A stretch of DNA of 64,000 bases, taken from positions 5,893,001 to 5,957,000 of the forward strand of contig NZ_JARUBN010000001.1 of NCBI RefSeq assembly GCF_029626265.1, given 5' to 3'. Below the pieces are notes generated by a model. That model was given only the letters and a program-made list of their open reading frames with translations. It had not been told where the DNA came from and searched no databases. Origin of the DNA: Micromonospora sp. WMMD1102 (GTDB taxonomy: Bacteria > Actinomycetota > Actinomycetes > Mycobacteriales > Micromonosporaceae). The first letter of the stretch is position 1; every line of letters starts with the position of its first letter. Shown piece after piece: positions 1-64,000 of the stretch. The translations under genes were made by a program, and so were the position numbers.

Positions 1-1625
1 TCGAAGGCGATCTCCACGACCTGCTCGGGGCGCACCCGGACCACCCAGTCGCCGCGCTCCACCGCCAACTCCTGGAACCGCTCGGTCTGCCAGCGCAGCA
101 ACTCGTCGGTAAGCCCCTTGAAGGTCTTGCCGAGCATCACGAAGCCGCCGGTCTCCGGATCGCGGGCACCGAGGTGCAGGTTCGACAGCCAGCCCTTGCG
201 CCGGCCGCTGCCCCACTCGACGGCGAGCACGACGAGGTCGAGGGTGTGCCTCGGCTTGACCTTGACCCAGGCGGCACCCCGCCGACCCGCGTCGTACGCC
301 GCCTCCGGCGCCTTGACCACGATCCCCTCGTGTCCCGCGTCGACCGCCGCGGCGAACGCCGCAGACGCCTGCTCGGCCGTGTCGACGGTGATCCGCTCGA
401 CGAGTTGGGCCGGTGCCACCGTACGGGCCAGCGCGGTCCAGCGCTCGTGTCCCGGTGCGTCGAGCAGGTCGACACCGTCCAGGTGCAGGATGTCGAAGAA
501 GTACGGCGTCAGCACCACTCCACCGCCGGTGCTCGCCGCCGCGACCACGGCGGGCGCGACGGCCGTCGGGCGCTCCGGTCCGGGGATCTCGGCCGGCGCC
601 ACACCCGAGCTGCCGATCCGGGGCACCTCCGAGATGTCGACCGGCCCCACCGAGCGCACCGACCCGGCGGTCGACGCCTCGGCCGGCGCCGCGCCGAAGC
701 TCCGGGAGCCGTCGTCGGCGGCGCCGTCGGGGTCCCGGCCCTGGCCGGTCTCGTCACGGACGGCCCGCCGGGCTCCCCTGGTGGCCGCCCGGCTGGCGGT
801 CTCCTGGAACGGTCGTGGCCGGCCGGCGGCGTCGAGGGCGATCGCCTCGCCGTCCAGCACCAGCTCCCGGGCGGGCAGCGAACGGACCGCCGCCACCACC
901 TCGGGAACCCGCGAGGTGATCTCGTCCAGACTGCGGGTGAAGACGGCGATGTCGTCGCCGGAGCGGTGCACCTGGATCCGGATACCGTCCAGTTTCACGT
1001 CGACCACCGCCGGCAGCCCGACGGCGTCCAGCGCCTCCTCGACCGAGGCCGCGCTCTGCGCCAGCATCGGCGCGAGCGGGCGACCGACCTGCAACGCGAA
1101 CCCGGTAAGCGCCGCCGAGCCGCCGGTGAGGGCCGCCGCCGCGACCGTCTTCAGGTCACCGGCGAGCAGCACGGCCCGGCGGACCGTCGGCAGCGGCACC
1201 TCGGCCGCTCGGGCGACCGCCTCGGCCAGCAGGCCGGTCTGGGCACCCTGCCGCAGCTCGCCGCTGAACAGGCCGAGCAGCAGCCGCCGCTCCTCGGTCG
1301 TGGCGGCACCGAAGAGGGCCGCCAACAGCTCCCGGCGGCGTTGCTGGGAGCCCGGCCCGCGCACCTCGGCCAGCTCCGCTATCGCCGCGTCGACCCCGGC
1401 CACCGTCAGGGTCGGCTCTTCGGCCGCCGGGGGCAGCTCGCGGAGGCTGGCGTAGCCGACTCCGGTCTGCCGCTGGCGCAGCTCACCGGCGAGATAGCCG
1501 GAGCCGGCGACCAGCTCCGCCGGGGCGAGGTTGCGCAGCGCCTCGGCGAGCAGCTCGACCTTGGCCCGCCGCCCGGAGGTGGCGGCGACGGCGGTGGAGG
1601 TGGCTGCCAGGTCAACGAAGCGCAC
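1..1625 (-). CDS. ATP-dependent DNA ligase, 3' end outside window
   Basis: Seals nicks using ATP through an enzyme-AMP intermediate. An N-terminal helical domain (about residues 1-190) leads into the nucleotidyltransferase core. Visible motifs are KLDGIR with adenylated Lys211, FTRSLDEIT, LDGEA near 258, PYFFDILHLDG (374-384), EGIVVK with Lys438, and VKVKP. This order matches the actinobacterial LigB-type ligases. About 80 residues, rich in Ala, Ser, Pro and Gly, are inserted between roughly residues 285 and 368 inside the core; the surrounding motifs remain in frame. The start is a GTG (VRFVDLAA) with no clear Shine-Dalgarno sequence. At least 541 residues lie in the window; the end of the OB domain is beyond base 1. 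The family is certain, the exact subclass likely. Confidence 0.93.
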   Translation of the reverse strand, partial: MRFVDLAATSTAVAATSGRRAKVELLAEALRNLAPAELVAGSGYLAGELRQRQTGVGYASLRELPPAAEEPTLTVAGVDAAIAELAEVRGPGSQQRRRELLAALFGAATTEERRLLLGLFSGELRQGAQTGLLAEAVARAAEVPLPTVRRAVLLAGDLKTVAAAALTGGSAALTGFALQVGRPLAPMLAQSAASVEEALDAVGLPAVVDVKLDGIRIQVHRSGDDIAVFTRSLDEITSRVPEVVAAVRSLPARELVLDGEAIALDAAGRPRPFQETASRAATRGARRAVRDETGQGRDPDGAADDGSRSFGAAPAEASTAGSVRSVGPVDISEVPRIGSSGVAPAEIPGPERPTAVAPAVVAAASTGGGVVLTPYFFDILHLDGVDLLDAPGHERWTALARTVAPAQLVERITVDTAEQASAAFAAAVDAGHEGIVVKAPEAAYDAGRRGAAWVKVKPRHTLDLVVLAVEWGSGRRKGWLSNLHLGARDPETGGFVMLGKTFKGLTDELLRWQTERFQELAVERGDWVVRVRPEQVVEIAF

Positions 1626-1704
1626 GGCTCCATCCTGGCAGCCGCCACCGACATCTTTCCGGCCGGGCCGGCTCTCGTCCCCCGACTGAGCTGGGCGGGA
1701 ACGC

Positions 1705-1911
1705 TCAGACCGGGGCAGGTTCCTCGATCCGCAGGCCGCGGGCACGCACTCCGTCGGCCACCCGGGCGAGAGCGGCGTCGAGCGCACAGAGAACTGTGGA
1801 AAGCTCGCCGAGCTGGTCCCGGAGCGCATCCTCGGACCACGCGGAGACGTCGACGTCCCGCAGCGCACTGACCGCGGCGTCGAGCCGCGCGATGGCCTCG
1901 TTCGTACTCAT
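1705..1911 (-). CDS. Small helical protein, similar to the N-terminus of DUF222/13E12 proteins
   Basis: A 68-residue acidic, Ala/Leu-rich protein predicted to be helical (ARLDAAVSALRDVDVSAWSE). The pattern of an Ala/Leu helix, then SAWSEDALRDQL, then a second Leu/Ala helix resembles the beginning of the DUF222 proteins that normally carry a C-terminal HNH nuclease domain; no HNH part is present here. It could be a free-standing small protein or a remnant. A TAGGAT box sits 7 bases before the ATG, so the message is probably leaderless, which argues for expression. It lies between the ligase and a divergently transcribed surface protein. No function is known. Confidence 0.6.
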   Translation of the reverse strand: MSTNEAIARLDAAVSALRDVDVSAWSEDALRDQLGELSTVLCALDAALARVADGVRARGLRIEEPAPV

Positions 1912-1918
1912 GTTCGAA

Positions 1919-1924
1919 ATCCTA
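1919..1924 (-). promoter_or_regulatory. -10 box TAGGAT, leaderless start of the small DUF222-like gene
   Basis: TAGGAT read on the minus strand ends 7 bases before the ATG at 1911, so transcription would start at or next to the start codon. Confidence 0.55.
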
Positions 1925-2099
1925 CCGTCTCGACGATCCCGGCGGGCGCTTTCTCCGCTTTCTCCCGGCGAACCTCCGATCGTGTCACGGGTGGGCTATC
2001 TTTCGAACTACGGTCATCGGTCCTGTGTACACACTCCCCCTCAGCCAGGCGCGGTCCGGCCACCGGACCCGGGCTCCGGCGCCGACCCTCCGGAGAGTC

Positions 2100-3839
2100 A
2101 TGACAAACGCCAACCTCCGCCCCGGCGGGCGGTTCGGTGCGGCTGCCGCCGCAGTGCTGGCCGCGGCGCTCGCGCTGACCGCCGCACCCAGCCCGGCGCA
2201 GGCCGCCGCCCAGCCACGGTTGCAGGTCACCGGCGCCGCCCAGGCGACGATCGACGCGACCGGCACCACCATCGGCTTCCACCTCGGCAACACCGGGGAC
2301 GCACCGGCGACCGGGCTCGACGCGGTCTACGACGCCAGCTCCACCACCGGCGACGTCGTCCTCACCGTCCCGGCCGGCAGCGGCCAGGACTGCCAGCTGA
2401 CCGGGAAGACGGTGCGGTGCCGGCACGGCGACCTGGCGCCGGGGCAGGAGACGATGGTCCAGCCGATCATGCTGCGCGGTGCCCCCGGCGCCCGACCGGG
2501 CCCGGCGGGAAGCGTCCGGGTCAGCGTCTCGGCCCAGGGCCCCGACGACAGCACGGTCTCCGCGACGTACGAGCTGCCGGTGCGCATACAGGCCACCGGC
2601 TCGGGCCTGACGGCCGAGGTCGACGACCTGGGTTCCGCACAGCAGCGGGTGGGTGGCGGCGACCGCCGTCCGCTGCACGCCCGCGTGTTCAACTCCGGGG
2701 ACAGCACCGTGCCCGGTTTCCGGTTGACGATCACCCTGCCGCAGGGCGCCACCTTCGCCGAGCGGTACACGGACTGCACCTACGGCGACGACCTCCCCGG
2801 CGAGCCGGCGGACGGTTACGTCTACGGTCCGCAGCGGGTGACCTGCCCGATGCAGGTGATCCTGGAACCGGGCAACGGCGTCGGCTTCTCCGACCCGGTC
2901 TCCGGCGACGCGGCGTTCACCGTCGTCTTCGGCAAGAACCTGGCGGGCCCCGCCGAGGAGACCGGCCGGTTCGAGGTCGACGTGCTGGAGCAGCCACTCG
3001 CCGAGGCCCGGCGCGGGGCCGGGACGCCGGACGGGCCGTCGCTGGCCGAGAGGGTCGGGCAACTGCGGACTGCGGCCGAGTCGCGGGCCGGGGCCGGGCA
3101 GCCGGCCCGGGGCAAGCCCCGCGCGCCGGAACGGCCGGGCGGGAACGAGCCGACGACCACACCGGAACGGCCGGGCCAGGACGAGCCGACGACCACGCCG
3201 GACCGGCAGGACGACACCGACGGGCCCGGCCCGGCCCGGCCGGCCACCGCTGCCCAACCCCACGTCGCCGAGTTCGCGGTCTGGACCAAGTCCAACAGCC
3301 ACGATCTGGAGGTACGCGCGACGGCGGTGACCGGCTCGGTCGGTGACACCGTGGAGGTGCCGTACACCGTCACCAACCACGGGCCGTCGGACGGTGCCGC
3401 CGGTTGGCGGATCGTCGCGCCGAGCGGCACCGTGCTGCTGCCCAGCCAGTGGTGCGCGTTCCAGGACGAGCAGGGCGCGGCGGTCGCCGAGCTGACCGAG
3501 GTCGACTGCCGCACCGACGACAGGTGGCCGGCGACCGCCTCCGGCGCCGGTGTGGTCTCGACCGTCGTCCGGGTGAAGATCAAGTCCGCGACCGTCACCG
3601 GCGGCACCATCACGGTCCGCGGCCTCGGCCCGTCGACGGAGAGCGGTCCGAAGAGCAACACGACCCAGATCCTGGTCAACGAGCCGGGCGGTGGCGGCGG
3701 CGCGGACGACGGGCTGCCGATCACCGGGGTACGGACCGGCCCGATCGCCGCCATCGGTGCCGGTGCCCTGCTGCTCGGCACGGTACTGCTGCTGTTCGGC
3801 CGGCGCCGCCGAGCGGCCGCGCCCCCGCCCGCCGAGTAA
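2100..3839 (+). CDS. LPXTG-anchored surface protein with DUF11-like repeats
   Basis: A 579-residue exported protein predicted to be fixed to the cell wall by a sortase. It starts at the ATG preceded by GGAGAG. Residues 1-38 form a signal peptide ending near AQAAAQP. Two beta-sandwich regions of the DUF11/conserved-repeat type follow (about 40-310 and 400-530; phrases such as GDTVEVPYTVTNHGPSDG), separated by a Pro/Arg/Thr/Glu-rich linker holding two near-copies of ERPGxxEPTTTP. The C-terminus has the full sorting signal: LPITG at 539-543, a hydrophobic segment, and RRRR. Cysteines in both sandwich regions suggest disulfides. The ligand is unknown; a role in envelope structure or adhesion is inferred. 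Confidence 0.85.
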   Translation: MTNANLRPGGRFGAAAAAVLAAALALTAAPSPAQAAAQPRLQVTGAAQATIDATGTTIGFHLGNTGDAPATGLDAVYDASSTTGDVVLTVPAGSGQDCQLTGKTVRCRHGDLAPGQETMVQPIMLRGAPGARPGPAGSVRVSVSAQGPDDSTVSATYELPVRIQATGSGLTAEVDDLGSAQQRVGGGDRRPLHARVFNSGDSTVPGFRLTITLPQGATFAERYTDCTYGDDLPGEPADGYVYGPQRVTCPMQVILEPGNGVGFSDPVSGDAAFTVVFGKNLAGPAEETGRFEVDVLEQPLAEARRGAGTPDGPSLAERVGQLRTAAESRAGAGQPARGKPRAPERPGGNEPTTTPERPGQDEPTTTPDRQDDTDGPGPARPATAAQPHVAEFAVWTKSNSHDLEVRATAVTGSVGDTVEVPYTVTNHGPSDGAAGWRIVAPSGTVLLPSQWCAFQDEQGAAVAELTEVDCRTDDRWPATASGAGVVSTVVRVKIKSATVTGGTITVRGLGPSTESGPKSNTTQILVNEPGGGGGADDGLPITGVRTGPIAAIGAGALLLGTVLLLFGRRRRAAAPPPAE

Positions 3840-3900
3840 CCACCACCCGCACCGCTCCCGGGAGTCAGTCGGTGCTCCCGGGAGCCAGCCGGCGGTGGTA
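3838..3900. terminator. Possible bidirectional terminator between convergent genes
   Basis: Two copies of the palindrome CTCCCGGGAG (3855-3864 and 3875-3884) lie between rough outer arms (ACCACC at the left, GGTGGT at the right). The region separates the surface-protein gene from the convergent peptidase gene. No T-run is present, which is usual for actinobacteria. Confidence 0.4.
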
Positions 3901-3909
3901 GTCGGCGCG

Positions 3910-5274
3910 TCAGTCGGCGGTGGCGGTCTCGGCGACCTTGGCCAGCAGCAGCGCCTCGGCGAGGCAGACCCGGGCGAACTCGCCCAGGTGCAGGCTCTCG
4001 TTCGGCCCGTGGGCCCGCGCGTACGGATCCTCGACGCCGGTCACCAGGATCGCCGCCTCCGGGAACATCCGACGGAACGTCTCGATGAACGGAATCGAAC
4101 CGCCCACCCCCATGTCCACCGGCTCGACGCCGTCCCAGGCGGTCCGGAAGGCGGCGCGGGCCGCCTCGTACATCGGGCCGGAGGCGTCGATCACGCACGG
4201 CTCGCCGTCGTGTTCCAGGGTCACCGTGACGCTCGCCCCGTGCGGTACGTGCCGGTTCAGGTGCTCGGTCAGCGCCGCGTACGCCTTCGCGGCCTGGTCG
4301 CCCGGGGCCAGCCGGACGCTCAGCTTCGCCCTGGCCGACGGGACCAGCGCGTTCGGCGCCTCGGCGGTCGACGGTGCGTCCAGCCCGATCACCGAGATCG
4401 CGGGCTTGTTCCAGAACCGGTCGGTCAGCCGGCCGGTGCCGACGAACGAGACACCGTCGAGCATCCCGGCCTCGGTACGCAGCCGCTCCTCCGGATAGTC
4501 GACGGTGGCACCCGCCGCGCTGACCAGCCCGTCCACCGCCACGTCACCGGCCGGATCGTGCAGGGTGGCGAGCAGTCGGCAGAGCGTGGTCAGCGCGTCC
4601 GGTACCGCTCCGCCGAACATGCCGCTGTGCACGGCCTGGGAGAGCGTGCGAACCTCGACGAAGCAGTTGACGATGCCGCGCAGCGAGGTGGTCAGCGCCG
4701 GTACGCCGATGTCCCAGTTGCCCGAGTCGGCGATCACGATCACGTCGGCGGCGATCTCGTCCCGGTGCTCGACGAGCAGCCGCTCCAGCGAATCGGAGCC
4801 GTACTCCTCCTCGCCCTCGACGAAGAGCACCACGCCGACCGGCAGCGCGTCGCCGAAGGCCCGCAGCGCGGCGACGTGGGCGAGGATGCCCGCCTTGTCG
4901 TCGGCGGCACCCCGTCCGTAGAGCCGGCCGTCCCGCTCCACCGGCTCGAACGGTTCGCTCTGCCAGAGGCTCAGGTCGCCGACCGGCTGCACGTCGTGGT
5001 GCGCGTAGAGCAGTACCGTCGGCGCGCCGGGCGGGGCGGGACGCCGGCCGATCACCGCCGGCTGGCCGCCGGACCGGACCACCTGGACGTCGAGGGCACA
5101 GCCGCGCAGCAGCTCGGCGACCGCCTCGGCGGAACGCTCGACGTGGGAGTGGTCGAATCCCTCGAAGGCGATGCCGGGGATCCGGACCAGCCGCTCCAGG
5201 TCGGCTCGTACGCCGGGCATCTCGCGCTCGACCGCGGCACGCAGTTCGGACTCGGTGCGGATAGTCGTGGTCAT
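3910..5274 (-). CDS. M20 family dipeptidase/metallopeptidase
   Basis: A 454-residue cytoplasmic di-zinc peptidase of the M20 (ArgE/DapE/carnosinase-like) family. The metal and catalytic signature is visible: LLYAHHDVQP (His92 or 93, Asp94), YGRGAADDKAG (Asp125), and EGEEEYGS (154-160) with the general-base and ligand Glu. The sequence FVEVRTLSQAVHSGMFGG is the dimerisation-lid region, and PFIETFRRMFP and AHGPNE near the C-terminus match the last metal-ligand region. It most likely cleaves dipeptides or N-acyl amino acids; the substrate cannot be told. The ATG at 5274 was chosen because TACGAT lies 7 bases upstream and homology begins just after it. A further in-frame start 28 codons upstream adds a Pro/Gly-rich stretch and is unlikely. 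Confidence 0.92.
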   Translation of the reverse strand: MTTTIRTESELRAAVEREMPGVRADLERLVRIPGIAFEGFDHSHVERSAEAVAELLRGCALDVQVVRSGGQPAVIGRRPAPPGAPTVLLYAHHDVQPVGDLSLWQSEPFEPVERDGRLYGRGAADDKAGILAHVAALRAFGDALPVGVVLFVEGEEEYGSDSLERLLVEHRDEIAADVIVIADSGNWDIGVPALTTSLRGIVNCFVEVRTLSQAVHSGMFGGAVPDALTTLCRLLATLHDPAGDVAVDGLVSAAGATVDYPEERLRTEAGMLDGVSFVGTGRLTDRFWNKPAISVIGLDAPSTAEAPNALVPSARAKLSVRLAPGDQAAKAYAALTEHLNRHVPHGASVTVTLEHDGEPCVIDASGPMYEAARAAFRTAWDGVEPVDMGVGGSIPFIETFRRMFPEAAILVTGVEDPYARAHGPNESLHLGEFARVCLAEALLLAKVAETATAD

Positions 5275-5281
5275 GCCGAAG

Positions 5282-5287
5282 ATCGTA
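5282..5287 (-). promoter_or_regulatory. -10 box TACGAT, leaderless start of the M20 peptidase
   Basis: TACGAT on the minus strand ends 7 bases before the ATG at 5274; there is no Shine-Dalgarno sequence. Confidence 0.6.
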
Positions 5288-5402
5288 GGCTGCGCGGGCC
5301 CGACCTGATCGTCCGAGTCCCCGGACCCGGCCGGCGCCGGCCCAGCTCGGAGCGGCATACAGGCGCGGCCGAGGAAGGAATTGGGCAGTTCTGGACCGGC
5401 TG

Positions 5403-6581
5403 CTACGGCTGGGTGTCGTCGGTCGGCGGGGACGGTTCGCCGCCACCGCCGTCCGGCCCGGTGTCCGCCCGGGAGGGGCCGCTCGGGCCCGGGTTGGCAC
5501 CCCGGCGGGTCCGTCCGGCGGCTCGGGCGGCGGCCTCGCCCGCCGCGTTCATCCAGGAGCGGGCCCGGCCCGCGGTGCCGCCCGCCCAGTCGCCGAGGTC
5601 GGTGGCGCCGTCGCCGAGCCGGCGCAGCAGGCCGACCAGCGGGTCCTGGGAGCGCTCGAACGCCTCCCGGTACGACTCCGCCGCCGCCTTGATCTCGGCG
5701 GAGACCGAGGTCAGGTCGTCGTCCTCCCGGCGCGGATAGTCACCGCCGAGCAGCCTGGCGTACTCGCCGGAGTCGACCCACCTGCGCAGGTCCGCCGCCC
5801 TGGCCACCGGCACCGGGTGGGTACTCCAGGCGGTCATCCGGATCTTGTGCAGGCTGTCCCGGAGGTCACCGCCGCCGTCGTACTCGGAAGCCTGCTCCAG
5901 GAAGGCGGCCGTGTCGATCTGGCTCAGGTCGCCGCCCCCGGCCATCTTCATCAGCACCCGGAGCGCCGCCGCCGGATCCTGGCCGGCGAGCAGCCCGGCC
6001 CGGTCGCCGGAGAGTTCCGCCTTGCGCCACCACTCAAGCATGGCGGCGATGATCGCCCGGAGGGCGAGCGCGCCGACCGGCAGCCAGCTCAGGTTGGCCG
6101 CCCACCGGGTCAGGATGGTCAGGATGGTCTTGTAGACGGCGTGTCCGCTGCCCACGTGCCCGAGTTCGTGGCCGAGCAGGAAGCGGAGTTCGTCGTCGTC
6201 GAGCTGGTTGACGCAGGCCGAGCTGAGCACGATGAACGGCCGTTCGAGACCGATCGCCTCGCCGGTCAGCCAGGGCGACTGGGTCACGAAGAGTTCCGGC
6301 AGCTCCGGCACGTCGAGCGCGGCGCCGGCCTCGGCGTAGAGCCGGTAGACCCGCGAGTACTGCCGGTGGTCGACCCGGATCGCGGCGGCCAGGTAGGAGA
6401 GCCGGAAGCCGCGCTCGTTCCACATCCCGAAGAACGCCTTGACCACGTCGTCGAAGCCGCGCAGCTCGCGCAACGCGGTGAGCGCGCCACGGTCGGCCGG
6501 GTGTTCCCAGGCGCGGGAGCTGATACCGCTGAGTGCCACCCGCCGTCGGGCGGGAGTGCCACTCGTGCCGCCTGTCGTCAT
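5403..6581 (-). CDS. M48 family membrane-associated zinc metalloprotease
   Basis: A 392-residue protein with the M48 (HtpX/Ste24-like) zinc site HELGH at 138-142 and a downstream Glu in AELSGDRAG that is the expected third ligand. A hydrophobic stretch between them (about 150-185) gives one or two membrane segments with the active site facing the cytoplasm. Such proteases take part in membrane-protein quality control. The tail (about 330-392) is Gly/Pro/Asp-rich and disordered. The ATG at 6581 is preceded by GGGGGACC. The neighbours are an M20 peptidase downstream and a kinase upstream, on the same strand but probably separate units. Confidence 0.9.
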   Translation of the reverse strand: MTTGGTSGTPARRRVALSGISSRAWEHPADRGALTALRELRGFDDVVKAFFGMWNERGFRLSYLAAAIRVDHRQYSRVYRLYAEAGAALDVPELPELFVTQSPWLTGEAIGLERPFIVLSSACVNQLDDDELRFLLGHELGHVGSGHAVYKTILTILTRWAANLSWLPVGALALRAIIAAMLEWWRKAELSGDRAGLLAGQDPAAALRVLMKMAGGGDLSQIDTAAFLEQASEYDGGGDLRDSLHKIRMTAWSTHPVPVARAADLRRWVDSGEYARLLGGDYPRREDDDLTSVSAEIKAAAESYREAFERSQDPLVGLLRRLGDGATDLGDWAGGTAGRARSWMNAAGEAAARAAGRTRRGANPGPSGPSRADTGPDGGGGEPSPPTDDTQP

Positions 6582-6672
6582 GGGGTCCCCCGCCCGGCCG
6601 CTGCTCGGCTTTCTCCTGCCGATCGTGCCGCAGTGACCCGGATACGTCCATAAGCGGACGAGGGTCGGTCGG

Positions 6673-7290
6673 TCACCGGATCCGGTGGAAGGCGGTGCTG
6701 TCCCGCGCCGGACCGGCGGCACTCTCCTGCGCCGGGCCGGCGGCGCCGTCCACCACCAGGTCGGCCCGTTCGCGGGTACGGTCCGCGGCGAAGTGTGCCC
6801 GTTCGCCGCGTCGCCAGACCGTCAGCGCGGGTACCAGCGCGGTGCCGTCCCGGGCCAGGGTGCGGTCCCGGCACAGCCGTGCCGGTGCGGAGACGAAGAC
6901 GGCCAGCGTCACCTCGGCGGCGATCGCCGCACGGGCGCTGGAGACTCCTTCCACGATCACCACCGGGGCGGGCGGCAGCACAATCCAGTCGGGCCCGAAC
7001 CGGCCGCGGATCCAGTCGTACCGGCGGTATCGGGCGGGCCGGCCGGCGCGCAGCGGGGCGAGGATCCACTCCTCCAGCCGGGGCCAGAAGGTGAACTGGT
7101 CCGCCCAGCCGTCGAGCAGGTCGTCGGTGTGCACCACCGGCACGGTCACCTCGAACGCGGCCGCCAACCGGCTGGCGAAGACGGTCTTGCCGGCGCCGCT
7201 CGGCCCGTCGACCGCGACCAGTCGGGTCCGGCCCAGCCGCGCCGGCCGGTTCAGGATCCGGACCGCACAGTCAGCGTACGACTCCACCAT
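6673..7290 (-). CDS. Uridine kinase-like P-loop protein
   Basis: A 205-residue P-loop protein. Walker A is VDGPSGAGKT near residues 27-36; HTDDLLDGW and PVVIVEGVSSAR fit the Walker B and substrate regions of the uridine kinase/phosphoribulokinase group, and an Arg-rich lid follows (ARLCRDRTLARDG). Members phosphorylate nucleosides or related small molecules in the cytosol, but many actinobacterial homologues are untested. The start is the ATG giving MVESYADCA. It lies head to head with the rhodanese gene, 58 bases apart. Confidence 0.8.
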   Translation of the reverse strand: MVESYADCAVRILNRPARLGRTRLVAVDGPSGAGKTVFASRLAAAFEVTVPVVHTDDLLDGWADQFTFWPRLEEWILAPLRAGRPARYRRYDWIRGRFGPDWIVLPPAPVVIVEGVSSARAAIAAEVTLAVFVSAPARLCRDRTLARDGTALVPALTVWRRGERAHFAADRTRERADLVVDGAAGPAQESAAGPARDSTAFHRIR

Positions 7291-7348
7291 CGGTGACACT
7301 GACGCCGACCCTACTCCGCGTCGAGCTGGGCGGGGACACAATGATCGG

Positions 7349-7759
7349 GTGTTCGACCACGATCGGGGGGTGGCGGCGCTGCTGGCGCGGTCCCGTGCCG
7401 GAGTACGCCGCCTGAATCCGCCGGAGACGCTCGCGGCGAGCCGGCGCGGGGCGCTGCTGGTGGACACCCGTACCGATCCGCAGCGGGCGGAGCAGGGCGA
7501 GTTGCCGGGCGCGCTGGTGATCGACCGGACCGTGCTGGAGTGGCGGCTCGATCCGGCGAGCGGGTCACGGATCCCGGAGGCGGTCGGCTACGACCTCGAG
7601 ATCGTGGTGATCTGCCGGCAGGGGTACAGCTCCAGTCTGGCGGCGGCGAGCCTCCGGGCGATCGGCCTGTGGCGGGCGACGGACCTGATCGGCGGCTTCG
7701 AGGCCTGGCGGCGGGCCGGGCTGCCGTGTACCGCCGGCCCGGCCGACGTGCGGAGGTGA
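7349..7759 (+). CDS. Rhodanese-like sulfurtransferase domain protein
   Basis: A 136-residue single-domain rhodanese. The active loop is ICRQGYSS with nucleophile Cys89; [19 protein letters not shown] is the usual N-terminal half-signature and [14 protein letters not shown] the C-terminal signature. Such proteins move sulfane sulfur, or bind it for sensing. It starts at a GTG with CACAAT six bases upstream, so it may be leaderless. The last 195 bases are also open on the opposite strand as the tail of cobQ. Confidence 0.88.
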
Positions 7760-9337
7760 CTCCGACACCGGATCACCCGGCCCGGTCGGGCCGGGGGTTG
7801 GCGGGGCGCCTGGGGGCACGAACGGCAGGCCGGCCGGTGGGCCCTGCTCGACGAGCCGCCGTAGGGCGGCGGTGTCGAGGTGTTCCTCCACCAGGTCGCC
7901 GAGGATGTCGAGGGTGCGTTCCCGGGCTGCGGCGAACGAGGTGTCCGGGGCGACCTGGAAGCCGTGCCGGCCGGCGAGCCGGGCAACCTCGGTGAGGAAG
8001 CGGCGGCGGAACTGGTCCGAGGTGAAGGCACCGTGCCAGTGGGTGCCGAAGAGGTTGCCGACGGCAGCGCCCTCCGACCGGCCGTCCGAGTACCTGATCA
8101 GGGGTTCCGGTGCCGGATCGGCGGCGCCGGAGACGTAGCCGTGGTGGATCTCGTAGCCCTCGACCGGGACGGTTCCGAACGCCGTGCCCACCGAGCGGGT
8201 CACCGTCTTGGCGGCGCCGAAGGTGATCTCGACTGGTAGCAGGCCGAGGCCGGCGACGTGGCCGCGCCCGCTCTCCACCTCGTCGTCGATGCCGCGGGCG
8301 AGCATCTGGTAGCCGCCGCAGATGCCGAGCAGCGGCCGGCCGGCGGCGACGTGCGCGTGCACGACCTCGGCCAGTCCGGTGCTCCGCAGCCAGTCCAGGT
8401 CGGCCACCGTCGACTTGGTCCCGGGCAGTACGACGAGGTCGGCGGCGGCCAGTTCGGCCGGCTCGACGGTCAGCCGCACCCGTACCCCCGGCTCGGTGGC
8501 CAGCGCCTCCACGTCGGTGGCGTTGGAGATCCGGGGCAGCCGGACCACCGCCACGTCCAGCCACTCGTCGCCCTTCGGAGCCGCCGGCCGGCCGAGCACC
8601 CGCCCGTAGGCGAGGGAGTCCTCGGCGTCCAGCCAGAGGTCGACGTGCCAGGGCAGCACCCCGTACGTCGGCCGCCCGGTGAGCCGGGTCAGCATGTCGA
8701 GCCCGGGTCGGAGCAGGTCGAGATCTCCCCGGAACTTGTTGACCACGAAGCCGGCCACGAGTTCCTGGTCGGCGGCGTCCAGCAGGGCGAGGGTGCCGAA
8801 CATCGAGGCGAAGACGCCACCCCGGTCGATGTCGCCGACCACGATCGTCGGCAGCCGGGCGTGCCGGGCCAGCCCCATGTTGGTGTAGTCGGTGTCCCGC
8901 AGGTTGATCTCGGTCGGGCTGCCGGCCCCCTCGCAGACCACCACGTCGTACTCGCCGCGCAGCTCGGCGAGCGCCTCGAAGGCGGCCGTGGCGAGCCGGG
9001 GACGGAGGGTACGGAAGTTGCCGGCGGTGATCGTGTCGACGGCCCGGCCGAGCAGTACCACCTGACTCGACCGGTCACTGCCGGGCTTCAACAGTACCGG
9101 GTTGAACCGCAGGTCCGGCGGGAGTCCGCAGGCGGCGGCCTGCATCGCCTGCGCCCGGCCGAGCTCGCCGCCCCGGCCGTCCGGCCCGACCACCACCGCC
9201 GAGTTGTTGGACATGTTCTGTGCCTTGAACGGCGCCACCCGGACCCCCTGGCGACGCAGCCAGCGGCAGATGCCGGCGGTGAGCACACTTTTGCCGGCGT
9301 CCGAGGTGGTGCCGGCGACCAGCAGCCCGCCGCTCAC
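7565..9337 (-). CDS. cobQ: Cobyric acid synthase CobQ
   Basis: Amidates four side chains of adenosyl-cobyrinate a,c-diamide, using glutamine and ATP, in late cobalamin synthesis. The N-terminal dethiobiotin-synthetase-like ATPase domain starts with [13 protein letters not shown] and FKAQNMSNN; the C-terminal class I glutaminase-like domain has the nucleophile Cys in [10 protein letters not shown] and the His in GTHWHGAF. The GTG start overlaps the cobD stop as GTGA. The frame stays open about 90 residues beyond the family's usual end, through a Pro/Gly-rich stretch and into the antisense of the rhodanese gene, giving 590 residues against a usual 480-510. The conserved part ends near position 7860. 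Confidence 0.95.
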
Positions 9338-10491
9338 CGGCGCATCGCTTCCGCCGGGCTCGTCGACTCCCGGACCGGAAGCGGAAGCGGAAGCGAAAGC
9401 GGGAACGGAAGCCGACCGCGGACGAGCCAACCCGTCGTCGCCCGACGCGCCCGGCTGGTGGCCGCGTAGGCCGCCGTCAGGGCCAGGGCGGCGAGTCCAA
9501 CCGCGCCGGAGAGCCGGGCGGCCCGGTCGATGTGCCGGGCCTCCGGCCGGGGACCGTCGCCGAGGAAGGGCCGGACCTCGGAGCGTCCGAAGTAGACGTT
9601 GCGACCACCCAGGCGTACCCCGAGGGCGCCCGCCATCGCCGCCTCGCACTGGCCCGCGTTCGGACTCGGATGGTCCGCCCGGTCGCGCCGCCAGACCTGC
9701 CAGGCACGCGTCCGGTCACCCCTGACCAGCGGCGCGGCGACGATGGTGAGCAGCCCGGTCAGCCGGGAGGGCAGCAGGTTGAGCAGGTCGTCGAGGCGGG
9801 CGGCTGCGGTGCCGAACCGGGCGTACCGCTCGGACCGGTGCCCGACCATCGCGTCCAGGGTGTTCGCCGCACGGTAGCCCAGCAGCCCGGGCAGTCCCGC
9901 CACCGCACCCCAGACCAGCGGCGCGACCACAGCGTCAGAGGTGTTCTCCGCCACCGACTCGACCGTGGCGCGGGCGAGTTCGGGCTCGTCGAGCGTCGCC
10001 GGGTCCCGCCCGCAGAGGTGGCCCAGCCGTAGCCGTGCCGCCGGCAGGTCCGCCCGGCGCAGGGCCTGGCTCATCACCGTGGCTTCCCGGCGCAGCGTCC
10101 GCCCGCCGAGCACCGTCCAGGTGGCGGCGGCGACCAACGCCGTACGGGCCAGCGGTCGCTGCCGGGTCGCGACCGCCGCCACCCCGCCGAGCACCACAGG
10201 TACGCCGACCGCCAGGGCCGCGAACCCGGCACCCGAGGTACGCCGAGGCTGGTACGTCCGCCGTTCGAGCGCGGTGGCGAACTGCCCGAATCCGGCGACC
10301 GGGTGCCACCGTCGGGGGTCGCCGAAGATCGCGTCCAGGGCGTAGCCGGCAACCAGCCCGGCGGCGTTGGCCGCGCCGCCGTACTGCCTTCGCGGCTGGT
10401 GCTGCCGTTGCTGCCGTCGCTGTCGCTGCTGCCGTTCCTGCCGTTGCTGCCGGTACCGGCTGTTTCCGGACAAGCTGCCGTCTGCTCGCAC
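9334..10491 (-). CDS. cobD: Adenosylcobinamide-phosphate synthase CobD/CbiB with Gln/Arg-rich N-terminus
   Basis: A membrane enzyme that attaches aminopropanol (or its phosphate) to adenosylcobyric acid. The family signature [19 protein letters not shown] comes early, followed by [15 protein letters not shown] and [18 protein letters not shown]; several hydrophobic helices are present. At 385 residues it is about 65 longer than usual. The extra N-terminus is low complexity, Gln and Arg alternating ([16 protein letters not shown]), encoded by short CTG/CCG/TTG repeats on the plus strand. The chosen GTG has GGGGAGG about six bases upstream. The stop overlaps the cobQ start by four bases, so the two are translationally coupled. 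Confidence 0.9.
10374..10470. repeat. Imperfect tandem repeat inside cobD (Gln/Arg tract)
   Basis: The plus strand reads through variations of CTGCCGTTGCTGCCG. On the coding strand this gives the Gln/Arg tract of CobD. It looks like slippage-generated expansion of CAG/CGG-type codons. Confidence 0.75.
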
Positions 10492-10814
10492 ACGGATCAC
10501 CTCCCCGCCCGGGAGCCTAGTCCGACCGCACCGGGCCGGATCAGCACCGTGCTGACCAGCACCGTGCCGACCAGCGCCGTGCTGACCAGCGCCGTGCTGA
10601 CCAGCGCCGTGCTGACCAGCGCCGTGACCGGTGCGGCAGGACGACCGGGGAGCATGCCCGCGCCGATCCGCTCCGGCACCGGATAGGGTCGCGGGCGGAC
10701 TCGCCACAGCGGGTGTACGCGGCTGAAGATCGCCGCAGGACAGGACATCTCGGAACAATCCAGCCGACCGGAGGCATAAGTGCTGGCCATCGATGTGCCC
10801 ATCGAGGAGGTCCG
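10492..10814. other. Intergenic region between cobD and acyltransferase, with 15-bp tandem repeats
   Basis: This 323-base divergent region holds a tandem array of the 15-base unit CAGCRCCGTGCTGAC: five full units and a partial one at 10542-10629, the last three full units identical. The last 30 bases contain GAGGAGG, the ribosome site of the acyltransferase. No cobalamin riboswitch element was recognised upstream of cobD. Confidence 0.75.
10542..10629. repeat. 15-bp tandem repeat array, about 5.8 units
   Basis: Units CAGCACCGTGCTGAC, CAGCACCGTGCCGAC, then three of CAGCGCCGTGCTGAC and a partial copy. Fifteen bases is a multiple of three, but the array lies outside both flanking genes. Confidence 0.85.
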
Positions 10815-12197
10815 ATGACCAGTGTGACGCCCGTCTCCGAAGAGGCGTACGGCAGCGACCCGTCCCCGCCTGACGACATGGCCGGTCGATCGGCCGGCGG
10901 TGGCACGTCGGCAAGGGCCGGTGCGGGCGCCGCCCTGCACCGGCTGCCGTCGCTCACCGGGCTGCGCTGGGTCGCCGCGATGCTGGTCTTCGGCTTCCAC
11001 GTCGGGACGATGGGAATCGTCGCCGAGCCCGACTACCGCCAGGTGGTCGACTGGGTATTCACGCTCGGCCTCTCCGGGGTGCAGTTCTTCTTCATCCTGA
11101 GCGGGTTCGTACTGGTCTGGTCCGCCCGGCCCGGTGACACGAAGCGCGCGTTCTGGCGGCGTCGCGCGGCGAAGATCTATCCGAACCACCTCGTCACCTG
11201 GGCCGTCGTCATGGCGCTCGCGGTCTACTGGGCCGATCCGGTCAACCTGAAGGCAGCCCTGGCCAACCTGTTCCTGGTCCAGGCCTGGATTCCGGTCGAC
11301 GGCTACTTCTACAGCATCAACAACGTCAGTTGGTCGCTCGCCTGCGAGATGTTCTTCTATCTCTCGCTGCCGTTCGCCCTCCCACTGATCCGTCGGATGC
11401 GGGCGTGGCAGCTCTACGCCGTCGTCGTCGCCATGCCGTTGCTCATCCTGGCGATGTGGCCGGGTCAGCAACTGCTGCCGGAGGACACCCGCTGGTGGTT
11501 CACCCAGATCTTCCCCATCGTGCGTTCCTTCGAGTTCTGGATGGGCGTCGCCGCCGCCGAACTGATGCTGCGCGGAAAGTGGCGCGGGCCGGGACTGCTC
11601 TTCTCCACCGCCCTCTTCGTCGCGATCTGGGTGGCGTCGATGGAATGGATCCGCGCCGAACTCTGGACCACCGTGCTGGCCTTCGGCTACGTACTCGTGA
11701 TCGCGAGCGCGGCTCGGGCGGACACCACCGGTCGCTGGTCGCCGTGGCGGTCCCGAACGCTGGTCTGGCTCGGCGAGGTTTCGTTCGCGTTCTACCTGGT
11801 CCATGTCTTCCTGATCAAGGCCATCTTCCGCTTCGCCGGGCACTCCGGCGGCTTTCCCGGTTGGCAGGGTCCGGTCGTCGCGGTCGCCATGCTGGTGGTG
11901 AGCCTGGCTGCCGCCTGGTTGCTCTTCCGGTTCGTCGAGACACCGATGATGCGTCTGCTCGGCCGTCGACGACGTCCCCGACCCACATCGCCACCGTCCG
12001 GAAAGGTCGTCGAGGGCGCGGCCGGGCCGGTCGTCGAGGGCGTGGCCGGGAAGGTCGTCGAGAGCGCGGCCGGGCCGGAGCCGGGCCGGCCCGGCCGGGG
12101 CGGTCCCGACGACCGGCCCTCCCGGCTGGTGCCTGCGCCCCGCCGCGACCAGGAGTCCCCAGACGCGTCCGCCGATCGGCAACAGGCGAGGGCCTAG
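10815..12197 (+). CDS. Membrane acyltransferase, acyltransferase-3 family
   Basis: A 460-residue OafA/YrhL-type integral membrane acyltransferase that moves acyl groups onto sugars or lipids at the membrane. A Gly/Ala-rich N-terminus (1-40) precedes LTGLRWVAAMLVFGFH, whose His is the conserved catalytic residue, FILSGFVLVW, and the RRAAKIYP motif. Around ten membrane segments follow, ending in SFAFYLVHVF and LLFRFVETP. The cytoplasmic tail from about 395 contains three near-copies of an eight-residue unit (KVVEGAAG, PVVEGVAG, KVVESAAG) and is Pro/Arg-rich. GAGGAGG sits six bases before the ATG. The substrate is unknown. Confidence 0.9.
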   Translation: MTSVTPVSEEAYGSDPSPPDDMAGRSAGGGTSARAGAGAALHRLPSLTGLRWVAAMLVFGFHVGTMGIVAEPDYRQVVDWVFTLGLSGVQFFFILSGFVLVWSARPGDTKRAFWRRRAAKIYPNHLVTWAVVMALAVYWADPVNLKAALANLFLVQAWIPVDGYFYSINNVSWSLACEMFFYLSLPFALPLIRRMRAWQLYAVVVAMPLLILAMWPGQQLLPEDTRWWFTQIFPIVRSFEFWMGVAAAELMLRGKWRGPGLLFSTALFVAIWVASMEWIRAELWTTVLAFGYVLVIASAARADTTGRWSPWRSRTLVWLGEVSFAFYLVHVFLIKAIFRFAGHSGGFPGWQGPVVAVAMLVVSLAAAWLLFRFVETPMMRLLGRRRRPRPTSPPSGKVVEGAAGPVVEGVAGKVVESAAGPEPGRPGRGGPDDRPSRLVPAPRRDQESPDASADRQQARA

Positions 12198-12430
12198 GCC
12201 ACGACCGTTTGTCCCCACAATGAGTGCTCGACGGCTCGGTGGGGAGGTCGGCCGGTGCCACGACCGCCCTCCCCACCCTTGGCCGGCCCGGACGGCGGTG
12301 CGGAGGCGACCACCACGTCGATCCGGGCGACCCGCTGTCCGGCCGGCTAACCGGCCGGACCGCCGGCCCAGGCAACATCCAGGCCGATCCCCTTCAGACC
12401 GGAAGCGCCTGGGCCGGAGGTGTGCGGCAC

Positions 12431-13270
12431 TCAGACGGAGACCGGCATCCGGCCACGGCGACCACGACCGGCACCGCCGGACTTGCCGAGGTCTGCGGTA
12501 ACGGCCTCATCGGCGCCGTCCCGCCCGTCGGGGTCCTCTGGTCCGTTGACGCCCTCCCGCTCGTCGGCGCCCTCCCGCTCGTCGGTACCGTCCTGCTCAT
12601 CGACGCTGGCGGGCCGGCCGTACGGGTCGCCGCCGGCCCTGGAGGTGATCACCTCGCCCGGATCGGTCAACCGACCGTCGGGCTGTCCGTCGAGGTCGAT
12701 CCGGCCGTCGAAGGGATCGTCCGGCAGGCGTACCGGATAGAAGCCCTGGTCCGGCGGAACCGGCAGGCCAGGAAACTCGCCGTCGTCGTCGAACGCGCGC
12801 TCGTCGGGCAGTGCCGGCGCTTCCCCGGGCGCCACCGACTCGGTGACCTCGCCATGCACCCGGGCCTCGGCCTCCGCCTCCTCCATCGAGGAGGTCACCG
12901 TCGACGGTCGGTTACGGGCGAAGCGCCCCCTCCCCCGGGACAGGTCGTGGCCGACCGCCACCGCCTCCAGCTCGTACATCGTGCGGTGGTTGCCGGCGTC
13001 GTCGGTCCAGTCCCGGGTGTACAGCCGGCCGACCACGACGACCGGGTCGCCGACCATCACCGAGGAGGCGACGCCCTCCGCCAGTTTCCGCCAGCAGTTC
13101 ACCCTGACCCGCAGGCTGTTGCCGTCGACCCAGCGTCCGCTCTCCCGGTCGAGGCGTCGTGCGGTCGAGGCCACCTTGAAGTTCGCCACCAGCGTGCCGC
13201 TCTGGGTGGTACGCCGCCATTCGGGAGCAGTCAGTACATTGCCGACGATAGTTACATAGGTATCGAACAT
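12431..13270 (-). CDS. ssb: Single-stranded DNA-binding protein paralogue
   Basis: A 279-residue protein with an N-terminal OB fold (about 1-115; MFDTYVTIVGNVLTAPEWRR, then VNCWRKLAEGV and VVVVGRLYTRDW) typical of SSB. The remaining 160 residues are acidic and Gly/Pro-rich and contain two DEREGxxEREG-like repeats. The extreme C-terminus is basic (GRGRRGRMPVSV) and lacks the acidic DDDIPF-type tip of housekeeping SSB. This suggests the second, specialised actinobacterial SSB (SsbB-like) rather than the replicative one. TGGAGGGACG precedes the ATG. It is divergent from the hydrolase at 13442. Confidence 0.88.
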   Translation of the reverse strand: MFDTYVTIVGNVLTAPEWRRTTQSGTLVANFKVASTARRLDRESGRWVDGNSLRVRVNCWRKLAEGVASSVMVGDPVVVVGRLYTRDWTDDAGNHRTMYELEAVAVGHDLSRGRGRFARNRPSTVTSSMEEAEAEARVHGEVTESVAPGEAPALPDERAFDDDGEFPGLPVPPDQGFYPVRLPDDPFDGRIDLDGQPDGRLTDPGEVITSRAGGDPYGRPASVDEQDGTDEREGADEREGVNGPEDPDGRDGADEAVTADLGKSGGAGRGRRGRMPVSV

Positions 13271-13428
13271 CGTCCCTCCACAGGGATCCGGTTGTGCCAG
13301 TCCGAGCCGACTCGACGGAAAGCCTCGCCGCCGTACCCGATGGCCCGCCACCGCCACCAGCCGCTCTGTGGACAACCGGGCACCCTGTGGAAAAAGACCT
13401 GATCAAGGATTGATCTGGTATCGCCGAG

Positions 13429-13434
13429 TAGCGT
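13429..13434 (+). promoter_or_regulatory. -10 box TAGCGT before the alpha/beta hydrolase
   Basis: TAGCGT ends 7 bases before the GTG at 13442. The intervening CGGGAGG could serve as a ribosome site but is too close to the start. Confidence 0.5.
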
Positions 13435-13441
13435 CGGGAGG

Positions 13442-14815
13442 GTGGAACCGGACCTGCTCGGCCTCCCGTACGAGCGGCAGACGATCGACCTCGGCCGCGA
13501 CGCGGAGGGGCCGGTACTGGCCACCCTGGTCCGGCGGCGCGCCGAGCGGCCGAGCGACCGGGCGGTGCTCTACGTGCACGGCTTCGCCGACTACTTCTTC
13601 CAGACCCACCTGGCGGACTTCCTCGTCGCGCACGGCTGGCACTTCTACGCGCTCGACCTGCGCAAGCACGGACGCAGCCTGCTGCCACACCAGACGCCGA
13701 ACTTCTGCTCCGACCTGACCGACTACTTCCCGGAACTCGACGCGGCGACCCGGATCATCCGCGAGACGGACGGCAACCGGACACTACTGGTCAACGGCCA
13801 CTCGACCGGCGGCCTGGTCACCGCGCTCTGGGCACACGCCCGCCGGTCCACCGGGGCCGTCGACGGTCTCTTCCTGAACAGCCCGTTCTTCGACCTCGAC
13901 CTGCCCTGGCTGGTCCGCCGGCCGGTCCTGGCGACGCTCGCGCGGGTCAGCCACCGGATCCCCTACCGGACCGTTCCCCGCAGGCTCTCCACGGTGTACG
14001 GCCACAGCCTGCACGCCGAGCACCGGGGCGAGTGGAACTACGACCTCGGTTGGAAGCCGCTGACCGGTTTCCCGATCCGGCTCGGCTGGCTCGCCGCGAT
14101 CGGGCGGGCGCAACGGCAACTGCGGGCCGGACTGGAGATCTCGGCGCCGGTGCTGGTCAGCAGTTCGACCCGCAGTTTCCGGGGACGGGCCTGGGACGAC
14201 TCCGCCACCGGATCGGATGCCGTACTCGACGTCGAACACATCGCCCGCTGGGCGCCGAAGCTGGGTCGGCACGTGACGTTGGTCCGTTTCGACGGCGCCA
14301 TGCACGACCTCGTCCTGTCCGGCCCGGCCGTACGTGAGCAGGTGTTCAGCGAGCTGAACCGTTGGGCCTCGGCTTACGTCGTTTCGGCCGCCGGGCCGGT
14401 GGCCGCTCCGGCCAGTCCGTCGTGCCGCCGGCACCCGGCCGCTGCCGAGGCACCCGGTACGGACCCGGCTCCGGGCCTGCGCCCCGCCACCGATCCGGCT
14501 CGGGCTCGGGCTCGGATCCGGGTTCCAGCTCCGGGTCAGGCTCCGGACGGGGGCCGCCGTGCCACCGCGCCCGCCCTGCCCCCGACTCCGGCCGAGGGGC
14601 ACCCCGCCGCCGCTGCGGCTCCGGCTCGTCCTCCGGCTCCGACCGCGAGCCACCCCGCCGCCGCTGCGGTCCCGGCTCGTCCTCCGGCTCCGACCGCGAG
14701 CCACCCCGCCAGCGGCCCGGGCCCGGGCCAGGATCCGGGCGGGGAGCGCTGCGCCACCGCTCCGGCTCAGGCTCCATTTCCGGGCCCCCGCCCCGACGGC
14801 GCTCCGAATCCCTGA
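13442..14815 (+). CDS. Alpha/beta hydrolase with long Ala/Pro-rich tail
   Basis: A serine hydrolase of the monoacylglycerol-lipase-like group. The core spans about residues 1-305: AVLYVHGFADYFFQ (oxyanion region), LDLRKHGRS, the nucleophile elbow NGHSTGG with Ser121, and a late His in DGAMHDLVLS. The tail (about 310-457) is Ala/Pro/Arg-rich with a 17-residue unit repeated twice and has no recognisable fold. This tail lies antisense to the tail of the DUF1444 gene for 470 bases. A natural length for the family is about 310-330 residues. It starts at a GTG. The lipid or ester substrate is unknown. Confidence 0.85.
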   Translation: MEPDLLGLPYERQTIDLGRDAEGPVLATLVRRRAERPSDRAVLYVHGFADYFFQTHLADFLVAHGWHFYALDLRKHGRSLLPHQTPNFCSDLTDYFPELDAATRIIRETDGNRTLLVNGHSTGGLVTALWAHARRSTGAVDGLFLNSPFFDLDLPWLVRRPVLATLARVSHRIPYRTVPRRLSTVYGHSLHAEHRGEWNYDLGWKPLTGFPIRLGWLAAIGRAQRQLRAGLEISAPVLVSSSTRSFRGRAWDDSATGSDAVLDVEHIARWAPKLGRHVTLVRFDGAMHDLVLSGPAVREQVFSELNRWASAYVVSAAGPVAAPASPSCRRHPAAAEAPGTDPAPGLRPATDPARARARIRVPAPGQAPDGGRRATAPALPPTPAEGHPAAAAAPARPPAPTASHPAAAAVPARPPAPTASHPASGPGPGQDPGGERCATAPAQAPFPGPRPDGAPNP

Positions 14816-15548
14816 ACCGCTCCCGCTCCCGGGGCAGCTCCGGGTCCCGCGACCACGCCGGATCCCGGGACAGCTCGCGGCCCCGGGACCGTGCCGGTTC
14901 TTCTCGCCGGGAATCCCGGAGCCGCTCAGGTGCCGCCCGGAGGTCACGGTCCCGCTCCGCGCCCTCCCGACGATCCGGCTCCGGCACCGGCTCCTCCCAC
15001 CGGTCCTCCGGCGGTTCGGCGTCCGGCGTCGTCCGGTACGGCGACCAGCCACCCTGCCGCCACACCAGCAGCTCACGACTGAGCAGATTCTGGTCGCCCG
15101 CGAAGAAGACGCGGTCCACCGCCCGCCGTACCTTCGCCATCCCCGGTCGGGACGCCGTACCAGTGACGATCACCACGTCCCGGGCCGGCACGCCGACCAC
15201 CAGCTCGCCCGGCACGGACCGCTCCAGGTCCTCCCACACCTCGGCGGCGAGCAGCACGGTGGACTCCAGCCCGCCGAACGAGAGCATCGGCGCGGGCGGC
15301 TGCCCGTCGATCCGCAGTCTGGGCAGCAATCGGTAGAGGTTGTCGACCGCCACCTGCCGCAACTCGGCCTGACTGATCTCCAGCTCGTCCAGATCATCCC
15401 AGGTGACGAGGCGGTTACCGTACGGCGGTCCGAACGAGTAGCCGACATCGAGGTCCTGGGTGAAGTCTTCGAGCAGGTGGTTCTGGCCGTACCTGGCGTC
15501 TTCCGTCGACACCAGCAGCGGCAGAAACATTGTGCTCGTCAACTGCAC
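14346..15548 (-). CDS. DUF1444 family protein with Arg/Glu/Pro-rich tail
   Basis: A 400-residue protein. Residues 1-160 resemble DUF1444 (YtpQ-like) proteins: LVTWDDLDELEISQAELRQVAVDNL, then VPGELVVGVPARDVVIVTG. The rest is low complexity with repeats such as RRRGGSRSEPEDEP twice. The GTG at 15548 is preferred over the ATG at 15530 because TAGGTT lies 7 bases before it and a TGACGA -35-like element lies 16 bases further up. The conserved part ends near 15050; the last 470 bases are antisense to the hydrolase tail. No biochemical function is established for DUF1444. Confidence 0.8.
   Translation of the reverse strand: MQLTSTMFLPLLVSTEDARYGQNHLLEDFTQDLDVGYSFGPPYGNRLVTWDDLDELEISQAELRQVAVDNLYRLLPRLRIDGQPPAPMLSFGGLESTVLLAAEVWEDLERSVPGELVVGVPARDVVIVTGTASRPGMAKVRRAVDRVFFAGDQNLLSRELLVWRQGGWSPYRTTPDAEPPEDRWEEPVPEPDRREGAERDRDLRAAPERLRDSRREEPARSRGRELSRDPAWSRDPELPRERERFRDSERRRGGGPEMEPEPERWRSAPRPDPGPGPGRWRGGSRSEPEDEPGPQRRRGGSRSEPEDEPEPQRRRGAPRPESGAGRARWHGGPRPEPDPELEPGSEPEPEPDRWRGAGPEPGPYRVPRQRPGAGGTTDWPERPPARRPKRRKPRPNGSAR
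14601..14702. repeat. Two 51-bp direct repeats, open on both strands
   Basis: Two adjacent copies of a 51-base unit differ at one or two positions. They encode PAAAAAPARPPAPTASH-like units on the plus strand and RRRGGSRSEPEDEP-like units on the minus strand. Confidence 0.8.
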
Positions 15549-15555
15549 GCTTCGA

Positions 15556-15561
15556 AACCTA
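15556..15561 (-). promoter_or_regulatory. -10 box TAGGTT of the DUF1444 gene
   Basis: TAGGTT on the minus strand ends 7 bases before the GTG at 15548, with TGACGA 16 bases upstream as a possible -35. Confidence 0.55.
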
Positions 15562-15642
15562 GTATGTGCAGGCCAGATCGTCACGTCCTCGCCGACGCGT
15601 TCTCCCGGCAACGGTAGCCTGCTGGGACACGAATGACCTCCC

Positions 15643-15715
15643 GCGCCCGTAGCTCAGCGGATAGAGCAGCTGCCTTCTAAGCAGTTGGTCGCAGGTTCGA
15701 ATCCTGCCGGGCGCA
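15643..15715 (+). tRNA. tRNA-Arg, anticodon TCT
   Basis: A 73-base cloverleaf. Acceptor arm GCGCCCG pairs with CGGGCGC followed by discriminator A; the D arm is GCTC..GAGC, the anticodon arm carries CTTCTAA with TCT in the centre (reads AGA), and the T arm has GGTTCGAATCC. CCA is not encoded. AGA is a rare codon in this GC-rich genome. No integrase or att duplication was seen next to it, although the 16-21.6 kb region to its right looks accessory. Confidence 0.97.
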
Positions 15716-15774
15716 CAACTCGACCGCACACGAACACCATGGTCTCCCGGATTTCCGTCTGGGATACTGCCGGC

Positions 15775-16638
15775 GTGTCGGAGATCGACAGGAGCACCTG
15801 GTTCCGGTGGCCGCAGAGTTACCGGGAGCGGGCACCGGTGCCCGAACTCGCGCCGTACGTGAGCTGTGTATGGGTGCAGGAGGTGTCGCCCGGCTCTCCG
15901 CCGTTCGTGTTCCAGGCCGTGCCGAACGGCTGCGTCGAGGTCGTCTGCATTGTGGGCGGGTTGCCTTTCATCATCGGGATCCAGTCGGGACTGACGCGGG
16001 AGATGCTGGCGCCCGGCACGGTGATGGTCGGTGTCCGGTTCCGCCCCGGCGCCGCGGCCCCGGTCCTGCGGACCTCGGCGGGCGAGATGGTCGACCTCAC
16101 CGTCGGGTGCGACGACCTGTGGCGGGGTTCCGCCGCTTCGGTGGGCGAAACGCTGGCGGCTGCCGGGTCGCCGCAGGAGGCGGCCGGGCTGCTGGAGGCG
16201 GAGGTGCTCCGCCGGGTCCGTGCGGCCACCGATCCCGATCCGCTGGTGCGCTCGGCGGTCGGGATGCTGGTGTTCGACCCGGCCAACGCCGTCCGCACGC
16301 TCACCACCGAGCTGCACATCTCCGACAGTCAGCTGCGGCGTCGTTTCATGACGGCGGTGGGCTGCCCGCCCAAGGTGCTGCACCGCACCCTGCGGTTCTG
16401 GGGATTCCTCGCGCTCGCCCAGTCGGGGCCGCACCGCCGCCGGTCACTGGCCGCACTGGCCGGCAGTGCCGGGTACGCCGACCAGGCCCATCTGGCCCGC
16501 GAGTCGGTCGCCATCACCGGTGTGGCCCCGAGTGAGCTGCTGGCCGGCATCGCGCGCAACTGCGGCGAGAACCACAACCACGCCCCGACCTATCTGCCGC
16601 TGCTGCGAGCGCGGCATCGAGCCGGTCACCGCTGGTGA
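15775..16638 (+). CDS. AraC-family transcriptional regulator
   Basis: A 287-residue regulator. The N-terminal region (YRERAPVPELAPYVSCVWVQ, residues 10-30) is the DUF6597-type sensor domain common in actinobacterial AraC proteins; the C-terminal region has the double helix-turn-helix (VRTLTTELHISDSQLRRRF, then SLAALAGSAGYADQAHLARE). The GTG at 15775 has GATACT six bases upstream; an ATG at 15739 would add 12 residues. It ends one base before the convergent end of the reductase gene at 16640. The three nearby reductase-family genes and the exporters are plausible targets, but this is inference from position only. Confidence 0.85.
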   Translation: MSEIDRSTWFRWPQSYRERAPVPELAPYVSCVWVQEVSPGSPPFVFQAVPNGCVEVVCIVGGLPFIIGIQSGLTREMLAPGTVMVGVRFRPGAAAPVLRTSAGEMVDLTVGCDDLWRGSAASVGETLAAAGSPQEAAGLLEAEVLRRVRAATDPDPLVRSAVGMLVFDPANAVRTLTTELHISDSQLRRRFMTAVGCPPKVLHRTLRFWGFLALAQSGPHRRRSLAALAGSAGYADQAHLARESVAITGVAPSELLAGIARNCGENHNHAPTYLPLLRARHRAGHRW

Positions 16639-16639
16639 G

Positions 16640-17215
16640 TCACTGCGGTCTCAGCACCCGGTAGCGCAGGTGCGTCACGTCGCGGTCCTCCAGCCGTCGG
16701 ACGAGTTCCAGCTCGATGTGCCCGGGGTCGGCGGAGCCGAAGAGCCGCCGGCCGGCGCCCAGAAGCACCGGCACGAGATGGATCTCCAGCTCGTCGAGTT
16801 CGCCGACGCGGAGCAAGGCCTGTGCCGCGCCCGCACCGTGGACCAGCACGGCGCGGTCGCCGGCAGCGGCGCGGGATTGCGCGGCGCACTCGGCGACGTC
16901 GGAGAAGAGCTTCGTGTTGGCCGACAGCGCCCCACCGTCGTCGAGGTGATGGGTGAGGATGTGGATCGGGACGCCGTCGTGGTGGTCACCGTTCCAGCGG
17001 CCGGCGAGTTCGAAGGTGCGCCTCCCCGCGATCACAGCCCCGGTCGCCATGGCCTCCCGGTAGATACGTCCGCTGTTCCCGGCCGACATACGGTCGTCGA
17101 GCCAGTTGAACAGCCGGCCGCCGTTGTCGCCGAGGCCGTGGCCCTTGCGGTCGTTCGTTCCGGTGATGAAGCCGTCGAGGGACATGGACATGTAGAGCCG
17201 GATCGGGCCGGTCAT
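16640..17215 (-). CDS. Dihydrofolate reductase family protein (RibD C-terminal domain) 1
   Basis: A 191-residue protein with the DHFR-like fold of the RibD C-terminal domain: IRLYMSMSLDGFITG, ATGAVIAGRRTFE, HILTHH, AVLVHGAGAAQALL, and LVPVLLGAGRRLF near the end. Such proteins bind NADPH and reduce small pteridine- or pyrimidine-like substrates; most actinobacterial members are untested. The ATG overlaps the stop of the paralogue at 17212 as ATGA, so the pair is coupled. Confidence 0.9.
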   Translation of the reverse strand: MTGPIRLYMSMSLDGFITGTNDRKGHGLGDNGGRLFNWLDDRMSAGNSGRIYREAMATGAVIAGRRTFELAGRWNGDHHDGVPIHILTHHLDDGGALSANTKLFSDVAECAAQSRAAAGDRAVLVHGAGAAQALLRVGELDELEIHLVPVLLGAGRRLFGSADPGHIELELVRRLEDRDVTHLRYRVLRPQ

Positions 17216-17802
17216 CCCCGCCTCACCTCGTAACGCAGGTGAAGGGTCTCCGGTGCTTCCAACGTCCGGACCAGGTCCAGTTCGACGCATTCGGGTGGCA
17301 GGTTCTCGAACAGGAGCCGACCCTGGCCAAGCAGGACCGGCATCAGCTGAATCTCGATCACGTCGAGCAGACCGGCCTTCAGGCACTCCTGGGCGGTGTA
17401 GGCGCCGTGCATCATGACATCCCGATCGCCCGCGGCCGCCTTCGCCTGCTCCACGCACGCCGCGATGCCGTCGGTCACGTAATGCACCCGCTCGTGGGGG
17501 TTGTCCGCCGGCGCCTTGTGGGTGGGCACGAAGATCGGTACGCCGTCGTGGTGGTCGCCGCCCCAGTAGCCCGCGAAGTCGCCGGTTCGTCGCCCGGTGA
17601 TGACGGCGCCGGTCGACCTCGACTCGTCGAACACGATCTGACTCTGGCTGTTGCTTGGCCGGAACGCGGCGACCGTGGGCCCCGGGCCGAGCCACTCCAT
17701 GAGCCGCATGCCGCCCTCGCCGGCTGGGTTCTCCTTGTTGTCACCGGGTCCGGTGATGAATCCGTCCAGGGACATTGCCATGTACAGGATGACGCGTGTC
17801 AT
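17212..17802 (-). CDS. Dihydrofolate reductase family protein (RibD C-terminal domain) 2
   Basis: A 196-residue paralogue of the next gene (RVILYMAMSLDGFITG, STGAVITGRRTGDFAG, DVMMHGAYTAQECL, LMPVLLGQGRLLF). It is first in the pair; GGAGGAGTC precedes the ATG. A cofactor role with NADPH is expected from the fold. Divergent from the LysE-type exporter 190 bases away. Confidence 0.9.
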   Translation of the reverse strand: MTRVILYMAMSLDGFITGPGDNKENPAGEGGMRLMEWLGPGPTVAAFRPSNSQSQIVFDESRSTGAVITGRRTGDFAGYWGGDHHDGVPIFVPTHKAPADNPHERVHYVTDGIAACVEQAKAAAGDRDVMMHGAYTAQECLKAGLLDVIEIQLMPVLLGQGRLLFENLPPECVELDLVRTLEAPETLHLRYEVRRG

Positions 17803-17992
17803 GACTCCTCCGTATGTTCGCCTTGATCACGTCCGAATCTAGGCGCGGCGGAACGTGGCGGGCTTGAACGAATCCGCCGCCCTCGCGCCCGCCGGAACGC
17901 CGACCGCCCACACGACGGATTCGTCCAAGGCTGGCGATCGACCGGTTGCATACGTTCAGGACCAGGCACTCCTGACGGAATCGGAGAGATCG

Positions 17993-18580
17993 ATGACCAG
18001 CCGAATGATCGCCTTCACCCTCGCTTCGCTCGCGCTCGTCGTGATTCCGGGGCCGAACATGATCTTCATCGTGACGCGTACCGCGGCGCAGGGGCTGCGA
18101 GCGGGGTTGGCCTCGGCACTTGGCATCGAGGCCGGCACACTCCTGCACGTGGCCACGGCCGCCCTCGGAGTCGCCGCGCTCATCGCCACCTCACCGATCG
18201 CGTTCGGCGTCGTCAAGTACGCGGGCGTGGCCTATCTCGTATACCTCGGAGTGAAGACACTTCGCGGCCCGTCGACCACCACGACCGGCGTCGCGCAGAA
18301 GACCTCACTGGGGCGACTGTTCGTGGACGGCGCCGTCGTGAACGCACTCAACCCCAAGGTCGTGCTGTTCTTTCTGGCCTTTCTGCCACAGTTCACCCGG
18401 TCCCAGGGCGAGCTACCGGTCTTCGGCGCGGTCTTCTTCGTCCTCGCCCTCGCCGTGGACATCGCCTTCTGCTTTGCCGCAAACACCATCGGCCCAAGGC
18501 TGAACCGCATCTCGAACGGACATCGATGGTTCGCGTCGATCTACCTCGGACTCGGGCTGTTCACCGCACTTTCGAGCTGA
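17993..18580 (+). CDS. LysE/RhtB-type amino-acid exporter
   Basis: A 195-residue inner-membrane protein with about six helices. The family signature VVIPGPNMIFIVTRTAAQGLRAG lies at residues 15-40, and VNALNPKVVLFFLAFLPQF at about 115-135. The family exports amino acids and related compounds. GGAGAGATCG precedes the ATG. It faces away from the reductase pair, so the two may share a control region (17803-17992). Confidence 0.92.
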   Translation: MTSRMIAFTLASLALVVIPGPNMIFIVTRTAAQGLRAGLASALGIEAGTLLHVATAALGVAALIATSPIAFGVVKYAGVAYLVYLGVKTLRGPSTTTTGVAQKTSLGRLFVDGAVVNALNPKVVLFFLAFLPQFTRSQGELPVFGAVFFVLALAVDIAFCFAANTIGPRLNRISNGHRWFASIYLGLGLFTALSS

Positions 18581-18953
18581 AACCGGCAGATCGCCGACAC
18601 ACCAGCCTCCACCTCACGGCCGGCGACCACCGCTGTACCTGTCCCACGCGTCGAGCATGGCGAACTGGCGGCTCGTCCAGCAGTCATCGTCGTCGACTGC
18701 CGCGATGCCCATTTCGGCGCACCTTCGCATGGACCGGGGCGACCACACATACAGGACCCTCGATCACCGGTCGAGGATTCTTGCGCATCGACCCGGCGAA
18801 CGGCTGGTCGGCGCCGCCGGTGAGCCTCGCCGTGACGACGCTGCTGACCGTCGCGGTGGCGCTGCCGGGTGCGCTCCGCGACCGTCGCCTGCGGAAGGCG
18901 GACCCGGCAGCGCGACGGCCGTGGCCGCGCCGCCGGGTCCGTGACGGAACCGG
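18581..18953. other. Degenerate region without a confident gene
   Basis: The 373 bases contain no convincing gene. On the minus strand a 38-codon frame (18730 to 18614; MRRCAEMGIAAVDDDDCW, ending YSGGRRP) is open but has no recognised relative. On the plus strand, about 18820-18960 reads SLAVTTLLTVAVALPGAL then a run of basic residues, like the last membrane helix and tail of a transporter, without start or stop. Both look like gene remnants. Confidence 0.5.
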
Positions 18954-19589
18954 TCAGACACCCGCACGGGTGAAGGTCAGGTGTGTGACCCCGCTGGGCG
19001 AGGCGGTCGTTTCTACCCGGTACTTCTGCTCGATGCCCTCCAGCCCGTCCCAGAGGCGGACGCCTCGGCCGAGCAGGATCGGGACCACCACGATGTGCGC
19101 GTGGTCGACGAGCCCGGCGGCGAGGAAGTCGCGGATCACCGTGGGGCCGCCGCCGATGCGGACATCCTTGCCGTCGGCGGCGTTGCGGGCCGCTTCGAGC
19201 GCCTCGGCCGGTGACGTGTCGACGAAGTGGTACGTCGTGCCGCCCTCCATCTCGATCGACGGGCGGGTGTGGTGGGTGAGGACGAAGACCGGTGAGTGGA
19301 ACGGCGGGTTGGGACCCCACGCGCCCTTCCAGTCCGGGTCCTCGTGCCAACCGGGGTGGCCGAACTTTCCGGCCCCCATGATCTCGACACCGATCACCGC
19401 GTCGCCGTGCTGCCGCGCGAAGGCGTCGTCGACGCCGCCGCCACCGCCCTGCTGCCACCACCGGGTGGCGAACATCCATTCGTGCAGCCGCTGGCCGGCG
19501 TGGCCGAAGTGTGCGTCGGGGCTCTGGCCTTCGCCGGTGCCGAATCCGTCGAGCGAGATCGAGAAGTTCTGGACGCGGACGAGTGACAT
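18954..19589 (-). CDS. Dihydrofolate reductase family protein (RibD C-terminal domain) 3
   Basis: A 211-residue member of the same fold but more distant from the other two: VRVQNFSISLDGFGTGEGQ, FVLTHHTRPSIEMEGGTTY, VRIGGGPTVIRDFLAAG, VVVPILLGRGVRLWDGL. The typical NADP-binding GGG stretch is clear. CGAAGGAGC precedes the ATG. It begins 36 bases after the stop of rarD on the same strand and is probably co-transcribed with it. Confidence 0.9.
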   Translation of the reverse strand: MSLVRVQNFSISLDGFGTGEGQSPDAHFGHAGQRLHEWMFATRWWQQGGGGGVDDAFARQHGDAVIGVEIMGAGKFGHPGWHEDPDWKGAWGPNPPFHSPVFVLTHHTRPSIEMEGGTTYHFVDTSPAEALEAARNAADGKDVRIGGGPTVIRDFLAAGLVDHAHIVVVPILLGRGVRLWDGLEGIEQKYRVETTASPSGVTHLTFTRAGV

Positions 19590-19625
19590 GACGGTGCTCC
19601 TTCGATACTGGGCGGGTCGGTTCTC

Positions 19626-20591
19626 TCAGGTGGTGCGGACGCGCGCGGTGGCCCGTGGGTGGGTGGCGTGCCCGTCGACGGCCCGCGGTTGCCGTCTGGC
19701 TGCGCGGGAGCGCGCGCCGTCCCAGGTGAAGACGGCCAGCGCCAGCCACACGAGGGCGAACGCCGCCAACCGGCTCTGCGGCATCGGTTCGTGAAACAGG
19801 AGCACGCCGAAGCCGAGGTGCAGGATCGGCGTGATGTACTGCAGGACGCCCAACGTGGTCAGCGGGACCCGGTTGGCCGCCGCGGCGAAGCCCATCAGCG
19901 GCAGCGCGGTCAACGCACCCGCCAGCAGGACGAGCAGGGTGTGGCCGGCGGCCACGTGGCCCACGGTCTGCTTGCCGGTGATCATCAGGAACGCGACGTA
20001 GCCCAGCGCCGGCGGCAGCAGCGCGACCGTCTCGACGAGCAGCCCGTCGGCGGCCGGCAGTCCCTGCCGCTTCTTGACCAGCCCGTACAGGCTGAAGGTG
20101 ATCGCGACCACCAGGGCCAGCCACGGCGGCCCGCCGTACCCGACGGCCAACACCAGCACGGCGATCACGCCGATGCCCACGGCCGTCCACTGGGTACGCC
20201 GCAGCCGTTCGCGGAGCACGGCCACGCCGAGCAGCACGCTGACCAACGGGGTGATGAAGTAGCCGAGCGAGACCTCCACGACCTGTCCGGTAGCGACGCC
20301 GAGGATGAAGGCGAACCAGTTCGTTCCGATCAACAGCGCGGGCAGGCCGACCGCGGCCAGCCGTCGGGGCTCGCGGGCCAGGTCGCGCAGGCACCGGTAC
20401 CGGCGCAGGACCGCCAGCAGTACCGCCATGAACACGGCCGACCAGACGATCCGGTGGGCCAGGATCTCACCCGCCGAGGCGGGTGCGAGCAGCTTGAAGT
20501 AGAGCGGGAAGAAACCCCATCCCACGTAGGCCGCGATGCCGGTGAGCAGGCCTCGGCGCATGGAGCTGCCGTCTGCGGTGTGCGGTGTCAC
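19626..20591 (-). CDS. rarD: EamA/RarD family transporter
   Basis: A 321-residue, ten-helix drug/metabolite transporter of the RarD type: YVGWGFFPLYFKLL, HRIVWSAVFM, GTNWFAFILGVATGQVVEVS, LGYFITPLVSVLLG and LQYITPILHLGFGVLLF are family hallmarks. The substrate is unknown. The GTG at 20591 has GAGAGGG six bases upstream; the frame is open a little further to a TTG at 20621. A TATAGT box at 20641-20646 on the minus strand is a likely promoter, in an unusually AT-rich stretch. Confidence 0.9.
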   Translation of the reverse strand: MTPHTADGSSMRRGLLTGIAAYVGWGFFPLYFKLLAPASAGEILAHRIVWSAVFMAVLLAVLRRYRCLRDLAREPRRLAAVGLPALLIGTNWFAFILGVATGQVVEVSLGYFITPLVSVLLGVAVLRERLRRTQWTAVGIGVIAVLVLAVGYGGPPWLALVVAITFSLYGLVKKRQGLPAADGLLVETVALLPPALGYVAFLMITGKQTVGHVAAGHTLLVLLAGALTALPLMGFAAAANRVPLTTLGVLQYITPILHLGFGVLLFHEPMPQSRLAAFALVWLALAVFTWDGARSRAARRQPRAVDGHATHPRATARVRTT

Positions 20592-20640
20592 GGCTGTCCC
20601 TCTCGTCGGATGACCTGACAAGGAACAGCATGGAACGGAA

Positions 20641-20646
20641 ACTATA
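20641..20646 (-). promoter_or_regulatory. -10 box TATAGT upstream of rarD
   Basis: TATAGT on the minus strand lies 50 bases before the rarD start in an AT-rich patch (about 20640-20695) that stands out from the local composition. No good -35 was identified. Confidence 0.4.
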
Positions 20647-20851
20647 TGACGTCTAAGGCCAATTGATCTCAGCTTCCATCAAGATTCTTAATGGGTGCTG
20701 GATCGGTTGCCTGGCGAGGCTCGGCGGTCGCCGTCACCGGGAGGCGGTGTCCGTGCTGATCTCCACAGCGACGGCCGGTCACCACGAGGAGGGCAGCGCG
20801 ATGGCACGGTGGTTTGCGACATGACCCGCCGCCTCGCCCGTGGAGGCCTGC

Positions 20852-21238
20852 TCAGACCTGGCGCCGCCAGGAGTACCAGCCCCGGCACAGGAAGTACGCG
20901 ACGGCCGTCGCGACCACCAGGGAACCGTCGATGATCACGTGCTGCTTGGCCGTGGGCACGTCGATCACGGCGAGGGCGAACACGGTGATCGCGATCTTGT
21001 GGAAGAGCACCAGTTCCCACACCCCCCGCTGCCCGCGTGGCCAGACGGCCAGCATCGCCCACAGGCCAGCGAAGACGACGTACGCCAGCGTGCGCCAGGC
21101 TTCCGTCATCAGGTGCTCGTCGGACGAGTCGATCATCTGCTGGATCCCCTGGGCCAGGGCGCCGAAGGTGGCAATCGAACAGATGGCCAGCAGAATGCGG
21201 CCGGTGCGGTCGGCCCACGGAGCGATCGAGTTTGGCAT
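20852..21238 (-). CDS. Four-helix membrane protein, function unknown
   Basis: A 128-residue protein with four predicted membrane helices (GRILLAICSIATFGALAQ, LAYVVFAGLWAMLAVW, HKIAITVFALAVIDV, LVVATAVAYFLCRGWY). Conserved-looking polar residues lie between helices 1 and 2 (IDSSDEHLMTEAWR). It has the size and shape of DoxX-like or DUF-type small membrane proteins but no diagnostic motif was recognised. The 260 bases between it and rarD contain no gene. Confidence 0.7.
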   Translation of the reverse strand: MPNSIAPWADRTGRILLAICSIATFGALAQGIQQMIDSSDEHLMTEAWRTLAYVVFAGLWAMLAVWPRGQRGVWELVLFHKIAITVFALAVIDVPTAKQHVIIDGSLVVATAVAYFLCRGWYSWRRQV

Positions 21239-21283
21239 ACCCGTACTGTCCGACCCGGGCGGCGGCGCTCGCGTCGGCGAAAA

Positions 21284-21595
21284 CTACGTAACCAGGCCCC
21301 GGAGCTGACGCCGGGAGCTGATGCCAGTTTGCGGAAGATGCTGCGGAGGTGCGACCTGCCCGAACGCGACCCGCAGGGCGGCTGCGTACCCGGCCGGGAT
21401 GTCGGGGAGGCGGCCGAGCATCGGGGTGCACACCTGGTGCAGGGCGGCGAAGGGAATCTGCGTTTCGAACTGCGACCCGGACGCCTCGACGACCTGGAAC
21501 CCGTCGGCCGTCGCGCAGGCGTGGTCGAGCAGCGCACTCTTGCCGATGCCCGCCGCACCGCCGCCTCGGTTTCCGCCGGCTCCGTTTCCGCCCAC
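21284..21595 (-). pseudogene. LuxR-family (LAL) regulator remnant: ATPase start joined to frameshifted HTH end
   Basis: The first part encodes a P-loop ATPase start typical of large LuxR (LAL) regulators: GGGAAGIGKSALLDHA, then QFETQIPFAALHQV and LGRLPDIPAGYAAALRVAFG. After only about 80 residues it jumps to the end of a LuxR HTH. Read one frame over, the junction gives SHLRSIFRKL, and the main frame then gives ISSRRQLRGLV, so SHLRSIFRKLGISSRRQLR would be restored by one extra base near 21322-21326. A normal protein is about 900-950 residues, so roughly 800 have been deleted. The gene must be inactive. Confidence 0.85.
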
Positions 21596-21650
21596 GGCTG
21601 AACCCGTGCGCTCAGAGCGTAAGGCGTCGATTCTCGCTGCTGGCCGTCAT

Positions 21651-21656
21651 TACGTT
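21651..21656 (+). promoter_or_regulatory. -10 box TACGTT, leaderless start of clpP
   Basis: TACGTT ends six bases before the ATG at 21663; no Shine-Dalgarno sequence is present. Confidence 0.6.
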
Positions 21657-21662
21657 GCTGAC

Positions 21663-22286
21663 ATGACTGATCCGTACACTCCACAGGCCCGCAGCGGAGA
21701 ACCGCCGCACGGCACCCTCGACGACTCGGTCTACAGCCGTCTCCTGCGGGAACGCATCATCTTCCTCGGCACCGAGGTCAACGACGAGGTGGCCAACCGG
21801 ATCTGCGCCCAACTGCTGCTGCTCGCGGCCGAGGACGCGCAGCGGGACATCAACCTCTGGATCAACTCGCCGGGCGGCTCGGTCTACGCCGGCATGGCGA
21901 TCTACGACACGATGCAGTTCATCGACAACGACGTGTCGACGGTGGCGATGGGCATGGCCGGCTCGATGGGGCAGTTCCTGCTCTGCGCCGGCACAGCCGG
22001 CAAGCGGTACGCACTGCCGCACGCCAGCATCATCATGCACCAGCCGTCCGGCGGAATGGGCGGCACGGCGGCGGACATCGCGATCCAGGCCGAGCAGATG
22101 CTGCACACCAAGAGGATGCTGCTGGAGATGATCGCCCAGCACACCGGGCAGACGTACGAACAGGTCGTGCGGGACGCCGACCGCGACCGCTGGTTCACCG
22201 CGACCGAGGCCCGGGACTACGGCTTCATCGACCAGGTGGTCAGCAGCACCGGCCCGCTCGCCGCCAAGGCCGGTACCCCCGACTGA
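21663..22286 (+). CDS. clpP: ATP-dependent Clp protease proteolytic subunit ClpP
   Basis: A 207-residue serine peptidase that forms the barrel of the Clp protease. Nucleophile Ser101 lies in GMAGSMGQ and His126 in IIMHQPSGG; INLWINSPGGSVYAGMAIYD is the family signature. No clpX or second clpP is adjacent, so this is a solitary paralogue and not the housekeeping clpP1P2 operon. The GMAGSMG elbow replaces the usual GQAASM(A/G), a common change in accessory actinobacterial ClpP. It probably makes a leaderless message. Confidence 0.95.
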   Translation: MTDPYTPQARSGEPPHGTLDDSVYSRLLRERIIFLGTEVNDEVANRICAQLLLLAAEDAQRDINLWINSPGGSVYAGMAIYDTMQFIDNDVSTVAMGMAGSMGQFLLCAGTAGKRYALPHASIIMHQPSGGMGGTAADIAIQAEQMLHTKRMLLEMIAQHTGQTYEQVVRDADRDRWFTATEARDYGFIDQVVSSTGPLAAKAGTPD

Positions 22287-22427
22287 CGGCGCCGCCAACG
22301 CCCCGCGCGAGCCGACCGGGCCGACCCCGCACCGCCACCACCACGGGGGCTGCCGCACCCCGGCTCGGCATCCCCGCTCGGTCTCCACCGCTCCGTATCC
22401 CGGTTGTCGGGTCCGGGACGGCGCGGT

Positions 22428-22433
22428 TAGCGT
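22428..22433 (+). promoter_or_regulatory. Promoter of the GNAT gene: TTGTCG, 18 bases, TAGCGT
   Basis: TAGCGT ends six bases before the GTG at 22440; TTGTCG at 22404-22409 lies 18 bases upstream of the box. Confidence 0.6.
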
Positions 22434-22439
22434 CGCGGC

Positions 22440-22925
22440 GTGCGGATCCGTGAGTTCACCGAAGCCGACTGGTCCCAGGTGTGGCCGATTGTCCGGGACG
22501 TCGTACGGGCCGGGGAGACGTTCACCTACGACCCCCGGATGACCGGCGAGCAGGCGTACGACGTCTGGGTGGAGTCGGCGCCGGGGCTGACGGTGGTGGC
22601 GGTGGAACACGACCGGCTGCTCGGCACGGCGAAGATGGGACCGAACCGCCCGGGCCCCGGTAGTCACGTCTCGACCGCGAGCTTCATGGTCGCCACCGAC
22701 GCCCGCGGCCGGGGCGTGGGAACTGCGCTGTGCCGGTACGCCCTGGACTGGGCGGAGCGGCGCGGGTACGCCGGCATGCAGTTCAACGCCGTCGCCGAGT
22801 CCAACCAGGCGGCGGTCGGGCTCTACCTGCGACTCGGGTTCGCCGTGCTGGGTACGGTGCCGGGCGCCTTCGCCCACCCGACCCTGGGCCGGGTCGGCCT
22901 GCACGTGATGTACCGCGGGTTCTGA
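22440..22925 (+). CDS. GNAT N-acetyltransferase
   Basis: A 161-residue acetyl-CoA-dependent acetyltransferase. Motif A (FMVATDARGRGVGTALCRYAL, with the acetyl-CoA pyrophosphate loop RGRGVG) lies at about residues 80-100, and NAVAESNQAAVGLYLRLGF is motif B. It is of the YncA/phosphinothricin-acetyltransferase-like type (MRIREFTEADW, GETFTYDP), which acts on small amines. The start is GTG and probably leaderless. Confidence 0.9.
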   Translation: MRIREFTEADWSQVWPIVRDVVRAGETFTYDPRMTGEQAYDVWVESAPGLTVVAVEHDRLLGTAKMGPNRPGPGSHVSTASFMVATDARGRGVGTALCRYALDWAERRGYAGMQFNAVAESNQAAVGLYLRLGFAVLGTVPGAFAHPTLGRVGLHVMYRGF

Positions 22926-22967
22926 CCCCGGGCCGGGAGCCGACTCCGGCCATCGGCCGGGAGCGAC

Positions 22968-23004
22968 GAGCAGCGAGCGGCGAGCGGCGAGCGGCGAGCG
23001 GCGG
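22968..23004. repeat. 7-bp tandem repeat GCGAGCG
   Basis: About five units of GCGAGCG or GAGCGGC, with small variations, just after the GNAT gene and before the next promoter. Confidence 0.7.
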
Positions 23005-23046
23005 ATCCTGACGGGCGATTTTGGCTCGGTTGTCGGGGGGCCGCCC

Positions 23047-23052
23047 TACGAT
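23047..23052 (+). promoter_or_regulatory. -10 box TACGAT, leaderless start of the DUF3224 gene
   Basis: TACGAT ends six bases before the ATG at 23059. Confidence 0.6.
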
Positions 23053-23058
23053 TCCGGC

Positions 23059-23463
23059 ATGACGCGACAGACCGAGACCGCGCTCGCCTCCGGCACCGAG
23101 TTCACTGCCGAGTTCGAGGTGACCGGGTGGGACGAGCGGCCCTACGACGAGCCGACCGAGGGCGGCACCCTGGCCAGGGTGACCGTCCGGAAGACCTTCC
23201 GGGGCATGATCGAGGGGACCAGCGTCGCCGAGTTGCTGACTGCCGCAAACCGGGGCTACGTCGCCTCGGAGCGGTTCACCGGCAGCATCGACGGGCGGCA
23301 CGGGACGGTGGTCTTCCAGCACGGCGGCGTGGACGCCGAGACTCCGCGTACGTTCGGGCACGTCGTCCCGGGCACCGGGACGGGCGAGCTGACCGGACTG
23401 CTCGGGACGGTCACCTTCCGGCGCAACGATTCCGGGCACAGCGTCCGGCTGCTGCTCGACTGA
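23059..23463 (+). CDS. DUF3224 domain-containing protein
   Basis: A 134-residue cytoplasmic protein covering the whole DUF3224 domain: a beta-barrel predicted from alternating strands, with AEFEVTGWDERPYDE, TVRKTFRGMIEGTSVAELL, GYVASERFTGSIDGRHGTVVFQ and TGTGELTGLLG. The family resembles allene-oxide-cyclase-like barrels, but no activity is established. It lies upstream of, and on the same strand as, the NHEJ polymerase, 139 bases apart. Confidence 0.88.
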   Translation: MTRQTETALASGTEFTAEFEVTGWDERPYDEPTEGGTLARVTVRKTFRGMIEGTSVAELLTAANRGYVASERFTGSIDGRHGTVVFQHGGVDAETPRTFGHVVPGTGTGELTGLLGTVTFRRNDSGHSVRLLLD

Positions 23464-23602
23464 TCCGGCAACCCGCAACCGGCAACCGGCAACCCGGCGC
23501 CGGCAGCCGGCCACAAGATCCGGGGGCACGGGCAGCGTCCACAGCCAGCCGGGCCAGGCCAGGCGAGTTGACCGTGCGGCGGCGGGCCGGGAAGGTGGTG
23601 CG

Positions 23603-24571
23603 ATGACGGGCAAGGCCGACGAGGTACGGGACGGCGTCTCGCTGACAAACCTCGACCAGCCCCTGTTCGACGGGGCGGACGCGACCAAGCGGGACCTGGT
23701 CGACTATCTGGACGAGATGCGCGACCCGTTGATCAAGCAGTTGCGGGACCGGCCGCTCTCGGTGATCCGGGTGCTCCGGGGACAGCCGCCGTTCATGCAG
23801 AAGAACGTCCCGCGCTACACACCCTCGTGGATCTCGACGGTGACGATGTGGGCGGAGGCGTCCCGCCGCGAGGTGTCGTACGCCCTCTGCAACGACCGGC
23901 GCACTCTGCTCTGGTTCGGCAACCAGCGGGCGGTGGAATACCACCCGACCCTGGTCACAGCGGATCGGCGGGACCATTCCACCCACCTGGTGCTGGACCT
24001 CGATCCGCCGGCCGCCGACACGTTCGGGCTGGTCGTGAGCACCGCCCACCTGGTCCGGGAGGTGCTCGCCGAGGCGAATCTGACCGGGGTGGTCAAGACC
24101 AGCGGGGCGAAGGGCCTGCACATCTTCGTACCGGTCGAGGAGGCGGCGCCGATCGAGGACGTGGCGGCGGCGACCCGGGCGCTGGCGGTCCGGGCGGAAC
24201 GGCTGGATCCCGCGCTGGCCACCACGGCCTTCATCCGGGAGGACCGGGGCGGCCGGGTCTTCGTCGACTCGACCCGGTCCGGCGGTGCGACGGTGGTCTC
24301 GGCGTACAGTCCCCGACTTCGGCCGGGAGTGCCGGTGTCGTTTCCGGTTCCGTGGGACGAACTGGACCGGGTCAGCCCGGCCGACTTCACGATGCGGACC
24401 GTGCCGCGCCTGCTGGGCGGGGACGATCCGTGGGCCGGCCGGATGCCCGGTCCGCAGCGGCTCCCGGCCGACCTGGTCGCGGAGGGACACACCATCCCGG
24501 TCGCCCGGGTGCAGGCGATGCACGAAGGCAAGCGCCGGGCCCGCGCCCGCAGGGCCGCCGAGCCGGACTGA
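23603..24571 (+). CDS. LigD-type DNA primase-polymerase (NHEJ)
   Basis: A 322-residue stand-alone polymerase domain of the LigD/archaeo-eukaryotic-primase group, which fills gaps during non-homologous end joining. The metal-binding pair is Asp132 and Asp134 in LVLDLDPP; KTSGAKGLHIFVP carries the Ser/His nucleotide site, and GGATVVSAYSPRLRPG is the late family signature. No ligase or nuclease domain is fused and no ku gene is adjacent; the ligase at the left edge is 22 kb away. GGAAGGTGGTGCG precedes the ATG. Confidence 0.93.
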   Translation: MTGKADEVRDGVSLTNLDQPLFDGADATKRDLVDYLDEMRDPLIKQLRDRPLSVIRVLRGQPPFMQKNVPRYTPSWISTVTMWAEASRREVSYALCNDRRTLLWFGNQRAVEYHPTLVTADRRDHSTHLVLDLDPPAADTFGLVVSTAHLVREVLAEANLTGVVKTSGAKGLHIFVPVEEAAPIEDVAAATRALAVRAERLDPALATTAFIREDRGGRVFVDSTRSGGATVVSAYSPRLRPGVPVSFPVPWDELDRVSPADFTMRTVPRLLGGDDPWAGRMPGPQRLPADLVAEGHTIPVARVQAMHEGKRRARARRAAEPD

Positions 24572-24829
24572 GCACCACGCCGCGCCACCGAGCCCGGCCG
24601 AGCACCAGGCCGCGCCACCGAGCTGGGCCAGCACCAGGCCGCGCCACCGAGCTGGGCCAGCACCAGGCCGCGCCACCGAGCTGGGCCAGCACCAGGCCGC
24701 GCCACCGAGCTGGGCCAGCACCAGGCCGAGCACCACGCCCTGCCGAGCACCACGCCCTGCCGAGCACCAGGCCCGGCCGAGCACCAGGCCGGGCCGAGCA
24801 CCACGCCCGGCCGAGCACCAGGCCGGGCT
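24571..24829. repeat. Minisatellite: four perfect 29-bp units then six 17-bp units
   Basis: After the polymerase stop comes one degenerate unit (24571-24600), four identical 29-base units (24601-24716, each beginning AGCACCAGGCCGCGCCACCG), and then six 17-base units (24728-24829, GAGCACCASGCCCKGCC type). The shorter unit equals the start of the long one plus a changed end. No spacers occur, so it is not a CRISPR array. The whole region to 24987 holds no gene. Confidence 0.9.
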
Positions 24830-24987
24830 GGGCACCTGGGGCCGCACCGGCGCACCGCGCGCGTACCCGGACCGTGAGACGGGCCGGCGGGTTGCCGGCG
24901 GAGGATCACCCGCCGGCAACCCGCCCTCCCTCGCGCGGCCCGTCGCGCTTCAGTAACGGATAGGGCAGATCGGGTACGTCGACCAGC

Positions 24988-26334
24988 TCAGCTCAGCGTG
25001 CAGGCCGTGCCGTTCAGGCTGACCGAGGCCGGTCTGCCGGTGTTGCCCGTGTGGCTGGCCTGGAAGCCGATCCCGACCGATGCGTTCGGCGCGATGGTGC
25101 CGTTGTAGCTGGCGTTCCGGGCGGTCACCGCAGCACTGTTGGGGCTGTAGGAGGCGTTCCACCCCGAGACGATGGTCTGGCCGGCCGGCAGGGTGAAGGA
25201 GAGCGTCCAGCCGTTGATCGCGGTGTTACCCCGGTTGGTGATGGTGATCGCTGCGGTCAACCCGGAGTTCCAGGCGTTCACGGTGTAGCTCACCGCACAC
25301 CCGCCCGCCGGTGGCTGCGTCGGCGGCTGGGTGGGCGGCTGGGTGGGCTGCTGCGTCGGTGGTTGGGTCGGCGGCTGGGTCGGCGGTGCGGTGGTCGGGT
25401 TCCCGGTCGGCGGCGCGCTGCCGTCCAGCCCGAAGAACCGGATCGCCTCGGCCGCGTTCACCGGCAGGTTGTGCGACACCCCCTGCATGCTGATCGCCTC
25501 GACCGGCGCCATCGGGCCACTGCCGCCGTACCGGGTGCGGGTGTAGCCGGACTGCGGGGTGTCGGTGAAGGTCGGCGTCTGGCTCAGCCCGTGCACGTTG
25601 GTCCACTGCTTCACCTCTTCGCCGAAGTTCGGATAGCGCAGCGTCTCGTCGTTGGTGCCGTGCCACAGTTGCATCCGGGGCCGGGCGCCGGTGTAGCCGG
25701 GGTACGCGGCCCGGACCAGGTCACCCCACTGCTGGGCGGTACGGATGATCTGGCCGTTGGCGCACTCGCTGTTCCAGGTCGAACCACCGGTGGTGGCGAA
25801 GCAGCTGTGCGGCACACCGGCGAACGCGGCCCCGGCGGCGAAGACGTCCGGGTAGTTGCCGAGCAGCACGTTCGTCATCATCGCCCCGGAGGAGGTGCCG
25901 GTGGCGAAGACCTGTCCGGTGCTGTAGCGCTGCTGCACGTACCGGACCATCGACATGATCGAGACCGGGTCGCTGCCGCCGTCGCGCCGCAGCGCCTGCT
26001 GGGAGTAGACGTCGAAGCACTGGCCGCTGCGGGTCGCCGAGGGGTAGATGACGATGTAGCCGTACCGGTCCGCCAGCGAGGCGAACTGGGTGCCGGAGTA
26101 GAACGCCGGTCCGGTACCGGTGCAGTAGTGCACGGCGACCAGGATCGCGGGGCGCGTCGCCAGCCGGTCCGGCACGTAGAGGTGCATCCGCAGGTTGCTG
26201 GGGTTGGTGCCGAAGTTGGTCACCTCGGTCAGCGCCGCGGCGGAGGCCGGCGTGGCCACCGTGAGGCTCGCCAGGCCCGCGGCCAGCATCATCGCGCCGG
26301 TCGCGACGGCGAGCGCGCGTACGAGTCGTCGCAT
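24988..26334 (-). CDS. Secreted CE1-type esterase (PHB depolymerase-like) with CBM2
   Basis: A 448-residue exported esterase acting on plant cell-wall material. It has a signal peptide (1-33, ending PASA), a catalytic alpha/beta-hydrolase domain (about 34-310) of the PHB depolymerase/acetylxylan or feruloyl esterase type with nucleophile Ser in GTSSGAMM and a late His in MQGVSHNLPVN, a Pro/Thr/Gln linker with repeats of QPPT, and a C-terminal family 2 carbohydrate-binding module starting CAVSYTVNAWNSG, with Trp residues placed for cellulose or xylan binding. A GAGAGGATC ribosome site precedes the ATG. A LacI-type gene lies directly upstream and a long palindrome lies 65 bases before the start. 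Confidence 0.92.
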   Translation of the reverse strand: MRRLVRALAVATGAMMLAAGLASLTVATPASAAALTEVTNFGTNPSNLRMHLYVPDRLATRPAILVAVHYCTGTGPAFYSGTQFASLADRYGYIVIYPSATRSGQCFDVYSQQALRRDGGSDPVSIMSMVRYVQQRYSTGQVFATGTSSGAMMTNVLLGNYPDVFAAGAAFAGVPHSCFATTGGSTWNSECANGQIIRTAQQWGDLVRAAYPGYTGARPRMQLWHGTNDETLRYPNFGEEVKQWTNVHGLSQTPTFTDTPQSGYTRTRYGGSGPMAPVEAISMQGVSHNLPVNAAEAIRFFGLDGSAPPTGNPTTAPPTQPPTQPPTQQPTQPPTQPPTQPPAGGCAVSYTVNAWNSGLTAAITITNRGNTAINGWTLSFTLPAGQTIVSGWNASYSPNSAAVTARNASYNGTIAPNASVGIGFQASHTGNTGRPASVSLNGTACTLS

Positions 26335-26398
26335 CCTGATCCTCTCTCGACCTGGCGAGGCGCGGGTTAAGGACGAGCGATCCGGATATCCCGCCAGC

Positions 26399-26432
26399 TG
26401 AAACATCCCAAAGTATCGATGGGAATGTTTCA
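26399..26432. promoter_or_regulatory. Probable operator: inverted repeat TGAAACATCCC / GGGAATGTTTCA
   Basis: Arms at 26399-26409 and 26421-26432 are complementary apart from one extra base, with an 11-base spacer. It sits 65 bases upstream of the secreted esterase and next to a LacI-type regulator gene. GAAAC..GTTTC half-sites are common among actinobacterial regulators of plant-polysaccharide use. Binding by the neighbouring LacI protein is inferred. Confidence 0.6.
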
Positions 26433-26489
26433 CCGCACAAGACATTGACCGACATGAGTTCACAACACCGGTGTGCACCCGGCCCGCGC

Positions 26490-26600
26490 GACCCAGCCGG
26501 ACCGGTTCACCACGATCCCGCCGGACCGGTTCACCGCGACGGGGCCGGACGGTTCACCCGCGACCGGGCCGGGCGGCTCACCCGCGACGGGGCGGGGCGG
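26490..26600. repeat. Imperfect tandem repeats of about 20-24 bp
   Basis: Several copies of CCGGACGGTTCACCCGCGAC-like units lie between the esterase control region and the end of the LacI-type gene. The last copy runs into the coding end. Confidence 0.6.
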
Positions 26601-27618
26601 TGCTCTCGCGTACGACGAGTTCGGTGGCGAGTTCGATCCGGTGCTGGTCGAGGGCGTTGCCGGCCGCCAGTTCGATCACCATCCGGGCGGCGGTCACCCC
26701 CATCTGCTCCAACGGCTGCCGGATCGTCGTCATCGGCGGGCCGGACCAGCGGGTGAAGGAGAGGTCGTCGAAGCCGACCACGCTCAGCTCGTCCGGGACG
26801 CGTACCCCGGCCCGGCGGGCCGCCTCGTAGACCCCGAGCGCCTGGAGGTCGTTGGCGGTGAAGATCGCGGTGGGCGGATCGGGGAGCGCCAGCAGCGCCG
26901 CGCCGTCGGCCAGCCCGCCCTCGACGTAGAGGGTGCTGATCCGCACCAGCTCGGGATCCACGGGTACCCCCGCGGCGTCCATCGCCGCCCGGTACCCGTC
27001 GAGCCGGGCCCGGCAGCACGGCCACTCGATCGGGCCGCTCAGCATCGCGATCCGCCGGTGCCCGAGGTCGAGCAGGTGTCGGGTGGCGGCCAACCCACCG
27101 TTCCAGTTCGTCGCGCCGACCGACGGTGTCTGGTGCAGCGGCTCCCCCGTCGGATCCAGTACGACGAGCGGGATCGACCGGGTGGCGAGCTGCGACTGCT
27201 GTGCCACGGTCAGTTCGGAGAAGACCGCGATCACCCCGATCGGTCGCCGGGTCAGCACCTGTTCCGTCCAGGCCCGCCCCGGCGTCAACCGGCCCTGCAT
27301 CTCGGTGAGTACGACCGCGAGGTCGTGCTCGCGGGCCACCTTCTCCACGCCCCGGATGATCTCCAGGGCCCAGAGGCTCTCCAGGGCGTGGAAGACCAGC
27401 TCCACGATGGCCACCGAGGCCGAGCCGCCCGGCCGGCGGTAGCCGTGCTCCCGCAGGACCGCCTCGACCCGCCTGCGGGTCTCCAGCGCCACTCCGGTCT
27501 GACCGTTGATGACCCGGGACACGGTCGGCGCCGAGACTCCCGCCAACCGAGCGATCTTGGCAACCGTGAGCACGCCGCCACGCCCGCTCCGGGCCGTCTG
27601 CGGATTGGTGCGGGTCAT
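26578..27618 (-). CDS. LacI-family transcriptional regulator
   Basis: A 346-residue regulator with an N-terminal HTH and hinge (about 16-60; TVAKIARLAGVSAPTVSRVI, then RRVEAVLREHGYR) and a periplasmic-binding-protein-like sensor domain ending in the usual VVGFDDLSFTRWSGPPMTTIRQP. The ligand is probably a sugar. It lies upstream of the secreted esterase on the same strand and is the obvious candidate to control it. A TAGGCT box six bases before the ATG indicates a leaderless message. Confidence 0.93.
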   Translation of the reverse strand: MTRTNPQTARSGRGGVLTVAKIARLAGVSAPTVSRVINGQTGVALETRRRVEAVLREHGYRRPGGSASVAIVELVFHALESLWALEIIRGVEKVAREHDLAVVLTEMQGRLTPGRAWTEQVLTRRPIGVIAVFSELTVAQQSQLATRSIPLVVLDPTGEPLHQTPSVGATNWNGGLAATRHLLDLGHRRIAMLSGPIEWPCCRARLDGYRAAMDAAGVPVDPELVRISTLYVEGGLADGAALLALPDPPTAIFTANDLQALGVYEAARRAGVRVPDELSVVGFDDLSFTRWSGPPMTTIRQPLEQMGVTAARMVIELAAGNALDQHRIELATELVVRESTAPPRRG

Positions 27619-27624
27619 CGCCGC

Positions 27625-27630
27625 AGCCTA
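27625..27630 (-). promoter_or_regulatory. -10 box TAGGCT, leaderless start of the LacI-type gene
   Basis: TAGGCT on the minus strand ends six bases before the ATG at 27618. Confidence 0.6.
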
Positions 27631-27689
27631 CGCGAACATCGACCGACGACACGCTCCCGCGCTCGCCGGCCGGACGCTCGACGGCATGC

Positions 27690-28793
27690 TCAGCGGGCTG
27701 ACGGTGGGACCAGCCGGTCGAACCAGTCCCGGGCCGCCGCCACCGCCCCGCCATGGCCGCCGCCACCGCCGTCGCCGTTGCCGTTGCCGTTGGGCATGGC
27801 CGCGTCGGCGGCGACGCTGGCCCTGCCGGCGTCGCCGTTGGCGTTGCCGCCACCGTTGGGGTTGCCGAGCGCCACCATCAGGGCGACCCGTGCCTTGGCG
27901 GCGGGCAGACCCCGCGCGCCGATCGCGCCGACCCGGGCGGCCAGCCCGGCGGGTGGGGGCAGCTCGGCCAGGTCGACCGCCCCGGTCCGGCAGCGCGAGG
28001 CGACCACCACCGGGATGTCCCAGTCGACCAGCTCGGCGATCGCGGCGAAGAGGCCGGCCGGGACGTTGCCCGGCCCGGTCCCCTCCAGTACGACGCCCCG
28101 GGCACCCGCGTCGGTCACCGCCCGGAGCAGCCCGGCGTCCATCCCCGGGTACGTCTTCAGCAGCGCCACGTCCGACTCCGGCTCGCCGTACGCCTGCGGT
28201 GGGCGGGACGGTGCCGGGCCGAACAGTTCGACCCGCTCGCCGACGACCCTGCCCAGCGGGGCGAACGGGGCCGAGGAGAACCCCCGGACGGTGGTGGCGT
28301 CGACCAGGCTCACCCAGCGCGCCGCGTGCACCTCGTCGTCCACGCAGACCACCGCACCGGCTCCACGCAGCACCGGATCGGCGGCGGCGGTGATCGAGGA
28401 CGCCAGGTTGCGTGGGCCGTCGGCGGAGAGTTCGTCGAGTTGCCGCCGCGCGCCGGTGAACACGATCGGGCCGCGCCCGGCGGCCGCGCCGGCCAGCAGG
28501 TCGGCGAGGTAGGCGGTCTCCTCCAGGGTGTCGGTGCCGTGGCTGACCACGACACCGTCGAAGCCCTCGGCCACGACGGCCGTCCGGGCCCGGCGGGCCA
28601 GCCCGAGCATGGTGCCCGGACCGGTGTCCCAGCTCGGCTCGGCAAGGACGTCCTCGACCACCACCTCGGCGGTGAGCCGCTCCGGTGGGATCAGACCGAG
28701 CAGTTCCGCCCCGCTGGCGGCACCCTCGCGCCCGGGGGTTGTGGAGTAGGCGATGGTGTCCCTGGTCGCGAGCATCAGTACCCGGCTGGCCAC
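27690..28793 (-). CDS. Asparaginase family protein with Asn/Gly-rich insertion
   Basis: A 367-residue protein of the bacterial L-asparaginase fold. VVSHGTDTLEETAY carries the Thr-Asp pair of the second active-site motif and LSADGPRNLASSI matches the family. The first motif, normally TGGTIA, reads TRDTIA, so the nucleophile Thr may be retained but its Gly pair is lost. Near the C-terminus an Asn/Gly/Asp/Ala-rich stretch of about 40 residues (NPNGGGNANGD, then NGNGNGDGGGGG) interrupts the last helix region, encoded by CCGTTG-type repeats on the plus strand. The GTG start follows GGAGGGAACA. It is third in a same-strand series with the RHH-ClpN gene and a small membrane peptide. Confidence 0.85.
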   Translation of the reverse strand: MASRVLMLATRDTIAYSTTPGREGAASGAELLGLIPPERLTAEVVVEDVLAEPSWDTGPGTMLGLARRARTAVVAEGFDGVVVSHGTDTLEETAYLADLLAGAAAGRGPIVFTGARRQLDELSADGPRNLASSITAAADPVLRGAGAVVCVDDEVHAARWVSLVDATTVRGFSSAPFAPLGRVVGERVELFGPAPSRPPQAYGEPESDVALLKTYPGMDAGLLRAVTDAGARGVVLEGTGPGNVPAGLFAAIAELVDWDIPVVVASRCRTGAVDLAELPPPAGLAARVGAIGARGLPAAKARVALMVALGNPNGGGNANGDAGRASVAADAAMPNGNGNGDGGGGGHGGAVAAARDWFDRLVPPSAR

Positions 28794-28815
28794 GGCTGTT
28801 CCCTCCGATCGGGGG

Positions 28816-28899
28816 CTAGGGGCTGTCGGTGAGCAACGGCAGCGCGAGTACCAGCAGGAAGGTCAGTATCGCGACGGCCGTCGGCAGAAGCCTGCGCAC
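28816..28899 (-). CDS. 27-residue membrane peptide
   Basis: A GTG-initiated frame of 27 codons (VRRLLPTAVAILTFLLVLAL, then PLLTDSP) with two N-terminal Arg and one hydrophobic helix. It starts 13 bases after the RHH-ClpN stop and ends 22 bases before the asparaginase start, filling the gap neatly, which supports it being a real gene in the series. It has no recognised relative and would sit in the membrane with its N-terminus inside. Confidence 0.5.
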   Translation of the reverse strand: MRRLLPTAVAILTFLLVLALPLLTDSP

Positions 28900-28911
28900 G
28901 GTGATGGCCGG

Positions 28912-29748
28912 TCAGTCCGTGCCGGTCCCGCCGGCCCGCTGCTCCAACCGTTCGAGCCGGGCGACGATCGGCCGCAGTTCCCGGCGTACCGCCTCGGTCA
29001 GCAGCGCGGCGGCGCCTGCCGGTGCTCCGGCGGTCCCGGGTGACGCTCCGAAGGTTTCGGCGGACGGGCCGGCGGGATCGGGTGACGGGCCGGCGGGGTG
29101 CGGCGCGGCCGGCGGCGCCGCGGTCTGCGCCCGCAGGTGGACGTAGCCGGCCAGGGCCGCCGCCACCGCCCGGCGGGTCAGCCGCAGCTCGGCGCCGAGC
29201 GACCTGAGCAGCTGCCCGCCGACGCCGTCGGGCTCGGCGACCAGGCCCAGCAGCAGGTGCTCGCAGCCGACGTAGTTGTGGCCGAACGCGGTCGCCTCGG
29301 TGACGGCCAGCTCCAGTGCGTTCGCCGCCGGCCCGCTGAAGTGCAGGCTGTCCGCCGGGTCGCCGCCCGGCTCGGCCGTGGGCCGGCCGGCGAGATCCTG
29401 GAGCACCCGCTCCGGCTCGATCTCCTCCACCCGCAGCACGTGCAGGGCCAGGTTGGTCCCCTCGGCGAGCATCCCGGCGAGCAGGTGGGCGCTGCCGACC
29501 ACCGCCGAGCCGTCCTCGCGGGACCGGTCGACGGCGAGCAGCACCGCCGCGCGGGCCCGCGGGGTGAAGTGCGGCAACCGGGCGGCCAGGTCGGCGTCGT
29601 CCAGGTCGCCGAGGGCGGCCTGACGGATCGCGGTAACCCGGCGTACGGCCTGTTCCAGGGCGCGCTGGCAGACGGCCGAGACCGGGACCCCGGCCACCCG
29701 CACCGCCTCGGCCAGCTCGTCGGGCAGATAGACGTTGATCTTCGGCAT
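28912..29748 (-). CDS. Ribbon-helix-helix protein fused to a Clp N-domain repeat pair
   Basis: A 278-residue protein. Residues 1-38 (MPKINVYLPDELAEAVR, then VSAVCQRALEQAVRR) fit a ribbon-helix-helix DNA-binding domain. Two Clp repeat-like segments follow (TPRARAAVLLAVDRSRED with VGSAHLLAGMLAEGTNLA; then SGPAANALELAVTEA with NYVGCEHLLLGLVAE), the fold used by ClpA/ClpC N-domains for adaptor binding. A Pro/Ala/Gly linker (about 205-245) leads to a final coiled coil (LTEAVRRELRPIVARLERLEQR). No AAA module is present. GAGGAG precedes the ATG. Two palindromes lie in its promoter, so autorepression is likely. Confidence 0.85.
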   Translation of the reverse strand: MPKINVYLPDELAEAVRVAGVPVSAVCQRALEQAVRRVTAIRQAALGDLDDADLAARLPHFTPRARAAVLLAVDRSREDGSAVVGSAHLLAGMLAEGTNLALHVLRVEEIEPERVLQDLAGRPTAEPGGDPADSLHFSGPAANALELAVTEATAFGHNYVGCEHLLLGLVAEPDGVGGQLLRSLGAELRLTRRAVAAALAGYVHLRAQTAAPPAAPHPAGPSPDPAGPSAETFGASPGTAGAPAGAAALLTEAVRRELRPIVARLERLEQRAGGTGTD

Positions 29749-29786
29749 CGCCGGACTCCTCTCGTGCGTCCCCCTGCGACGCCTTC

Positions 29787-29826
29787 ACTATAACCCCTAT
29801 GGGGTTACTGGCTACCCCCTTTGGGG
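29787..29826 (-). promoter_or_regulatory. Promoter with two palindromic operator sites
   Basis: TATAGT (29787-29792, minus strand) is a -10 box for the RHH-ClpN gene. A perfect 17-base palindrome, TAACCCCTATGGGGTTA (29791-29807), overlaps it, and a second core, CCCCTTTGGGG (29816-29826), lies with its centre 22 bases away, two helical turns. Paired short palindromes are how RHH repressors usually bind. The first palindrome includes the stop codon of the HTH gene. Confidence 0.7.
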
Positions 29827-30242
29827 TTCCGCAGGTCCGCCTCGTCGTCGGCGACCGGTCCGCCGAGTTCGCCGGTCCCGTACCGGTCGAGAATTTCCAG
29901 CACCCGGCGACCCCAGCGCTCGTGCGCGGCCTGCTTGGTGACCCCCGCCGCCCGGGCGACCAACTCCCAGGTGACACCCCAGCGCCGCAGGCCGACGACG
30001 CTGGGCAGCGGGTCGAGCCCGGCGGCCAGCACGATCCGGAAGTGCAACAACTGCGTCGCCACCTCACGCTGCCGCCCGGCCGCCCCCTCCTGCTCGGCCG
30101 TCCACTCCGGGCTTCCGGGCACCGGCCGGCCGCCCATCAGCAGGTCGGCCTGCCGGCTCGCCTCGTTGACGGCGGCGTCGGCGCTGGCCACGGCGGCGGC
30201 GGTGACGTCGGCGGCGAGTGCGGTTTCCAGGAAACTGTCCAT
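29805..30242 (-). CDS. Small helix-turn-helix protein, function unknown
   Basis: A 145-residue helical protein. The C-terminal part has a clear helix-turn-helix (GVTWELVARAAGVTKQAAHERWG, about 100-122). The N-terminal 60 residues are Ala-rich helices. It resembles proteins annotated only as hypothetical in actinobacteria. A TACCTT box lies six bases before the ATG, with TTGACG 18 bases further upstream, so it is leaderless; a GTCAAG/CTTGAC palindrome overlies this promoter. It is followed by the RHH-ClpN gene 56 bases downstream. Confidence 0.75.
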   Translation of the reverse strand: MDSFLETALAADVTAAAVASADAAVNEASRQADLLMGGRPVPGSPEWTAEQEGAAGRQREVATQLLHFRIVLAAGLDPLPSVVGLRRWGVTWELVARAAGVTKQAAHERWGRRVLEILDRYGTGELGGPVADDEADLRNPKGGSQ

Positions 30243-30248
30243 ACCGTC

Positions 30249-30278
30249 AAGGTAGCCCTGACAAACTTCGTTCGTCAA
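30249..30278 (-). promoter_or_regulatory. Promoter TTGACG, 18 bases, TACCTT of the HTH gene
   Basis: The -10 (30249-30254) ends six bases before the ATG; the -35 (30273-30278) is close to consensus. Confidence 0.7.
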
Positions 30279-30290
30279 GTGAACCTTGAC
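30274..30290. promoter_or_regulatory. Operator palindrome GTCAAG-TGAAC-CTTGAC
   Basis: A perfect 6-base inverted repeat with a 5-base spacer covers the -35 of the HTH gene. A third GTCAAGG half-site lies at 30245-30251, by the start codon. Autoregulation by the HTH protein is the simplest reading. Confidence 0.6.
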
Positions 30291-30426
30291 AGATTATCGG
30301 CGAGCCGTTCGACGGGAGTTGAGTTACGCTCGACCGATCCGGCCCGACCGCCAGGTCGACGACTCGGGCGAGTCAGATCGACCCGGGTTCGGGTGGATCG
30401 GAGCGAGAAGATCCGGAGTGCGACGG

Positions 30427-30492
30427 ATGGCGACGGCAGGGCGGCGAGCTAGCCACGCCGAGCTGGGGAACGAGGACAGCGTCCTCGCCTGA
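30427..30492 (+). CDS. Possible 21-residue leader peptide upstream of alaS
   Basis: An ATG with GGAG eight bases upstream opens a 21-codon frame, MATAGRRASHAELGNEDSVL then Ala and TGA. Five of 21 codons are Ala and all four Ala codons (GCG, GCA, GCT, GCC twice) are used, including the two that are rare in this GC-rich DNA. It ends 151 bases before alaS and overlaps two stem arms. It may act as an attenuator for the synthetase gene. Leader peptides cannot be proved from sequence; chance is possible. Confidence 0.35.
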   Translation: MATAGRRASHAELGNEDSVLA

Positions 30493-30515
30493 CCCCCTCG
30501 GCCCGGCTCGGCGTG
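30454..30515 (+). promoter_or_regulatory. Structured leader: nested stems upstream of alaS
   Basis: A perfect 10-base outer stem (CACGCCGAGC 30454-30463 with GCTCGGCGTG 30506-30515) encloses a 7-base hairpin (CGAGGAC-AGC-GTCCTCG, 30471-30487). The left arms lie inside the possible leader peptide. No T-box antiterminator sequence was found. The rest of the 400-base gap between the HTH gene and alaS shows no gene. Confidence 0.5.
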
Positions 30516-30642
30516 CGGCCTCTCGGCCCCGAACAGCCACGTTCCGCGCGAGCGCCTCCGGACGGACACCGCGAGGACCCGTACGGCTCTCCGCCGTGCC
30601 GGGCTCCGGTACGCGTTCGCACCTACCCGACAGGGCTCTGTG

Positions 30643-33315
<2,673 letters not shown>

Positions 33316-33346
33316 CCGCCGGCCCCGCCCGCCCGCCGACACCAGC

Positions 33347-33398
33347 CAGATCTTGACGACTTCTTGCTGTTCCGACTACAAGAAGTCGTCAAGATCTG
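33347..33398. terminator. Bidirectional terminator, 20-bp perfect inverted repeat
   Basis: CAGATCTTGACGACTTCTTG (33347-33366) and its exact complement (33379-33398) flank a 12-base loop. It lies between alaS and the convergent ABC permease gene and is much less GC-rich than its surroundings. No T-run. Confidence 0.85.
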
Positions 33399-33549
33399 CT
33401 GGGCCCATCCCCCGCCGACGGCGGCGGCGTGGTCCGGCCACCGCCGGGTCGGAGACCGCCGACGACGGTCCGGGCCTGCTGCCGCCACGGAGCGGGAGCG
33501 GCGGGGGTATTCGGATACCGGCGTCGGCAGGCCGCCGGCGGGGTCGTCG

Positions 33550-35301
33550 TCAGCGGCGGGAGTGCCGGAGGGTGCCGACCAGCAACGCGAGGCCGAGCAG
33601 GGCGAGCGCGCAGCCGGCGACCAGCAGCGGCACCGGTCCGGCCGGGCGGCCGTCGACGCGTACCGCGCCCATGACGTCGAACGCGGCGACACCGTTCAGC
33701 GTCAGGTACCAGATCGCCAGGTACCCGACCTGGAAGATCCGCTCGGTCCGGGTGAGTATCCCGGCGGCATAGGCGAGGGACGGGACGAAGAGCGCACCGG
33801 CGCCCCAGGCGGCCAGCCCGGGAGCGTCCACGGCCAGCAGCATCCGGAGCATCGGCACCAGTCCGGTCAGCCCGGCCAGGGTCACCCCGGCGAGCCACTC
33901 CGCGAGCATCCGGCGGCGCAGCGCCGGATACGCGCCGAGCAGTCCGGCCAGGCCGTACTCGTGGCTGCGGGTGCCGAGCCGGGACCAGAGCAGTACCGGC
34001 CAGATCCAGGCCAGCGGCAGTACCACCGTCGACACCGCCGGCAGGGGTGCCAGCCCGCCGGCCAGGGCGAGCAGCAGTACCCCGAGCCACCACCAGCGGG
34101 ACCCCGCACGGCGCAGTACCCGCAGCTCGGCGCCGAGCAGCCGGCCGAGGCCGTCGACTGCGGGAAGCCCGCCGAGGCCGTCGACCGCAGGAAGCCCGCC
34201 GGGGCGTACCCGGGTGGTGCTGTCGGCGGCGCGGCCCGGCTGTGGCGGGCCGGGTTGACGCCGCCCGCCACGGATCCAGGAGGGCGCCGCCTCGGCGAAC
34301 CGTGGCCGGGCCGGTGCGTCCCACCCCACGCCCGCCGGGCCCGGCCCCGCCGCGACCGGTAGCGACGGCCCCGCACCGGGCGGGACGGCTGGCCGGCGCC
34401 GGCCGGCGCGGGCCGGGTCGAACCGGCCGAACCAGAGCGCGGGCAGCACCGCCATCCCGACCGCGATCAGACCGAGCAGCAGCCGTTGCCCGACGAAGGC
34501 GGCGTCCGGGACGAAGCCGGACCACTCGATCGTCCGTAGTGGAGCGTCGAGGTACATCAGGCCGAGGCTGAACTCGCCGCCCGGCCCCAGTCCCGCGTCG
34601 ACCAGCCGGGCCCGGATCGAGCCGGCCACCTGCTGCACACCGAGCCCGCCGAGCGGCGCGTCCGGATCCTGCGCCAGGATCATCCCGATCATCGCCAGGA
34701 AGAACCAGACGACGTTGCCGAACCCGGTCCGCAGCGGCCGTACCGTCTCGAAGAGCACCGCCGCCGCGGCGGTGACCGCCAGTACCGGCAGGGCCAGCAG
34801 GCCGAACGGCAGCAGCAGTGCGACCGGGTCCACCGCCCGGTCCTCGCCCCGGGCGAGCTGCATCAGCACGGCGGTGCCGGCGAGGACACCGAGCATCGAA
34901 CCCAGCACCAGCAGGTTGCTCAGGAACTTTCCGAGCAGGTAGCCCGGCCGGGACAGCGGGGTGGCGGCGAGAAGCTCGCCGACCCGGGTGCGCTCGTCTC
35001 GGACGACGGCACCGCGCACCACGTAGAAACCGGCGAAGGCCAGCCAGAGTGCTCCGGCGAGCGCGGTGACCGTGCCGACGTAGGCACTGTTGTAGACGCC
35101 CCGGTACTCGTCGCCCATGTTGAACACCACCCAGCGGCCGTCGACCGCCGGCACCGCCAGATAGCCCAGGCCGACCGCGGTGGCCAGCACCATCGCGTAC
35201 GCCGGGCGGCGTACCCGCTCGCGGAAGTCGGCGACGGCGATCGCGCCGGGCACCCGGACGCGTACGGGCACCCGTACCGCCGTCGCGGCGGGGGCGGTCA
35301 C
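33550..35301 (-). CDS. ABC transporter permease
   Basis: A 583-residue ABC-2-type permease with about twelve hydrophobic segments in two halves (first around residues 45-290, second around 400-583) joined by a long Pro/Gly/Ala linker. The linker contains a direct 9-residue repeat, GLPAVDGLG. The N-terminal half carries ERTRVGELLAATPLSRPGYLLGK, a common feature of multi-gene export permeases. The GTG overlaps the ATPase stop as GTGA. Exported substrate unknown. Confidence 0.85.
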   Translation of the reverse strand: MTAPAATAVRVPVRVRVPGAIAVADFRERVRRPAYAMVLATAVGLGYLAVPAVDGRWVVFNMGDEYRGVYNSAYVGTVTALAGALWLAFAGFYVVRGAVVRDERTRVGELLAATPLSRPGYLLGKFLSNLLVLGSMLGVLAGTAVLMQLARGEDRAVDPVALLLPFGLLALPVLAVTAAAAVLFETVRPLRTGFGNVVWFFLAMIGMILAQDPDAPLGGLGVQQVAGSIRARLVDAGLGPGGEFSLGLMYLDAPLRTIEWSGFVPDAAFVGQRLLLGLIAVGMAVLPALWFGRFDPARAGRRRPAVPPGAGPSLPVAAGPGPAGVGWDAPARPRFAEAAPSWIRGGRRQPGPPQPGRAADSTTRVRPGGLPAVDGLGGLPAVDGLGRLLGAELRVLRRAGSRWWWLGVLLLALAGGLAPLPAVSTVVLPLAWIWPVLLWSRLGTRSHEYGLAGLLGAYPALRRRMLAEWLAGVTLAGLTGLVPMLRMLLAVDAPGLAAWGAGALFVPSLAYAAGILTRTERIFQVGYLAIWYLTLNGVAAFDVMGAVRVDGRPAGPVPLLVAGCALALLGLALLVGTLRHSRR

Positions 35302-36329
35302 CGGGGCACCGGCCACGTCTGGTGCCCGCCGTGCGGGTGGGGCCCGGTGGATCGGTCGTCGGGCCCGGTGGGACCGCCGCCCCCGGCCCGCCGGTCGTGC
35401 CCGGCAGGAGGGTCGTCCCCGGCCCGCCGGTCGTGCCCGGCAGGAGGGTCGTCCGCGGTGGACAGGGTCGGCTGGTGGACGGCGTCCAGGTAGGCGTCCT
35501 CCAGGTCCGGCGGGACCGGGCTGGCGGCCGGGCCGGGCGACTGCGCCGAGAGCAGCCGGACGCGCACCCCGAAGCTGGTCCGGACGAGCCGGCTGACCAG
35601 GTGACGGGCCTGGATGCGCGGCACCTCGGCCGGGTCGGCCAACAGTTCCCAGACCCGCCCGTCGGTCGCCCGGAGCAGTTCCTCCGGGCTGCCCTGGCGG
35701 CGTGTCCGCCCCTGCGCGACGACGACGATCCGGTGCGCCACCGACTCGATGTCCGGGACGATGTGCGTGGATAGCACCACCACCCGGTCGACCGCCAATT
35801 CGCCGAGCAGGTTGCGGAACCGCACCCGCTCCTCGGGGTCCAGCCCGGCGGTCGGCTCGTCGACCACGATCACCCGGGGGTCGGCCAGCAGGGTCTGCGC
35901 GATGCCGACCCGGCGCAGCATCCCACCGGAGTACCCGCCCAGCGGGCGGCGGGCGGCGCTGCTCAGGTTGACCAGCTCCAGCAGTTCGTCGACCCGGGTC
36001 CGGGCGGTCCGCGCCGGCAGCCCCTTGGCGGCGGCGAGGAAGCCCAGGAACTCCCGGGCGGTCAACTGGGGATAGACCCCGAAGTCCTGCGGCAGATAGC
36101 CGAGTACCCGACGCAGCCGGTCCGGCCGGGCGAGTACGTCGGCGCCGTCGAAGCTGACCCGACCGCTGGTGGGCCGGGTGACCGTGGCGGCGATCCGGAT
36201 CAGCGACGACTTGCCGGCTCCGTTCGGCCCGAGCAGGCCCAGCAGCCCCGGTCCGAGCCGGAGCGTCACGCCGTCGACCGCCCGGTGTCCACCTCGGTAG
36301 ACCTTCACGATGTCGTGCAGTTCGAGCAC
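35298..36329 (-). CDS. ABC transporter ATP-binding protein
   Basis: A 343-residue ATPase. Walker A is GPNGAGKS (Lys40), the signature is GGYSGGMLRR, and Walker B is VIVVDEPTAGLDPEE, followed by the switch His in STHIVPD. After the ATPase core (to about 210) comes an extension with a duplicated 12-residue unit, DDPPAGHDRRAG, that runs Pro/His/Gly-rich to the end. GGAGGAGAGAGG precedes the GTG. It forms an operon with the permease and lies back to back with a two-component system. Confidence 0.92.
   Translation of the reverse strand: MLELHDIVKVYRGGHRAVDGVTLRLGPGLLGLLGPNGAGKSSLIRIAATVTRPTSGRVSFDGADVLARPDRLRRVLGYLPQDFGVYPQLTAREFLGFLAAAKGLPARTARTRVDELLELVNLSSAARRPLGGYSGGMLRRVGIAQTLLADPRVIVVDEPTAGLDPEERVRFRNLLGELAVDRVVVLSTHIVPDIESVAHRIVVVAQGRTRRQGSPEELLRATDGRVWELLADPAEVPRIQARHLVSRLVRTSFGVRVRLLSAQSPGPAASPVPPDLEDAYLDAVHQPTLSTADDPPAGHDRRAGDDPPAGHDRRAGGGGPTGPDDRSTGPHPHGGHQTWPVPR
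35392..35462. repeat. Two 36-bp direct repeats in the ABC ATPase tail
   Basis: Two near-identical 36-base units centred on GGTCGTGCCCGGCAGGAGG. They give the repeated DDPPAGHDRRAG on the coding strand. Confidence 0.75.
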
Positions 36330-36556
36330 GTGCCCTCTCTCCTCCTTCGGACGGTCCGGCGCCCCGGTCCGGCGTGGGCGCGGTGCCGGCCGGTCGTGGC
36401 AGCTGGTGCCGAGCGGTCATGGCGGCTGGTGCCGGCCCGTCGAGCAGACCATCCGGGGCGGGTCGAGGGCACTGGCGGCAGACACCGGATTCGGGGTAGG
36501 GCTGGACATACCCGAGGACTATCGCCAGCGCCCTTCGGGCGAGGCGAGCGGAGCAC

Positions 36557-36562
36557 TAGCGT
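36557..36562 (+). promoter_or_regulatory. -10 box TAGCGT, leaderless start of the histidine kinase
   Basis: TAGCGT ends seven bases before the GTG at 36570. The 240 bases between the divergent ATPase and kinase genes also hold a duplicated GGTCRTGGCRGCTGGTGCCG (about 36389-36437), a candidate binding site pair. Confidence 0.6.
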
Positions 36563-36569
36563 TGGTGCC

Positions 36570-37895
36570 GTGACCCGGCCCCGCCCCCGTACCCTGCTGG
36601 AAGCCGTCGCCCGGCGCCGGTTCCCGCTGACCGGCTGGCCGTGGCGGGCGCTCGCCTACCTGCTCGGCACCCCGCCGGTGGCGTTCGCCGCCGGTGTCCC
36701 GCTCGCGCTGCTCGGCCTGCCCTGGCTCTATCTGCTCGGCCGGGGCACCGGGATCACCGAGCTGCCGCTCGGCACGCTGGCGCTGCTGCTGGCGCTCGGT
36801 GCGGTACTGCTCGGCGGGCTCGGCCCGCTGGTTGCGCTGCCGCTGGCCGGGCTGGAGCGGCTCCGGCTGCGCCTGGTCGACAACCGCCCGGTCAGCTCTG
36901 GACACCGGCCCGTCCCCGCCGCCGACCCGTGGTCCTGGCTGCGGACCCGGTACGCCGAGCCGGCCACCTGGCTGGCGCTGCTGCACGCCGGCCTGCTCGG
37001 CACGGTCGGGCTGCTCCTCTCGGCCACCGCCGGTGTGCTGCTGCTCCTGGTCGCGGTGCTGGTCGCCGGCCCGGTGCTGCTGCACACCGGCGACGGCCCG
37101 ATCTCGATCGGGTTCGCGCGGATCGACACCGTCGCGGAGGCGGTGCCGTACTCGCTGCTCGGGCTGGTGCTGCTGGCCGTCTCGCCGTACCCGCTGGCGA
37201 TGCTGGCCGCCGGGCAGGGGGCGCTGACCCGGGCACTGCTCGGCGGCGCCGGTGGCCAGGACCGGCTGCGCACCGAGCTGGTCGAGGTGGCCCGGTCCCG
37301 GGCCCGGCTGGTGGACGCGTTCGAGGCCGAACGGCGCCGGATCGAACGCGACCTGCACGACGGGGCGCAGCAGCGGCTGGTCAGTCTCACCCTGCAACTC
37401 GGGTTGGCCCGGCTGGAGATCCCGGCCGGCAGCCCGGGTGCGGCGGCGGTGGCGGACGCGCACGAGCAGGCGAAACTCTTCATGACCGAGCTGCGGGAGC
37501 TGATCCGGAACATCCATCCCAAGGTGCTCACCGACCGGGGCCTGCCGGCGGCGGTACGCGACCTCGCCGACTCCTCGGCGGTGCCGGTGACCGTCGAGGC
37601 GGAGTTGCCGGCGCGGCTGCCGAACCCGGTGGAGGGGACGGCGTACTTCGTCGTCGCCGAGGCACTAACCAACGTCGCCAAGCACAGCGGGGCGACGGCG
37701 GCCACGGTCACGCTGCGGCTGCGGGGCGAGCGGTTGACGGTCGAGGTCGCCGACGACGGTCGCGGCGGCGCCGAGCCCGGCCATGGCAGCGGGTTGACCG
37801 GACTGGCCGACCGGGTGGCCGGAGTCGACGGAAGAATGCTGCTGTCCAGCCCGCCGGGCGGGCCGACGCTGCTGCGCGTGGAACTGCCGTGCTGA
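36570..37895 (+). CDS. Two-component sensor histidine kinase (NarX/DesK type)
   Basis: A 441-residue membrane sensor. Six or so hydrophobic segments occupy residues 20-220. The HisKA_3 dimerisation helix follows with RRRIERDLHDGAQQRLVSL and phosphorylated His263, and the ATPase domain has EALTNVAKHSGA (N box), EVADDGRGG and GSGLTGLADR. It is coupled to the response regulator, whose GTG overlaps its final codons by seven bases. It is divergent from the ABC exporter, as is common when such a pair controls an efflux pump. Confidence 0.95.
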   Translation: MTRPRPRTLLEAVARRRFPLTGWPWRALAYLLGTPPVAFAAGVPLALLGLPWLYLLGRGTGITELPLGTLALLLALGAVLLGGLGPLVALPLAGLERLRLRLVDNRPVSSGHRPVPAADPWSWLRTRYAEPATWLALLHAGLLGTVGLLLSATAGVLLLLVAVLVAGPVLLHTGDGPISIGFARIDTVAEAVPYSLLGLVLLAVSPYPLAMLAAGQGALTRALLGGAGGQDRLRTELVEVARSRARLVDAFEAERRRIERDLHDGAQQRLVSLTLQLGLARLEIPAGSPGAAAVADAHEQAKLFMTELRELIRNIHPKVLTDRGLPAAVRDLADSSAVPVTVEAELPARLPNPVEGTAYFVVAEALTNVAKHSGATAATVTLRLRGERLTVEVADDGRGGAEPGHGSGLTGLADRVAGVDGRMLLSSPPGGPTLLRVELPC

Positions 37896-38539
37896 TCCGG
37901 GTGGTCCTCGCCGAGGACGGCGTACTGCTCCGGGAGGGGCTGGCCGGGCTGCTCGGCCGGTTCGGCTTCGAGGTGGTGGCCGCCGTCGCGGACGCGGAGG
38001 CGCTCGGCGCCGCGGTCGAGGAGTACGCCCCGGATCTGGTGTTGACCGACATCCGGATGCCGCCGGACTTCACCGACGAGGGGCTGCGGGCGGCGGTACG
38101 GCTGCGCCGGGCCCACCCCGGGCTGGCCGTGGTGGCGCTGAGCCAGTACGTCGAGCAGAGCTACGCCGCCGAGCTGCTCGACTCCGGCGGCGGTCGCGGG
38201 GTCGGCTACCTGCTCAAGGACCGGGTGGTCGACGTGGCGGAGTTCGTCGGCGCGCTCCGCCAGGTGGTCGCCGGCGGCACCGTCGTCGACCCCGAGGTGG
38301 TACGCCAACTGCTGCGGCGGCGGCGCGACCCGCTGGCCCGGCTCTCCGGCCGGGAGCGGGAGGTGCTGGCGCTGGTCGCCGAGGGACGCTCCAACGCGGC
38401 GATCGCCCGGGTGCTGGTGGTCTCCGAGGCGGCCGTGGGCAAGCACGTCGGCAACATCCTGGCCAAACTCGACCTGCCGCCGACCGAGGACACCAACCGA
38501 CGGGTACTCGCGGTGCTGGCCTACCTCACCGACCGGTAA
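37889..38539 (+). CDS. NarL/LuxR-family response regulator
   Basis: A 216-residue regulator with a receiver domain (phospho-acceptor Asp54 in LTDIRMP; Lys in GYLLKDRV) and a C-terminal LuxR-type HTH (LSGREREVLALVAEGRSNAAIARVL, then VGKHVGNILAKL). It is the partner of the kinase just upstream. The stop codon is the beginning of the terminator stem. Confidence 0.95.
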   Translation: MLIRVVLAEDGVLLREGLAGLLGRFGFEVVAAVADAEALGAAVEEYAPDLVLTDIRMPPDFTDEGLRAAVRLRRAHPGLAVVALSQYVEQSYAAELLDSGGGRGVGYLLKDRVVDVAEFVGALRQVVAGGTVVDPEVVRQLLRRRRDPLARLSGREREVLALVAEGRSNAAIARVLVVSEAAVGKHVGNILAKLDLPPTEDTNRRVLAVLAYLTDR

Positions 38540-38587
38540 GGAAGGGCCCCCGCATATCGTTTCTGTATATGCGGGGGCCCTTCCTTA
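38537..38587. terminator. Terminator, 21-bp perfect inverted repeat of the TAAGGAAGGGCCCC family
   Basis: TAAGGAAGGGCCCCCGCATA and one more base (38537-38557) pair perfectly with 38567-38587 around a 9-base loop. The left arm starts at the response-regulator stop codon. A relative lies at 56564-56616. Confidence 0.9.
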
Positions 38588-38595
38588 CCATTCAG

Positions 38596-39237
38596 TCAGA
38601 CCTGGCCGGGATAGAAGCCGTGCCGGGCGAGTGGGCCGATCAGCTGTGCCTCCTCGTAGGCGAAGTGCGACAGCAGGGTGTCGGTGAGCAGGTCGATCGC
38701 CTCGCTGATCGGGCCGTAGTCGGTCGGGTTGCGGGCCAGGTGCACGAGCGCCGCGTCGACCCCCTCCAACACCTCGTGGATCGCCAGGTGCTCGGAGTGC
38801 AACCGGTCCAGTACGGCCGCCAGGTCCGGCTGGCTGCGCCGCAGATGCGGGAAGACGCCCTGACTCTCCATGGTGTGATGGGTCGCCACCGCGCGGCACT
38901 GGGCCTGGCAGACGCCGCCGAGGGTCCAGTCGTTGGCCCGGACGGTCATCACGTTGATCTCGTCGCGGGCGTCGCCGATCGCGGCCGTGCCCTCCCTGAC
39001 CTGCTGGAGGAGGTCGCGGACCTGCCGCAGTTCCGCCCGGTAGTGGTCGTGCACGTCGACGAGGTGCCGGCCGGCGTACCGGCCCTGGTGCGTGAAGGTG
39101 ACCTCCGGCGGCGGCTCGGGTGCGTTCGGTCGGGTCGACTCGTCCAGCACGCTCTTCGGGCTGAGCCGCTCGGTCGGCGGGGCGGTCGGCAGTACGCCCG
39201 TCCGCCGGGTCAGCCAGTGCTGCTTCTCGGTGGTCAT
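38596..39237 (-). CDS. Hemerythrin-like domain protein
   Basis: A 213-residue protein. From residue 60 it has the spaced His/Glu pattern of hemerythrin-like four-helix bundles (LVDVHDHYRAEL, RAVATHHTMESQGVFPHL, SEHLAIHEVLE, LLSHFAYEEAQL), expected to bind a di-iron centre and oxygen or NO. Residues 1-58 are Pro/Thr-rich. AAGGCAGG precedes the ATG. The leader carries two copies of GGAAGATCGTSAAGG and a GATAAT box around 39290. Confidence 0.88.
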   Translation of the reverse strand: MTTEKQHWLTRRTGVLPTAPPTERLSPKSVLDESTRPNAPEPPPEVTFTHQGRYAGRHLVDVHDHYRAELRQVRDLLQQVREGTAAIGDARDEINVMTVRANDWTLGGVCQAQCRAVATHHTMESQGVFPHLRRSQPDLAAVLDRLHSEHLAIHEVLEGVDAALVHLARNPTDYGPISEAIDLLTDTLLSHFAYEEAQLIGPLARHGFYPGQV

Positions 39238-39479
39238 GACCTGCCTTCACGATCTTCCGGGACCTTGACGATCTTCCAGGCGATCTTGATTATCCGACAC
39301 CTGCGTCCGGGTGAAGATCCGCAGGGCGGCGCTCCTCCGGCCGGGCCCACCAGCCGGGCGGCAGACCGGTCGGGCGGCGGTAGGTTGGAGGCCGTGGCCG
39401 AGGCGTACTCGGTCGAGTCTCTCCGGCCCCGCACGGCCCGGCACGCCGGACGGGGCCGGGCCGGACTTCGGAGGGCGAC

Positions 39480-39941
39480 GTGGCGAGCTGGCGGGAGATC
39501 GAACAGGACGCCCCGGGCTTCGCGGCGCGGGTGCGGGAACGCTTCTCGGCCGGTACCCACAAGAGCATCGCGACGCTGCGCCGGGACGGCTCGCCCCGGA
39601 TCAGCGGTCTCGAACTCGAGTTCGGCGACGGAGAGGTCACACTCGGCATGATGAGCGGCTCGATGAAGCTGCTCGACGTGCGGCGGGATCCGCGGATCGC
39701 CGTGCACAGCCCGACCATCGACCCGCCCGGGGACGCTCCGGAAAGTTGGTCGGGTGACGCCAAGCTCGCCGGCCGGGTGGTCCCGGTGCCGCCGCCGGCC
39801 GACAACCCGCACGAGAACGCCGGGTTCTTCCGGATCGACATCAGCGAGGCGGTGCTGACGTACGTCGGCACGCCCGCCGACCATCTCGTGATCGAGTCGT
39901 GGCACCCGGGTACCGGTTGGCGGCGACGCAGCCGGGACTGA
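39480..39941 (+). CDS. PPOX-class split-barrel flavoprotein
   Basis: A 153-residue pyridoxamine-5'-phosphate-oxidase-like split barrel (KSIATLRRDGSPRISGLELEF, MKLLDVRRDPRIAVHSPT, AGFFRIDISEAVLTYVGTP). Such actinobacterial proteins bind FMN, F420 or heme; the cofactor cannot be told. CGGAGGG precedes the GTG. It lies 61 bases upstream of the SDR gene on the same strand. Confidence 0.85.
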   Translation: MASWREIEQDAPGFAARVRERFSAGTHKSIATLRRDGSPRISGLELEFGDGEVTLGMMSGSMKLLDVRRDPRIAVHSPTIDPPGDAPESWSGDAKLAGRVVPVPPPADNPHENAGFFRIDISEAVLTYVGTPADHLVIESWHPGTGWRRRSRD

Positions 39942-39989
39942 GCCGCTCGGCCCGCCGGCCGCTGCCGTGGGCGCACGGGCACCGGCCGG

Positions 39990-39995
39990 TACGGT
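39990..39995 (+). promoter_or_regulatory. -10 box TACGGT, leaderless start of the SDR gene
   Basis: TACGGT ends seven bases before the ATG at 40003. Confidence 0.6.
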
Positions 39996-40002
39996 GGGTG
40001 CG

Positions 40003-40827
40003 ATGCCGTACCCGACCGGCCCGGAAACCTCCGGGCGCACGTCCTTTTCGGACAGTGCGGGATCGATCGTGGTCACCGGCGGCGCCCGTGGCGTCGGCCG
40101 GGCGATCGTGGAGCGGCTGCTCCGCACCGCCGACCGGGTGGTGGTGCTCGACCAGGACCGTGCGGCACCGGCCCGGCTCGCCGACCATCCGGCCGGGCCA
40201 CGGCTGGTGGTGGTCTCCGGTGACGCGGCCGACGAGGCGGTGACGGAACGCGCCGCCGACGAGGCGACCGCCGCCGGACCGCTGCGCGGCTGGGTGAACA
40301 ACGCTGCCGTGTTCCGGGACGCCTCGCTGCACGACACCCCCGCCCGGGAGGTACTCGACCTCATCGGGGCGAACCTCGACGCCACGGTGCTGGGCTGCGG
40401 GACCGCGATCCGCCGCTTCCTCGGCACCGGCGTCCCGGGCGCGATCGTGAACGTCTCGTCGCACCAGGCCCAGCGGCCGGTGCCGGGCTCCCTGCCGTAC
40501 GCGACGGCGAAGGCGGCCGTGGAGGGCCTGACCCGCGCCCTCGCCGTGGAGTACGGCCGGTACGGCATCCGGGTCAACGCGGTCGCCCTCGGTTCGATCA
40601 CGACCGAGCGCTATGCCGCCCTGCTGGCCGCGCAGGACCCGGCCGGCGTCGAGCGGATCGAGCGGGACATGCGCCGGCTGCACCCGATCGGCCGGATCGG
40701 TCGCCCCGAGGAGGTCGCCGCCACCGTCGCGCACCTGCTCTCGCCCGAGGCGAGCCTGCTCACCGGAGTCGTGCTGCCGGTCGACGGCGGACGCTCCGCG
40801 CTCGGCCTGGATCCCGAGGCGCCCTGA
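40003..40827 (+). CDS. SDR-family NAD(P)-dependent oxidoreductase
   Basis: A 274-residue classical short-chain dehydrogenase. The cofactor motif is VTGGARGVGR (25-34), the NNAA stretch is WVNNAAVF, and the catalytic Ser, Tyr and Lys are in NVSSHQAQ and LPYATAK. The family end is LLTGVVLPVDGGRSALG. Asp after the second strand (VVVLDQDR) suggests NAD over NADP. Substrate unknown. Confidence 0.93.
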   Translation: MPYPTGPETSGRTSFSDSAGSIVVTGGARGVGRAIVERLLRTADRVVVLDQDRAAPARLADHPAGPRLVVVSGDAADEAVTERAADEATAAGPLRGWVNNAAVFRDASLHDTPAREVLDLIGANLDATVLGCGTAIRRFLGTGVPGAIVNVSSHQAQRPVPGSLPYATAKAAVEGLTRALAVEYGRYGIRVNAVALGSITTERYAALLAAQDPAGVERIERDMRRLHPIGRIGRPEEVAATVAHLLSPEASLLTGVVLPVDGGRSALGLDPEAP

Positions 40828-40939
40828 CCCGGCGGACCCGGGCAGCGGGGCCCGGTCACCCGCCCCAACCTGCCCGCCCCGCCGCCGGCCCGAACCCTGC
40901 CCGCCCCCGCCCAGCCGGCCCGAACCCTGCCCGAGCTGC

Positions 40940-41758
40940 TCAGCCGGCCCGGGCCGCGCGCCAGCGACGGGCGGTACGGTGCTGCTGCCTGGCTTCCTCG
41001 CCCGCCAACCCGTGCGCCTTGCCGGCCGGGGTCGGCAACCAGCGCCGGAGCTGGGCTGCCCGGCTGGCTGCGGCGAACGCCTCTTCCCGCAGGCTGCGAG
41101 CTGCCGCGGCGGCCACCTCGGCGTCCCGCCACGCGGTCCGCTCCCGCTCCTCGGCTACCCGGTGCGCGGCGAGCAGGCTGTCCCGGGCCGCCCGGCGGAG
41201 CAGGATCTCCTGCTCGGCCGGGTGCCGGCGCGGGTCCCAGCCGTTCCGGTTGGCCAGCGCGTCACTGAGTTGCAGCACCGTCAGCTCCTGCCGGGTGCAG
41301 GCCACCATCGCGGCGCGGTGCAGGAAACGCTCGCGGTCGGCGTACTCGGCCGGGGTGCGTGGGGTCTGCGGCTCGGGCAGTACGGCGGTGGCGCCGAGCC
41401 GGCGGGCCGCCGCATCCGCCGCCTCGTACGCCTGCCAGGTCGTCTCGACCGTCTCCTGCGCCGCCAGCCACTCGTCCCGGCGGCGCTGGGCGGTGACCGC
41501 CGACCGCTCGGCGGCGACCGCCACCTCCTCGGCGTACCGGTGCAGTTCCGCCGCCCGGGTCACCAGCCGCTGCCGGCGCCCCTCGGCGTCCCGGACCGCC
41601 ACGTCGTAGCCGGATTCGTCGGCTGGCTGGGCGGTGACCGGGCCACCCGGGCGGACGACCAGCCAGATGCCCGCGGCCAGCGCGAGCCCGAGCAGGACGA
41701 GCCAGAGAGTGGTGGACCGGATCACCTCGATCAGGAGGTCGGACAGCAGGTTTTCCAT
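40940..41758 (-). CDS. Membrane-anchored coiled-coil protein, function unknown
   Basis: A 272-residue protein with one N-terminal membrane helix (TTLWLVLLGLALAAGIWLVV, 16-35) followed by long Ala/Arg/Glu-rich helices predicted as coiled coil. A short motif QELTVLQLSDALANRNGWDP interrupts the coils. The C-terminus is basic. GAGGTGCC precedes the ATG. No family is recognised. The small secreted protein upstream may be in the same unit. After its end, GCCGGCCCGAACCCTGCCCG occurs twice in the intergenic DNA. Confidence 0.75.
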   Translation of the reverse strand: MENLLSDLLIEVIRSTTLWLVLLGLALAAGIWLVVRPGGPVTAQPADESGYDVAVRDAEGRRQRLVTRAAELHRYAEEVAVAAERSAVTAQRRRDEWLAAQETVETTWQAYEAADAAARRLGATAVLPEPQTPRTPAEYADRERFLHRAAMVACTRQELTVLQLSDALANRNGWDPRRHPAEQEILLRRAARDSLLAAHRVAEERERTAWRDAEVAAAAARSLREEAFAAASRAAQLRRWLPTPAGKAHGLAGEEARQQHRTARRWRAARAG

Positions 41759-41837
41759 TGCGGCACCTCACGGGGTGGACGATGCGGACGAGAGTCGACG
41801 AGGCCGGACCGGACGCGCCTCGGGCGCGGTGCGGTCC

Positions 41838-42335
41838 TCAGCCGAGCGGGGGTGCGCGCGGCCCGGCCACCCGGGCGTACGCGTCACCTGCCGGCCATCC
41901 CCCGACCGCCGCCCCGACCAGCGGCCGATCCGGCTGCCCGCCGAAGAGGGCGGCCGGGACCTGCACCGTCGACACCACCGAGCCGGCCGCGACGGGCTCC
42001 TGCTCGCTCGGCGGCGCGCTGACGAGCGTCGCCGATGGCTGCTCGGCCACTGCCACCGGCGCGTCGCCGGCAACACCTGACGCTTCGTGGCGGGCTGTCC
42101 GGGACGATCCGCCGAGTGCCAGCGGCGAGCGGAGCCCGTCCACAGTCGACTCCGCTACGGAGGTCGACTCCGCTACGGCGGGCCGCGACTCGGCCGCCGC
42201 GAGGGCGGGGCCGGAGAGCCCGGCTCGGGCGCCACCGGCGCCCAGCAGCAGGCCCATCAACACCAGGGCGGTCACGAACCGCACCGACCGGCACGCTATC
42301 CACCACACGGGGCGGACCAGCGCGACGGAAGACAC
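41838..42335 (-). CDS. Small secreted or lipid-free exported protein, function unknown
   Basis: A 165-residue protein with a typical signal peptide (residues 1-36; CRSVRFVTALVLMGLLLGAG, ending ARAG). The mature part is low complexity, Ala/Ser/Val/Pro-rich without Cys, so it is probably unstructured and extracellular. It starts at a GTG with TAGGTT seven bases upstream, a leaderless arrangement that supports expression. Eighty bases separate it from the coiled-coil gene downstream. Confidence 0.6.
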   Translation of the reverse strand: MSSVALVRPVWWIACRSVRFVTALVLMGLLLGAGGARAGLSGPALAAAESRPAVAESTSVAESTVDGLRSPLALGGSSRTARHEASGVAGDAPVAVAEQPSATLVSAPPSEQEPVAAGSVVSTVQVPAALFGGQPDRPLVGAAVGGWPAGDAYARVAGPRAPPLG

Positions 42336-42342
42336 GCACCCC

Positions 42343-42348
42343 AACCTA
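42343..42348 (-). promoter_or_regulatory. -10 box TAGGTT of the small secreted protein gene
   Basis: TAGGTT on the minus strand ends seven bases before the GTG at 42335. Confidence 0.55.
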
Positions 42349-42513
42349 CCCCGGGTCGCCGGCAACCGCTCGTCGAACCGGAGCGGCCCTGGTCACCCCA
42401 GCCGGAGGAGCCCGAAGCGGCTCGGGTCGCCGCCCCAGACGGACGGTTGCGCCGTGAGCGAATCCGGCCGGTCCCGGCTGGCCTGCGCAGACCTCGCCAC
42501 CCATGCTTGTCCG

Positions 42514-43167
42514 ATGACGGAGCGGGGCATCGTGTTGTGGCTGCCGGGTGGGGGCTGGCGTGGCTGGTCGGACGAGGACGGCGCGGCGCTGGCCGGGCAC
42601 GGGCTGACGGTGGTGCAGGGCCGTTACCGGCTGAGTACCGAGGCCACCTGGCCGGCCCAGCTCGACGACGTACGGGCGGCGGCGCGGGAGCCGCTGGCCC
42701 GGGCCAGGTCGGCCGGGCTGCCGTTCCTGGTCGCCGGTGACTCGGCCGGTGGCCACCTGGCCCTGCACCTCGGCCTGCGCGGCGTGACCGAGCCGGGCGA
42801 CGTGGACGGCGTACTCGCCTTCTGGTCGCCGGTCGATCCGCTCGACGAGGAGTGGCTCCGGGCTCGTGGCGACGACAACCCCTGGGTGGCACTGCTGGGT
42901 CACCGGCCCGCGGCCGGCGATCCGGCGACCGTGGACGTGATCCCGTCGAGTCACGTCGGCAACAGCCGGGTACCGGTGTTGCTGGTGCACGGCGTGGCGG
43001 ACGCGGCCGTACCGGTGGGCCAGGCGGTCGCGCTGACCTCGACACTGCTCCGGGCCGGTCATCCGGTGCACTCGCTGGTCACGCACGGCGGGCACGCACT
43101 GCCGCTCGACCGGCCCGACATCCACGCCGTCACGGCGGCCTTCCTCGGCGCCAACCTGCCCGGCTGA
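42514..43167 (+). CDS. Alpha/beta hydrolase (esterase, hormone-sensitive-lipase-like)
   Basis: A 217-residue compact hydrolase. LPGGGWRGWSDEDG is the oxyanion-hole HGGG-like stretch and AGDSAGGHLAL the nucleophile elbow with Ser77; VLLVHGVADAAVPVGQA supplies the Asp and VTHGGHALPL the His. Small-ester hydrolysis is expected. The ATG at 42514 has CATGCT six bases upstream. Confidence 0.88.
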   Translation: MTERGIVLWLPGGGWRGWSDEDGAALAGHGLTVVQGRYRLSTEATWPAQLDDVRAAAREPLARARSAGLPFLVAGDSAGGHLALHLGLRGVTEPGDVDGVLAFWSPVDPLDEEWLRARGDDNPWVALLGHRPAAGDPATVDVIPSSHVGNSRVPVLLVHGVADAAVPVGQAVALTSTLLRAGHPVHSLVTHGGHALPLDRPDIHAVTAAFLGANLPG

Positions 43168-43242
43168 CCCTCCACACCGGACGGTCCGTGGTGCGGGCGC
43201 CCAGCCCGTCCGGCCGGGCACTCGCCCCGGGTGGCCGGGCGG

Positions 43243-44361
43243 TCAGCCGCGCAGGGCTTCGAGCCGGGGCACCAGGTCCACCGGGGCCGGCATCGCGGCC
43301 ATTTCCTGGCGTACCTCGTCGGCGGCGGAGCCGAGTGCCGGATCGGTGACCAGCCGGTCCAGCACCGCACCAGTGATCTCCTTTTCGGGTACGGCCAGTC
43401 CGGCCCCCCGGGCCGCCACCAGCTCGGCGTTGTGCCGGCGGTCCCCGGGGCCGGGCACCACGAGCTGCGGTACGCCCGCGGCCAGCGCGCCGAGCACCGA
43501 ACCCGCCCCGCCGTGGTGCACCACCCCGGTGCAGTACGGCAGCGCGGCGTTGATCGGGATCCACTCCACGGTACGGACGTTCTCCGGCAACGACTTCAGC
43601 CGCGACACCCGCCGGTCGGGGCGGACCAGCACGACCTCGGCGTCGGTGTTGGCGGCGGCCCGGACCACGGCGGTCATCAGCGCTCCACCGCCCGGCCCGG
43701 CCACCGTGCTGCGGCTGACCAGGATCCGCGGCCGTCCGCCCGGCTCCCGGAGCCAGTCCGGCAGCTCACCGACGCCGGTCGGCGGCACGCCGCGCAGCTG
43801 CCAGCCGGCCCGCCCGCCGACCACGCTTGGCGGAGCGACGGTCAGGATGGCGGCGCTCGGACGCAGGCTGCCGATCCCGCTGCGCTGCTGGGCCCGGACC
43901 AGCCGGGCGGCGGTCACCCGGACCAGTTCGGCGCCGTCGAAGAGGGAGTTCTCGTGCAGTACCGCCGGCACCGCCCGGCGGGCGGCGGCGAGCGCGCCGG
44001 CCACGGCCAGCGGTTCGTGCACGACGAGATCGGGTTGCCAGCGGTCGGCCAGGGTGACCAGGCCGTCGACCATCTGCTCGTTGGCCGCACCGAAGAGCAG
44101 CGCGACGCCCCGGGTGCCGCCCCGGCCGGCCAGCTCGGCGCGGGCGATCATCGGATGGCGCAGCATGGTCCGCCGCGCGATCCAGTCGAACCGGAAGCCG
44201 GGGGCGATGTCCTCGACCGGCAACCCCGTCCGGCGTACGGCGAGCCCGTCGCCGCCGGTGGCGACCAGCACCTCGTGCCCGGCGTCCCGGATCGCCTCGG
44301 CGAGCGGCACCATCGGGAAGACGTGTCCGAGCAACGGTGCGGAGGCGAACAGCACTCGCAT
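43243..44361 (-). CDS. Glycosyltransferase, GT1 (macrolide/UDP-glucuronosyl type)
   Basis: A 372-residue GT-B fold transferase. It begins RVLFASAPLLGHVFPMVPLA, the acceptor-domain signature with the likely catalytic His13, and ends with the nucleotide-sugar site TGVVHHGGAGSVLGALAAGVPQLVVPG. Members glycosylate natural products or detoxify antibiotics. A TAGGCT box lies six bases before the ATG. It is divergent from the PadR/ABC operon, so it may be regulated with it as a modify-and-export system; this is inference. Confidence 0.92.
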   Translation of the reverse strand: MRVLFASAPLLGHVFPMVPLAEAIRDAGHEVLVATGGDGLAVRRTGLPVEDIAPGFRFDWIARRTMLRHPMIARAELAGRGGTRGVALLFGAANEQMVDGLVTLADRWQPDLVVHEPLAVAGALAAARRAVPAVLHENSLFDGAELVRVTAARLVRAQQRSGIGSLRPSAAILTVAPPSVVGGRAGWQLRGVPPTGVGELPDWLREPGGRPRILVSRSTVAGPGGGALMTAVVRAAANTDAEVVLVRPDRRVSRLKSLPENVRTVEWIPINAALPYCTGVVHHGGAGSVLGALAAGVPQLVVPGPGDRRHNAELVAARGAGLAVPEKEITGAVLDRLVTDPALGSAADEVRQEMAAMPAPVDLVPRLEALRG

Positions 44362-44367
44362 GTGATC

Positions 44368-44373
44368 AGCCTA
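44368..44373 (-). promoter_or_regulatory. -10 box TAGGCT, leaderless start of the glycosyltransferase
   Basis: TAGGCT on the minus strand ends six bases before the ATG at 44361. Confidence 0.6.
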
Positions 44374-44444
44374 GTGAGCGCCGTGCCGCCGGCCGGCACC
44401 GACCAACGGGCGGCATAGCGGGAGCGCACTAGATTGCCGTGCAA

Positions 44445-44465
44445 GCTAGCTGGCTGTGCTACCTT
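44445..44465 (+). promoter_or_regulatory. PadR promoter: TACCTT with AGCTAGCT palindrome
   Basis: TACCTT (44460-44465) ends seven bases before the GTG at 44473. An AGCTAGCT palindrome at 44445-44452 lies just upstream, where PadR proteins often bind for autoregulation. Confidence 0.5.
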
Positions 44466-44472
44466 CTTCGCC

Positions 44473-44811
44473 GTGGATCAGGAGCGCCGTGGCCAGTGGC
44501 TGCGCGGGGTGCTCGACCTGTGCGTCCTCGCCCTGCTGCACCGCCGGGAGTCCTACGGATACGAGTTGGCCCAGTCGCTCGACGCGAGCGGGATCGGCCC
44601 GATCCAGGGCGGCACCCTCTATCCGGTGCTGCTCCGGCTGCAACGGACCGGCCTGGTGAGCGCGCAGTGGCGGGAGGGGGCCGCCGGGCCGGCCCGCAAG
44701 TACTACCGGATCACTCCGGCCGGCGCCGAGACGCTGCGCCGGACGGCCGTCGACTGGGACGCCTTCGCCAGCGGGGTGGGGACGGTCCTGCGGGAGGTGG
44801 GGACACGGTGA
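44473..44811 (+). CDS. PadR-family transcriptional regulator
   Basis: A 112-residue winged-helix repressor: LDLCVLALLHRRESYGYELAQ, then GGTLYPVLLRLQRTGLVSAQW and RKYYRITPAG are the family's core motifs. It is the first gene of a coupled operon with an ABC exporter (GTGA overlap with the next gene). PadR proteins of this class usually repress such operons and respond to a toxic ligand. Confidence 0.95.
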   Translation: MDQERRGQWLRGVLDLCVLALLHRRESYGYELAQSLDASGIGPIQGGTLYPVLLRLQRTGLVSAQWREGAAGPARKYYRITPAGAETLRRTAVDWDAFASGVGTVLREVGTR

Positions 44812-45668
44812 ACTCCGACGGATGGCTTCACGCGCTCACCGGTGAACTGCACCGGCGCGGCCTCGACCCGGACCTGTCCCGGCACGTCGTCGCCGAGGCC
44901 GCCACCCATCTGCGGGACAGCGGCGAGCCGCCGTTGCAGGTCTTCGGCCCGCCGTCGGCGTACGCGGCGGCCGTCGCGGAGAGCCTCGGAGCGGCCCAGC
45001 CCGGCAGCGGTGTCGGGGTGGCCCGGGTGCCGAGCCCGGGACCGGCGTCGACCGCCGGCCCGGTCCGGCTGGAGGTGCGCGGCATCACCAAGCGCTACCG
45101 ACGGCGGCCGGTGCTGACCGGGGTGGACCTGACCGTCCGGGCCGGCGAGATCGCCGCCGTGGTGGGGGCGAACGGCGCCGGCAAGAGCACCTTCCTGCGG
45201 ATCTGTGCCGGCCTGCTCAGCCCCGACGCCGGACACGTCCGGGTGTACGGCGCCCTCGGCTACTGCCCGCAGTCCGGCGGCACCAGCGACTTCCTCTATC
45301 CCGAGGAGCACTTCGTGCTGGTCGGCGCCGGCCGCGGGCTGGACCGGGCGCAGGCGCGGGCGGCCGGCCGGACGCACGCCGCCGCACTGGACTGGGAACC
45401 CGCCGGCCGGACCCAGGCCCGGCACCTCTCCGGCGGCACCCGGCAGAAGCTCAACCTGGTGATGGCCGCGCTCGGCGAGCCGGACGTGCTGCTGCTGGAC
45501 GAGCCCTACCAGGGCTTCGACCGGGGCACCTATCTGGACTTCTGGCAGCAGCTCTGGCGGTGGCGGGCCGACGGGCGGGCGATCGTCGTGGTGACCCACC
45601 TGCTCAACCAGCTCGACCGGGTCGACACCGTGCTCGACCTCACCCCGGCGCGGGAGGTGTCGGCATGA
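44808..45668 (+). CDS. ABC ATPase with N-terminal HAAS-like domain
   Basis: A 286-residue protein. The first 65 residues (WLHALTGELHRRGLDPDLSR, then VVAEAATHLRDSGEPP and GPPSAYAAAVAESL) resemble the HAAS domain (DUF1700-like) usually encoded as a separate membrane protein next to PadR genes. A Pro/Gly linker leads to an ATPase with Walker A GANGAGKST (Lys126), signature LSGGTRQKL, and LLLDEPYQGFD, with the switch His in VTHLLNQ. It is coupled to PadR upstream and to the permease downstream (ATGA). Confidence 0.9.
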   Translation: MNSDGWLHALTGELHRRGLDPDLSRHVVAEAATHLRDSGEPPLQVFGPPSAYAAAVAESLGAAQPGSGVGVARVPSPGPASTAGPVRLEVRGITKRYRRRPVLTGVDLTVRAGEIAAVVGANGAGKSTFLRICAGLLSPDAGHVRVYGALGYCPQSGGTSDFLYPEEHFVLVGAGRGLDRAQARAAGRTHAAALDWEPAGRTQARHLSGGTRQKLNLVMAALGEPDVLLLDEPYQGFDRGTYLDFWQQLWRWRADGRAIVVVTHLLNQLDRVDTVLDLTPAREVSA

Positions 45669-46348
45669 CCAGGATCTGGACGGTGGCGGAACTGGCCCTG
45701 CGCGAGGTGCTCCGCCGCCGGGGCGTACTCGTGATCCTGCTGCTCTTCCCGCTCGCCTTCTACTTCGGCCGGCGGGACATGCACACCGGGCAGTCGATCC
45801 GGTTCGTCTGCCTCGGGCTGAGTTGGGCGCTGAGCGCCGCCGCGCTCTTCACCGGCAGCGCCGCCCGAGGCATCGAGCCCCGGCTGCGGCTCTCCGGCTA
45901 TCGGGCGCACCACCTGCACCTGGGCCGGCTGCTGGCGCTCTGGACGGTCGGCGTCGTGCTGTCGGTGCCGTACTTCCTGCTGATCCGCTTCGACCGGCAC
46001 GACGTCCGGTACGGCGCCATCGCGCTGATCATGGCGCTGACGGTGGCCACCGCCGTCCCGTTCGGGCTGGCGCTGAGCGCGATCCTGCCCCGGGAGTTGG
46101 AGGGGACGCTGGTGCTGCTGATCGTGGTCGGATTGCAGATGGTGATGGACCCGTCCGACACCGCCGCCCGGGTGCTGCCGTTCTGGTTCAGCCGCGAGAT
46201 CGGCACGTACGCGATCGACCACACCGACAGCGGTTATCTGACCCGCGGCCTGGTGCACGGCGTGGTCCTGGCCCTGACGCTCACCGCCCTGGTGGCGGCG
46301 GCCTCCGGGATCAGGCTGCGCCAGCGCCGGCACCTGAGATTCGAGTGA
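45665..46348 (+). CDS. ABC-2 type permease
   Basis: A 227-residue membrane protein with six predicted helices. It begins with a short amphipathic segment (TRIWTVAELALREVLRRRG) and has SGYRAHHLHLGRLLALW between the first and second helix pairs. The family exports drugs, lipids or peptides. It is translated from an ATG overlapping the ATPase stop and ends the operon. Confidence 0.88.
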   Translation: MTRIWTVAELALREVLRRRGVLVILLLFPLAFYFGRRDMHTGQSIRFVCLGLSWALSAAALFTGSAARGIEPRLRLSGYRAHHLHLGRLLALWTVGVVLSVPYFLLIRFDRHDVRYGAIALIMALTVATAVPFGLALSAILPRELEGTLVLLIVVGLQMVMDPSDTAARVLPFWFSREIGTYAIDHTDSGYLTRGLVHGVVLALTLTALVAAASGIRLRQRRHLRFE

Positions 46349-46391
46349 CGGCCGGATCAGCCGTGCTGCACGGCCGGATCAGCCGTGCTGC
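46348..46391. repeat. 22-bp perfect direct repeat between convergent genes
   Basis: ACGGCCGGATCAGCCGTGCT plus GC occurs twice in tandem (46348-46369, 46370-46391). The second copy includes the last four codons of the DUF397 gene. Confidence 0.85.
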
Positions 46392-46570
46392 TGCTTCGCC
46401 AGGCTGACGAACGCCTGCCATGCCACCGGCCCGAAGGCCAGGGTGCCGCCGTCACGGTCCTTGGTGTCCCGGACCAGCACCCGGCCGGACAGGTTGTCGG
46501 CCACCTCGATGCAGTTGCTTGCGCCGTTGCTCCGCGTCGACGTACGCCAGCGGGGGGTCTCTACGTCCAT
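46379..46570 (-). CDS. DUF397 domain protein
   Basis: A 63-residue protein with the whole DUF397 domain (WRTSTRSNGASNCIEVADNL, then RVLVRDTKDRDGGTLAFG and WQAFV). In actinobacteria these small proteins are encoded beside, and bind, XRE-type regulators, forming what looks like a regulator/antagonist pair involved in development or antibiotic control. The ATG lies within the last codons of the XRE gene, a 10-base overlap. Confidence 0.93.
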   Translation of the reverse strand: MDVETPRWRTSTRSNGASNCIEVADNLSGRVLVRDTKDRDGGTLAFGPVAWQAFVSLAKQQHG

Positions 46571-47340
46571 GACTCCATCGCCTTCCTGAGCAGTTCGAGG
46601 CTGGCGCCCTGCGGTAGAGCGTACTCCCGGACAGCCTCCCAATGCCGTTCCAGGACGGCCATCCCGGCCTGGTCCTCTACCACGGTGCCCTCGCCCGGCC
46701 CGTCCTTAACGCCGACCGTGCGACCGTGCACGGTGGCGAGCCCGATCGGCCCGTCCAGGCCGGCGTACGCACCGACGTGGGACGGCACCACGAAGACGCT
46801 GACGTGCGGCAGAGAACACGCGTCGACGACCGCACGCAGTTGCTCGTGCATCACCGCCGCACCGCCCACCGGGCGGTAGAGGAGACCCTCGTCGAGCACC
46901 GCGACCACCCGGGGCGGATCCTCGCGGCGGAGGATCTCACCCTGGGCCATCCGGACGGCGACCGCCTCCTCCAGCGCGACCCCCGACTTCGTGGTGCCGA
47001 TCAGCGCACGGGCGTACCCCTCGGTCTGGAACGGTCCCGGCAGCACGGCGAGTTCGAAGTAGCGCAGCATCGACGCCTCGCGCTCGTATTCGAGCCAGGG
47101 CCGCAGCCACACCGGAGACTTCTCGCCCAGCACGAACTCCTGGTAGAAGTCCAGCAGACCCGTCCGGTACACCCGGTCCACCGGTCCGAGATAGTCCGGC
47201 AGCGCGGGCCGCTCGCCGCGCTCGACGGCGCCGACGTGGGACGCCGAGAAGTGGATGCGCTCCCCCCACGACTCCTGGGAAAGCCCCAGCGATTCGCGCA
47301 CCCGGCGCAGCTCCCCTATCAGATAACGGCTACCGCTCAT
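46561..47340 (-). CDS. XRE-family regulator with DUF5753 sensor domain
   Basis: A 259-residue regulator. The HTH is at residues 5-60 (GELRRVRESLGLSQESWGER, then FSASHVGAVERGERP), and the rest is DUF5753 (PWLEYEREASMLRYFELAVL, PGPFQTEGYARALI, and VSVFVVPSHVGAYAGLDGP). It is translationally coupled with DUF397. It faces away from the pair of small Cys-containing proteins. Confidence 0.94.
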   Translation of the reverse strand: MSGSRYLIGELRRVRESLGLSQESWGERIHFSASHVGAVERGERPALPDYLGPVDRVYRTGLLDFYQEFVLGEKSPVWLRPWLEYEREASMLRYFELAVLPGPFQTEGYARALIGTTKSGVALEEAVAVRMAQGEILRREDPPRVVAVLDEGLLYRPVGGAAVMHEQLRAVVDACSLPHVSVFVVPSHVGAYAGLDGPIGLATVHGRTVGVKDGPGEGTVVEDQAGMAVLERHWEAVREYALPQGASLELLRKAMESWT

Positions 47341-47530
47341 AGACCTTCACGTCCCCCAATCCGTCACGACGAACTCCGATCTCGTACGCGATCACACCAG
47401 AAACCCTCCGTGACCACGTCGTCTCCCGAGGTCACCGGCCATCTTCCTGCGCTGGGGGCCGGCAGTCCAGGGTGGATTCCAGGCATCCATTCGCGAACCG
47501 CCCTTCAGAGGCGCCGACGGGAGGCACGAC

Positions 47531-47935
47531 ATGAAGCACCTGCGCGCAGCGAGGCCCCGACACCGCCGGGCATGGTGGCGATGCTGGCTCTACTGCCGAT
47601 GCGGCCACCGCTGGATCTGCCCGGACTCGATCGCGTCGACGCCCGGCCCCTACCGGCCGACCGCGCCAGCCACCAGCCACACGTCGCCGTCGCCGGTCTA
47701 CCGGGACTGCTGGTCCACGCCGCGCAGCACCCCCGTCAGGCTGACCAGCACCGAGGCGGCAGAGATCCTGGCCCTGGCGGACCCCCCGCCACCCGCCCGG
47801 CCCGGAAACCGACGACCCCGGTGGGACGCGCCGACGAACCCGCACCTCAACAACGGCCGAGCCGGCAACCTCACCCCAGCCGGTAACCGCACCCCGGCCC
47901 AGCAGCGCCGCTCCCGGTCCGGCGTCCGAGCCTGA
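47531..47935 (+). CDS. Small basic Cys-containing protein, first of a pair
   Basis: A 134-residue basic protein. The start has RRAWWRCWLYCRCGHRWICP, where Cys and His are spaced like a small zinc site (CRCGxxWxCP). The rest is Pro/Arg/Ser/Thr-rich and probably unfolded. GGGAGGC precedes the ATG. It ends three bases before the next gene and is divergent from the XRE/DUF397 pair. Not recognised otherwise; the reading frame is clear but the 3' half could be longer than the functional part. Confidence 0.55.
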   Translation: MKHLRAARPRHRRAWWRCWLYCRCGHRWICPDSIASTPGPYRPTAPATSHTSPSPVYRDCWSTPRSTPVRLTSTEAAEILALADPPPPARPGNRRPRWDAPTNPHLNNGRAGNLTPAGNRTPAQQRRSRSGVRA

Positions 47936-47938
47936 CCC

Positions 47939-48235
47939 ATGATCGGGCCGTGGGCACGATGGGAACGGCACGCCGCACGACGCCGCACGAGAGCGGCCCG
48001 CGCACCCACCGGGCACGACCCCGACGGGCGGTACCAGTGCCAGGTGTGCGAACACACTCCCTGGCCGTGTGCCACAGCGCGGATGGATCTCCTCAAGGAC
48101 TTCGAAGGAGATCGCGTGGCCCTACTGAGCTACCTCGGCGTACACCTGACCCGGGCGCTACAGGCGCTGCACGACACGCACCCCGCCCTCGTCGTCAGCC
48201 AGATCATCTATTGGGTGCCCCGACGCCGACCCTGA
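47939..48235 (+). CDS. Small CxxC-WPC protein, paralogue of the gene at 63.6 kb
   Basis: A 98-residue protein. YQCQVCEHTPWPCATAR gives a CxxC...C pattern, and DRVALLSYLGVHLTRALQ, then HPALVVSQIIYWVPRRR follow. A second member, with the same start (MIGP) and the same end, lies at 63553-63801 (YRCRACGDDWPCQEAR, then DRVGLMVYLGGHLARALQ and WVPRRR). Such small proteins are found across Micromonosporaceae, as far as I recall, with unreliable names. A zinc-binding or regulatory role is possible; no function is known. Confidence 0.7.
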   Translation: MIGPWARWERHAARRRTRAARAPTGHDPDGRYQCQVCEHTPWPCATARMDLLKDFEGDRVALLSYLGVHLTRALQALHDTHPALVVSQIIYWVPRRRP

Positions 48236-48334
48236 CTTTCCACTCATCACCCCATGGCCCGCCCCGGACACCTTCCCCCACAGTCCGGGGCGGGCCGCTT
48301 CGGGCGGAACGAGTGCCAGGGCACAGGGTCGAGT

Positions 48335-49309
48335 TCAGTCCGCCGGCTCTCTGGCGGGTGGGTCGAGGAAGAGAGCCAGCCGGTCGACGCTTACCGCGCT
48401 GACCAGCAGCCGCTCCTTGCGGTTGCCGAGCAGCCGGGCCGTCCAGTCGACGAAGCCGCCGTCGCCGAGTTCCACCCGCTCGCCGTCGACCACAGCGCCG
48501 ATCTTGAAGCACCACCCGGTGTAGTAGCCCCGGCCACCGGAGCGGTCCGGGTCGTCGCGCACGACGACCCTCGGGGAGTCCGCCAGGGCGGCCCGAGCCG
48601 CCTCCGCGATCGGCACCGCCGCCGGGTCCAGCACGGTGAGGGCGATGTCGACCTCCTGCACCCCGGCCGCCTCCAGCGCCGCGCAGAGGATCCGCAACTG
48701 CTCGCCGCAGCTGCCCCGCTCGAAGGCCACACTTCCGGTGTCCCGGCCGGCGGTGACCAGGGCGAGGAGGCTGAAGTGCGCGAACCTGCCGGCCCCGGCG
48801 AACCGCTGGGCCCGGATCACCCGTTGCAGGGTGGCCAGCCGCACCGGCGGGGCCGAGCGGCCGTCCCGGGCGAGCAGTTCCCGGCGCCGGACCGCCGCCT
48901 CCAGCGCCAGCCCGTTGGTCGGATCGGCCGCCACCTCGCTGCCCCGGATCGTGGCGAGCACGTTGTTCTGGTTCAGTCCGGCGACCGCGGAGTGGGTGCC
49001 CAGCGGCGTGACCGGGGCGAGGGTGAGCAGGTCGTACTGGTCCGGGATGGCGGAGAGCAGCACGTCCTCGGCCCGGCGCAGCCGGCGGAACCCGGCCTGC
49101 GCCGGTGCGACGAACCGGTCCTCCGTGTAGCGGCGCAGCACGTCGGCCGGAGTCAGGAAGCCCGCCCGGGTCCGGAACGCGGCCAGCAGCAGCGTCACCA
49201 GGTCCGAACCGGACAGTCGTACGCCCAGGGTGCTCAGGATCTCGGCGCCGCCGGCCTGGCGCAGCACCCGGGCCAGCGCGGCCCCCTCCACCGTGTCAGG
49301 ATCCGCCAT
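48335..49309 (-). CDS. Orphan protein with class II synthetase-like motifs
   Basis: A 324-residue soluble protein. LTLAPVTPLGTHSAVAGLNQ, NNVLATIRGSEVAADPTNGL and, later, GGRGYYTGWCFKIG resemble the ordered core of histidyl-tRNA synthetase or HisZ-like proteins (which have a YYTG-x-F motif). Anticodon-binding and other tRNA domains are not visible, so it is unlikely to charge tRNA. The start ATG is the first in frame; TAGCGA lies six bases upstream. No known function; the resemblance is by eye and should be treated as a hint. Confidence 0.6.
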   Translation of the reverse strand: MADPDTVEGAALARVLRQAGGAEILSTLGVRLSGSDLVTLLLAAFRTRAGFLTPADVLRRYTEDRFVAPAQAGFRRLRRAEDVLLSAIPDQYDLLTLAPVTPLGTHSAVAGLNQNNVLATIRGSEVAADPTNGLALEAAVRRRELLARDGRSAPPVRLATLQRVIRAQRFAGAGRFAHFSLLALVTAGRDTGSVAFERGSCGEQLRILCAALEAAGVQEVDIALTVLDPAAVPIAEAARAALADSPRVVVRDDPDRSGGRGYYTGWCFKIGAVVDGERVELGDGGFVDWTARLLGNRKERLLVSAVSVDRLALFLDPPAREPAD

Positions 49310-49375
49310 CGCATATCGCTATCACGACGGATCCCGGTTCACCACCCGGAATTCCGGTTCCGCCGCCGACCGGGC

Positions 49376-49440
49376 GGATCACTCGGGTTCCAGACGCACC
49401 CGGTTCCAGCGCCGACCCGCCGGGTCACTCGGGTTCCAGG
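49376..49440. repeat. Direct repeat CACTCGGGTTCCAG and surroundings, twice
   Basis: Two copies (about 49379-49400 and 49425-49446) of CACTCGGGTTCCAGNCNCAC. The second holds the end and stop of the debranching-like gene, the first lies just downstream. Confidence 0.7.
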
Positions 49441-51464
49441 CACACCCGACCCCGGCCGAACGCGTCGGTCTTGCCCCACCGGCCGGGAATGTCGATCAGC
49501 TCGATCCGGCCGAGCCGCTCCGGGATCGCCGGGTCGACTGTCAGGTGGTCCTCGTGCGGCCGCAGCCCGAGCAGGGTACGCAGCAGCATCAGCGGTGCCC
49601 CCGCCGACGAGGAGAACGGCCCGCACGCCCGGGGGTACTGCACCGGATACTTGGTGAGCTGCCGGTCGTAGCCGGCGAACGCCTCCGGCAGCCGGCCGCC
49701 GAAATACCGGGACGCCTCGATCATCGTCACCGCCAGCCGGGCCGCCTGCTCTGTGAAGCCGTACTTGCGCAGCCCCCACGCGATGATGGAGTTGTCCCAC
49801 GGCCAGATCGCCCCGGTATGGTAGCCGATGGGGTTGTAGGCGGGGTTGTGTCGGGCCAGGCTCCGGACCCCCCAGCCGGAGAAGAGCGGCCGGCTGAGCA
49901 GGTGCTCGACGACCTGTTCGGCCCGGGACTCCTCCACGATGCCGCTCCAGAGCAGGTGCCCGATGTTCGAGGAGAGCGCGTCGACCTGACCGCCCTCGGC
50001 GTCCAGGGCGAGCGCGAAGTAGCCCCGGTCGGCGATCCAGAAGTCCCGGTTGAACCGGGCGCGCAGGTCGGCCGCCTCCCCTTCCAGCCGTTCCGCGTAC
50101 GCCGGGTCGTTCCAGAACCGCCGGGCCAGCCGGGCACCCCGGATCTTCGCGTCGTAGGCGTACCCCTGTAGTTCGCAGGTGGCCCGGGGCTTGCCCGGCA
50201 GCCGGCCGTCGGAGTACATGATGGCGTCCGGGGAGTCCTTCCAGCCCTGGTTGACCAGGCCGCTGGGACTTCGGCACTCGTACCAGACGTAGCCGTCGTC
50301 CATCAGGTTGCCGTACGTGTCGATCCACGCGAGCGCCGAGCGGGCCTCGTACTCCAGCATCCGCACCGTGGCGACGTCCCCGGTCCACCGCTCGTACTCG
50401 TCGAGCAGCACCACGAACAGCGGCGTGCAGTCCGCCGCCCCGTAGTACGTCGTGTACGCGCTGTCCTCGAAGCCGCCCGGCTCGCCGTACCGGACTTCGT
50501 GCAGGATCTTGCCCGGCTCCTCGTCCCGCAGGTCGTCGATCCGGCCGCCCTGCAACAGGGCGAGCACGCGCAGCGCGCTGAGGGCGATCTGTGGGGTGAA
50601 CGGCAGCGTCTGGAGGCCGGTGACGATGCTGTGCCGGCCGGAGACCGTCATGTACCAGGGCAGTCCGGTCGCCGTCAGCTTCCCCTGGCTGGTCAACCCG
50701 GTGTACTGCAACGCGGCAAGGTCGACCAGGCTGCGTCGGTAGGTCTCCTTCAGCGCGTCCGAGTCACAGGTCAGCTTCGGGGTACCGGTCAGCCACTCGC
50801 GCAGGTCGCGGTGCTTCTCCGGCCGGTTCCGCTGGTAGCCGCGCAGGTTCTCCCGGACGTCCCGGCCGCCGGCACCCCTGATCGTGCCGAGCGCCTGGAT
50901 GGTGGTGGACCACTTTCCGTGCGGGCCGAGTTCGACCCGGAAGGTGAGTCCCTCGGCGTCGATCTCGGCCGGCTCGCTGCTGGTGACGATCGTCTCGGAG
51001 ACGTGCTTGTCCCGCTGGTGACACAGCCGCAGCCCGCCCGAGGTGACGAACTTGGCGGTCCGTCGCGTAAGGGGGCGGGCCTCCCGGGCGTCGAAGACGT
51101 CCGCGAAGTCGCAGTCGACCTCCATCCGCAGCGTCAGCGTCACCGGCTCGTCCCGGTGGTTCAGCACCGTCAACTGCTCCTCGAAGGCGCCGCTGAGCGA
51201 CCGGTGCCGGATCACTGAGGTCTTCGCGTCGACGTAGTGGGTCGGCTCGCCGGGCACCAGGAAGAAACGGCACTCGAAGTACTGGAGGTCGTCGACGGAG
51301 AGTGCGTGCAGCCGCTCGCCGTCGATGGTGAGGACCCACTTGGAGAGGAAGCGGGTGTCCCAGGCGAAGAGCCCGGTCGGATAGTCGGGCGACGGGTCGA
51401 CGTCACCGCGGGTGTCGCTGAGCATGAAGGTGTTGCCGTCCAGGATGCTGACCAGGTTCTTCAC
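49425..51464 (-). CDS. Glycogen-debranching-enzyme-like protein, copy 1 (His278 at the GRDS site)
   Basis: A 679-residue protein with an N-terminal debranching-enzyme beta domain (about 1-230; LVSILDGNTFMLSDTRGDVD, GLFAWDTRFLSKW, GEPTHYVDAKTSVIRHRS) and a C-terminal (alpha/alpha)6 barrel (about 250-679; TPLFVVLLDEYERWTGD, PRATCELQGYAYDAK, NPIGYHTGAIWPWDNS). It matches the amylo-alpha-1,6-glucosidase-like group. Where copy 2 reads MFGRDS, this copy reads VSGRHS, so the Asp of that loop is His278 (CAC for GAC). Catalysis may be changed or lost. The GTG overlaps the SCP2-like stop as GTGA. Confidence 0.9.
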   Translation of the reverse strand: MKNLVSILDGNTFMLSDTRGDVDPSPDYPTGLFAWDTRFLSKWVLTIDGERLHALSVDDLQYFECRFFLVPGEPTHYVDAKTSVIRHRSLSGAFEEQLTVLNHRDEPVTLTLRMEVDCDFADVFDAREARPLTRRTAKFVTSGGLRLCHQRDKHVSETIVTSSEPAEIDAEGLTFRVELGPHGKWSTTIQALGTIRGAGGRDVRENLRGYQRNRPEKHRDLREWLTGTPKLTCDSDALKETYRRSLVDLAALQYTGLTSQGKLTATGLPWYMTVSGRHSIVTGLQTLPFTPQIALSALRVLALLQGGRIDDLRDEEPGKILHEVRYGEPGGFEDSAYTTYYGAADCTPLFVVLLDEYERWTGDVATVRMLEYEARSALAWIDTYGNLMDDGYVWYECRSPSGLVNQGWKDSPDAIMYSDGRLPGKPRATCELQGYAYDAKIRGARLARRFWNDPAYAERLEGEAADLRARFNRDFWIADRGYFALALDAEGGQVDALSSNIGHLLWSGIVEESRAEQVVEHLLSRPLFSGWGVRSLARHNPAYNPIGYHTGAIWPWDNSIIAWGLRKYGFTEQAARLAVTMIEASRYFGGRLPEAFAGYDRQLTKYPVQYPRACGPFSSSAGAPLMLLRTLLGLRPHEDHLTVDPAIPERLGRIELIDIPGRWGKTDAFGRGRVCLEPE

Positions 51465-51868
51465 GGTCGTTGCCCCCGCTCCCGGGCCACCCGGCGGGCC
51501 GCGAACCGCTCCCGGATCCGCTCCCGGGGATCCCGGGTGCCCGGCGGCGACGGAAAGGCCCGCCGGAACATCAGCAGCAGTGCCAGGCTGCCCCGCACGG
51601 TCAGCTCGTTCCGGTTGTACGCGGCGAGCACCTGCGTCTCGCCGGTCGCCAGGCGGTCGAAGAGCCCCCTGTCGGTGGCGACCACGCAGTCGGCCTCCCG
51701 CTCCTCGTGCGACACCAGCACGTTGCCCCGGTTGATGGCGACGAACCAGTGCTCGGCCCCGTCGTCGCGTTGCAGGTCGAACCGGATCGTCCCCCTGGAC
51801 GCGGTCGGCAGCAGCTCCGGCCCGTGCTGCTCGACCCGGGCGAAGAACTCGGCGGTCGGATCCGCCAT
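51461..51868 (-). CDS. SCP2-like small protein, copy 1
   Basis: A 135-residue protein with an SCP2/alkyl-sulfatase-C-like fold pattern (FFARVEQHGPELLPTASRGT, RFDLQRDDGAEHWFVAINRG, ADCVVATDRGLFDRLATGE, then NRNELTVRGSLALLLMF). Such domains bind hydrophobic ligands. The extreme C-terminus is Arg/Pro-rich. GGGAGG precedes the ATG. It is coupled with the debranching-like gene by GTGA, and copy 2 has the same arrangement, suggesting a partner role. Confidence 0.75.
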   Translation of the reverse strand: MADPTAEFFARVEQHGPELLPTASRGTIRFDLQRDDGAEHWFVAINRGNVLVSHEEREADCVVATDRGLFDRLATGETQVLAAYNRNELTVRGSLALLLMFRRAFPSPPGTRDPRERIRERFAARRVARERGQRP

Positions 51869-51929
51869 CGGTGCCTCCCTTCCGACTCGTCCGGCACACG
51901 CATCCGCTGGTGCTGGGGGGGACACCTGG

Positions 51930-53993
51930 CTAGTCGAGCATGTGCGGGGGCGTCTGGCCGTGCTCCGCTCGGCCGCGCCCGAAGGCGTCGATCAGACCCC
52001 ACCGGCCGGGGATGTCCAGCAGTTCCATCCGGCCCATGTGCTCCGGCAGGGCCGGGTCGACGACCAGGTGCTCGCCGTGCGGGTCGAGGCCCAGCAGGGT
52101 CCGGATCAGCAGCATCGGGGTTCCGGTGGACCACGCCTGCGGGCTACAGGCCGTCGGGTACTGCACCGGGTACTTCGTCAGCGCCCGGTCGTAGCCGGCG
52201 AACGCCTCCGGGAGCCGGCCGCCGAAGTACCGCGCCGCGTCGATCATGGCCTCGGCGATCCGGCCCGCCTCGTGCCGGAAGCCGTAGCGGCGCAGCCCCC
52301 AGGCGATCAGCGAGTTGTCGAACGGCCAGACCGTGCCGACGTGGTATCCGATCGGGTTGTACCGGCCCTCCCCCTCGGCCATGGTCCGCACCCCCCAGCC
52401 GGAGAAGAGCCGTGGACCGAGCAGGTGCTCGGCGACCTTCGCGGCCCGGTTCTCGTCGACGATGCCGCTCCAGAGCAGGTGCCCCATGTTCGAGGTGAGC
52501 GCGTCGACCTGGCCACCCTCGGTGTCCAGGGCCAGCGCGTAGTACTCGCCGTCGGCGACCCAGAAGTCCCGGTTGAACCGCTGCTTCAGCTCCGCCGCCT
52601 CCCGCTCCAGGCGGTCGGCGTAGACCGGGTCCTGCCAGTAGAGCCGGGCCAGCCGGGCGCCGCGCATCTTCGCGTCGTACGCGTAGCCCTGTAGCTCGCA
52701 GGTGGCCCGGGGGAACGCCGGCAGCCGCCCGTCGGAGTACGAGATGGCGTCCCAGGAGTCCTTCCAGCACTGGTTCTCCAGTCCGTTGCGCAGGTTCCGC
52801 CGCTCGAACCAGACGTAGCCGTTGCCCATCATGTCCGCGTACCGGTCGATCCAGTTCAGCGCGGCCCGCGCCTCCTGCTCCAGCGTCATGACCAACTCGA
52901 CGTCCCCGGTCCACTGCTCGTACTCGTCGAGCAGGATCACGAAGAGCGGGGTGGAGTCGGCGGAGCCGAAGTAGGGCGAGTGCGGCTGCTCCTCGAACGC
53001 GGTCGACTCGCCGTACCGGATCTCGTGCAGGATCTTGCCCGGCTCGCGTTCCCGGAAGTCGTCCAGGCTGACTCCCTGGGTCATCGCCAGATAGCGCAGC
53101 GTCGGCCCGGCGAGTTCCGGAGTGAACGGCAGGGTCTGCAAGCAGGTGATCAGGCTGTCCCGGCCGAACATGGTCATGAACCAGGGCAGGCCGGCGGCCG
53201 GCAGTGGCGGCCCGGAGAGCAGCGGCGTGTACCGCAGCGCGGCCAGGTCGATCAGGCTGCGCCGGTACGTCTCGGTCAGCGGCTCGCTGTCACTCGTCAG
53301 CTTCGGCGCCCGCTCCATCCACTCGTCCAGGTCCCGGCGCAGCGTCTCCGGGGACCGGCTGCGGTGCCGCTGGATGCTGAGCCGGATGTCCCGGCCACCG
53401 GCCCCTTCCACCAGGGTTTCCACCCGCAGCCGGGTCTGCCACTGCTGGTGCGCCCCGATCCGCAGGGTGAAGCTCAACCCGCCCCGGTCGAAATCGGCGG
53501 GCGCGGTCGAGGTGATGACCGCTTCCCGCCGGAACGTCTCCCGCTGGTAGCAGAGCCGCAGCCGGTCCTGCTCCACGAACACGCTGGTGCCGCCGGCCTT
53601 CTCCCGGACGTCCTTGATTTCGAAGAGGTCGGCGAAGTCGCTCTCCACGTTGATCCGGACGGCCAACTCGACCGCCCGGTCCTCGTGGTTGAGCACGGTC
53701 AGGTCCTCGACGAAGCTGCCGCCGACCGTACGGTGCCGGATCACCGACAACTTGGCGTCCACGTAGTGCGTCGGCTCGCCCGGGACCAGGAAGAACTGCG
53801 ACTCGAAGTACTGGAGGTCGTCCACGGACAGCACGCTGAGCCGGTGCCCGTCGAGGGTCAGTTCCCACTTGGAGAGGAACCGGGTGTCGAACGAGAACAG
53901 TCCGGTCGGGAAGACCGGCGACGGGTCGATGTCGCCCCGGTCGTCGCTGACCACGAAGGTGTTGCCGTCGAGGATGCTGACCAGTGGTCTCAT
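51930..53993 (-). CDS. Glycogen-debranching-enzyme-like protein, copy 2
   Basis: A 687-residue paralogue of copy 1 with the same two domains (LVSILDGNTFVVSDDRGDID, GLFSFDTRFLSKWELTLDG; TPLFVILLDEYEQWTGDVEL, PRATCELQGYAYDAK, NPIGYHVGTVWPFDNS). LPWFMTMFGRDSLITCLQT keeps Asp279 in the GRDS loop. It is expected to remove alpha-1,6 branches or act on related glucans in the cytoplasm. The ATG overlaps the SCP2-like stop as ATGA. Confidence 0.93.
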   Translation of the reverse strand: MRPLVSILDGNTFVVSDDRGDIDPSPVFPTGLFSFDTRFLSKWELTLDGHRLSVLSVDDLQYFESQFFLVPGEPTHYVDAKLSVIRHRTVGGSFVEDLTVLNHEDRAVELAVRINVESDFADLFEIKDVREKAGGTSVFVEQDRLRLCYQRETFRREAVITSTAPADFDRGGLSFTLRIGAHQQWQTRLRVETLVEGAGGRDIRLSIQRHRSRSPETLRRDLDEWMERAPKLTSDSEPLTETYRRSLIDLAALRYTPLLSGPPLPAAGLPWFMTMFGRDSLITCLQTLPFTPELAGPTLRYLAMTQGVSLDDFREREPGKILHEIRYGESTAFEEQPHSPYFGSADSTPLFVILLDEYEQWTGDVELVMTLEQEARAALNWIDRYADMMGNGYVWFERRNLRNGLENQCWKDSWDAISYSDGRLPAFPRATCELQGYAYDAKMRGARLARLYWQDPVYADRLEREAAELKQRFNRDFWVADGEYYALALDTEGGQVDALTSNMGHLLWSGIVDENRAAKVAEHLLGPRLFSGWGVRTMAEGEGRYNPIGYHVGTVWPFDNSLIAWGLRRYGFRHEAGRIAEAMIDAARYFGGRLPEAFAGYDRALTKYPVQYPTACSPQAWSTGTPMLLIRTLLGLDPHGEHLVVDPALPEHMGRMELLDIPGRWGLIDAFGRGRAEHGQTPPHMLD

Positions 53994-54364
53994 GGCCGTT
54001 GCCCCCGCTGCAGCACCCACTGCCGGGGTTCGTGCGCACCGGGCGGGCCGGGCACCAGGTGGTTCAGGTAGGGGAACAGTTGGAGGTCCCCCTCGACGGT
54101 GAGCCGGTTGCGCAGCAGCGCCGCGAACGTGTCCGCCTCGCCGGACGCGATCAGGTTGAAGAAGGTCCGGTCGGTCCGGATGGTGCAGTCCGCCGGCCGG
54201 GCCGCCTGGGCGGCGCTCACACTGCCGGCGCTGAAGACCAGCAGCCAGACGTCGACGCCGGTGTCCGATTCGAGTTCGAAGCGGACGGTTCCCCGGATCT
54301 TGCTCAGCAGCGGCTCCGGGGGCCGGTGGTTGAGCCCTTCGAAGAACTGCGTGCTCTGGTCCAT
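53990..54364 (-). CDS. SCP2-like small protein, copy 2
   Basis: A 124-residue relative of the copy 1 protein (TQFFEGLNHRPPEPLLSKIR, VRFELESDTGVDVWLLVFSA, ADCTIRTDRTFFNLIASGEA, LLRNRLTVEGDLQLF). The last three residues, QRP, are shared with copy 1 (GQRP), as is the overlap with the next gene. It is the first gene of the second cassette. Confidence 0.75.
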   Translation of the reverse strand: MDQSTQFFEGLNHRPPEPLLSKIRGTVRFELESDTGVDVWLLVFSAGSVSAAQAARPADCTIRTDRTFFNLIASGEADTFAALLRNRLTVEGDLQLFPYLNHLVPGPPGAHEPRQWVLQRGQRP

Positions 54365-54454
54365 CGCCCTGCCCTCCCACGCCCTGCTCGCCCGGGCTGG
54401 CGCAGCCCGACGAGCCCGGCGACGCCGTTGTCACCCGGACCCGTCGGGCTGGTC

Positions 54455-54871
54455 TCAGTTGTTCGGTTCATCGGCGCTGATGTCGGCGAGCACGGACTGC
54501 GGTTCCCGCTCGACCGCGAGGTCGCCGAGGGAGACCAGGCCGATCAACCGGCCCTCCTCCACCACCGGCAACCGCCGTACGCCGTACGTGCGCATCAGGT
54601 CGGCGGCGGCGACCGCGTCGTCGTACTGCGACACCGTGATGACGTCCTGGCTGAGGATCTCGCTCAACGTGGCGCTGGACGGGTTCAACTGTTCCGCCAC
54701 CCCGCGCACCGTGATGTCGCGGTCGGTGACGATTCCGATCACGTCGTCCCCGTTGGTCACGATCACGTCGCCGATGGCGCTGTCCCGCATCTCCTGGGCG
54801 GCAGCGGTGAGCGTGTCGCCGCCGTCCATGGTCACCAGGCGGGTCGTCATGAACTCTCCGACGGTCGTCAT
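54455..54871 (-). CDS. CBS-domain pair protein
   Basis: A 138-residue protein made of two CBS domains (VGEFMTTRLVTMDGGDTLTA, VTNGDDVIGIVTDRDI; then LSEILSQDVITVSQYDDAVA, LPVVEEGRLIGLVSLGDLA). Such pairs bind adenine nucleotides and act as energy or redox sensors. It lies upstream of the SCP2-like/debranching cassettes on the same strand. GAGGGGAGCAGG precedes the ATG. The DNA upstream (54900-55110) is unusually purine-rich and holds no gene. Confidence 0.94.
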   Translation of the reverse strand: MTTVGEFMTTRLVTMDGGDTLTAAAQEMRDSAIGDVIVTNGDDVIGIVTDRDITVRGVAEQLNPSSATLSEILSQDVITVSQYDDAVAAADLMRTYGVRRLPVVEEGRLIGLVSLGDLAVEREPQSVLADISADEPNN

Positions 54872-55116
54872 CCTGCTCCCCTCTCAATGTCGGCCGGGGG
54901 CGGTCTACCCGGGCAGGCCACGACGTAACGCCGCGGCGCCCGCCCGGACAGGTCGCCACCGGGCGACACTCCGCCCTGACGGGACCAGGCGTGCGGTCTC
55001 AGGCACGCAAGGGGCGAGAGCGGCCGAAGCGGGCACGGCGGAGCGGAGCCGGGAAAGGGCCACCGAGGGGGAAGGCCAGCGAAGGAGAAGGGCCGGAGAA
55101 GGGGGGAAGCGGGGGC

Positions 55117-56506
<1,390 letters not shown>

Positions 56507-56563
56507 CCCAGCGGCCCGGCGACCCCGGCAAGCCGATCACCGGCCCGCCCAGCATCCGGGCTG

Positions 56564-56616
56564 TAAGGAAGGGCCCCCGCTTATCGCTTTTTGTATAGGA
56601 AGGGCCCCTTCCTAAC
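56564..56616. terminator. Degenerate hairpin of the TAAGGAAGGGCCCC family
   Basis: The left arm TAAGGAAGGGCCCCCGCTTA closely matches the element at 38537, but the right arm has changed to a self-complementary AGGAAGGGCCCCTTCCT. It lies between the M16 pair and asd, all on the minus strand, and could end M16 transcription. Confidence 0.65.
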
Positions 56617-56695
56617 AGGTGTGGCGGGGTAACGCCGGCGGGCGGCCGGGCCACGTCGCAGCGCACGCCCGGCCGGATCAGTTTCGGGGGGCCGG

Positions 56696-58057
56696 TCAGC
56701 CGGCCGCGTCGACCACCTCGCCGAGCCCGCTGGCGACCAGCTCGTCCCGGATCAGCGCCGCGTCGCCCTCGACCACCAGGGTCAGCCCCTGCGGGTGCAG
56801 GTGCGTGCCGGCCGCCGCCGACACCGCCGGCTCGGCCGCCGACAGCAACCGCTCGCGCAGCGTCGCGTGGTAGTCGTCCGGCAGGTCGTGCACGACGAGG
56901 GTGGCGAGCGCGCTGGCGATGGCCCGGGGAGCCTGCAACTCCACCGAGAGCTGCCCGGCCCGCCAGGCCCGGGCGACCGCCAGCTCCGGCTCGGTCACCC
57001 CGGCGTCCCGGGTACGGGTGATCTCGCCGACCGCGTCCACCAGGGCCGGCACGGTCACCGCGGTCTGCACCCCGGAGCTGACCACGAACCGCCCGAACCG
57101 CCGGGAGTGGCCGAACTCGGACCTGATCCCGTACGTGTAGCCGCGTACCTCCCGGATCAGGTGGTTCAGCCGGGAGGTGAAGGCCCCGCCGAGCACCGTG
57201 GCGGCGAGCGTCATCGGCACGTAGTCGGGGTGGGCCCGGTGCGGTGCCGGGTGCCCGAGCCGCAGCGTGGACTGGACCGAGCCGGGACGGTCGACCAGGA
57301 TGATCCGCCGCTGGTCGCGTACCCGCACGTCGAGCGGGGGGCCGGCGGGCTCGGCGTGCCCGTCCGCGCCCGCGAAGGCGGTGCTGGCGAGCTGGTCGAG
57401 GTCGATCCGGTCGAGGTCGCCGACGACCAGCAGGGTGCCGAGCCGGGTCAGCCAGGCCGCGTGGAACGAGGTCACGTCGTCGACGGTGACCGCCGCGACC
57501 GAGTCGGGATCGCCGTCCATCGGGCGACCCGGCCGCTGGTCGGCCCCGAACAGGTCCGCCCGGAGCGCGGCGTCGGCCCGGGGCCCCGGGTTCGCCCAGT
57601 ACATCCGCAGCGCGGTGACCTCGTCGTCGCGTACCCGGGTGATGTCCGCCGGGTCGAGGCGCGGGGTCCGGACGGCCTCGGCCAGCAGCTCCACCGCGGC
57701 CGGCAGCCGCTCCACCGGCACCTGCACGCTCACCTGGAACGCGTCCCAGTCGTTGGCGATGGTCAGCTCGGTGCCGAGCCCTTCCAGCGCCAGCGCGTAC
57801 GCCGTGGAGTCGCGCCGGGTCGTCCCCTCCTCCAGCGCCTTCGCCAGTACCCCGGAGAGCCCCTCCCGGCCGACCGGCTCGCGCCCGGCGCCGCCGTCGA
57901 GCAGCAGCACCGCGACGGCGAGGTGGTGCCCCGGCAGGTGGGCGGCGACGACCCGGCCACCGGCCACCGTCGCCCGGACCACCCGGGGGAAGCGGTACGG
58001 CCGGGCGGCCCCGGCCGACGGCCGCTGCGCGGTCAGGATGGGACCGGGCTCGGTCAT
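56696..58057 (-). CDS. M16B peptidase, non-catalytic subunit
   Basis: A 453-residue M16 fold protein. The zinc motif is absent (GLSGVLAKALEEGT stands where HxxEH would be), but the substrate-binding Arg-Tyr pair is kept in NHLIREVRGYTYGI. In bacterial M16B enzymes such a subunit pairs with an active one to form the clam-shell chamber; the two are coded together here with an ATGA overlap. Confidence 0.92.
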   Translation of the reverse strand: MTEPGPILTAQRPSAGAARPYRFPRVVRATVAGGRVVAAHLPGHHLAVAVLLLDGGAGREPVGREGLSGVLAKALEEGTTRRDSTAYALALEGLGTELTIANDWDAFQVSVQVPVERLPAAVELLAEAVRTPRLDPADITRVRDDEVTALRMYWANPGPRADAALRADLFGADQRPGRPMDGDPDSVAAVTVDDVTSFHAAWLTRLGTLLVVGDLDRIDLDQLASTAFAGADGHAEPAGPPLDVRVRDQRRIILVDRPGSVQSTLRLGHPAPHRAHPDYVPMTLAATVLGGAFTSRLNHLIREVRGYTYGIRSEFGHSRRFGRFVVSSGVQTAVTVPALVDAVGEITRTRDAGVTEPELAVARAWRAGQLSVELQAPRAIASALATLVVHDLPDDYHATLRERLLSAAEPAVSAAAGTHLHPQGLTLVVEGDAALIRDELVASGLGEVVDAAG

Positions 58058-59352
58058 GACGCCTCTTCCTGGGTCTCGGGCCGGTAGATCAGGGTGGCCC
58101 GGTCGGTGGGGCCGAGCAGCTCGGCGGCGAGCGTGCTCACCTGCTCGGCGGTGACCGAGAGCCAGCCGGGCAGCCGGTCGGCGGCCCGGGCCGGGTCGCC
58201 GAGCTGGGTGGCGTGCCGGCCGAGGATGTCGGCCCGGCCGTCCACGCTGGCGAGCTGCCGCCACCAGGCGGTGGTGAGCAGCGCCTTCGCCCGGTCGAGT
58301 TCGGCGGCGGTCACCCCGTCGGCGAGCCCGTCCAGCACCTCGACGAGTCCCGCCTCCAGCTCCTCGCCGGTCACCCCGTCCCGAGCGGTGGCGGTGACGA
58401 TCAGCGGAGCCGGCGCGTACGCCAGGTCGACGCCGAACGCGCCAACGCTGTCCGGCTGGGCGAGCCGGGCCCCGTCGGCGAGCCGCTGGTAGAGCCGGCT
58501 GCCCCGGCCGCTGCCGAGCAGCGTGGCCAGCACGGTCACCGTGTCGTAGCCGGAACCGCCGAACGGGTGCGTCCGGTGCGCCAGATAGACCCTCGGCGCC
58601 GGCACGTCCGCGTCGACGACCTCCCGGACCGGTGCCCCGGTGGCCGGCACCACCGTCCCGTCCGGGGCCGGCGGGATGTCGGCCTGCGGCACGAGCCGGC
58701 CGAAGTAGCGCTCGACGAGTGCGTGGACCTCGTCCGGCGAGGCGTCCCCGGCGACCGTCAGCACCGCGTTGTTCGGCGCGTAGTAGGTGGTGTGGAACGC
58801 CTGGAAGGTGGCCAGGTCGGCGGCGTTCAGGTCGGCCATCGAGCCGATCGTGGCGTGGTGGTAGGGGTGGCCGGGCGGATAGAGCAGCGGCAGCAGGCGC
58901 AGCCAGGCGTCCCCGTACGGGACGTTCTCGTAGCGCTGCCGCCGCTCGTTCTTCACCACCTCGCGCTGGTTGTCCAGGGTCTCCTGGGTCAACGCCGGCA
59001 CCAGGCCGCCCATCCGGTCCGCCTCCAGCCAGAGGGCGAGCGCGAGATGCTCCGACGGCAGCGTCTGGAAGTAGTTGGTCCGGTCCGGGTTGGTGGTCGC
59101 GTTCAGCGAACCACCGGAGCCCTGCACCAACCGCATGTGCTCGGTCTTGGCCACGTTCACCGAGCCCTCGAACATCAGGTGTTCGAACAGGTGGGCGAAG
59201 CCGGTCTGGCCGGCGGGCTCGTGTCGGGAGCCGACGTCGTACCAGAGGTTGACGGCGACCACGGGCGCGCTGCGGTCCTCGCTGACCACCACGCGCAGGC
59301 CGTTGTCCAGCCGGGTGGTCTCGATCGGCCAGGGATAACCGGTCTCGGGCAT
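58054..59352 (-). CDS. M16B zinc peptidase, catalytic subunit
   Basis: A 432-residue peptidase with the inverted zinc motif HLFEH (54-58: His54, Glu57, His58) and a downstream Glu in NERRQRYEN. It acts with the subunit encoded next, probably on peptides. TAGCGT lies seven bases before the ATG (leaderless); an in-frame ATG 41 codons earlier adds a Pro/Gly stretch and is unlikely. Confidence 0.93.
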   Translation of the reverse strand: MPETGYPWPIETTRLDNGLRVVVSEDRSAPVVAVNLWYDVGSRHEPAGQTGFAHLFEHLMFEGSVNVAKTEHMRLVQGSGGSLNATTNPDRTNYFQTLPSEHLALALWLEADRMGGLVPALTQETLDNQREVVKNERRQRYENVPYGDAWLRLLPLLYPPGHPYHHATIGSMADLNAADLATFQAFHTTYYAPNNAVLTVAGDASPDEVHALVERYFGRLVPQADIPPAPDGTVVPATGAPVREVVDADVPAPRVYLAHRTHPFGGSGYDTVTVLATLLGSGRGSRLYQRLADGARLAQPDSVGAFGVDLAYAPAPLIVTATARDGVTGEELEAGLVEVLDGLADGVTAAELDRAKALLTTAWWRQLASVDGRADILGRHATQLGDPARAADRLPGWLSVTAEQVSTLAAELLGPTDRATLIYRPETQEEAS

Positions 59353-59359
59353 GGCCCCG

Positions 59360-59365
59360 ACGCTA
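59360..59365 (-). promoter_or_regulatory. -10 box TAGCGT of the M16 operon
   Basis: TAGCGT on the minus strand ends seven bases before the ATG at 59352. Confidence 0.6.
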
Positions 59366-59592
59366 TCCGATCGCCCCGCCCCGATGCCGCCAGCCCCGCC
59401 GGGTCGGATCGGCCCGGACACAGTGGCCGGTACGGCTCGCTCCCGAGGCTTCGTACCGGGTGGAGGGATGTTCACGACCGGCCGCGGGCGCCTATCGTGC
59501 GAACACCCCCGTGGTTGGTCGATGGATTCGACCCGGTGGCAGGAACGCCCGCGCGACCGACCGGCGCCCGGAGTAGTCCCAAGGAGACAGCG

Positions 59593-62500
59593 TTGACGAC
59601 CCTCTCGTTACCGGCCGCCACCCGCGGTCGGGCGGCGCCCCGCCGGCGCCTGGTCATCCTGGCGGTGGCCGCCCTCGCCGCCGGCCTGCTGCCGGTGCTG
59701 GTCGACCCGACCCCGGCCAGCTCCGCGCCGGACCGGTCGGGCAACCCGTGGACCCGGCTCGCCGACGGCTCGACCGCCGCCCGGTCCGCCGGGCCCGTCG
59801 ACATCCAGGCCGAGCGGTTCACCGGGTACGCCCTGGACCGGGCGAGCCTCGCCGCCACCCTGGACCGGGCACCCGAGGAGCGGGCCGGTGTCGCACCGGA
59901 CCGGTCCCTGGTGGTGGTGCTGCCCGCCCCGGACGGCACGTTCCAGCGGTTCGCGCTCGTCGACTCGCCGGTGATGGCGCCCGGCCTGGCCGCCCGGCAC
60001 CCGGAGATCCGCACGTACACGGGCCGGGGGCTGGACGACCCGAGTGCGACGGTCCGGGCCGACCTGACCCCGCTGGGCTTCCACGCCTCGGTCCGCTCCG
60101 AGCACGGCGTCTGGTACGTCGACCCGTACAGCCGGTCCGACCAGGGCCGGTACGCCAGCTACTTCGTGCGGGACACCACGAACCCGGACGAGGCGTTCGT
60201 CGAGCGGGAGGACGTGGCGCACGCCGCCGGGGAACTCGCCGACGACATCGACGCCGCCCCGGAGCCGGCGGGCGGGGACGTGACGCTGCGGACGTACCGG
60301 CTGGCCCTGGTGACCGACCCGTCCTACGCGACCTACTTCGGTGCGGCGAACGTGACGGCGGCCAAGGTGACCCTGGTGAACCGGGTGACCCAGATCTACG
60401 AAGACGAGACGGCGATCCGGCTGGTGCTGGTCGACCAGACCGAGAAGACCAACCTGAACACGCCGGCGGAGGCGATCGGCGCGGACGGGCCGTGCGGTGC
60501 TGCGCCCTGCTACACGGCGGCGCAGCTCTCCTCCTGCGCCAGCGGCACGCTGAACCGCAACAACATCGTGCTCGGCCAGCTCGTCGGCGCGTCGAACTAC
60601 GACGTCGGGCACATCGGGCTCGGGGTCAACGGCGGCGGCATCGCCGGGCTGGGCGTGGTCGGCGGGGCCAACAAGGCGCGCGGCTGCACCGGCCTGCCGA
60701 CCCCGGTCGGCGACTTCTTCGCCGTCGACTACGTCTCGCACGAGATCGGCCACCAGTTCGCCGGCAACCACACCTTCAACGGCACCCAGTGGAACTGCTC
60801 GGGCGGCAACCGCAGCCCCGCCAACTCGTACGAGCCGGGCAGCGGATCGTCGATCATGGCGTACGCCGGCATCTGCCAGCAGGACAACCTGCAACCGCAC
60901 AGCGACCCGTACTGGTCGCAGCGCAGCTACACCGAGATCACCAGCTACATAACCGCGAACCGGCCGGCGGTCAACGAGGTGCAGAACGTCTCGCTGCGCG
61001 GCTTCGACACCGACGGCGACTCGTTCACGCTCACCTTCGGCGGTGCCGAGTCGGCGCCGATCGTCCGGGGCGGCAACTACACCGCGGCCGGGATCAGGGC
61101 GGCGATCGAGGGAATTCCGGGCTGGCCGGCCGGCGCCACCGTCACCGTCGGGCCGTTCGGCGGCACCAGCACGCTCGACGACACCGGCTTCCAGGTCACC
61201 TTCTCGGGAGGACCGGTGGCGGCGGTGAACGTCGGCGCGCTCGCCGTCAGCGGCACCAGCGGGGCGGACGGGTTCGTCGGCGAGACGGTCAAGGGCGGCC
61301 CGATCGACAACGGCGGCTGGCGGGTCGAGCAGACCGGCAACAGCGCCCCGGTGGTCACCGCCCCGGCGTCGTACACGATTCCGGTCCGTACCCCGTTCGC
61401 GCTCACCGGCAGCGCCACCGACGCCGACGGCGACACGGTGACGTACCTCTGGGAGCAGAACGACCGGGGCGGCGTCAGCGGCGGCAGCACCGCCGGCACC
61501 GCGCTGGTCAGCAACACCAAGACCAACGGCCCGCTGTTCCGGCAGTTCGGCACGGCGGCGATCGTCAGCCCGACCGACACCCTGGAATACCACTCCCCCG
61601 GACTGAACGCGGTGGGCACCGACCCGACCCGGGTCTTCCCGGACCTGGCGCAGGTCGTCGCCGGCAACACCAACGCGAAGACCGGCGGCTGCCCGGCCGC
61701 GCCGCCGCCACCGACCAGCGGCGGGGCCAGCAACGTGCCGCCGGAGCTCGTCGACTGCTACTCGGAGTTCCTGCCCACCGCCGACTGGGTCGGCTTCACC
61801 GGTGACCGGACCATGCACTTCCGGCTCACCGCCCGGGACGGGCACCCGGGCGCGGGCGGGATCGGCAGCGCCGACACCGCGCTGACCCTGGCCCCGGCCG
61901 CCGGGCCGTTCCTGGTCACCTCGCAGGCCACCGCCGAGACGCTGACCGGCGGCGCGGAGCTGCCGGTGAGCTGGGACGTGGCCGGCACCGACGCCGCACC
62001 GGTCGGGGTGGGCGAGGTGCGGATCTCGCTCTCCGTCGACGGCGGAAAGACCTTCGGGTACGTCCTCGCGGAGCGGACCGCCAACGACGGCGCCGAGACG
62101 GTGACCCTGCCGAACGTCGGCGCCAAGGCGGCCCGGATCAGGGTCGAGGCGGTCGGCAACGTCTTCTTCGACCTCAACGACGCCGACCTCGCGCTCCGGG
62201 CCGCCCCGAAGGTGACCCTCGACGGGCCGGGCGAGGTGTTGACGGTGCAGTACAGCGACCCGCTGCTGCCCGAGGTGCGGATCACCGCCACCGACCCGGA
62301 CGGCGGGCCGGGGCAGCTCACCGCGACCGCCACCGGACTGCCCGCCGGACTGTCGCTGGGCGGCAGGACGCCGGAGGACCCGGACGCGACAGGTGCGGCA
62401 GCGGTCTGGGGAGTCGTCGGCAACAACCGGGCGACCCCGGGCGACTACCCGGTGACGGTGACGGTCACCGACCAGCACGGGCTGGCCGGCACCGTCGCCT

Positions 62501-63312
62501 TCACCGTCCGGGTGGTGCCGGAGGCGGCCGAGCTGGCGTACACCGGCGACACGCTGGCCTCGACCGGCTCGGGCGGGCACGCGGAGGTGCTGCTCCAGGC
62601 CACCCTCCGGGAGACGTCGCCGTCCTCCGGCGCCGAGCCGTGGCCGGGTGACGTCTCGACCGCCACGGTGACCTTCGCCGCTGGTGGCCGGACCCTCTGC
62701 ACCGACGTACCGGCGCCGCTGGGCACCGACGACTTCGCGGCGGTGTCGAGTTGCCGGGCGACCCTGCCGGCCGGCAACTCCGAGCTGACCGTCACGCTCG
62801 GCGGCAACTACGCCGGCAGCACGACGGCCCGGGTCGAGGTGGCCCGGCCGGGCACCACCGTGGTGCTCGGCGGTGGCACGCTGACCCCGAGCCGGTCGGC
62901 CGGGGCGTACCCGGTGCAGCCGAAGTCCGCTGTCGACTTCAGCGTGCTGGTCGCGCAGACCCGGCTCGGCGGCACCGGCACCACCACCGTCGGGTTCCGC
63001 TCGGACGGCCGGCGGTACGAGATCCGCGGCGTCGGGCTCGACTCGTTCGGCGTACGGTCCGGCGGCGGCACCGACCGCCTCGACCTGCGCACCCGAGCCG
63101 GCCTGTACGACGTCACCGACCCCCGCCGCCCGGTCACCGTGGCCAGCGGGCTCAGCCTGCGGATCACCGGCACCGACCGGGGCCTGCTCAGCGGTAGGGA
63201 CGGCATCGCGGTCACCCTCATCGACGGCGACCGGCTGCTCCTGTCCACCGACTGGACCGGCCTGACCACCCAGGAGACCACTCTGACCAACGGAACCCTC
63301 CTGATCCTCTGA
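59593..63312 (+). CDS. Secreted reprolysin-like (M12B-type) zinc metallopeptidase, 1239 residues
   Basis: A large exported protease. A long signal peptide (1-45) ends near ASSAPD. A propeptide-like region is followed by a metzincin domain with HEIGHQFAGNH (His383, Glu384, His387, His393) and the Met-turn SIMAYAG (Met422). After it come LRGFDTDGDSFTLTFGG-type strands and several Ig/cadherin-like modules (about 560-1239) for binding or spacing. No sortase or membrane anchor is present. It starts at a TTG with AAGGAGA upstream; the nearest ATG would be much further in. Gene ends near a 26-base hairpin. Confidence 0.9.
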   Translation: MTTLSLPAATRGRAAPRRRLVILAVAALAAGLLPVLVDPTPASSAPDRSGNPWTRLADGSTAARSAGPVDIQAERFTGYALDRASLAATLDRAPEERAGVAPDRSLVVVLPAPDGTFQRFALVDSPVMAPGLAARHPEIRTYTGRGLDDPSATVRADLTPLGFHASVRSEHGVWYVDPYSRSDQGRYASYFVRDTTNPDEAFVEREDVAHAAGELADDIDAAPEPAGGDVTLRTYRLALVTDPSYATYFGAANVTAAKVTLVNRVTQIYEDETAIRLVLVDQTEKTNLNTPAEAIGADGPCGAAPCYTAAQLSSCASGTLNRNNIVLGQLVGASNYDVGHIGLGVNGGGIAGLGVVGGANKARGCTGLPTPVGDFFAVDYVSHEIGHQFAGNHTFNGTQWNCSGGNRSPANSYEPGSGSSIMAYAGICQQDNLQPHSDPYWSQRSYTEITSYITANRPAVNEVQNVSLRGFDTDGDSFTLTFGGAESAPIVRGGNYTAAGIRAAIEGIPGWPAGATVTVGPFGGTSTLDDTGFQVTFSGGPVAAVNVGALAVSGTSGADGFVGETVKGGPIDNGGWRVEQTGNSAPVVTAPASYTIPVRTPFALTGSATDADGDTVTYLWEQNDRGGVSGGSTAGTALVSNTKTNGPLFRQFGTAAIVSPTDTLEYHSPGLNAVGTDPTRVFPDLAQVVAGNTNAKTGGCPAAPPPPTSGGASNVPPELVDCYSEFLPTADWVGFTGDRTMHFRLTARDGHPGAGGIGSADTALTLAPAAGPFLVTSQATAETLTGGAELPVSWDVAGTDAAPVGVGEVRISLSVDGGKTFGYVLAERTANDGAETVTLPNVGAKAARIRVEAVGNVFFDLNDADLALRAAPKVTLDGPGEVLTVQYSDPLLPEVRITATDPDGGPGQLTATATGLPAGLSLGGRTPEDPDATGAAAVWGVVGNNRATPGDYPVTVTVTDQHGLAGTVAFTVRVVPEAAELAYTGDTLASTGSGGHAEVLLQATLRETSPSSGAEPWPGDVSTATVTFAAGGRTLCTDVPAPLGTDDFAAVSSCRATLPAGNSELTVTLGGNYAGSTTARVEVARPGTTVVLGGGTLTPSRSAGAYPVQPKSAVDFSVLVAQTRLGGTGTTTVGFRSDGRRYEIRGVGLDSFGVRSGGGTDRLDLRTRAGLYDVTDPRRPVTVASGLSLRITGTDRGLLSGRDGIAVTLIDGDRLLLSTDWTGLTTQETTLTNGTLLIL

Positions 63313-63434
63313 GCCACCGGCGGATTCCAGGGGCCCTTCCCAACTTCCCAGCGCGAGCTGCTCGGGACCGAGAGGGGCCTCTGGTCCACTCGCCGCAAGA
63401 CGGGTGCGGGCCGGCCGGCATACATCCGGCACGG

Positions 63435-63500
63435 AGACTGTCGAGCTGCCCCGTCTGTGCGCCCACCCCCGGGAGCACAGACGGGGCAGCTCGACAGTCT
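63435..63500. terminator. Terminator, 26-bp perfect inverted repeat
   Basis: Arms at 63435-63460 and 63475-63500 are exact complements (each with GTCGAGCTGCCCCGTCTGTG in one orientation), with a 14-base loop. It separates the secreted peptidase gene from the convergent small gene. Confidence 0.9.
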
Positions 63501-63552
63501 TCACATCTGATACTCCCCAGCCGACCCGCTCGTACCGTGACCGGCCATCAGC

Positions 63553-63801
63553 TCAGCGTCGGCGGGGTACCCAGTGCAGGAAGCGGGTGGTGAGCAGGGC
63601 GGGGTGGACGTCCGGCAACTGTTGCAGGGCGCGGGCGAGGTGGCCGCCGAGATAGACCATCAGCCCGACCCGGTCACCCCGGAACCCGGTCAGCAGTGCC
63701 AGCCGCGCCTCCTGGCACGGCCAGTCGTCGCCGCAGGCCCGGCACCGGTACGACGTCTGCCTCGGCACGTGCCGCCGCCAACGCTCCTCCGGGCCGATCA
63801 C
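63553..63801 (-). CDS. Small CxxC-WPC protein, paralogue of the gene at 47.9 kb
   Basis: An 82-residue protein: IGPEERWRRHVPRQTSY, then RCRACGDDWPCQEARLALLT, DRVGLMVYLGGHLARALQQL, HPALLTTRFLHWVPRRR. It shares its start, Cys pattern and end with the protein at 47939. It starts at a GTG. The DNA upstream, as at 47.5 kb, contains another basic low-complexity frame that ends three bases before it. Confidence 0.75.
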   Translation of the reverse strand: MIGPEERWRRHVPRQTSYRCRACGDDWPCQEARLALLTGFRGDRVGLMVYLGGHLARALQQLPDVHPALLTTRFLHWVPRRR

Positions 63802-63803
63802 CG

Positions 63804-63998
63804 CTACACCCCGCCGACGCTCTCGGCCCGCCGCACGCGTTCCGGCCGCCGCACCGTCCGGTCACTCCACATCGGATCGCGGGTGTTCCGGGCCCTGGCC
63901 CGAGCCGGCAGCGCCGCCGACGCCGACGGGACCAACGACGTTGCTGACGGCAACGGCGGCAACGGCGGAACCACCGGCAGGTACGGCATCGGGACCAA
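63804..63998 (-). CDS. Possible basic low-complexity protein, partner of the small CxxC-WPC gene
   Basis: The last 64 codons of an open frame (Pro/Ala/Val-rich, then ARARNTRDPMWSDRTVRRPE) end three bases before the next gene, mirroring the 47531-47935 arrangement. Its beginning may lie to the right of the window. It could also be non-coding. Confidence 0.3.
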   Translation of the reverse strand: MVPMPYLPVVPPLPPLPSATSLVPSASAALPARARARNTRDPMWSDRTVRRPERVRRAESVGGV

Positions 63999-64000
63999 CT

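Follow-up and report, generated by a model that had tools for sequence, protein, structure and literature searches.

Two described proteins come closest to the catalytic part of the enzymes considered here. MhGgH (GH63; PF22422, MGH1-like) shares with them this part and the order of a sugar-binding Asp, an acid Asp, a base Glu and Gln-x-Trp; according to the consulted part of its report (PMC6608630), the sugar in subsite -1 is held by Asp43, the D43A variant showed neither detectable activity nor bound substrate, the roles of acid and base are proposed for Asp182 and Glu419, and Gln434 and Trp436 touch the sugar. The second, the solved structure 7vma (GDE_N_bis / archaeal-type amylo-alpha-1,6-glucosidase), shares the GDE catalytic region; its 620-residue chain has no SCP2 part within the match, and a literature search on this entry returned nothing relevant. 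MhGgH differs from the GDE enzymes in that its substrate is a small glycoside, and presumably it also lacks both the GDE_N_bis domain and SCP2. A likeness of another kind is provided by plant ISA1/ISA2, a debranching enzyme with a retained non-catalytic paralogue: in the consulted parts of the reports, ISA2 is non-catalytic, kept by selection and faster evolving (PMC12510319), and the ISA1/ISA2 heteromer is shown in plants (PMC12516185). The isoamylase-type debranching enzyme GlgX (TIGR02100) is comparable in its proposed action on branched alpha-glucan. Alkyl sulfatase, although of a different enzyme class, also has an SCP2-like domain joined to a hydrolase, at its C-terminus (PF14864); cassette SCP2s match this family weakly, and the SCP2-A and SCP2-B matches fall under the Pfam cut-off. 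GlgX belongs to GH13. In a literature search with subscription journals mostly outside its coverage, we found no paper linking SCP2 with a debranching enzyme or a glycoside hydrolase; judging by titles and the first lines of abstracts, the few records listed, among them an insect transcriptome, had no bearing on the pair. The tie between SCP2 and GDE by gene pairing and two-way fusion is undescribed in the literature searched, while single fusions are already named in databases, several as 'glycogen debranching enzyme/putative sterol carrier protein'.

In the window (the whole 64,000-nucleotide stretch of Micromonospora sp. WMMD1102 DNA analysed here), two SCP2/GDE cassettes lie side by side on the minus strand (SCP2-A/GDE-A, 54364-51930; SCP2-B/GDE-B, 51868-49425), and the order of transcription is CBS gene, SCP2-A, GDE-A, SCP2-B, GDE-B and a downstream gene (Table 1). 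The preliminary description had reported two tandem-lying pairs of an SCP2-like and a debranching-like gene, with a GTGA stop/start overlap in one and ATGA in the other, and a CBS sensor gene upstream. Both pairs are recovered with Pfam matches to SCP2 and GDE_N_bis, the ATGA overlap belongs to cassette A and the GTGA overlap to cassette B, and the upstream gene does encode a CBS domain. Start codons were assigned by rule, and E-values of our own profiles were calculated in scripts. The downstream gene has no family match above curated cut-offs in a profile scan.

Table 1. The two cassettes, their altered codons and their flanking genes (positions in the window).
Feature	Position	Strand	Basis
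SCP2-A, SCP2-domain protein, 124 aa	53990..54364	-	PF02036 E=1.5e-13
GDE-A, GDE_N_bis / MGH1-like alpha-glucosidase, 687 aa, FGRDS WKDS LPEAF PQAWS intact	51930..53993	-	Pfam, motif comparison
ATGA overlap, SCP2-A stop / GDE-A start	53990..53993	-	sequence
SCP2-B, SCP2-domain protein, 135 aa	51461..51868	-	PF02036 E=7.5e-10; 37% identity to SCP2-A
GDE-B, GDE-A paralogue, 679 aa, active site altered	49425..51464	-	64% identity to GDE-A; motif tables
GTGA overlap, SCP2-B stop / GDE-B start	51461..51464	-	sequence
GDE-B His codon, GDE-A equivalent Asp279 (GRD -> GRH), proposed subsite -1 sugar-holding residue	50631..50633	-	proposed role after MhGgH Asp43 (PMC6608630, consulted part)
GDE-B Phe-Ser-Ser codons, GDE-A equivalent Gln619-Ala-Trp621	49608..49616	-	alignment, motif table
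CBS-domain gene, upstream of cassette A	54455..54871	-	PF00571 E=2e-24
Downstream gene, no assigned function, kept beside cassette B	48335..49309	-	cluster of 4 loci: window, L020, L021, L023

Both small proteins pass the Pfam SCP2 cut-off of 21.3 bits (PF02036; 51.4 bits for SCP2-A and 39.5 for SCP2-B), and a precomputed PF02036 assignment is carried by 26/26 homologues of SCP2-A. Eight further cassette SCP2s were scanned with Pfam, one of which falls under the cut-off (L025, 18.8 bits). The cassette SCP2 profile matches mammalian SCP2 in the PDB (E=4e-11) as well as solved fatty-acid-binding SCP2-type chains, and residues F7, F8, A58, R85 and G92 are invariant in an alignment of 33 rows. The large proteins match PF14742, GDE_N_bis (E=1.4e-48 for GDE-A and 5e-49 for GDE-B), and PF22422, MGH1-like (E=5.6e-13 and 1.4e-14, respectively), while GDE_C is matched above its cut-off of 21 bits by GDE-A (30.2 bits) and just short of it by GDE-B (20.8 bits). 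In motif comparison, GDE-A retains the GRD, WKD, LPE and QAW active-site residues; its key motif residues GRD, WKDS, LPE and PQAWS are common to 7vma, which the GDE profile matches with E=6e-105. Matching by motif order rather than by alignment, and against the consulted part of the MhGgH report (PMC6608630), we infer that D279, D412, E596 and Q619/W621 of GDE-A correspond to Asp43, Asp182, Glu419 and Gln434/Trp436 of that enzyme. The label 'debranching enzyme' is for the GDE proteins an annotation only, with alpha-1,6 branch hydrolysis as a putative activity.

The SCP2 and GDE genes of this subfamily are rarely found apart, co-diverge, and are naturally fused both ways. When a three-paralogue alignment was used as the query and the best 80 of 471 relatives were taken at one genome per species, SCP2 lay directly upstream of, or in frame with, GDE at 77 of 79 loci, and the two misses (L072 and L094) start about 150 nt or less from a contig end. 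The records include Micromonosporaceae, Agromyces, Nocardia, Streptosporangiaceae, Gaiellaceae and Acidimicrobiia, together with a Chloroflexota MAG and a MAG labelled Sphaerobacter. Among separate cassettes of this set and the host genome (n=87), 58 have a 4-nt overlap and 11 a 1-nt overlap, and in 80 the genes are at most 10 nt apart. A sample of 61 genomes from the family gave 72 GDE matches of at least 985 bits, of which 68 are preceded by SCP2 at a distance of at most 160 nt, one has it at 1.4 kb and three have none, one of the latter being at a contig end and the other two being orthologues in G475 and G512. When SCP2 is taken as the starting point, 75 of the 80 strong matches of cassette type are within 160 nt of a GDE match and one is at 1.4 kb; of the remaining four, one stands before a broken GDE, one before a contig-cut GDE, and two are close to where a contig begins, at about 400 and 1,040 nt. 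For a sample of 197 genomes of the class, in which up to five candidates per genome were scored so that per-genome counts are lower bounds, SCP2 is upstream of 11 of 13 matches of at least 870 bits (one as an N-terminal fusion), the other two being a C-terminal fusion (G165) and a gene without SCP2 (G212). The search of the phylum sample, with up to three candidates scored per genome and counts that are again lower bounds, returned one case with SCP2 (G028) and two without (G138 and G383).

This association does not extend to all of GDE_N_bis. Among the 45 GDE matches of 500-950 bits in the same 61 family genomes, 39 are without SCP2, and the six with it consist of five partial matches and the altered G232 fusion. 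The GDE fold itself does not need SCP2, a point against the two-part reading favoured below. That SCP2 would usually be absent beside orthologous enzymes, the observation named beforehand as the one that would speak against partnership, is not seen in the subfamily, but it is true of other subfamilies of GDE_N_bis, among them that of two of the host's six GDE genes. Carriage of the cassettes on plasmids was considered and rejected, as all 175 plasmid matches are below 60% identity and the ten listed, at 37-43%, belong to other subfamilies.

Fusion is a further form of the pairing. The SCP2 and GDE domains of L037 and L065 share one reading frame, and with domains located by a profile rebuilt from the matches themselves, N-terminal SCP2 fusions make up 18 of the best 120 matches listed for L037 as the query, and C-terminal fusions 76 of the best 120 listed for L132 (the G165 enzyme). 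Pfam SCP2 is above its cut-off in 7/7 fusions scanned. We regard fusion in both orders as strong evidence for a working SCP2-GDE partnership. Across 125 distinct cassettes, the SCP2 and GDE distances are correlated (Mantel r 0.69, against a best value of 0.094 in 999 permutations), and for 61 of these the cassette with the nearest GDE has the nearest SCP2 as well. The functional or physical partnership proposed earlier is thus strongly supported by adjacency within the subfamily (68/72), by fusions in both orders and by the matched distance matrices.

The host genome (8.92 Mb) contains six GDE_N_bis genes and seven Pfam SCP2 matches in a genome profile search. Two of the GDE genes, at C1:8478809 and C1:7230357, belong to further cassettes with SCP2 directly upstream (28.4 and 22.1 bits, respectively, against the cut-off of 21.3), the second of these SCP2s having been missed by the genome-wide search that gave seven matches. 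Cassettes thus account for 4/6 host GDE genes, and the presence of two more cassettes elsewhere in this genome, together with their recurrence in other genomes, indicates that the cassette is not a product of chance. The two additional GDE genes have a GC3 of 0.78 and 0.76 versus 0.96 for GDE-A and 0.94 for GDE-B, and from this lower GC3 they may be later arrivals. The other two host GDE genes are of a different subfamily, with no cassette-type SCP2 directly upstream. For one of the two, an SCP2 match is present at a distance of about 7.4 kb.

Enzymes that form branched alpha-glucan, GlgE and GlgB, are encoded in the same genome, and none of its four GlgX (TIGR02100) matches is above the cut-off of 640.9 bits; the best of them, in the GlgB ORF, scores 49 bits. 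A glucan substrate is therefore plausible for the host. As a general claim, a simple role of the cassette as a replacement for the debranching enzyme GlgX is not supported and was dropped, since there is no inverse association over the 61 genomes (GlgX present in 13/28 genomes with a cassette and 18/33 others; Fisher p=0.61).

Comparison of loci bears on how the two cassettes of the window arose. In 6 of 7 Micromonospora-type loci compared, genes for an M16 peptidase and/or a semialdehyde dehydrogenase (and the CBS gene, where called) are followed by one cassette, whereas in the Plantactinospora type, comprising the window, L020 and L021, these same genes are followed by two. The free quick tree set A and B apart, while the AU test does not reject a clade made up of A and B (p-AU 0.622), and the tree constrained in this way is 10 log units better than the quick tree. 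The preliminary description had called the cassettes tandem duplicated: the tandem order stands, and the duplication is plausible but unproved, given one versus two cassettes after like upstream genes and trees that disagree. The CBS gene cluster occurs at 13 of 82 GDE-bearing loci, the window counted, and the CBS gene is a conserved neighbour at the window-type locus rather than of cassettes generally. A hypoxia or dormancy (DosR-like) regulon was rejected, as its palindrome, GGGACNNNNGTCCC, shows no enrichment in the window (6 matches when as many as one mismatch is allowed, versus 12.2 expected) and is found exactly in 5 of 128 loci.

Copies A and B had been treated as equivalent in the preliminary description; this does not hold, as GDE-B is without the proposed substrate-holding residues. 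Its motifs are SGRHS, WKDS, LPEAF and PFSSS, the counterparts in GDE-A being FGRDS, WKDS, LPEAF and PQAWS, which amounts to D279H, Q619F and W621S with WKD and LPE unchanged. In the motif tables, the GRD Asp is replaced by His and the QAW element is gone in all six B copies examined, which are those of the window, of three Plantactinospora loci (L020, L021 and L023) and of two genomes of the window's genus (L215 and L216). All six ORFs are open, each of 679 aa. By NG86, dN/dS is somewhat higher in B (0.21-0.48) than in A (0.19-0.35), and the B copies stay under purifying selection. With WKDS and LPE, which hold the proposed acid and base respectively, in place, GDE-B might still catalyse a reaction on some substrate.

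Alterations of this kind extend beyond the B copies. In the 125 distinct cassettes, a non-random sample in that some loci were picked for a fused or tandem look, 21 are altered in at least one proposed active-site position, and 13 of these, all other than the B copies, have lost the proposed acid, with V, N, G, C, S or E in its place. At four Micromonospora loci (L032, L034, L043 and L047), one intact and one altered copy are arranged head to head, and the altered copies of these loci form a clade distinct from the B clade in the tree. Parsimony gives five changes of active-site state on the first tree (12 of 92 rows altered, one of them merely by Ala -> Gly in PQAWS; the L044 enzyme, split across two frames, was kept out) and six on the larger tree (21/125), of which well-supported branches force only two, long branches leaving the others unsure. 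The proposed acid is lost in 7 of 10 N-terminal fusions and in 6 of 115 separate cassettes, where several loci were fetched for their fused look and kinship is uncorrected. The association is weaker among the best 120 matches listed for the L037 query, where any motif is altered in 7/18 N-terminal fusions versus 8/102 others, again uncorrected for kinship. Only 2 of the 76 C-terminal fusions among the matches listed for the L132 query are altered, with kinship likewise uncorrected.

On balance, and with moderate confidence, we favour a two-part glycoside hydrolase, in which a debranching-type alpha-glucosidase carries a bound SCP2 subunit and has a non-hydrolytic sister in copy B. The SCP2-fold subunit would be made in translational coupling with the GDE and would bind to it; GDE-A, as an inverting enzyme with acid/base catalysis, would free glucose from branched alpha-glucan or a related alpha-glucoside; the SCP2 subunit may hold a hydrophobic ligand, or stabilise or regulate the enzyme; and GDE-B would bind glucan or GDE-A, as ISA2 does with ISA1. 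Tested as an ISA1/ISA2-type pair, GDE-B displays both residue loss and purifying selection, with the proposed acid and base kept. To the extent of the parts of the plant reports consulted, the GDE pair is an analogy rather than a member of that system: ISA1 and ISA2 belong to GH13 and have no SCP2, and their heteromer is known, whereas one of GDE-A and GDE-B would be putative. It is doubtful, in our estimate, that GDE-B is instead active on a new substrate, its altered -1 subsite taking another sugar or linkage. The retained WKDS and LPEAF motifs and the purifying selection would fit such an activity, but D279 and QAW are changed in 6/6 B orthologues, and the 13 of 21 altered cassettes without the proposed acid look less like specificity tuning. 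We consider it highly improbable that GDE-B is a pseudogene decaying before loss, a reading for which its somewhat higher dN/dS can be cited, since all six orthologues are open, of equal length and altered at the same two sites, and SCP2-B has been kept as well.

The part played by SCP2 within such a hydrolase can also be read in other ways. Delivery or sensing of lipid, with an acyl or glycolipid ligand aiming the enzyme at a lipid-linked glucan, as the preliminary description had suggested, or tying glucan breakdown to lipid status, is a tentative possibility that we place on the unlikely side. Membership in the SCP2 family and the profile matches to solved chains, both of SCP2 itself and of the fatty-acid-binding SCP2 type, speak for it, as does a gene for an acyltransferase of PlsC type (PF01553; in L031, E=1.1e-29) downstream of the single cassette in Micromonospora-type loci. 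Recurrence among neighbours, however, is weak and includes carbohydrate genes: with genes predicted by a crude GC-by-codon-position method at 27 loci mostly outside Micromonospora, the 25 commonest families listed per scan, over 167 of 214 predicted neighbours, contain G6PD (4 proteins), GH15 (3) and MFS (10), and no lipid-enzyme family is prominent. We have little confidence in the more far-reaching version, a lipid-gated glucan hydrolase in which, in Actinomycetota and Chloroflexota, an acyl or glycolipid ligand of SCP2 would switch or aim the glucosidase and connect lipid state with the use of glycogen, with duplicated cassettes repeatedly becoming catalysis-free, lipid- or glucan-binding regulatory subunits, a bacterial counterpart of ISA1/ISA2. 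Nor does it seem likely that SCP2 is a ligand-free folding or stability partner of an ordinary alpha-glucosidase. A passive stabilising module would fit fusion in either order and the relatives that have no SCP2 (G475, G512, G212, G138 and G383), yet the invariant SCP2 residues and the retention of SCP2 beside altered enzymes point to a specific role.

If the two proteins bind, as the two-part hydrolase would have it, a fair assay of those enzymes of this subfamily that are annotated simply as debranching would have to include the SCP2 partner. Altered-site copies that have kept SCP2 would allow the role of the partner to be probed apart from catalysis, and the altered copies may serve as a bacterial model for the non-catalytic debranching paralogues of starch synthesis.

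Fusion of the two cassette genes into one protein is found both singly and in tandem. The tandem pair, on contig C42 of genome G486, has an intact active site in the first fusion and an altered one in the second, the same arrangement as in cassettes A and B of the window, although there the genes are separate. In this genome, eight GDE matches have SCP2 upstream, two of which are pieces on one contig. The single fusion, from G232, differs at 5 of the 6 active-site positions checked in the motif table (D279E, D412N, E596A, Q619Y and W621P, GDE-A numbering), and, judged by sequence, is apparently a complete pseudoenzyme.

Either gene may also occur without an intact partner. The GDE genes of G475 and G512 (loci L228 and L229) have no SCP2 match upstream; its place is taken by a stretch rich in stops in the coding direction, which is mostly common to both genomes. 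In G524, the GDE is in pieces in different frames while the SCP2 gene is still open. Open frames with two cassette-like SCP2 matches occur in G293 and G187, neither of which had a match in our GDE search of class genomes.

Coordinates of the features discussed
Feature	Locus position	Genome position	Strand
Natural SCP2-GDE fusion	L165:4381-6816	G232:C1, about 5859401-5861809	
Two tandem SCP2-GDE fusions	L226:1112-7748	G486:C42	
Cassette, open SCP2 gene, broken GDE	L230:3186-4568	G524	
Two SCP2 matches, one open frame		G293:C5:242095-242844	
Two SCP2 matches, one open frame		G187:C1:75362-76099	
324-aa gene of unknown function, adjoining cassette B	window 48335-49309		minus
Third cassette, own genome	L014:6936-12194 (surroundings)	C1:8478426-8480833	

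The gene adjoining cassette B clusters with genes of the Plantactinospora loci L020, L021 and L023, and its sole profile match, to histidyl-tRNA synthetase, is sub-threshold. Elsewhere in the WMMD1102 genome, third-position GC is 0.76 in the fourth cassette (L015) and 0.78 in the third, versus 0.96 in GDE-A. Together with an upstream ORF carrying an integrase-core (rve) domain, the low value of the third cassette suggests that it was gained horizontally.
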